23,123 nt of DNA from positions 1,746 to 24,868 of the IMG/VR virus record IMGVR_UViG_3300030389_000128; one strand, written 5' to 3'. The notes under the pieces were generated by a model, which was not told where the DNA came from, ran no database searches, and worked only from the letters and a program-made list of their open reading frames with translations. Shown here in pieces: positions 1-23,123 of the stretch. Position 1 is the first letter of the stretch, and each line of letters starts with the position of its first letter. The translations under genes were made by a program, and so were the position numbers. Source of the DNA: a virus.

Positions 1-2
1 CG

Positions 3-143
3 GAAGATAGTGGAGGTTTATACAAAGAGGAGGTTAATACAAAACCGATTGTTGTTGAAAACTCTTCCACTGGAACGGAAGAAGGTTTATACACCGATGG
101 CTCTGGGTATATAGAAGAAAACCAAAAGTTTTGGGAGCAGTAG
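3..143 (+). CDS. C-terminal end of an unknown protein (5' partial)
   Basis: An open frame enters from the left edge and ends at TAG 143, giving 46 visible residues. I do not recognise the protein. The visible part is acidic and holds two copies of a Gly-Leu-Tyr motif (GGLYKEE and EGLYTDGSG) about 27 residues apart, which suggests a short repeated tail. It ends in the residues NQKFWEQ. The next gene starts 3 nt after the stop, so the two are very probably co-transcribed in the early block. It is supported only by the open frame and the packing against the next gene. Confidence 0.5.
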   Translation, partial: EDSGGLYKEEVNTKPIVVENSSTGTEEGLYTDGSGYIEENQKFWEQ

Positions 144-146
144 TAG

Positions 147-407
147 TTGAAACAACCTATAATAAATGTCACTATCTACGAAGAAAAGAATCCTACTGAA
201 GATAGTCCACTAGCTACTGTGCGGTACACAGAATATTCGGATAAGTTAAGAAAAAAAGTACAAAAAGTAAATCAGGTTGAGTATTACGATCCAGCGTATT
301 TTCACAGTCAGGTTTTACAGGCTGTCAGCTTTGGCCTTGATGTATCTATCTGCACACGGCTTAGTGTAGGTACTTTACAGAAAAAGTTAAGTTACTGGAC
401 AAACTAA
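147..407 (+). CDS. Small conserved-type hypothetical protein, TTG start
   Basis: This encodes 86 residues and starts at TTG 147; no ATG lies near the N-terminus. A purine-rich GGGAG at about 133-137, inside the end of the preceding gene, sits at a good ribosome-binding distance, which is why I accept the TTG. The protein begins MKQPIINVTIYEEKN and has a basic central stretch (DKLRKKVQKV). I see no signal peptide, membrane segment or known motif. It lies directly before the DNA polymerase, so a role in early or replication functions is possible but is only an inference from position. It could also be a nucleic-acid-binding protein given the basic patch; nothing decides this. Confidence 0.6.
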   Translation: MKQPIINVTIYEEKNPTEDSPLATVRYTEYSDKLRKKVQKVNQVEYYDPAYFHSQVLQAVSFGLDVSICTRLSVGTLQKKLSYWTN

Positions 408-411
408 TCTA

Positions 412-423
412 TTGTGCTACAAT
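412..423 (+). promoter_or_regulatory. Candidate extended -10 promoter before DNA polymerase
   Basis: The sequence TGCTACAAT (415-423) matches an extended -10 element (TGn followed by a TATAAT-like hexamer), 27 nt before the polymerase start. A -35 match is weak: TGGACA at 397-402 lies too close (15 nt). The 42-nt gap is the longest on this strand in the first 3 kb, which fits a promoter. The call is tentative. Confidence 0.3.
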
Positions 424-449
424 AACAGAGCATATTTATAGGTTCTTCC

Positions 450-2294
450 ATGACCTCAACAATTACTAAACAAGAATATTCTGTCTATTACGGAATATCA
501 GAACTAAAAAGATTACAGACTGCTCACAGTCTTGCGTTTGATACAGAAACATTACAGCTACAACCAGAAGAAGGTAAGCTCCGACTGATTCAGTTGGGGT
601 CTTTTTCTTCTAAGTCTATAGTGGTTATTGACTGCTTTGAACTAGAGCGTAGCGATTGGAACTATTTAGAAGAATTTTTTAGTAGTACTAATAGATATTG
701 GCTGGCACACAACGCAGTGTTTGACCTGGGTTGGTTACAGGAACACGGCATATATCCCGAAGGATTTGTACGTTGCAGTATGTTAGCCAGCAGATTACTT
801 ACTAACGGTATTCCACAGACTAAGCATGGTCTTGATGCACTGGCTAAAAGACAGCTTGATATGAACATATCCAAGGAACAACAGAAGTCTGATTGGGGTG
901 CTGAGTATCTATCCAAAGAACAGTTAATCTATGCTGCGAAGGATATTGAAGTACTACTTGAATTAGATCAGGTATTAGACAGAAAGATAAGAAATGCACA
1001 GTTAGATAGAGCTTATACATTAGAGTGTAGGGCACTTCCAGCTATGGCACAGATGTGGAGAACAGGGCTACCCTGGAATAAAAAAGAGCTAGATCAATGT
1101 CGTATTGATTATGAGGATGACATTAAAGAACTTGGCAATGAATTTATCAGAGAGCTTGATAATGACTTACCACCTGGAAAAAAGTTACCTAGAAATGAAG
1201 ATGGCACATTTAATTTACGTGCGAAAGACCAAGGCTCAGTCAGACTAGGTACTAAAAAGTATGCAGGATTCAATATCAAGAGTTCTAAACAATTATTAGA
1301 GAAACTTGAGTTAGTTCTCGGTTATACACCAGTAAATAATGATGGTAAACCCAGTGTTGCCAAAGATGCTTTGAAAAACTGTGCTGCTGATTCTCCTACG
1401 ATCCAAACACTTATTACTTGGAAACGTAGAGAAAAACGTAGACAAATGGTAGAAAGTATACAAGACAAGATGTCGGATGATGGATTTGTTAGAGCATCTT
1501 ATATGCAGTTGGGTGCGGATACTGGCAGGATGTCTAGTATCAAACCAAACAATCAGCAGATACCACGAGATTCAGAGTTCAGACAGTGTGTACAGGCTCC
1601 TAAAGGTTGGAAGATAGTTGATGCTGACTTTTCGCAGATGGAGTTACGTCTTGCTGCTGCATTAGCTAAAGACAAAAACATGACTGCTGCATTTCAGCGT
1701 GGCGAAGATTTGCATGACTATACCGCTAATCAAATGGGTTGCGATAGACAGATAGCTAAGTCAGCTAACTTTGGTTTGCTATATGGTGCGGGTGCTGAAG
1801 GTTTACGAAAGTATGCAGGAAGCAGTGGTGTAATTATGTCTACAGAAGAAGCTGTAAAAATTCGTGATAACTGGCTCACTACATACAGTGGTATTCGAGA
1901 CTGGCAACGAGAAATGAATTATCTATCACGATCCACTGAGGATGATGAATGGCCTGAGACTAGAGTTCCAGTATCTAATATGCGTAGATTCTTAAAGGGC
2001 GATCTTAATAGAACTACTGTTAGATGCAATACTCCTATTCAAGGTGCTGGTGCTGCGATACTAAAGTGTGCATTAGGTAACTTATGGGTCAGAGTCAAAG
2101 AAACAGGCGAATATAAAGTAAGGATTGCAGCAGCCGTTCACGATGAATTGATACTTCTTGTTAAGGAAGACTTAGCAGATGAGTGGGCTCAAATTCTTAA
2201 AACTACAATGGAAAAAGCGGAGGCAAAATGGTTAGGTGACGTACCAGCATTAGCCGAAGTGTCTATTGGCGATAAATGGAGCGAGGTTCATTGA
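450..2294 (+). CDS. polA: DNA polymerase, family A, with 3'-5' proofreading exonuclease
   Basis: This 614-residue enzyme copies phage DNA. The N-terminal DnaQ-like exonuclease shows Exo I (D31-T-E33 in LAFDTETLQ), Exo II (HNAVFDLGWL) and Exo III (YAAKDIEVL). The polymerase domain shows motif A (DADFSQMELR, with D393 the probable catalytic aspartate), motif B (R433, K437, F441 and Y445 in RQIAKSANFGLLYG) and motif C (H564-D565-E566). All key acidic residues are present, so it should be active. There is no N-terminal 5' nuclease domain, as is common in phage enzymes. The residue matching E. coli Pol I position 762 is Phe (F441), as in Pol I and unlike the Tyr of T7. The start ATG follows only a weak AGG. 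The gene ends in a TTGA overlap with the next tiny gene. Confidence 0.97.
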   Translation: MTSTITKQEYSVYYGISELKRLQTAHSLAFDTETLQLQPEEGKLRLIQLGSFSSKSIVVIDCFELERSDWNYLEEFFSSTNRYWLAHNAVFDLGWLQEHGIYPEGFVRCSMLASRLLTNGIPQTKHGLDALAKRQLDMNISKEQQKSDWGAEYLSKEQLIYAAKDIEVLLELDQVLDRKIRNAQLDRAYTLECRALPAMAQMWRTGLPWNKKELDQCRIDYEDDIKELGNEFIRELDNDLPPGKKLPRNEDGTFNLRAKDQGSVRLGTKKYAGFNIKSSKQLLEKLELVLGYTPVNNDGKPSVAKDALKNCAADSPTIQTLITWKRREKRRQMVESIQDKMSDDGFVRASYMQLGADTGRMSSIKPNNQQIPRDSEFRQCVQAPKGWKIVDADFSQMELRLAAALAKDKNMTAAFQRGEDLHDYTANQMGCDRQIAKSANFGLLYGAGAEGLRKYAGSSGVIMSTEEAVKIRDNWLTTYSGIRDWQREMNYLSRSTEDDEWPETRVPVSNMRRFLKGDLNRTTVRCNTPIQGAGAAILKCALGNLWVRVKETGEYKVRIAAAVHDELILLVKEDLADEWAQILKTTMEKAEAKWLGDVPALAEVSIGDKWSEVH

Positions 2295-2377
2295 CGAAAA
2301 AAGACCGTATAAACGCAGCACAAAAGCGTATCCAAGAACTACAAACTTTAATTAAACACTGGTCCAAACATAAATGA
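2291..2377 (+). CDS. 28-residue basic micro-protein coupled to DNA polymerase
   Basis: A TTG start at 2291 overlaps the polymerase stop (TTGA), and the TGA stop at 2375-2377 overlaps the next ATG (ATGA). The frame thus bridges exactly two genes with classic 4-nt coupling overlaps at both ends. A purine-rich GGAGCGAGG lies 4 nt upstream. The product begins MTKKDRINAAQKRIQELQ and ends in WSKHK: a short, basic, probably helical peptide with heptad-like spacing. Function is unknown; a DNA- or polymerase-associated peptide is conceivable from position. Two coupled junctions make a chance frame unlikely, but 28 residues is near the limit of what sequence alone can support. Confidence 0.55.
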   Translation: MTKKDRINAAQKRIQELQTLIKHWSKHK

Positions 2378-2664
2378 ACAGACTCCCTTTACACAAGTTG
2401 GGGGATTTCATAGAGAAAAGAGGATTATCAGTCTTAGGGCATTGTTACAAATGCAATAAGATTATATTCCGCACCCAACAAGAAGCCAAAAAAGAAGCAG
2501 CAGACATGAGAAAGCGTGGTTACGGCCATACTTACGTCTATGCTTGTCCTAAAGGAAATGGATGGCATTTAACATCCATGAAACCAAAGAGTACTAAAAC
2601 TCCAAAAACCAGAAAACCATCTAAAAGCGTACAAACTAAAAAACTCAAAAGGATGAGAAAATGA
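2374..2664 (+). CDS. Small putative zinc-binding protein with basic tail
   Basis: This encodes 96 residues. Two cysteine groups are visible: HCYKCNK at about residues 22-28 and YACPKGNGWH at about 56-65. The second resembles the C-P-x(n)-G-W-H-L-T-S ending seen in many small phage zinc proteins, so a single CxxC plus C/H zinc site is likely. The last 30 residues are strongly basic (repeated Lys-Thr-Pro-Lys-type stretches ending KKLKRMRK), which suggests binding to DNA or RNA. The start overlaps the stop of the preceding micro-gene (ATGA) and the stop overlaps the next ATG (ATGA), so it sits in a coupled string after the polymerase. A role in early regulation or as a recombination or replication accessory is possible but not shown. 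Confidence 0.7.
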   Translation: MNRLPLHKLGDFIEKRGLSVLGHCYKCNKIIFRTQQEAKKEAADMRKRGYGHTYVYACPKGNGWHLTSMKPKSTKTPKTRKPSKSVQTKKLKRMRK

Positions 2665-2846
2665 TTGGTATTTGCAAAAATGAACACGGTTGGTATATCT
2701 CCAAGCATAATAAACAGCTTGGAGTAAAATACTACAAGACCCTAACGGAGGTAATGCCTGTTGCCTATGCAGAAGAATATTCGAGTAGATCTAATGAAAG
2801 ATCTATACAAAGAAATTCCAAAGGCGACTACCAAGGATCTGGGTAG
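2661..2846 (+). CDS. Small hypothetical protein
   Basis: This encodes 61 residues; the start overlaps the previous stop in an ATGA. The N-terminal part (MIGICKNEHGWYISKHNK, then a KYYKTL stretch) reads like a compact beta-rich domain. The last 25 residues are low in hydrophobic residues and overlap the next gene by 86 nt in another frame, which is unusual for this tightly packed block. I do not recognise the family. The coupled start makes it likely to be translated, although the C-terminal part may be under little constraint. Confidence 0.5.
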   Translation: MIGICKNEHGWYISKHNKQLGVKYYKTLTEVMPVAYAEEYSSRSNERSIQRNSKGDYQGSG

Positions 2847-2970
2847 TATCATTGAATTTCTTAAAAGAGCTAGAGAAGTTCGCACTGGAAAGACTCAAAA
2901 AAGGAGAGAAGCCAGAAAAAATTATGTGGAAAAACAACTTGATAAAGCCGATTTACCATTTTGGTGGTAG
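2761..2970 (+). CDS. Small basic hypothetical protein, TTG start inside the preceding gene
   Basis: This encodes 69 residues. A full Shine-Dalgarno GGAGGT at 2747-2752 lies 8 nt before TTG 2761. ATG 2767 would be 14 nt away, so the TTG is the better start, giving MPMQKNIRVDLMKDLYKEI. The middle is very rich in Arg and Lys (RTGKTQKRREARKN) and probably helical, and the protein ends DLPFWW. It overlaps the preceding gene by 86 nt. The strong ribosome-binding site is the best evidence that it is real. No known family is recognised; the charge pattern is compatible with nucleic-acid binding. Confidence 0.55.
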   Translation: MPMQKNIRVDLMKDLYKEIPKATTKDLGSIIEFLKRAREVRTGKTQKRREARKNYVEKQLDKADLPFWW

Positions 2971-2994
2971 AGTAGTACAAGAACAACCTTGTAA

Positions 2995-3240
2995 ATGGCT
3001 CTCAAACACGGAAACAAAAGTTATTATCAGGTACTAATCGACCCAAATAGAGCAGAACTTATAGAAAAAGCTGCTGATAAAGAAGGTATGCGAGGCACTG
3101 CGTGGGTTAGAAAGGTAGCTTATGAAGCATTACAACGTGAATTTCCTAGCTCTGAATATAAAATTGCTGAAGCCAAAGACCAGTTGATGTGGAGACAATC
3201 TGTACAAAGACGTATCGAAGGGAGAAAGCAGAAAAACTAA
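2995..3240 (+). CDS. Putative ribbon-helix-helix type regulator
   Basis: This encodes 81 residues. The N-terminal stretch SYYQVLIDPNRAELIEKAAD, followed by KEGMRGTAWVRKVAYEAL, fits the ribbon-helix-helix pattern: a short beta strand (YQVLID) followed by two helices with a turn at the Gly (residues about 10-48). Such proteins act as dimeric DNA-binding repressors. The C-terminal half is charged and helical (AEAKDQLMWRQSVQRRIEGRKQ). It sits 24 nt after the previous gene and 15 nt before the zinc-ribbon gene, in what looks like an early regulatory string. DNA binding and target are inferred from the fold pattern only. Confidence 0.65.
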   Translation: MALKHGNKSYYQVLIDPNRAELIEKAADKEGMRGTAWVRKVAYEALQREFPSSEYKIAEAKDQLMWRQSVQRRIEGRKQKN

Positions 3241-3255
3241 AACAATTTCTAAAAA

Positions 3256-3453
3256 ATGAAAAGAATAACATGGGTCGAGTGCCCAAGCTGTAAGATGTAC
3301 AGCGACCAGAAGGTAATCAAGTCTGAACGAAACTCAAAGTTTATAACTATACGCAGGAGACTGTGCTACGAGTGTGGACACAAGTGGTTTACGATCCAAT
3401 ACCCAGAAATGATAGTGCCTGATATACAGGCTCGCTACGCATCCCGTGAATGA
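3256..3453 (+). CDS. NrdR-like zinc-ribbon protein lacking the ATP-cone
   Basis: This encodes 65 residues. Residues 9-12 (CPSC) and 37-40 (CYEC) form a four-cysteine zinc ribbon. The spacing and the linking residues (KVIKSERN, then ITIRRRLCYECGHKWFT) closely follow the N-terminal domain of NrdR, the bacterial repressor of ribonucleotide reductase genes, including its Arg-Arg-Arg before the second cysteine pair. Full NrdR is about 150 residues and has an ATP-cone after the ribbon; that is absent here. The protein could compete with or redirect host NrdR, or act as a separate DNA-binding factor. The gene ends 19 nt inside the convergent minus-strand gene, closing the first plus-strand block. 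Confidence 0.75.
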   Translation: MKRITWVECPSCKMYSDQKVIKSERNSKFITIRRRLCYECGHKWFTIQYPEMIVPDIQARYASRE

Positions 3454-3767
3454 CGCTTTGTTATGTGTCTGTACTTCCAGTGCAAATGAAGCTGTTCCAT
3501 CCACCATCTAAATTTATAAATTCCCGTATTCTTTCTTGTTGGTGTTTTCATTACGGCTAATGTTGCTTCTAGCTCTATTACTTTCATCATTGCCTTAGAT
3601 AATACTGCCTCTGCCCTGGCATGGTTTTTCATCATGTCTACACAAAAGGCTTTTAGTTTATCTATATCTTGGCAGGACATTACTTCCCTACATCGAAGTT
3701 CTATCATCAGTTCTGCTTCGGGCGGTAGTTCCGTATGGATCATCTTCATAAAGCCGTCATCTTTCAT
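3435..3767 (-). CDS. Conserved-type phage hypothetical protein (LPPEAEL / ELRCRE family)
   Basis: This encodes 110 residues from ATG 3767. I chose this start because it lies 1 nt after the stop of the upstream minus gene; an open frame continues to TTG 3821 but would overlap that gene. The N-terminal core (HTELPPEAELMIELRCREV) is a pattern I recall in small proteins of marine cyanophages. It is followed by helical, coiled-coil-like segments (DIDKLKAFCVDMMKNHA and AMMKVIELEATLAVMK) and a basic, aromatic C-terminus (FRWWMEQLHLHWKYRH). Function is unknown. It runs opposite to both neighbours, and its 3' end overlaps the plus-strand zinc-ribbon gene by 19 nt. Confidence 0.7.
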   Translation of the reverse strand: MKDDGFMKMIHTELPPEAELMIELRCREVMSCQDIDKLKAFCVDMMKNHARAEAVLSKAMMKVIELEATLAVMKTPTRKNTGIYKFRWWMEQLHLHWKYRHITKRHSRDA

Positions 3768-3768
3768 A

Positions 3769-3945
3769 TCATTGAAGAGAAGTGGAGGATCCTGGAAACA
3801 TTCTGGCTTCAATAAAAGCAACTGCTTGATCGTCTATTGTGTTGTCTGTTTGTTTAGCTATAGCCTTCAACAGATCAACTATTAATCGCTTCATTGCCTT
3901 TGATTTTATAAATACAAGAAGAATAGGTTTTAGAATTTTTACCAT
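3769..3945 (-). CDS. 58-residue small helical protein, possibly membrane-associated
   Basis: This frame starts at ATG 3945 and ends at TGA 3769-3771, 1 nt before the start of the next minus gene. The product begins MVKILKPILLVFIKSKAMKR and continues with LIVDLLKAIAKQTDNTIDDQ. A short hydrophobic N-terminal helix is followed by an amphipathic segment and a TDN-x-I-D-D pattern that I recall from small proteins in other phages. It may be a peripheral membrane or holin-associated factor, but that is speculation. An in-frame stop just upstream excludes a longer N-terminus. The coupling to the next gene and the biased, coherent composition support it. Confidence 0.65.
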   Translation of the reverse strand: MVKILKPILLVFIKSKAMKRLIVDLLKAIAKQTDNTIDDQAVAFIEARMFPGSSTSLQ

Positions 3946-4010
3946 CGTTTTTATGTGTTACTTCCCAAACATAGCTCCTTTGCTAGTATTAGACAAGAAT
4001 CTTAACTTTT
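3946..4010. promoter_or_regulatory. Short divergent intergenic region
   Basis: These 65 nt separate two divergently read starts (ATG 3945 on minus and ATG 4011 on plus), so promoters for both directions probably lie here or overlap the gene starts. On the minus strand a TAATACT preceded by TTGTC is a weak -10 candidate. An AAAGGAG on the same strand (about 3976-3982) lies about 30 nt before ATG 3945 and in front of a 4-codon mini-frame. No strong promoter is recognisable for the plus strand. Confidence 0.3.
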
Positions 4011-4247
4011 ATGGAAGAGCAAGAGCCTAGTAAAGTCGAAACCATTGTTAAAGTTTGTGTTCTTCTGTGGTCTGCTACACTATTGAGTTTGTCTTATTAC
4101 GAGCCTCCATCTGGTAAGAAGATAGTAGACTTTGATCCAACTTTCATAGCCAGCATCTTCAGTGCATCAACGGCTTCTCTGGGATTTCAGATAAAAAAGA
4201 AAAAAGATACTATAGATAGTAAGACCTCCAAACCAGCAGCTAAATGA
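4011..4247 (+). CDS. Small two-helix membrane protein (holin-like topology)
   Basis: This encodes 78 residues. Two hydrophobic segments are visible, about residues 10-28 (TIVKVCVLLWSATLLSLSY) and 43-60 (PTFIASIFSASTASLGFQI), joined by a short loop with KKIVDFDP. The tail is Lys-rich (KKKKDTIDSKTSKPAAK). Small size, two membrane helices and a basic tail match class II holin topology, but many small phage membrane proteins look the same and no endolysin is seen nearby. I recall similar proteins with the VDFDPTFIAS motif in marine cyanophages. There is no clear Shine-Dalgarno. It is the first gene of the exported-protein cassette and overlaps the next gene by ATGA. Confidence 0.7.
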   Translation: MEEQEPSKVETIVKVCVLLWSATLLSLSYYEPPSGKKIVDFDPTFIASIFSASTASLGFQIKKKKDTIDSKTSKPAAK

Positions 4248-4768
4248 AAAAACTAATCCCATTTTTATTCTTGGTTTCAACTCCTGCTTATGCTGATATA
4301 ACGCACAGCATACAAAGCGTAGTATCTGTAAGTACTTTAGGTGCTTCATCTACAGCTACAAGAATAGGAACTACATTCTCCTCTTCTGGTACAAACGTCA
4401 CCCCATCAGCCAACTCTACTGATAATGCTATTGGTACGTTAAATCTTGCAGCAGCAGGTATTACAGATGGCGTACCAGCCTTGGATTATGACACTAGCTA
4501 TACTGTTAAAGAGGCTGGAGATGCTTACTCTGTAACAGAAACTTATATACAAGGCGATGCTATACCTGATTTTTTAGGTGCTGATGTATCAGAGGGTGTT
4601 ATAGAAGCGTTACCTGTTTTTGGAGAAACTCTTAGTTTTTCTGGTGGTGTTATTGGCGATACTGAAATGTCAATGGGTTCTGCTGGTGATATGGAGATAA
4701 CATTAACTGATGCTGGAGCAGGTGTTACTGCACAGATGCAAAATACGATAACTTTAGAAATTGATTAA
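4244..4768 (+). CDS. Exported protein 1 of the cassette (signal peptide)
   Basis: This encodes 174 residues. The N-terminus MKKLIPFLFLVSTPAYA is a clear Sec signal peptide (Lys-Lys, hydrophobic core, A-Y-A cleavage site before Asp18). The mature part is rich in Ser, Thr, Gly and acidic residues, has no cysteine, and looks beta-rich. It contains SSGTNVTPS at about 48-56 and a VKEAGDAYSVTETY stretch that reappears in altered form in the next gene (GTNVQP and VKTPGEAFSITENF), so the two are probably paralogues. The gene is coupled to both neighbours (ATGA and TAATG). No enzyme motif is seen. The function is unknown; it may be periplasmic, surface-exposed, or carried in the virion. Confidence 0.75.
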   Translation: MKKLIPFLFLVSTPAYADITHSIQSVVSVSTLGASSTATRIGTTFSSSGTNVTPSANSTDNAIGTLNLAAAGITDGVPALDYDTSYTVKEAGDAYSVTETYIQGDAIPDFLGADVSEGVIEALPVFGETLSFSGGVIGDTEMSMGSAGDMEITLTDAGAGVTAQMQNTITLEID

Positions 4769-5196
4769 TGAGGTGGTTTGTACTCTTATTCTTCGCAATA
4801 CCTAGTGCAAATGCTGGAAGCATCACACCTTCCTTTACTACAGGTCAAATGGAATCGAGTAGCTCTAGCAAGACTATTATCGTGGAGACTATTGTTACTG
4901 AAAACTATCGAACAGGCTATACATACAGTATGCACGGAACTAATGTACAACCTGCGGAAGGAACAATCATATCTCCTGATGCTACTTATACAAACACACA
5001 AACATTCAATGGAGTTTCATTTAAATGGGTAGCTCCAGATTTAGATACCAAACCCCAATGGGAAGTAAAAACTCCAGGAGAAGCATTTTCAATAACGGAA
5101 AACTTTTTAGCACCTGGTTTAGATGCGGTATCAACGATCCAAAGAACAATCAATACAGAAAGTCAAAGCACTTCGCTAAGTATCTTCTCGCAGTAA
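4768..5196 (+). CDS. Exported protein 2 of the cassette (signal peptide)
   Basis: This encodes 142 residues, starting in a TAATG overlap with the previous stop. MRWFVLLFFAIPSANA is a Sec signal peptide with an A-N-A cleavage site before Gly17. The mature protein is Ser/Thr-rich and beta-like. It shares the order GTNV-x-P, then an aromatic strand, then V-K-x-P/A-G-(E/D)-A-(F/Y)-S-(I/V)-T-E with exported protein 1, so a tandem duplication is likely. It has no cysteine and no recognisable catalytic residues. The third cassette gene begins inside or just after its 3' end in another frame. Confidence 0.72.
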   Translation: MRWFVLLFFAIPSANAGSITPSFTTGQMESSSSSKTIIVETIVTENYRTGYTYSMHGTNVQPAEGTIISPDATYTNTQTFNGVSFKWVAPDLDTKPQWEVKTPGEAFSITENFLAPGLDAVSTIQRTINTESQSTSLSIFSQ

Positions 5197-5792
5197 ATTT
5201 TTTATTTATATCTCCTGTAAAAGCTAATACCGTATCATCTCCATCTGCATCATCTTCTGGAACGGTTATAAATAATGGATACCAGACAATAAATGGAAAC
5301 TTTCCTACTCATAGATATTCAAATGGTATTCAATGCCAACTACCAACTTTGGCTATCACTCCCTTTGTCACTAAAGGAGAAAATTTTAGCCTACCAAGAG
5401 TTACAACAACCCGAACCAATATTTACGATCTTTCAGAAGATGCTGACGGTAATCTTCTTAATCCTGGTCGTATCCTTTATCAGTCTGAACAACCAAGACT
5501 AGATCAGACAGTATATAACCTAAATTATGGAGTAACTGCTAGTTTTCAGATACCACTTGGAGGTCGAGGGTTTAACAAGGCTTGCTTAAAAGCTGCTGAA
5601 ACTCAAATTAAAGGACAAGAGTTTGCACTACAAAAAGCAAAATTAGAAGCTAACTTGGCACGAATGAAGGTATGTGCCGAGCAGTTTAAGCTAGGTGTAA
5701 AGTTAATAGGAGATGATGCTATAAGTTGTAAAAACGTAGTATTAACAACGATACCTAATCAAGTTATCCCACATACTCACAAATTAAAATAG
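5025..5792 (+). CDS. Exported protein 3 of the cassette; start uncertain
   Basis: The open frame is 255 codons from ATG 5025, but the first 50 or so overlap the previous gene by 172 nt and read poorly. A signal-peptide-like stretch (KYLLAVNFLFISPVKA, about residues 51-66) follows basic residues. No ATG, GTG or TTG lies between M12 and this segment, so the true start is unclear: it may be a rare codon, a lost start, or entry from the preceding frame. The mature part has HRYSNGIQCQLPTLAITPFV, a central beta-rich region, SFQIPLGGRGF, then a helical segment (LKAAETQIKGQEFALQKAKL) and two more cysteines. The arrangement recalls exported cyanophage proteins of unknown role. The stop codon forms part of a hairpin stem. 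Confidence 0.65.
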   Translation: MGSSRFRYQTPMGSKNSRRSIFNNGKLFSTWFRCGINDPKNNQYRKSKHFAKYLLAVNFLFISPVKANTVSSPSASSSGTVINNGYQTINGNFPTHRYSNGIQCQLPTLAITPFVTKGENFSLPRVTTTRTNIYDLSEDADGNLLNPGRILYQSEQPRLDQTVYNLNYGVTASFQIPLGGRGFNKACLKAAETQIKGQEFALQKAKLEANLARMKVCAEQFKLGVKLIGDDAISCKNVVLTTIPNQVIPHTHKLK

Positions 5793-5818
5793 ACAAGCTA
5801 CGGGTATCCACTTGTCTA
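5785..5818 (-). terminator. Probable terminator of the long minus-strand late operon
   Basis: An 8-bp perfect stem TAGACAAG (5790-5797) / CTTGTCTA (5811-5818) encloses a 13-nt loop. Read on the minus strand it is followed by TTTTAATTT, a U-rich tract suitable for factor-independent termination of transcripts from the 5898-23123 operon. Read on the plus strand it is followed by A residues, so it would not be a standard terminator for the exported-protein cassette, whose stop codon it contains. Confidence 0.55.
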
Positions 5819-5830
5819 AAAAAGCAACTG

Positions 5831-5881
5831 GCGACTAGGTGTTTTAAGCCTAACGTCTTCTCATTATGGAGCGACCCATAA
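5831..5881. other. Two further small inverted repeats in the convergent junction
   Basis: A weak TAGG/CCTA hairpin (about 5836-5853) and a 6-bp stem TTATGG (5864-5869) / CCATAA (5876-5881) follow the main terminator. Neither has a T-run on the plus strand. They may protect 3' ends or give weak plus-strand termination. No gene is seen in 5793-5897. Confidence 0.3.
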
Positions 5882-5897
5882 GACAGATGCTTATATA

Positions 5898-6515
5898 TTA
5901 TTCTACATCTTTTTTCTTCTTTGTAAGCTTTTTTATAATATTTTTTACTAAGGGTTTGACAAGATTAAGCAGTAATGGAGTAGTGGCAGCAACGCTAGCA
6001 ATGAGAGCAGTGCTAACAAGCTGTGGAGGATTCGGTATGTATTGATCCTTGAAGGGTACGTCTTCATAAAGAGTGATACATTCAATCCCATCTTCTCCCC
6101 TTTTATAACCTTTTATACGCTCCAAACGCTTTTCATTAACAAAACTTCCTACTCTTAAATCTTTTTTACCAGGACAGGGTTCTATCTCTAGCTTCTTATC
6201 TTCTTTAGGCTTAATAGTTTTATTTTTAGTTTCTTGTGTACGTTGAGGTGTTGAAGCTGGTGTTTCCTCTGTAAAAATAATTTCATTTGGATCGTATCTC
6301 ATAAGATTATATGAAGGGATCTGACCTTCAGGGCAAACCGTGTACGTTCCATTAGGATCTGCTATTAACAGAGAAGGATTGCGTGTAGTTTCTAAATCTC
6401 TGTGATATAAATTACAACCTGGTATTTTGCCTTCTAATTTATGTTTTATAAAATATGGTGCGTCTGGTATATCAATAGTCGGTATTGTTATTTGAGGTAT
6501 TTTTATTTCACTCAT
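5898..6515 (-). CDS. Membrane-anchored phage protein of unknown function (IPGCN/HRDLE family)
   Basis: This encodes 205 residues. The N-terminus has short Ile/Pro repeats (IKIPQITIPTIDIPD), then IPGCNLYHRDLETTRNPSLL and a segment with YTVCPEGQIPSYNL; four cysteines in all are visible. A polar, Lys-rich linker (about 90-115) leads to a second small domain and a C-terminal membrane segment (about 168-190, TALIASVAATTPLLLNLV) ending in a strongly basic tail (KKLTKKKKDVE). I recall this order from marine cyanophage and uncultured marine phage proteins, all of unknown function. It is the last gene of the late operon, and its start overlaps the previous gene by 8 nt. Confidence 0.75.
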   Translation of the reverse strand: MSEIKIPQITIPTIDIPDAPYFIKHKLEGKIPGCNLYHRDLETTRNPSLLIADPNGTYTVCPEGQIPSYNLMRYDPNEIIFTEETPASTPQRTQETKNKTIKPKEDKKLEIEPCPGKKDLRVGSFVNEKRLERIKGYKRGEDGIECITLYEDVPFKDQYIPNPPQLVSTALIASVAATTPLLLNLVKPLVKNIIKKLTKKKKDVE

Positions 6516-6726
6516 CTTTATCTACATTACCAATAGATATAGACCAACCATCTTCTCCAAAAGTACCCTTCTCTACTATTTTTGGTTTCTTTACTTTTTT
6601 ATCCAGTTCCTCGTGATACTTTTTTATTTCATTGTCTAGCTCTAAATTAAATTTTTGTATACGCAGCCAGTGAACTAGCTTATCAATATAATATTTAATT
6701 AATTTTTTAAAAAATCCAAAGATCAT
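6508..6726 (-). CDS. Small protein with amphipathic N-terminal helix
   Basis: This encodes 72 residues from ATG 6726, which overlaps the stop of the upstream zinc-ribbon gene (TGATG). The frame stays open to ATG 6774, but that would run across the zinc-ribbon gene, so I take the shorter form. It begins MIFGFFKKLIKYYIDKLVHW, an amphipathic, probably membrane-associating helix, then has a charged helical region (ELDNEIKKYHEELDKKVKK) and an acidic end (GEDGWSISIGNVDKDE). No family is recognised. It lies in a run of small membrane and zinc proteins at the end of the late operon. Confidence 0.65.
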   Translation of the reverse strand: MIFGFFKKLIKYYIDKLVHWLRIQKFNLELDNEIKKYHEELDKKVKKPKIVEKGTFGEDGWSISIGNVDKDE

Positions 6727-6887
6727 CAATCGTAGGCATCTCTTTTCTTCAAAATTTCTACTTCTGAAAAACATTTAGGACAAGATAAGTTAGTCATTAC
6801 AGAAAACTCAGGATAAGTTTGCATAGATTCATCTATATCAATGTCACCACCCCAAATCAATTCAGTATCGCACCAATAACAATTCAT
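6726..6887 (-). CDS. 53-residue zinc-ribbon protein (MNCYWC...CPKC)
   Basis: The frame starts at ATG 6887, overlapping the upstream stop (ATGA), and stops at TGA 6726-6728. The product begins MNCYWCDTELIWGGDIDIDE and has SCPKC at about 35-39, giving two CxxC pairs. The layout C-Y-W-C-x(4)-I-W-G-G-D ... T-N-L-S-C-P-x-C is one I recall as a widespread small phage zinc ribbon, found in many marine phages without an assigned function. Coupled overlaps at both ends and the intact motif make it a firm call despite its length. Confidence 0.85.
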   Translation of the reverse strand: MNCYWCDTELIWGGDIDIDESMQTYPEFSVMTNLSCPKCFSEVEILKKRDAYD

Positions 6888-7102
6888 TTAATGATAGGCA
6901 TAGATGGGCCAGTAACTTTAGGCAAACCTTGATCTAATACTTTTGGCATCATTCCTTGTACATTATCTAATATTTCATTCATTACTCTTGATTTAAACTG
7001 TTCTGAAGTTACATACTTGTAACCAAAGTACGCTCCACCACTCATGGAAGCTACCATAACAAATGAGATAATACTCAAAATCTGACAGATGCGATTTAGC
7101 AT
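6884..7102 (-). CDS. Small single-pass membrane protein
   Basis: This encodes 72 residues. One hydrophobic segment spans about residues 7-29 (QILSIISFVMVASMSGGAYFGY), followed by KYVTSEQFKSRVMNEIL and a C-terminus ending PKVTGPSMPIIK. The short, weakly basic N-terminus suggests an N-terminal anchor with the rest on one side of the membrane. I recall proteins with the GYKYVTSEQFK motif in cyanophages; function is unknown. Its last codons are nearly repeated in the leader just upstream of its own start (see the repeat at 7127-7166). It overlaps the next gene by ATGA. Confidence 0.75.
   Translation of the reverse strand: MLNRICQILSIISFVMVASMSGGAYFGYKYVTSEQFKSRVMNEILDNVQGMMPKVLDQGLPKVTGPSMPIIK
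6887..6923 (-). repeat. Imperfect direct repeat, copy 1 (3' end of the membrane-protein gene)
   Basis: On the plus strand TTTAATGATAGGCATA, then 10 differing bases, then TAACTTTAGGC. It encodes the last residues (PKVTGPSMPIIK) of the 6884-7102 gene and pairs with copy 2 at 7127-7166. Confidence 0.5.
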
Positions 7103-7126
7103 TTATTTAAAATTTTTTATACTACT

Positions 7127-7166
7127 TTTAATTATAGGCATAACACCAGCCTATGTAACTTTAGGC
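7127..7166 (-). repeat. Imperfect direct repeat, copy 2 (leader before the membrane-protein gene)
   Basis: On the plus strand TTTAATTATAGGCATA, then 13 differing bases, then TAACTTTAGGC. On the minus strand it holds a short frame MPIIKSSIKNFK whose stop lies next to the start of the 7102 gene (TAAATG). It looks like the remnant of a duplicated 3' gene end. Confidence 0.5.
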
Positions 7167-7173
7167 GTATTAC

Positions 7174-7509
7174 TTAGAACGCAACGCCAGTAGCTTGAAC
7201 TGGTGTATTTATAAGGTCAATCTCTGCTTTTAGTCCAGCTTCGATAGCAGTAACTTCATCCGTTCCAAGTGCATCTTTAACCCAAGTAATCATAGTTCCG
7301 CTATCTGGTGTTTTCTTAGATTCATCAAAAGCAATAAATTCAGAAGGCAGTGACTCAGGTTTTACAAAGGTAATCTCACCTGTATATCTTGCCTTTTCTT
7401 CCGTGCCATCCATTCCTTTTACTCGATAGACGACATTTGTGAAATAACCATCGGCAACATCTCTTTTACAAGCAGTACCGTTGATTTCCCATGTGTAAGT
7501 AATAGCCAT
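7174..7509 (-). CDS. Conserved-type small phage protein (MAITYTWEI family)
   Basis: This encodes 111 residues. The N-terminal half (AITYTWEINGTACKRD, then VVYRVKGMDGTEEKARYTGE) looks like a beta sheet of a kind I recall in many marine phage proteins beginning with TYTW. The C-terminal part is helical (ITWVKDALGTDEVTAIEAGL). There is no signal peptide or catalytic motif. It lies between fibre-type genes and small membrane genes in the late operon, so a minor structural or host-takeover role is possible; I cannot tell which. Confidence 0.72.
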   Translation of the reverse strand: MAITYTWEINGTACKRDVADGYFTNVVYRVKGMDGTEEKARYTGEITFVKPESLPSEFIAFDESKKTPDSGTMITWVKDALGTDEVTAIEAGLKAEIDLINTPVQATGVAF

Positions 7510-7514
7510 GATAC

Positions 7515-7530
7515 TAAAATATATATTTTA
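7515..7530. promoter_or_regulatory. 16-bp perfect AT palindrome in an intergenic gap
   Basis: TAAAATATATATTTTA is a perfect palindrome 6 nt upstream of the minus gene starting at 7509. It could be a protein-binding site or a promoter-like melting region, but such sequences also arise by chance in AT-rich DNA. Confidence 0.25.
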
Positions 7531-7541
7531 AGTGTAACCTT

Positions 7542-7706
7542 TTATTCCGTAATAACACCATCAACATCTTTAAGACTTTTCATAAGTTCTTGATTAGCAA
7601 AAATTTTTAAATTTATATTATTTAACTGTTGCTGTAATTCTTGACTTGTTTTGCTATCAGCTTCGATTTCACTTTTAGCTTTGTCAAATAGTTCTTGTGG
7701 AGTCAT
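7542..7706 (-). CDS. 54-residue helical micro-protein
   Basis: The frame starts at ATG 7706 and ends at TAA 7542-7544. The product begins MTPQELFDKAKSEIEADSKT and continues with a Gln/Asn-rich helical stretch, then LMKSLKDVDGVITE. The heptad-like spacing suggests a small coiled coil. It fills most of what would otherwise be a 260-nt gap in a packed operon, and its composition is protein-like. No Shine-Dalgarno is seen, as for most genes in this operon. It is not recognised. Confidence 0.6.
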   Translation of the reverse strand: MTPQELFDKAKSEIEADSKTSQELQQQLNNINLKIFANQELMKSLKDVDGVITE

Positions 7707-7745
7707 AAAAAAATTTATTTATATCAATAATATCAATATGTCCAG

Positions 7746-7764
7746 TATCTGTCTTTTACAGATA
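7746..7764. other. Small hairpin between minus-strand genes
   Basis: TATCTGT (7746-7752) and ACAGATA (7758-7764) form a 7-bp stem with a 5-nt loop, just after the PA14-type gene. There is no T-run on either strand right after it. It may act as an RNA 3'-end stabiliser or a processing site. Confidence 0.35.
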
Positions 7765-7772
7765 TAACTACA

Positions 7773-8474
7773 TCAAAAGAAATCGCCTGTAATAACATTA
7801 TTTACTGTTGCGTGATAATAATATTGACTTAAATCAGTTGAAAATGTACCACCACTTAATCGCCAACGAAATCTCATATTATCACCACCACCACCTTCTT
7901 CAAAAACTACTCTTATAGGGTAAAAAACATCTTGAGTTAATGAAATTGAACCAGACCTTGTTTGTGAAGCATGACCAGTACCCATACCATTATTAACAAC
8001 AGCATTACTTGTATTTCTTGTACCACCTTCTAAAGCATTTGCACCAATCCATACTCCACTACCGTCATCTGATGTAGTATCAAATTGAAAAGTTCCAGTT
8101 GCAGGTGCTTTAAAATAACCAATAGCAATAAAACCATAATTGTTAGATAAATTAGTTCCAAAATCTATTTCATCCCAGATGTTAACACCTGCGTCATATC
8201 CTAAAGGTACTCCTTTTGTACCAGACGGAAAATTATTTGGTGCGTCATCAGTTGTTGTTAAAGGTATGCTTCCAATATTACCTGCTCCTATAACATTCCT
8301 AAAATCACCTGCAAAAAATTTACCAGCTAATCCACCTAATGTAAAAATAAAAGCTCTAGGCCATTTTGCGTCATTTATATAAGGAGTATGTGATTGCAGA
8401 TTAAATATACCACTTACACCAGCAGGGACTACACTTATTCTCTTTCCAATTATATTACCGTTCCAATATGTCAT
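7773..8474 (-). CDS. PA14/GLEYA-like adhesin, likely tail-fibre head
   Basis: This encodes 233 residues. The C-terminal half (about 110-230) has the PA14/GLEYA pattern: strand GYFKAPATGTFQFDTTSDDG, SGVWIGANAL, a loop, then SGSISLTQDVFYPIRVVFEE followed by MRFRWRL. PA14-type domains are known to bind carbohydrate in adhesins and glycosidases, so this is a candidate receptor-binding protein recognising a surface glycan. The N-terminal part (TYWNGNIIGKRISVVP) is a short module of the kind that starts many marine phage fibre proteins. It follows a gene whose stop is 2 nt from its ATG (TAA-TT-ATG). Binding specificity cannot be read from the sequence. Confidence 0.75.
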   Translation of the reverse strand: MTYWNGNIIGKRISVVPAGVSGIFNLQSHTPYINDAKWPRAFIFTLGGLAGKFFAGDFRNVIGAGNIGSIPLTTTDDAPNNFPSGTKGVPLGYDAGVNIWDEIDFGTNLSNNYGFIAIGYFKAPATGTFQFDTTSDDGSGVWIGANALEGGTRNTSNAVVNNGMGTGHASQTRSGSISLTQDVFYPIRVVFEEGGGGDNMRFRWRLSGGTFSTDLSQYYYHATVNNVITGDFF

Positions 8475-8476
8475 AA

Positions 8477-8839
8477 TTAACTTATTTCTTCATAAGAACA
8501 GACAGCCTCTAAATCACTTGCTGTACCTGCTGTAGCTTGAATTTTATCATTTTCTTCTAGATAAATTTGTGTGTCTTTAGTAAGTACAACTAAAGTTGCA
8601 TCTGCTGGTACAACAACAGTTTTTGCTAAATGAAAATTATTAGAACCTGCTTTCTGCAAAACAACAGTAACATCAGCATTGGTTGTTCCATCAACATTAG
8701 CAATTATTAGTGAATTAATTTTAAAAACTTTATTACTAGATGCTGCATTTGCAACGACATCAGTAGCAGAAGTACCCACTGCAACACCTACACTTTTACC
8801 TGTTATTGTTGTTAGTGCTGCAATATTTGGTGCGGTCAT
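8477..8839 (-). CDS. Small putative virion structural protein
   Basis: This encodes 120 residues and is rich in beta strands. It begins MTAPNIAALTTITGKSVGVA and includes VFKINSLIIANVDGT, TVVVPADATLVVLTKD and QIYLEENDKI, ending CSYEEIS. I recall this exact style of protein next to fibre genes in many marine cyanophages, where it is usually called a structural or hypothetical protein. No signal peptide or enzymatic motif is present. Placement between two fibre-type genes and its all-beta look suggest a fibre connector or decoration role. Confidence 0.7.
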   Translation of the reverse strand: MTAPNIAALTTITGKSVGVAVGTSATDVVANAASSNKVFKINSLIIANVDGTTNADVTVVLQKAGSNNFHLAKTVVVPADATLVVLTKDTQIYLEENDKIQATAGTASDLEAVCSYEEIS

Positions 8840-8843
8840 AATC

Positions 8844-11771
8844 TTAACTAAAAACTAAAGAAAGAGCAGTTGCTTTACTTGTAATAGTAACACCATTTTC
8901 ACTAACCTTCCCAGTAACATCTACGCCAGTTGAGGTTGTCTCTAATTTTTTATTAGTCGCATAGTTAAGTTCTACTCCAGCAAGATGTTTAAATACAGCT
9001 TGGATTTCTGTTCTAGATTTAATAACAGTATCGTGATAATTGTAAGCCAATATTTGATTTTGTGTTCCACTGTGTAATAGTTGAAAGTCTTGACCAGCAC
9101 CCATTCTTAATCTTTTATTATCAGCAACAATGTATATGTCTTGCGCTCTTAAATCTGCTGATGCTTCTAATATTCCTGTAATACTTACACCACCTGAAGT
9201 TGTCTCAAACTTTTTACTACTGTCAAAATAGACTTGTACGGCTCCGTTACCAAGAACCTTTATACCATTTTCACCAGCTTGTGGTTGTATATAAATATCA
9301 TCAGCAGATCGAAGAAAAAGATCCTCTCCAGATCCAGCAGCATATACTACTAAACCACCTGCCCCGTCATGTTTTACATAAGAATTTAAGCTATCATGGT
9401 AAATTTGTAAGTCTTGACTAGCACCTAGTTGTAGTTTTGCATTATCTGCTGGTATTTGTACGTTGCCGTCAGGAGTAATCACTAATCTATCTACTGCATT
9501 GCTAAATCCATTTACTGCTCCTGCTGCTGTTCCAGTTTTTAATTTGATACCTCCAGTGGTTCCAGCAGAGTTAAGTATTTCTAAAACATTATCGCTAGTA
9601 TGTATAGCACTCAAATCTAAACCACCATCTTGTCTGAATATTATTCTTGGATTGTCAGCTTCATTATTATTATCTGTATCAGCTTCAATAATTACAGTGC
9701 AATCACCTGACGTTTCAGATGTAAATTTATGCTCTGTACCAGTAGCCGTTATCCCCGTTGAGGTAGTTTCTAGTTTTTTAACGCCATCATAGTAAAGTTC
9801 AACTTGAGAATTTTCATAAGCTTTAATTACACCTTCTTGGTCGTTATGACTGTTAAATATATAAGCATGACCTCTTACTCTTAACTGACCAGTTGAAGTA
9901 GTTATAAATTGAAAATTTCCTGTTTTATTTTCAATAATAGTGTTTGCTGAATTATGATAAATTTCTAAATCTTGGGATGCACCGATTTGTAGCTTTGCGT
10001 TATCATTTGGTATTTGTACGTTGCCGTCAGATGTAATTTCTAATTTTTTAGTTAAAGAACCTCCAGATTCTCTAGTTCTAAATTCAATAAATCCATCATC
10101 TTTATTAGTAGTATCAGTTCCTGACTGAAAAGCAATCATACTTACTTCAGTACCGTTCCAAAGACCTCTTATACGACCTAAATGTTGGTCACTACCTGCT
10201 CTATTTGCATCAAAATCTATTTGTCCATAAGTGCTGGTTGAGGAAGATAGTTGCATACCTTGTCCATTAGCACTAATAGGAATTTTTATGCCAGTTAAAG
10301 TTGTCTCAAACTTTTTACTATTGTCGTAGTAGAGTTCTACGCTTCCATTAGCAATAGCTTGAACCATATTTTCATAATTTGTACTTCCATCACCAGAAGC
10401 ATTTGAAAGTTGTACTTTATTTGGAGAAGATAAAGATAAGTTTCCTGTATTACCATGAACATAATTGTGAGTACCATCATGCCTTAGTTTTAAATCTTGC
10501 CCATTACCAAAACTTAAAATTGTATTATCAGGTAAATTTGCACCAGTAGAGGTTGTAGAAAATTTTATAGAGTTATCAAAATATAAATCAACTGAACTAT
10601 TAACATTGGCTTCAACCATCTTTTCATAGTTAGAACCACCATCACCAGATGCTTTTGATAATTGAACTTTTTGAACACTTGATAATGATAAATTTCCTGT
10701 TTCTGTGTGTATTTTTGAGTGTGTTCCGTCGTGATGAAGGATTAAATCTTGACTAGTACCTAGCTGTAGCTTTTTATTATCAGGCAATGCAATATGCTCA
10801 CTACTTGTAAAGCTATCGGTAGCATCTAACCACTGGAACGTCTTATCTGTAGCACCCTTTAATGTAAGACCACCACCATCAGCAGTAGTATCTGTAGGAG
10901 TTGATACCTTGCCTAGTTCAATATTTTTATCTTCAACTGTAAGCGTAGTCGTATCAATCGTTGTGGTCGTTCCATTAACAGTAAAATTACCTCCTACTGT
11001 TAGGTTTCCAGTGATCGTACCACCAGCAAGCGGTAGTTTATTTGTTATTGCAGTATTAGATGCATTGATAGCATTGGCTTCTATTCCATCTAATTTAGTT
11101 CCATCAGCAGCTACGTCACGACCATCAACCGTTCCAGTGACAGTAATATTTCCTGTTACATCAATCCCTGCTCCAACATCTAGATTTCCTATTACACCTA
11201 CAGTTCCATTTGAAGCAATAGTTAACCTATCAGTATGATTATTTGTAGTATCTCTAATTCTAAAAATACCTTGGTTAAGAACTAATTGAAAATCAGAGTC
11301 ATTATTACTATCAACTAAAGATATTTGCGGATTTAGATCAGTTACTGTAATGTCATTAGAGCTTAAAGTTCCTGTAGTAACTATATTCTGACTACCAAAA
11401 TCAGGACTAATTTTTGTACCCTGTATAGCTGCACTAGCGTTTATATCAGCATTAACAATACTAAGGTCAGATATGTTTGCACTGGTAACAGTTATAGCTG
11501 TAGGTAACGCTCCAGTGGCAAGTTTTGTTAGATCAATTGCAGCATTACTAGCTATATTCGCATTATCAATCGCTCCAGCATTTACAGTGACAGATGTTCC
11601 ATTATTGGCAACTGTAATATCACCTTTATCTCCATCTGATACTATTGGTCCCTGTGGGCCTTCTGTTTTTACAGTTACAACTGTTGCTACACCTTCTTGA
11701 ACAGTAACCGTATTAGTAGTTTCGTTAACAGTAACTTGATTTTTTGTTTCAGTGACAGTAACAGTATTCAT
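8844..11771 (-). CDS. Long modular tail fibre protein
   Basis: This encodes 975 residues, poor in cysteine and rich in Gly, Ser, Thr, Asn and Asp. After a strand-rich start (about 1-30, alternating Thr/Val) comes a short GPQGP tract (about 38-42) and a linker, then a TVDGRDVAADGTKLDGIE motif common in marine phage fibres. Five related modules begin at about residues 331, 415, 590, 776 and 884; each has DN-x-x-L-x-x-G-x-x-QD-(L/F) at the front and E/D-L-Y-Y-D-x-S-x-K-F-E-T-T-x-T-G near the end. This points to a beta-helix or shaft of repeated units, possibly a trimeric side fibre. No C-terminal self-cleaving chaperone is evident; it ends ATALSLVFS. It overlaps the upstream gene by ATGA. Confidence 0.9.
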   Translation of the reverse strand: MNTVTVTETKNQVTVNETTNTVTVQEGVATVVTVKTEGPQGPIVSDGDKGDITVANNGTSVTVNAGAIDNANIASNAAIDLTKLATGALPTAITVTSANISDLSIVNADINASAAIQGTKISPDFGSQNIVTTGTLSSNDITVTDLNPQISLVDSNNDSDFQLVLNQGIFRIRDTTNNHTDRLTIASNGTVGVIGNLDVGAGIDVTGNITVTGTVDGRDVAADGTKLDGIEANAINASNTAITNKLPLAGGTITGNLTVGGNFTVNGTTTTIDTTTLTVEDKNIELGKVSTPTDTTADGGGLTLKGATDKTFQWLDATDSFTSSEHIALPDNKKLQLGTSQDLILHHDGTHSKIHTETGNLSLSSVQKVQLSKASGDGGSNYEKMVEANVNSSVDLYFDNSIKFSTTSTGANLPDNTILSFGNGQDLKLRHDGTHNYVHGNTGNLSLSSPNKVQLSNASGDGSTNYENMVQAIANGSVELYYDNSKKFETTLTGIKIPISANGQGMQLSSSTSTYGQIDFDANRAGSDQHLGRIRGLWNGTEVSMIAFQSGTDTTNKDDGFIEFRTRESGGSLTKKLEITSDGNVQIPNDNAKLQIGASQDLEIYHNSANTIIENKTGNFQFITTSTGQLRVRGHAYIFNSHNDQEGVIKAYENSQVELYYDGVKKLETTSTGITATGTEHKFTSETSGDCTVIIEADTDNNNEADNPRIIFRQDGGLDLSAIHTSDNVLEILNSAGTTGGIKLKTGTAAGAVNGFSNAVDRLVITPDGNVQIPADNAKLQLGASQDLQIYHDSLNSYVKHDGAGGLVVYAAGSGEDLFLRSADDIYIQPQAGENGIKVLGNGAVQVYFDSSKKFETTSGGVSITGILEASADLRAQDIYIVADNKRLRMGAGQDFQLLHSGTQNQILAYNYHDTVIKSRTEIQAVFKHLAGVELNYATNKKLETTSTGVDVTGKVSENGVTITSKATALSLVFS

Positions 11772-12109
11772 GCGGTATATCCTTCACTTACAAATATAGT
11801 GCCTTCTAAATAATATTCATTTGAGCCTGAAGGAGCCGTTAATCTAACATCATATTTTAAAACATCTGGTGTAAAAGTAGCTGTTTGTGTATCTGTTAAC
11901 GCTATAGAAACAGAACCAGCAGCACGATCAGTATATGTTGTAGTAAAATCTGCATATTTTGTGGTGCGTGTTTCTTCCCAAACCTGTGCTTGTACTGTAT
12001 ATCCTGTTAAATTTATTGCAGCATTATTTGAATCTTTAAATAACAAAGGAATACTATGATCTGATCTACGCTGCAACGTAAAATTATATGTACCAGGTTG
12101 GATTGCCAT
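11768..12109 (-). CDS. BppU-like baseplate or fibre-attachment protein
   Basis: This encodes 113 residues. It begins MAIQPGTYNFTLQRRSDHSI and then PLLFKDSNNAAINLTGYTVQAQVWE, the pattern of the N-terminal domain of BppU-type proteins (polar strand, D-x-(N/D)-G-like turn, P/A-I-(D/N)-L-T-G). Those domains anchor receptor-binding proteins to the tail tip in other siphoviruses. The rest is beta-rich with a Thr-rich centre. It lies directly before the long fibre gene (4-nt overlap), which fits an adaptor joining fibre to tail. The assignment rests on pattern memory and position. Confidence 0.6.
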   Translation of the reverse strand: MAIQPGTYNFTLQRRSDHSIPLLFKDSNNAAINLTGYTVQAQVWEETRTTKYADFTTTYTDRAAGSVSIALTDTQTATFTPDVLKYDVRLTAPSGSNEYYLEGTIFVSEGYTA

Positions 12110-12369
12110 TAGCTATAGGGTGAACTGCCAAGAATGTCTGTTTTCCATTGTGCTTTCAAAGCATCTGTATCACTAGCAGCAGCTATACCAGAATCAGCAG
12201 GAGCATCTCTAAGTGCTTGTTTCTTGGCAACAATATCTGTTGTACTCGCACCTGTTTCTAATGCTTTTTGAAATTCAATATCAAGTTCTGCAAGTTTTGG
12301 AGTTCTTGCTGTTCTTATATTATTTTTATGAATTTCTTTGGCCTTTGCCATGTCTATACCAAATCCCAT
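12109..12369 (-). CDS. Putative tail-fibre assembly-type small protein
   Basis: This encodes 86 residues, helical and charged. It begins MGFGIDMAKAKEIHKNNIRT, continues ARTPKLAELDIEFQKALE, and ends with KKQALRDAP followed by DALKAQWKTDILGSS. The ALRD-x-P ... LKA-x-W ending resembles small fibre-assembly or XkdW-like proteins found next to phage fibre genes, which help fold or attach fibres. It begins 3 nt after the upstream stop and its TAATG overlaps the BppU-like gene. A non-virion chaperone role is inferred. Confidence 0.6.
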   Translation of the reverse strand: MGFGIDMAKAKEIHKNNIRTARTPKLAELDIEFQKALETGASTTDIVAKKQALRDAPADSGIAAASDTDALKAQWKTDILGSSPYS

Positions 12370-12372
12370 AAT

Positions 12373-12573
12373 TTACTCCGTATAAGTCCAAGCATCTCTG
12401 AAACTCCTATCAGTAGGAATTACAGATTTATCTACAATATAAGATGTTTTTCCTGTTGGTACATCTTTATCTCTTATTTGTTCAACAGTTAAAGGGCAGT
12501 TATCTGCTGGTATGACAATCGCAACACCACCATCATCTGTAGTATAAATAATACGTTTATCAGAATTAGCCAT
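12373..12573 (-). CDS. Small conserved-type phage protein (IIYTTDDGGVAIVIPA)
   Basis: This encodes 66 residues. The motif string IIYTTDDGGVAIVIPADNCP, then LTVEQIRDKDVP, TSYIVDKSVIP and DRSFRDAW ending, is one I recall from many phages as a small hypothetical protein beside fibre genes. The short beta hairpin plus W-rich end suggests a compact fold. Function is unknown; a fibre-assembly helper is plausible because it is sandwiched between fibre and assembly genes. Confidence 0.7.
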   Translation of the reverse strand: MANSDKRIIYTTDDGGVAIVIPADNCPLTVEQIRDKDVPTGKTSYIVDKSVIPTDRSFRDAWTYTE

Positions 12574-12605
12574 TAGTTTTTTCTTTTATTATATAGTACG
12601 TTTTC

Positions 12606-13013
12606 TTAATCGCCAAAAACTACAGCATTAATTCTATCTAAATCTTTAAGTGTATTATTTTCAGCGTTACCTGCTCTTAATGCAAACGAACCAGTTGTCC
12701 TTGAAGCTGGATCACGCATATTTACAGTTTCTGATGTATTGTTACTATTTCCACTAACTTCAACAGTAGCAACAACAGCGTAATTTCTGTTACTTAAATC
12801 ATTATCTATATTTATTGTATAAAGTCCTGTTCCATCATCTATTACAGAACTTATATTAAATGAGCTATTAACACCACTTTGATCTGATGATGTTAATGTA
12901 CCATCACCATCAAAATTTACCCATGCTTTTGCACGACCCTTTGCCACTTGCTCTGGTGTTGAGTTGTTAGCACCGTTTATATCTTGTAGATTATTTACTT
13001 TAAGTGTAGACAT
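12606..13013 (-). CDS. Short fibre-type protein A (ends VVFGD)
   Basis: This encodes 135 residues. It begins MSTLKVNNLQDINGANNSTP, then AKGRAKAWVNFDGDGTL, FNISSVIDDGTGLYTINID and RNYAVVATVEVS. The same order (MSTL start, AKAWVN, SFN-(I/V)-SS-(V/I)-x-D, NYAVV, FGD end) occurs in the 13510-13920 gene, so the two are paralogues. I recall this type from marine phages as a fibre or appendage protein. It is beta-rich with no cysteine. The start lies 2 nt after the upstream stop (TAA-TT-ATG). Confidence 0.72.
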   Translation of the reverse strand: MSTLKVNNLQDINGANNSTPEQVAKGRAKAWVNFDGDGTLTSSDQSGVNSSFNISSVIDDGTGLYTINIDNDLSNRNYAVVATVEVSGNSNNTSETVNMRDPASRTTGSFALRAGNAENNTLKDLDRINAVVFGD

Positions 13014-13015
13014 AA

Positions 13016-13507
13016 TTAAATATTTAATTTATAACCATAAAAAAAACTTTGTCTATTGCCACCAACTATTTGTGGAGAAGATGTTTGTCTATCAATATTT
13101 ACTTTTACTTGAAAAAAATCAGAAGTACCGTTCATTTCCACAATAGTTCCAGTTTGGTTAGTTAAAGAACCCTCTTCTCCAGTATCAGATGGGTCAATTT
13201 CAGCAAAAGCAATTATTGTAGTATTTTTAAATATAGAAAGTTGGGCATCTTCTAAATTTGGTCTACTTGCAGTTGCCACTGTTACGTTTGCAAAAACAAC
13301 ATAAAAGCCAGCTAAATTTGGAGTAACTCTGTAATTTGTAGTATTAAAACAATTATCTGTGTCTATATCAACGACATTAAATGGAACGATAACATTTGTG
13401 TTATTAGCAACATTTGTAGTGGTATTTAAAGAAACACGAAATGCTGGTCTATTTAATCCCTCTGTTACTCCTGTTATTGTTCCGTTTCCGTTTATTGTAA
13501 TTGGCAT
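13016..13507 (-). CDS. C1q/TNF-like jelly-roll protein, probable receptor-binding head
   Basis: This encodes 163 residues. After a short lead (MPITINGNGTITGVTEG) the segment PAFRVSLNTTTNVANNTNVI, then VPFNVVDIDTDNCFN, RVTPNLAGFYVVFANVTV and AQLSIFKNTT fits the C1q/TNF jelly-roll: a G-x-Y-type strand in the middle and alternating strands to the end (FFYGYKLNI). Such domains form trimers and are found at the tips of phage fibres and adhesins. It lies between two paralogous fibre-type genes. Receptor binding is inferred from fold and place. Confidence 0.7.
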   Translation of the reverse strand: MPITINGNGTITGVTEGLNRPAFRVSLNTTTNVANNTNVIVPFNVVDIDTDNCFNTTNYRVTPNLAGFYVVFANVTVATASRPNLEDAQLSIFKNTTIIAFAEIDPSDTGEEGSLTNQTGTIVEMNGTSDFFQVKVNIDRQTSSPQIVGGNRQSFFYGYKLNI

Positions 13508-13509
13508 AA

Positions 13510-13920
13510 TTAATCTCCAAAAGCTGCAACAGCAATATGAATGGGATCTTGTCTATTGGTATTCGAGCCACCAAATGCAGTCACAAATCTAAACACTGTT
13601 GTAGTTGGGTCTTGTGATAAAGTTGCACCCGAGCTTCTAGTATTAGTCATAAAAGTTAAAAAAGCACTAGCTAAACCAGCAGAACCAACAACAGCATAAT
13701 TTGCATTAGCCATAGCAGTTATCATGGTAACTGAATAATCTCCTACAGCATTATCAGTAATTGAGCTAACATTAAAACTTCCTCTAATTGCAACTGTTCC
13801 AGTACCATTAATATTAACCCAAGCTTTTGCAAGCTGACCCTTTTCTATACCTGATAAATTTTGAAATACAGGAGCAGATGAACCTAAACTTTTTATCGTT
13901 CCTACATTAAGAGTACTCAT
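13510..13920 (-). CDS. Short fibre-type protein B (ends AAFGD), paralogue of A
   Basis: This encodes 136 residues. It begins MSTLNVGTIKSLGSSAPVFQ and has the core AKAWVNINGTGTVAIRGSFN, then VSSITDNAVGDYSV and ANYAVVGSAG. It matches protein A (12606-13013) along its core and end, with an insert of a few residues missing before SFN. A duplication with the C1q-like gene set between the copies is the simplest reading. The role is probably a fibre or appendage subunit. Confidence 0.72.
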   Translation of the reverse strand: MSTLNVGTIKSLGSSAPVFQNLSGIEKGQLAKAWVNINGTGTVAIRGSFNVSSITDNAVGDYSVTMITAMANANYAVVGSAGLASAFLTFMTNTRSSGATLSQDPTTTVFRFVTAFGGSNTNRQDPIHIAVAAFGD

Positions 13921-14715
13921 TTAAACAACACTCCAAGTTTCACCAGAACCAATAGTAACTACTACGCCTGAGTTTATCGTAATTGGGCCAAAACTTCCAG
14001 CATTTTTACCATTTGTTATTGCATAACTCGTCGTTATTGTTTGGTCATTTTCCCAGAACACTTGATTAGTACCACCACCAGATGCACCACCTGCAACACC
14101 CCAACTTAATGTCCCAGAAGTATCTGTAGAAATTAAAGCATAACCAGCAACAGCAGGGTTAGTGGTAGGTAAAGTAAGAGTTAAATTAGCAGCTAACGCA
14201 CTAGGAGATTTAACAGCAACATAATTTGTACCATTACCTGTCTGTTCACTGAATCTAATTTCTTTTTGATTATTAACTGTTAAACCATTTTGATCTAGAA
14301 AAGATATTTCAGCTTGGTTTGCTACAAGCCCTATTTGGTTCGTTCCTTTCTTGTAAAATCCCGTTCCAGTATCCCCAAAATTAAAAGATGGAGCAGATGT
14401 AGAGCCAGCAGATGAAGTTAATACACCTGTCATTACACCACCAGCTTTTAACAACATTCCTAAGTTTGTTTGTGCAACATCTCCTATCTCTACAAATCCA
14501 TCATTTGCTTTATTTCTTATTTTTAAAGTTTGTGATGTATTACTAACCTCATCAATATGCAACTGGTATGCACCTACACCAACTGTTGGATCACCACTGC
14601 CAGCTTGTAAACTTCTTAACGCATCAATAACTTGTTGCAGTTTTGTTCTTACCTGCAAACCAGTACCATTATCTACGGTAAATCCTGTTCCCCCAGTTGT
14701 ATTTACTCTTGCCAT
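13921..14715 (-). CDS. Fibre/appendage protein with WENDQ-type C-terminus
   Basis: This encodes 264 residues. The N-terminal part (about 1-60) includes TKLQQVIDALRSLQAGSGDP, a helical stretch, then beta-rich repeats; the middle has FNFGDTGTGFYKKGTNQIG and LPTTNPAVAGYALISTD, the layout of phage fibre shaft regions. The C-terminus (GGGTNQVFWENDQTITTSYA, then ITNGKNAGSFGPITI and GSGETWSVV) is a small beta-helix-like cap that I recall at the end of many marine phage fibre proteins. It begins 4 nt after the J stop and probably encodes an appendage attached near the J tip. Confidence 0.8.
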   Translation of the reverse strand: MARVNTTGGTGFTVDNGTGLQVRTKLQQVIDALRSLQAGSGDPTVGVGAYQLHIDEVSNTSQTLKIRNKANDGFVEIGDVAQTNLGMLLKAGGVMTGVLTSSAGSTSAPSFNFGDTGTGFYKKGTNQIGLVANQAEISFLDQNGLTVNNQKEIRFSEQTGNGTNYVAVKSPSALAANLTLTLPTTNPAVAGYALISTDTSGTLSWGVAGGASGGGTNQVFWENDQTITTSYAITNGKNAGSFGPITINSGVVVTIGSGETWSVV

Positions 14716-14719
14716 TTAA

Positions 14720-17700
14720 TTAAGCACCTTTACCATATCCTAACGCTTGAAAGGAAAATTTCACATTTTTTGGTGAATCTGATGAATCTTTAAATACTAT
14801 TGTAAATCCTGTTCCTGATACGTTACTTAAAACAAAATAATCACCAGAGTCGAGATCATAAGGTGAAATACTAATTACAGGTAAAAAAGTAGTAGTTGTA
14901 CCACCAATATCACTTGTTCCAGTAAAAAATCTATTAGCAAATACTATATCAACACCACTAGCAGAAGTACCAGATTGAATTGGTGTGCTTATAACATTGC
15001 CTGATGAAATGTATTTATTTTCAACTCTTGATGGCAAAGACGCATCAAATCCTAATTCTAAAAACTTTATATTTTCATTAATATCAACAGAAATAAGATT
15101 TGATCTAAATTTAAAATATCTGCCAACAAAAGACCCGTTTCTTAAATTAGTAAAACTTGTATATGTAGAATTGTCATTTGATGTTTGTACTGTTAATCTT
15201 GCTTTTAATCTATCAACAGCAGCACCATCAAAATTAGTTCTTAAATCTAAATTAGGAATTGAGTCAAAATTTGCATTAATATTAAAACCTTCACTTTTTA
15301 TATGTCTTTTTAATCTTAGATTTTGATAAGCAGCACCTAAGTCAAAAGTATTTGCAAAATCATATGTGCCAGTTAAATTATTGGCTGGATTTGTAAGTTG
15401 TAACGCACCAGAAACAATACTTACATTTGTTTTTGTACCACTAAATGCAGTTTGTTCTCTAAAATCATTACCACTTGCATTTTTAAGTTGTAATTCATCT
15501 TCTGTTTCTGGCAATGCAAATTCTACCTTTGCTTCATTTGCTGATAAATTACCTGCTAAATCTTCAAACTTGATGCTGTAAGTACCAGCTAACGCAGGAA
15601 CAACAACCTCTGTTGTATTACCATTGCTTGTGTCAAGATCAATAGAATTACTAAAAGTAGTATTTGCTAATGAAGTTGTAGAGTGTCGTATTAAGCATCT
15701 GCCACCAAATATCACATCTGTTGCTAAAGCTAAATCCCAACTTAGTCTTACCTGATAATTATTTATAGGTTCTATTTCAAGTCCTGTAGGTTGTTCTGGT
15801 AAATCAGATAAAGCATTTACTGTAATATTAGCTTCTGTTGGTGTAAATGACATTTCGCCTAAAGCATTAACAGTAAAAAGCCTTATGTCATACGATCCAG
15901 CTTCAAACTCCGTCTGTACAATCTCAAATGTTGTTTCTTGTGTATTAACGAGAGTAAAGTTATCCCCATCTCTTCGATATTGCAATGCATAACCAGAGGC
16001 ACCTTCTACTGCTTGCCAATCAATAAATACTTTTGGTACTGCTCTGTTATTAATAACAACAATTTTTTCTTCAAGAGTTAGACCTGATGGTGATAACTTT
16101 CTTTCAATAAGTGTGTTTGTAGGTTTTGCTGGTAATGCCTCACCATCTTCTACTGCTGCATACTTACCTTGATTATGTTTCAAAGCAGTTATTGTATAAG
16201 TCTTTTTTGCTGTTTCTTTTATATTTGTTATACGCCAAGTTGTAACGGCAAAATTACCCGATTCAAAAATATAAGGACTATTTACAACAGGTGCAGAAGG
16301 AAAAGCACTTGAAACATTTACAACAGTTTGATTATTAGAATAACTAGATATTGTTCTAGTTTTTACTGTTCCATCACTTAATAAACAACTTATAGTTGGT
16401 GAATCACTTATGTCGGGTTGGTTTGTATCGTCAACATTATCAATAGTTACTTGTGTTGTAGTAGCTGCTTTTACAATACCTCCTCTTCTTTTTCCTACAA
16501 TATTTGTACCTTGAACAATTGAACTACCTTTAACTCTATCTGCAATACCAATAATACTTCCTATTTGAACAACAGAACCAGCAGCAATGTTAGTTTCAAA
16601 AGTACAAGTTTCAGTAGCGGTTTGCTGTGTATTTAAAAACCACTTACCAACCCTTTGTGCTTGACCTCTTGATGTGGTTCCAAAAGTTCTAATAGTTTTT
16701 ATACTTTCACCATATTTTCCTATCGCTGTTGTATCTCTAACAGTTACATAATCAATTTCTTGGGTATCTAAATCAAGATAGCTAATATTTATAGTTGTAA
16801 ATCTTGTTTTTAAAGAACTACCACTATAAACAAAATTACCCTCTACAACATTTGCATTGTTAAACACATAATCAAAAGCAACTGAACTTGGGTTTGCAAA
16901 ATCTTTTGGTGCGTCTTGTGATATTTTTATTGTGCCTTCTGAATAAAATGGCATTGCTCTCATTACAGAACAGATATCATTTATAAGTTTTAAAGCTTCG
17001 GCTTGGGTTCTTATATTTACATTAAGAGAGAATCTTGGTTCTTGCCCACCTTGTCCATCATTTACTAATTCACTGCAATATTCACTTGCTTTTTGAAAAA
17101 CAAATTTATCTATTGAAGCTTCTGGCAATTCACAGCCGTACTGTTGATCTGCATTTCTTCCAGAATTATAAACTAATAAGTCATATAAAATCCACGCAGG
17201 GTCACTTGTCCATTCTCTTACAATATTATTATTGTTATCTGTTTTAAAAGAACCATCCCAATTTCCAGAATAAACTAATCTTCCATCATTTGTTTGTACT
17301 GTTGCATTGCTTGGTATCTTTACTCTTTTACCTCTAATTCTAAAAATTCTTGAAGGCATTGTAGGAAACTCTTCTGCACTAAAACGCAATGAAGTATGTG
17401 CAACATGAGGAAAATTATTAGAATCTTGAATTATTGTAGTTACACCACCTAAACGCATTTTATTAAAGGTATTAGCATCACCTTCATTATTATTTCTAAT
17501 TAAAGTTACTGTTATTGGAAAAAACGCTCCGGGGTCTCCAACAGGTGTTCTGTTAAAGCCATCTAAATTTCTAAGTCTTATGCCATAATCACGAGTATAA
17601 GCTGAAGTGCTTTTACCTCTAACACGATTATCAATAGGAGTTACTTGAGCACCATTTGATGGATTCACTTTTATAAGAACTCTTACGTCAGTTGCCTTTC

Positions 17701-18235
17701 TATTTCCACTTTCAGTATCTATTCTAAAGAATGAGTCAAATTTTACTCTAACTCTTACTATATCTACATTTACATCATTTATTATTACAGAACGTGAGGT
17801 TACACTTCCACCTTGGGGAAAATCAACAGTCTGTCCAATATCACCTTGATCTGATGCAAGTATTTCAGATGATTGTACTTCTGCTGCTGGTAAACTAGCT
17901 TGATTAGCAGTACCTCTTCTAAATCTTAATTCTACAGTGCTGTAGTTAAAAGCAGATTTTGGTGGAGTATTTATATTAGCATTTGCGTCTAAAACTGGCT
18001 GGCCATTTAAAAATGTATCTTTTAAAAAACAATTTCTGTAAGCTGCTGTATTTATAGCTGTTTGACCAATTTTACTTGCCGTAGCAGATCCTTCTATCTG
18101 ACCTTCAGATAAAATATCAATAAGGGTAACAAAATCTACTGACTTTAAAGAACCGCCAGGTAATTTTGCATTTTGTTGAAAAGCTAAACCACCATCAACA
18201 ATTCTACCTTGATTAATTATTCTTCCTTTTAACAT
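14720..18235 (-). CDS. J: Tail tip / central fibre host-specificity protein, lambda J-like
   Basis: This encodes 1171 residues, close in size to lambda J (1132). The N-terminus (residues about 25-55, PGGSLKSVDFVTLIDILSEG followed by QIEG) carries the J-family signature. The middle (about 250-600) has strand-rich tail-hub regions (HTSLRFSAEEFPTMPSR and EPRFSLNVNIRTQAEALKLI). Two fibronectin-III-like domains follow at about 710-805 (VFIDWQAVEGASGYALQYRR) and 810-905 (EIEPINNYQVRLSWDLALA). The last 250 residues are likely the exposed, receptor-facing part. J trimers form the tail tip and bind the host receptor. The position directly after I fits the lambda order H-M-L-K-I-J. Its start abuts the I stop (TAAATG). 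Confidence 0.93.
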   Translation of the reverse strand: MLKGRIINQGRIVDGGLAFQQNAKLPGGSLKSVDFVTLIDILSEGQIEGSATASKIGQTAINTAAYRNCFLKDTFLNGQPVLDANANINTPPKSAFNYSTVELRFRRGTANQASLPAAEVQSSEILASDQGDIGQTVDFPQGGSVTSRSVIINDVNVDIVRVRVKFDSFFRIDTESGNRKATDVRVLIKVNPSNGAQVTPIDNRVRGKSTSAYTRDYGIRLRNLDGFNRTPVGDPGAFFPITVTLIRNNNEGDANTFNKMRLGGVTTIIQDSNNFPHVAHTSLRFSAEEFPTMPSRIFRIRGKRVKIPSNATVQTNDGRLVYSGNWDGSFKTDNNNNIVREWTSDPAWILYDLLVYNSGRNADQQYGCELPEASIDKFVFQKASEYCSELVNDGQGGQEPRFSLNVNIRTQAEALKLINDICSVMRAMPFYSEGTIKISQDAPKDFANPSSVAFDYVFNNANVVEGNFVYSGSSLKTRFTTINISYLDLDTQEIDYVTVRDTTAIGKYGESIKTIRTFGTTSRGQAQRVGKWFLNTQQTATETCTFETNIAAGSVVQIGSIIGIADRVKGSSIVQGTNIVGKRRGGIVKAATTTQVTIDNVDDTNQPDISDSPTISCLLSDGTVKTRTISSYSNNQTVVNVSSAFPSAPVVNSPYIFESGNFAVTTWRITNIKETAKKTYTITALKHNQGKYAAVEDGEALPAKPTNTLIERKLSPSGLTLEEKIVVINNRAVPKVFIDWQAVEGASGYALQYRRDGDNFTLVNTQETTFEIVQTEFEAGSYDIRLFTVNALGEMSFTPTEANITVNALSDLPEQPTGLEIEPINNYQVRLSWDLALATDVIFGGRCLIRHSTTSLANTTFSNSIDLDTSNGNTTEVVVPALAGTYSIKFEDLAGNLSANEAKVEFALPETEDELQLKNASGNDFREQTAFSGTKTNVSIVSGALQLTNPANNLTGTYDFANTFDLGAAYQNLRLKRHIKSEGFNINANFDSIPNLDLRTNFDGAAVDRLKARLTVQTSNDNSTYTSFTNLRNGSFVGRYFKFRSNLISVDINENIKFLELGFDASLPSRVENKYISSGNVISTPIQSGTSASGVDIVFANRFFTGTSDIGGTTTTFLPVISISPYDLDSGDYFVLSNVSGTGFTIVFKDSSDSPKNVKFSFQALGYGKGA

Positions 18236-18814
18236 TTAATTATCTGGCTCCTCTGGGTTAACTACTTGTAAAGTATCTATATTTGCACCAATAGTATTAG
18301 TACCGACTAAAACTTCCCCATACACAATATTTATAGGTACGCCTTGTTTTGAAATATTAGCCTGGCCTGTAAAAAGAAAACTAGGATCCTGTTCATCACT
18401 TGCAAATGTAGGTGGAGTAGGCGTTGGAAATAATAAATCATTAACACCTGATATTAACATATTTGCACCAACAGCTAAAAATATAGGTGCAACCATAGAA
18501 CCAATAGTTATTCCAGCAATAGTAGCCCCTGCACCAAAAGCCGTTAATAAACCGCCAACAATAAAATTTAGTATTTCTCCATGAACAACAGGAATTATTT
18601 TAATATCACTTTCTGTTTGTAAATCTAATAAATCTTTTGAAATTCTTACTTTACCTGCCATTACACAATATTCCTGTTCTTTAATATGATCTGCTACTCC
18701 TTCAAAATTATGTATTAAAAAACTAAAAGCTTGTCTTGGACTTGCTACATCAATTTCAAATGTAGATTGCCCTATAAATTTTCTTAAACGACCATAAATA
18801 GTTAATTTAATCAT
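18236..18814 (-). CDS. I: Tail assembly protein I (TAPI) with beta-grasp N-terminus
   Basis: This encodes 192 residues, near lambda I (223). Residues about 1-80 (KLTIYGRLRKFIGQSTFEID and then VASPRQAFSFL) form the beta-grasp, ubiquitin-like domain seen in tail assembly proteins of this family. The centre (about 82-125) is hydrophobic and Gly-rich (FIVGGLLTAFGAGATIAGIT). The end, with GVPINIVYGEVLVGTNTIG, matches the J-facing part of I proteins. I is needed to assemble the tail tip but is not retained in the lambda virion. The start overlaps the K-like gene by 8 nt, so they are translated together. Confidence 0.9.
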   Translation of the reverse strand: MIKLTIYGRLRKFIGQSTFEIDVASPRQAFSFLIHNFEGVADHIKEQEYCVMAGKVRISKDLLDLQTESDIKIIPVVHGEILNFIVGGLLTAFGAGATIAGITIGSMVAPIFLAVGANMLISGVNDLLFPTPTPPTFASDEQDPSFLFTGQANISKQGVPINIVYGEVLVGTNTIGANIDTLQVVNPEEPDN

Positions 18815-19154
18815 CTACTTCATCTGGATTTAATTTTATAGTACATTCTGTTTTTGGGTCTACAAGATAAAAAGGTAAATCATTATACTTACAACTTATT
18901 TTATCAGTATCACTAAATTCCAACAATCCATCAGGATGTGAATGAACGATACCTAAAACTTCCCCCTGATCTTCACCGTCCGCCCAATCTAAAGGATCTA
19001 TAACAAATGATTTTTCTTTATATGTTTTTGATATATTCTTACATTTCCAATATGTATGCGTACCATTTATATCTAAAACAAGGCCACAACACTCTTCTGG
19101 ATAACACTCTGTAGCGTGTTTATATGCTTCTGTCATCCATGAATTACAAGTCAT
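18807..19154 (-). CDS. K: Tail tip peptidase, lambda K-like JAB/MPN domain only
   Basis: This encodes 115 residues. A JAB (MPN+) metallopeptidase is visible: E21 in PEECCGLV, then H71-S-H73-P and S81-x-x-D84 in the stretch IVHSHPDGLLEFSDTDK, all zinc and catalytic positions of the JAMM motif. Lambda K has this domain plus a C-terminal NlpC/P60 domain; the latter is absent here, so there is no obvious second peptidoglycan enzyme. The protein probably processes or helps assemble the tail tip together with beta-grasp protein I, which is next and overlaps it by 8 nt. The start is coupled to L by TAATG. Confidence 0.9.
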   Translation of the reverse strand: MTCNSWMTEAYKHATECYPEECCGLVLDINGTHTYWKCKNISKTYKEKSFVIDPLDWADGEDQGEVLGIVHSHPDGLLEFSDTDKISCKYNDLPFYLVDPKTECTIKLNPDEVDD

Positions 19155-19765
19155 TATACAAAAGTACCAGCAGCAGGAAATAAATCTCTTGTGACTATTC
19201 TTTTAGGTATTTTTTTATTTTGCATATCTAATACGCTAACTAATTCAAATTGTACAATTTCTCTATTCTCAATAGCTTTTCTATCAATATAATAAATTCT
19301 ATCTTGCAACCTATCTGTACTAGGAGTACCAAAAGGATTATCGCCAACAAAATTTGCATTATCTAAAGCTGAAGCTAATGGCATAATTCTTGTTAATTTC
19401 GCATCTAGTAAATCATTTCCAGGAGTTGTTGTATTTACTATTGCTAAAAAATCACTCATGGTCATAACTGTTGTATCTTTTGTTATGCCACCTAAATTAC
19501 TAAAGGTAAGAGTAGGTCTTGGAATTGTACCTGTACTTGTATCTTCAAAACCTTCTGCTTTTACTGCAACTCTTTGATAATCTTCACCATCAAACCTAAT
19601 CATTCCAAGATTATTTAAATTTGCACCAGCATGAAATCTGAATACAGTATCTAAATTATTAACATTAGGATCAGGAACGTGTAAACCAACAGTAAGTTCA
19701 AGTTTAAATAGCTCTATAACAGAACTTGGGTTAATTTTATTTAACTGAGTAAAAGGAATTGCCAT
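19154..19765 (-). CDS. L: Minor tail protein L, lacking the C-terminal cysteine domain
   Basis: This encodes 203 residues (lambda L: 232). The N-terminal domain has the L-type pattern (INPSSVIELFKLELTVGLHV, FRFHAG, MIRFDGEDYQRVAVKAEGFE, GTIPRPTLTFSNLGG), and the segment KIPKRIVTRDLFPAAGTFV closes the protein. In lambda L this point leads into a cysteine-rich domain that binds an iron-sulfur cluster. This protein contains no cysteine at all and stops there. L sits at the tail tip between M and the J/I/K group. The start (TAATG) overlaps M and the stop (TAATG) overlaps K, so the short length is not caused by a nearby frameshift. Confidence 0.9.
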   Translation of the reverse strand: MAIPFTQLNKINPSSVIELFKLELTVGLHVPDPNVNNLDTVFRFHAGANLNNLGMIRFDGEDYQRVAVKAEGFEDTSTGTIPRPTLTFSNLGGITKDTTVMTMSDFLAIVNTTTPGNDLLDAKLTRIMPLASALDNANFVGDNPFGTPSTDRLQDRIYYIDRKAIENREIVQFELVSVLDMQNKKIPKRIVTRDLFPAAGTFV

Positions 19766-20106
19766 TAGGGTTCAAATACTTCTCTAAAAGAACAGGTTAG
19801 TGTAACTCTATTTAAAAAAGGAATAGCAGTATTGTAAGACAAACAAACAAAGTTTTTTGTTACGTTTTCATTTGGAACGAGAAAAGTAAATGACGCACCA
19901 TCTGTAATTCTTGCATTAAGAAAATTAATAGCAGTTGTAGAATCTGTCTGAGATAAATCAAATTTTAAATTTAAAGTTATAGGATTTTGATTCAATCCCT
20001 CTGTTAACCTCTGCTCAAAACCATCTCCAAAACTTATAACATTAACTGCTGGTTGTCTTGTAATGGTGTAATTATATTTAGGATTAGCAATAGGAAAAGC
20101 TGCCAT
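19765..20106 (-). CDS. M: Minor tail protein M
   Basis: This encodes 113 residues (lambda M: 109). The segment VISFGDGFEQRLTEGLNQNP, then ITLNLKFDLS and the C-terminus TLTCSFREVFEP match the phage minor tail family: the FGDG(F/Y)EQR motif followed by GLN and a beta-rich body. M joins L and the tape-measure end at the tail tip. The start overlaps the tape measure stop (TAATG), and the stop overlaps the L start (TAATG). There is no signal peptide; the residues expected for the family are present. Confidence 0.92.
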   Translation of the reverse strand: MAAFPIANPKYNYTITRQPAVNVISFGDGFEQRLTEGLNQNPITLNLKFDLSQTDSTTAINFLNARITDGASFTFLVPNENVTKNFVCLSYNTAIPFLNRVTLTCSFREVFEP

Positions 20107-22475
20107 TAGTTTAATAAACCTCCAACTCTTTTTTCATTGATTATTACAGCTTGAACTGCTGCTGCAAGCTGTTCACCAAATTCATTAGCACTTTGCTGAT
20201 CTCCTTCAACAGAAGAACCAGAAGCATCTACATTTACTACGATATTTGTTGAACCACCAAGCATTTCATTAGGTGTAATAGTTCCAGAAACACCTGGGCT
20301 AAATAACTCAGGGCCACGTTCACCTACTAAATAACTTCCGCCTTTCATAACAGGGCCACCATTGGCTCTCGGACCAATAGTCATATCAGTAAATCGACTT
20401 GGAGTTTTTACATCATATAAACTTTGACCAGGACTTACATTATAAGGATTACCGCCAAAATTAAATCCAAAAAATTTAAATCCTATTCCTAATATTTGCA
20501 TTTGTATTTGTTTTGCAATCATCTTTGCAGCCATATCTAAGAAATGATCTGCTGTACGCATAAATAAATTACGCAATGCTTCTTGAGCACTCATTGAACC
20601 TTTTATTAAACCTTTAAATGATTCTCCAAAAGCATCTCCAACTGTTTCTGCCAATGATGTTAAACGATTTATGGGATCAGCTAAAGCTTCTAATTCATCT
20701 CTTACCATGGCAATATTTTTTGTAAGCTTTTCACCTAATGCCCTTTCTAGAGCTAAATCTAACTGTCGAACACCCTCTGTTCTCTCTTCAATTTTCTGTA
20801 AGCTATCAACTCTTTCATCTCTTAGTTTTTCTGGTGTTATAGTTTTTCCAGATATATTAAGTGATCCAACTATCCCACCTGGATTATTTGCAACATTACT
20901 AAGAAATCTGTCGGAAAAACTAACTTTATCTTTATTACCAATTTGTCTTGTTTTTTCAGCTTGAATAACCGCTTCTTGTAATCTTTTTTGAACTTTTAAA
21001 CTACCTTCAGTTCTTAAAGCCTGTCTTAATTGATCTGCTTTAGCTATACCTATTTTATCTTCGGCTGTTTTTATATCATCTAATAATTGAACATTTGTTT
21101 TTAATCCTTTTACTAAGTCAAAAGTTGCTTCATCACCAAATGTAATTAATAAAGATTTTCTGACATTTGCATCAAAAGCTGCAAAACTTTGTGCCGCTTT
21201 TAACGCTTCTTGTTTTGATATACCTAATTGTTTACCTAATTGACTTATACCTTTTGAGGTAAAGAACGAACTACCGCCTGCTGCTTTGATAGAAACATTT
21301 AATTTATCTACTGATTTTTGAAATTCTCTAGTCTCTGCAATTTTTGTAGCAATCGCAGTACCAGCTATAGACAAACCAAATCCAAATGGGCCTCCTAATG
21401 CTCCACCAACTGCACCACCGATACCACCACCTAAAGCACCTCCAATACCTTGACCAAATAATAAAGGAAAACCTCCACCAATAAGAGCATTACTTAATCC
21501 ACCAGAAATTCTTCCTGCTCTACCTCTTGAATTAGCAAACACCCCTCTAGGATTTGCACCTGTACCAATACCTAATTTACCTAAAGGCCCAGGTCTAACT
21601 GGCCCTATTGGTTGAGAATAGGCTTGATTTCCAAAAGCTTGTATTCCTTGTGCTTGATTTTGAGCAACTATTGTACTTATTTTTTTTGTATCAGCTTGTA
21701 TTTTTTTAGCGTTTTTATTAAATTCCTTAAAACCACCACCTAATTTTTCACGATTAGATCCAGCAGCAACAATTTCTCTCATTTGTTGCGAAGCTGCAAT
21801 ATTAGATAAAACTCTTCCTTTAAATACAGATTCAGCTTGCCCTGGTCCAATTCCACGACCACCAAGAGCTTGAACTTTTGCTGCACTAACAGCTTGTGCT
21901 GTTTGTCTATTTAGTTCTCCTTGTATTAATAATTTTTCATTTTGTTTTGCTGCTGATCTTTGTTCTAAAGATAATAAAGCTTCTTGTAATCTAATTTCAT
22001 CTCTTTTTAAGGCTAAAGTTCTTTCTAATTTTTCTCCGACAGGAGATGTCTGACCTAATAAAGATAAAGACTTAAATTTTGGATCAATTCTATTTCTTGA
22101 ACTCTCTGCAACATTTCTCCTAACTCGATTACTACTTGAGGATTGAGCAACACCAAATCTTCTAGTTTCGATCTCTTTTAGAATTCGAGCTTCTTCTTTT
22201 AAAGCAGTATTTAATTGGTTTTGTGCTCTTAACAACTCTTCACCAGCTTTTCTAAAAGCATTAGTTCCTATAGCTGCTTCATTTAAATTTTTTCGTGCTT
22301 CTCGTACAGAGCTATTTAATCTATTAAAGTTTGCTTCATAAGCATTTGCACTTTGTCTTAATTTTGCATTAGTATCATCAATAATTTTTGAAGTAGCTTT
22401 TATATCTTTATTAAGTGTTTTTAATGCTCTTGCATTTTTTATGGCTACAGCAATATCTACGTTATAATTAGCCAC
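20106..22475 (-). CDS. H: Tail tape measure protein, lambda H-like
   Basis: This encodes 789 residues from GTG 22475, the only good start: T ends 31 nt earlier. The N-terminal third is coiled-coil (DIAVAIKNARALKTLNKDIK, LRQSANAYEANFNRLNSSV, EELLRAQNQLNTALKEEARI). A Gly-rich hydrophobic region (about 325-375, with GGALGGGIGGAVGGALGGPF) may insert in the host membrane during DNA entry. The C-terminus (ANGGPVMKGGSYLVGERGPE, then LFSPGVSG) is typical of tape measures. It sets tail length: at about 0.15 nm per residue this predicts a tail of roughly 120 nm. G and the G-T product chaperone it. Confidence 0.94.
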   Translation of the reverse strand: MANYNVDIAVAIKNARALKTLNKDIKATSKIIDDTNAKLRQSANAYEANFNRLNSSVREARKNLNEAAIGTNAFRKAGEELLRAQNQLNTALKEEARILKEIETRRFGVAQSSSSNRVRRNVAESSRNRIDPKFKSLSLLGQTSPVGEKLERTLALKRDEIRLQEALLSLEQRSAAKQNEKLLIQGELNRQTAQAVSAAKVQALGGRGIGPGQAESVFKGRVLSNIAASQQMREIVAAGSNREKLGGGFKEFNKNAKKIQADTKKISTIVAQNQAQGIQAFGNQAYSQPIGPVRPGPLGKLGIGTGANPRGVFANSRGRAGRISGGLSNALIGGGFPLLFGQGIGGALGGGIGGAVGGALGGPFGFGLSIAGTAIATKIAETREFQKSVDKLNVSIKAAGGSSFFTSKGISQLGKQLGISKQEALKAAQSFAAFDANVRKSLLITFGDEATFDLVKGLKTNVQLLDDIKTAEDKIGIAKADQLRQALRTEGSLKVQKRLQEAVIQAEKTRQIGNKDKVSFSDRFLSNVANNPGGIVGSLNISGKTITPEKLRDERVDSLQKIEERTEGVRQLDLALERALGEKLTKNIAMVRDELEALADPINRLTSLAETVGDAFGESFKGLIKGSMSAQEALRNLFMRTADHFLDMAAKMIAKQIQMQILGIGFKFFGFNFGGNPYNVSPGQSLYDVKTPSRFTDMTIGPRANGGPVMKGGSYLVGERGPELFSPGVSGTITPNEMLGGSTNIVVNVDASGSSVEGDQQSANEFGEQLAAAVQAVIINEKRVGGLLN

Positions 22476-22506
22476 TTGCTATAAAAATTAAGACATTTTC
22501 TCTATA

Positions 22507-22701
22507 TTACCTTCTTTTGCCTCGTAAAGCACTAGATCTTTGTGCTTGTTCTTTTTGTTTTTCATATTCTTCACTTTCAATTTCTGCAAAAGCAGCCCAA
22601 CCTATCATCTCTTCAATAGTAAGAGTCTGACATAACTCAGCAACAGTTTTATGTAATTGTTTTGCTAAAGAGAATAAAAACTGCCAATCTTTATTAGCTT
22701 T
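22507..22701 (-). CDS. T: T domain of the tail assembly chaperone, read by frameshift
   Basis: This 64-codon frame has no ATG, GTG or TTG before its conserved core (first ATG at about codon 32) and begins after a TGA inside the G gene. It therefore needs a shift from the G frame, +1 or equivalently -2. It reads KANKDWQFLFSLAKQLHKTV, then AELCQTLTIEEMIGWAAFAE, and ends in a basic RSSALRGKRR. The TVAEL ... T-x-E-E-x-x-G-W-x-A pattern is typical of T/G-T domains that bind the tape measure. The frame lies between G and H, exactly where T is expected. The fused product would be about 179 residues. Confidence 0.8.
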   Translation of the reverse strand, partial: KANKDWQFLFSLAKQLHKTVAELCQTLTIEEMIGWAAFAEIESEEYEKQKEQAQRSSALRGKRR

Positions 22702-22702
22702 T
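22694..22702 (-). other. Candidate +1 (or -2) translational frameshift site
   Basis: On the minus strand the end of G reads TTG AAA AGC TAA. The AAAA run (22702-22699) lets tRNA-Lys move from AAA to the overlapping AAA one base on, placing the ribosome in the T frame (next codon GCT) just before the G stop TAA. The nearby stop could favour slippage. The exact site and direction (+1 or -2) cannot be fixed from sequence alone. Confidence 0.55.
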
Positions 22703-23047
22703 CAAATCGGCTTTAGCCTCTTTTACCTCCTTATCAGCACCAGCGTTAACCATTGCTAATTGTATTTCTTCAAGAACAGATGATTGAATCTCTCTTCTTA
22801 ATGAAGCTTTATCTCCATCTTGAAAAAGTCTTGTACCATCTTTATCTAAGGCTTTCTCTATCATCATTAACAATGCATAATCATTTAAATCCTCAGAACT
22901 ACTTTTTTTCATTATGCTTTCTCTTTCTGCAATAGTTAATGGATGCCAATAAATGCTAAGAATAATTTCATCATCTTGTTTTACATCATATTTGTAGAGT
23001 TGAGAAACTCCAAACTTGTTTCTTAAAAGGTCAACTGCTCTAGTCAT
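22694..23047 (-). CDS. G: Tail assembly chaperone G
   Basis: This encodes 117 residues. It begins MTRAVDLLRNKFGVSQLYKY, with LSIYWHPLTIAERESIMKKS in the middle and an acidic/basic helical C-terminus (NAGADKEVKEAKADLKS). The first part, a basic/hydrophobic start followed by a beta-rich domain with W-x-P-L-T-x-x-E, matches the G-type chaperones that precede the tape measure in lambda-like tails. G makes up most of the chaperone coat on H; a minor G-T fusion comes from the frameshift near its end. The start is preceded by a hairpin and T-run, with no Shine-Dalgarno visible. Confidence 0.82.
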   Translation of the reverse strand: MTRAVDLLRNKFGVSQLYKYDVKQDDEIILSIYWHPLTIAERESIMKKSSSEDLNDYALLMMIEKALDKDGTRLFQDGDKASLRREIQSSVLEEIQLAMVNAGADKEVKEAKADLKS

Positions 23048-23077
23048 AAAATTAGTATACTTACTTTAGTATACTAA
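23048..23077 (-). terminator. Hairpin before G: attenuator, terminator or operator
   Basis: TTAGTATACT (23052-23061) and AGTATACTAA (23068-23077) form a 10-bp perfect stem with a 6-nt loop. On the minus strand it is followed by TTTT and, at once, the ATG of G. This fits a weak terminator or attenuator lowering G expression below the upstream (major tail) gene. The AGTATACT core is itself palindromic and occurs twice, 14 bp apart, so a protein operator is an alternative. Confidence 0.5.
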
Positions 23078-23121
23078 GCGTTTGCGGTAAATTGGCAAGA
23101 TATTAAGCCAAGAAAGTGTGA
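23074..23121 (-). CDS. C-terminal end of upstream gene, possibly major tail protein (5' partial)
   Basis: A minus-strand frame enters from the right edge and stops at TAG 23074-23076, leaving 15 residues ending GLISCQFTANA. In the lambda order the gene before G is the major tail protein V, and a beta-strand ending like this would fit. The fragment is too short to prove that. Other frames there also stop within the region. Confidence 0.35.
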   Translation of the reverse strand, partial: SHFLGLISCQFTANA

Positions 23122-23123
23122 AG

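Follow-up and report, generated by a model that had tools for sequence, protein, structure and literature searches.

A probable programmed +1 frameshift at AAA_AGC in the tail chaperone genes of uncultured marine phages, among relatives in which the direction of shifting appears to have switched

In phage lambda, ribosomes pass from the tail gene G into T by a -1 slip on GGGAAAG. The tail region of an uncultured marine virus raises the question of how, and in which direction, ribosomes would enter a T frame whose phase relative to G is not that of lambda. The window, that is the whole stretch of DNA analysed here (23,123 nucleotides), lies at the end of a virus record of 24,868 bases (IMGVR_UViG_3300030389_000128), with the junction of the two genes near the contig end. 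The original prediction placed a slip on AAAA followed by AGC, ahead of the stop codon of G. The features needed for the argument are as follows:

22694..23047, minus strand: gene G, tail assembly chaperone by PHROG matches and synteny, 117 aa, made by standard translation
22507..22698, minus strand: T part of the putative G–T fusion, in +1 phase, running from GCT (22698-22696) after the slip to TAA (22509-22507)
20106..22475, minus strand: tape measure gene, GTG start, next after T (PHROG 10574, tail length tape measure, E 1e-12)
22702..22704, minus strand: TGA stop in the T frame directly before the slip site, confining the shift to TTG AAA AGC
22697..22702, minus strand: candidate slip site AAA_AGC, with P-site Lys codon AAA at 22702-22700 and A-site AGC at 22699-22697; pairing after a +1 slip would be with AAA at 22701-22699
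22694..22696, minus strand: TAA stop of G, following closely on the slip site in the window though not in all relatives

The 3' end of G reads GAT TTG AAA AGC TAA, and the T frame, which is +1 relative to G, is open past its TGA as AAA GCT AAT AAA GAT TGG and onwards to its own TAA. G matches PHROG 20784 (E 4e-23) and PHROG 344, tail assembly chaperone (E 9e-5), and T matches PHROG 337, tail protein (E 9e-6); a Pfam search of both returned nothing above the cut-off. G precedes the tape measure gene in the window and its relatives, and in the relative L368 it also follows the tail terminator. Beyond the tape measure, the genes have matches to minor tail, tail assembly and J proteins of the lambda type. 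Gene position, relatedness to known chaperones and a T without a start of its own in a frame other than that of G all point to a lambda-type chaperone pair, in which a short G stands before the tape measure and T is reached only by a frameshift near the end of G. Their homology to gpG and gpGT of lambda suggests the same chaperone role here. The predicted arrangement, a G–T pair with T lying between G and the tape measure, is thus borne out by PHROG matches, synteny and the tape measure start at 22475. The G of the window shares at most 35% identity with the G of cultured cyanophages, and a tRNA gene scan of the window found none.

The phase of T was followed through relatives by IMG/VR protein scans with the G of the window, of the single-cell virus MH327491 and of the MED4-117, HTVC202P, KBS-S-2A, L352 and L364 types. 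With GenBank isolates added, G and T were both scorable at 519 loci, a few contigs having been retrieved twice. T lies in the +1 phase at 325 of these, in the -1 phase at 194 and in the same frame as G at none. The first set of relatives shared the phase of the window in 81 cases out of 81, and within the window's own clade, made up of the window and MH327491 types, T is +1 in 162 of 162. The phase difference originally read as +1 or -2 is therefore kept throughout the +1 groups (325/325), and a search for the same-frame or -1 relatives that would have counted against it found no close relative of the first kind and, within the window's clade, none of the second. An identical junction occurs in a 41,291-bp phage contig of the Prochlorococcus sp. 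AG-418-M08 single-cell assembly, which carries terminase, portal, capsid and tail genes. With a window taken from a metagenomic virus contig, and a site close to the contig end, a sequencing or assembly error might be thought to have split a single G–T gene or a -1 pair; the probability of this is negligible, and sequencing error is excluded, given that phase and junction recur in hundreds of contigs, in MH327491 and in the Prochlorococcus single-cell phage contig. The distant -1 relatives, which have conserved slip sites of their own, likewise speak for an evolutionary switch and not for an error in the window.

The occurrence of the same junction in the AG-418-M08 phage contig makes Prochlorococcus a likely host for part of the window's clade, and at least one of these marine phages probably infects it. 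The 41,291-bp contig, L368 (QCMG01000013.1; also IMG/VR IMGVR_UViG_2716884409_000001), belongs to a Prochlorococcus single-cell genome in GTDB and probably represents a phage caught in an infected cell. Among cultured relatives in GenBank no +1 form was found, and a T query against GenBank phages gave, beyond MH327491, only weak Moraxella phage matches. The -1 loci include the cultured KBS-S-2A, S-H1, MED4-117, HTVC202P and S-2L, and many have the heptamer A_AAA_AAC, which is confined to -1 relatives. The cyanophages KBS-S-2A and S-H1 and the pelagiphage HTVC202P are homologous to the window pair in both G and T, but they belong to the -1 relatives, which use A_AAA_AAC. From these comparisons it appears that uncultured marine phages and their freshwater relatives fuse two overlapping tail-assembly genes by a +1 shift, whereas their cultured cousins do so by a -1 shift.

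All 325 of the +1 loci have an in-frame AAA AGN near the end of G, with AGC in 313, AGT in 8, AGG in 2 and AGA in 2, so that the proposed AAAA with AGC behind it holds well beyond the window; alignment of the junction, which had been put forward as a check, found both the AAAA and the phase conserved. The flanking codons vary: ATG, TTA, TTG, CTG, TCC, GCT and others stand before the site, and a stop or many sense codons after it. In the moderate-GC +1 groups the Lys codons just upstream in G are divided between AAA (133) and AAG (165) whilst the slip codon is AAA in 163 of 163, as re-pairing of tRNA-Lys on AAA_A would demand. A slippery heptamer of the -1 form X_XXY_YYZ with T in the -1 phase is absent, the phase being +1 at all 325 loci.

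Phase alone is the same for a +1 and a -2 shift. Long-distance upstream Shine–Dalgarno-like stretches accompany backward shifts in other systems, and such a stretch lies far upstream of the site in the window's clade. A -2 shift is used by phage Mu (PMC5009743), and here it would give a fusion one residue longer (LKKANKDW or LKSANKDW). After a -2 slip, though, the Lys tRNA would meet TGA, TAA, CTA, CCA, GCA or TCA, depending on the relative, and a Ser tRNA coming from AGC would meet AAA; one base forward, AAA meets AAA in 325 of 325. A +1 shift is preferred because it alone permits full re-pairing of tRNA-Lys in every relative, and the -2 reading is accordingly improbable. The A run bears on a further possibility, that RNA polymerase slips on it and part of the mRNA carries both genes in one frame. 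A runs do serve transcriptional realignment in some bacterial genes, yet realignment is implicated for runs of more than 7 to 9 (PMC3711429) and the run here is of 4 A at 242 loci and 5 A at 83. Polymerase slippage would also leave the invariant G after the run unexplained, and it is the less probable of the two.

T stands in the +1 phase and the P-site codon can re-pair one base forward, as a +1 frameshift with P-site re-pairing would require, and we regard it as very probable, on comparative grounds, that the tail chaperone pair uses a programmed +1 frameshift at AAA_AGC, with an upstream hairpin probably favouring the slip in the window's clade. We infer that a minority of ribosomes would shift, peptidyl-tRNA-Lys moving from AAA (22702-22700) to the overlapping AAA (22701-22699) with AGC waiting in the A site, and that translation would resume at GCT in the T frame. 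The products would be G (117 aa) and a G–T fusion with the junction ...Leu-Lys-Ala-Asn-Lys-Asp-Trp; the junction peptide first proposed, Lys-Ala-Asn-Lys-Asp-Trp, is consistent with a +1 slip at AAA.

Several other elements around the site were considered as part of the signal. The stop of G indeed lies 3 nt beyond the slip in the window, as had been pointed out, but this is a local feature: in many relatives it is one to several codons further downstream. A role for the stop codon of the prfB type was rejected on these grounds. No downstream RNA structure was found; an alignment fold gave the upstream hairpin only, and the downstream stretches fold about as well as shuffled sequences. In the window's clade AGC is rare, at about 3 per 1000 codons and 4% of Ser codons, and the +1 codons GCT and GCA are common, at about 46 per 1000 each, as expected for +1 sites. 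Slow decoding of AGC does not follow from this, however: the Ala codon of T that overlaps AGC may account for part of its constraint, AGU, presumably decoded by the same tRNA, is a common codon, and in the other +1 groups AGC reaches about 15 to 17 per 1000 codons and so is not rare. AAA AGC is not avoided in other genes of the clade (12 seen, 12.8 expected), and the hexamer by itself may therefore be a weak site.

Two further elements lie upstream of the slip codon:

22709..22718, minus strand: GGCUAAAGCC, predicted 3-bp hairpin with UAAA loop, a candidate +1 stimulator ending 6 nt before the slip codon
22725..22732, minus strand: AAGGAGGT, internal Shine–Dalgarno-like stretch close to the 3' end of G and 22 nt upstream of the slip codon

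GGC-UAAA-GCC (22718-22709) is almost invariant in the window's clade despite the rare codons it entails (of the Ala codons, about 4% are GCC), and position -16 carries G in this clade irrespective of whether the codon is GAG, CAG or AAG. A scan by DNA pattern that excluded the hairpin stretch recovered the element in most junctions, with the loop variants UAAA, AAAA, CAAA and AGAA. In junctions of the GGC type the stem is fixed, and the fold of the 12-nt stretch outranks about 99.5% of synonymous alternatives (median p 0.005). Folding in the AGC type seldom reaches significance (median p 0.15), and only about 8 of 20 have A-U as the outer pair. By the GGC-type result the hairpin is under selection at synonymous positions in the window's clade. 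It has only 3 bp, and no clean covariation was seen in the stem. The other two of the three +1 groups have no such fold, the hairpin being limited to the window's clade, where it probably favours the forward slip from its place 6 nt behind the slip codon.

The same scan also brought out a sister lineage of the +1 clade, less rich in AT, in which AGC...GCN with GAAA, GAAG or GGAA loops stands in the same place as GGC-UAAA-GCC; the members, among them L530, L531, L534, L535, L539 and L541, have GC-GAAA-GC, GC-GAAG-GC or GC-GGAA-GC. These loops are ones that we take to be unusually stable tetraloops, and they may compensate for the weaker outer pair.

The closest parallel comes from yeast. In ABP140 a stem-loop with its base 6 nt upstream of the +1 heptamer raises shifting from 40 to 60%; the effect is lost with one extra spacer codon, and the stem-loop aids only sites at which the P-site tRNA re-pairs (PMC12661321). 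The same combination, a stem-loop base 6 nt upstream with synonymous constraint, is found here in the window's clade only. The agreement in direction, spacing and re-pairing is striking, and by analogy suggests a similar function for the window's hairpin. More generally, the yeast sites of Ty1 and ABP140 (both CUU_AGG_C) and of EST3 (CUU_AGU_U) resemble AAA_AGC in that the P-site tRNA can re-pair one base forward and the A-site codon starts with AG. They differ in the eukaryotic ribosome, in the P-site codon and in the ABP140 stem-loop, which is larger and experimentally proven, and they share no descent with it. Bacterial prfB (CUU_UGA_C with a Shine–Dalgarno sequence) is likewise a +1 site with P-site re-pairing and an upstream element (PMC3711429). 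In prfB, however, the shift occurs at a stop codon with the Shine–Dalgarno sequence very close, whereas in the window the waiting codon would be a sense codon, with a dispensable stop and the Shine–Dalgarno-like stretch 22 nt away.

Enrichment of that stretch, AAGGAGGT, over synonymous alternatives is confined to the window's clade, and its position is not fixed. Being specific to this clade, 22 nt off and variable in place, it was rejected as a general signal of stimulation of the Shine–Dalgarno type. It might instead be taken to serve translation of T from its own start codon, or by reinitiation after the stop of G, and separate tail chaperone frames are indeed predicted in some phages (EA1 cluster, PMC6856279). 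No start codon lies at a suitable distance from it, though, and the independent start that was looked for did not emerge: among the relatives compared there is no conserved start ahead of the conserved residues of T. In line with the original observation that no start precedes the conserved core, the first ATG, GTG or TTG of T in the window's clade usually falls at residue 26 or 31, well within that core, and the Trp at residue 5, 98% conserved, lies upstream of any start. Furthermore, the slip site is under synonymous constraint and relatives join the same genes through -1 sites. Independent translation of T is thus very unlikely, and fusion by a +1 shift remains by far the better reading.

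The relationship between the two directions was addressed with a tree of 41 representatives, built with the last 12 residues of G omitted; its root is not fixed and its deep branches are long. The tree requires the direction to change between +1 and -1 at least four times, with supported branches forcing three of these changes, and a single +1 clade is rejected (AU p 0.001); a first tree of 43 representatives gave the same count of changes. Given the long deep branches and unfixed root, the count is of changes and not of gains or losses. The clearest case is that of the L352-type +1 phages, which are nested within the -1 KBS-S-2A lineage, with G 73% identical in the closest pair compared. From this nesting, -1 shifting on A_AAA_AAC was there replaced by +1 shifting on AAA_AGC, apparently through an indel and base changes at the junction. 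The direction of the shift thus appears, from the tree, to have switched several times with the fused protein unchanged. It is possible, if on balance somewhat doubtful, that the +1 shift at AAA_AGC is driven by the hairpin 6 nt behind it pulling on the mRNA, as a bacterial counterpart of ABP140, and that AAA_AGN arose more than once amid the switching between -1 and +1.

Tail chaperone frameshifts set the ratio of G to G–T that tail assembly requires. They are -1, -2 or +1 depending on the phage, that of Mu being -2 and that of the haloarchaeal virus HSTV-2 very likely +1 (PMC5009743). PRFect, trained on SEA-PHAGES annotations that are mostly tail chaperones, drew on 350 forward sites and also used a motif of four like bases for these (PMC10885494). 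HSTV-2, Mu and the forward SEA-PHAGES sites are therefore the same type of gene pair with a shift other than -1, and since +1 tail chaperone shifts were already on record the kind of shift is known. The claim that this would be an uncommon type stands insofar as +1 shifts are a minority among tail chaperones, though one with precedent (PMC5009743). A literature search for AAA AGC frameshifts in phages found no relevant published case, the HSTV-2 slip site lying outside the comparison. Within the searches made, what is new is an invariant AAA_AGN forward site in hundreds of phages, marine and freshwater, a direction that switched repeatedly in one homologous pair, and a candidate upstream hairpin. 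A homologous pair that uses either direction lets the reversal of a programmed frameshift be studied as a natural experiment, and a hairpin at yeast-like spacing offers a bacterial test of whether structure behind the ribosome promotes +1 shifting.

Some observations on neighbouring groups and genes may be added. In phages of the MED4-117 type (L170-L249) the -1 junction reads AAC NYA AAG GAA TCY TAA, with no A_AAA_AAC heptamer, and the slip site is not obvious. In the AG-418-M08 contig the major tail protein gene (L527:16922-17353, minus strand; PHROG 10528, E 2e-24) adjoins the terminase gene, in contrast to lambda, where its place is after the tail terminator and before G. In annotations of these phages T is mostly left out. 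In the isolates S-H1, KBS-S-2A, MED4-117, MED4-184, HTVC202P, HTVC026P and S-2L (L083-L089), all with T in the -1 phase, T forms part of no annotated joined gene, and the gap between G and the tape measure is either empty or, in S-H1, filled by a small separate hypothetical gene.
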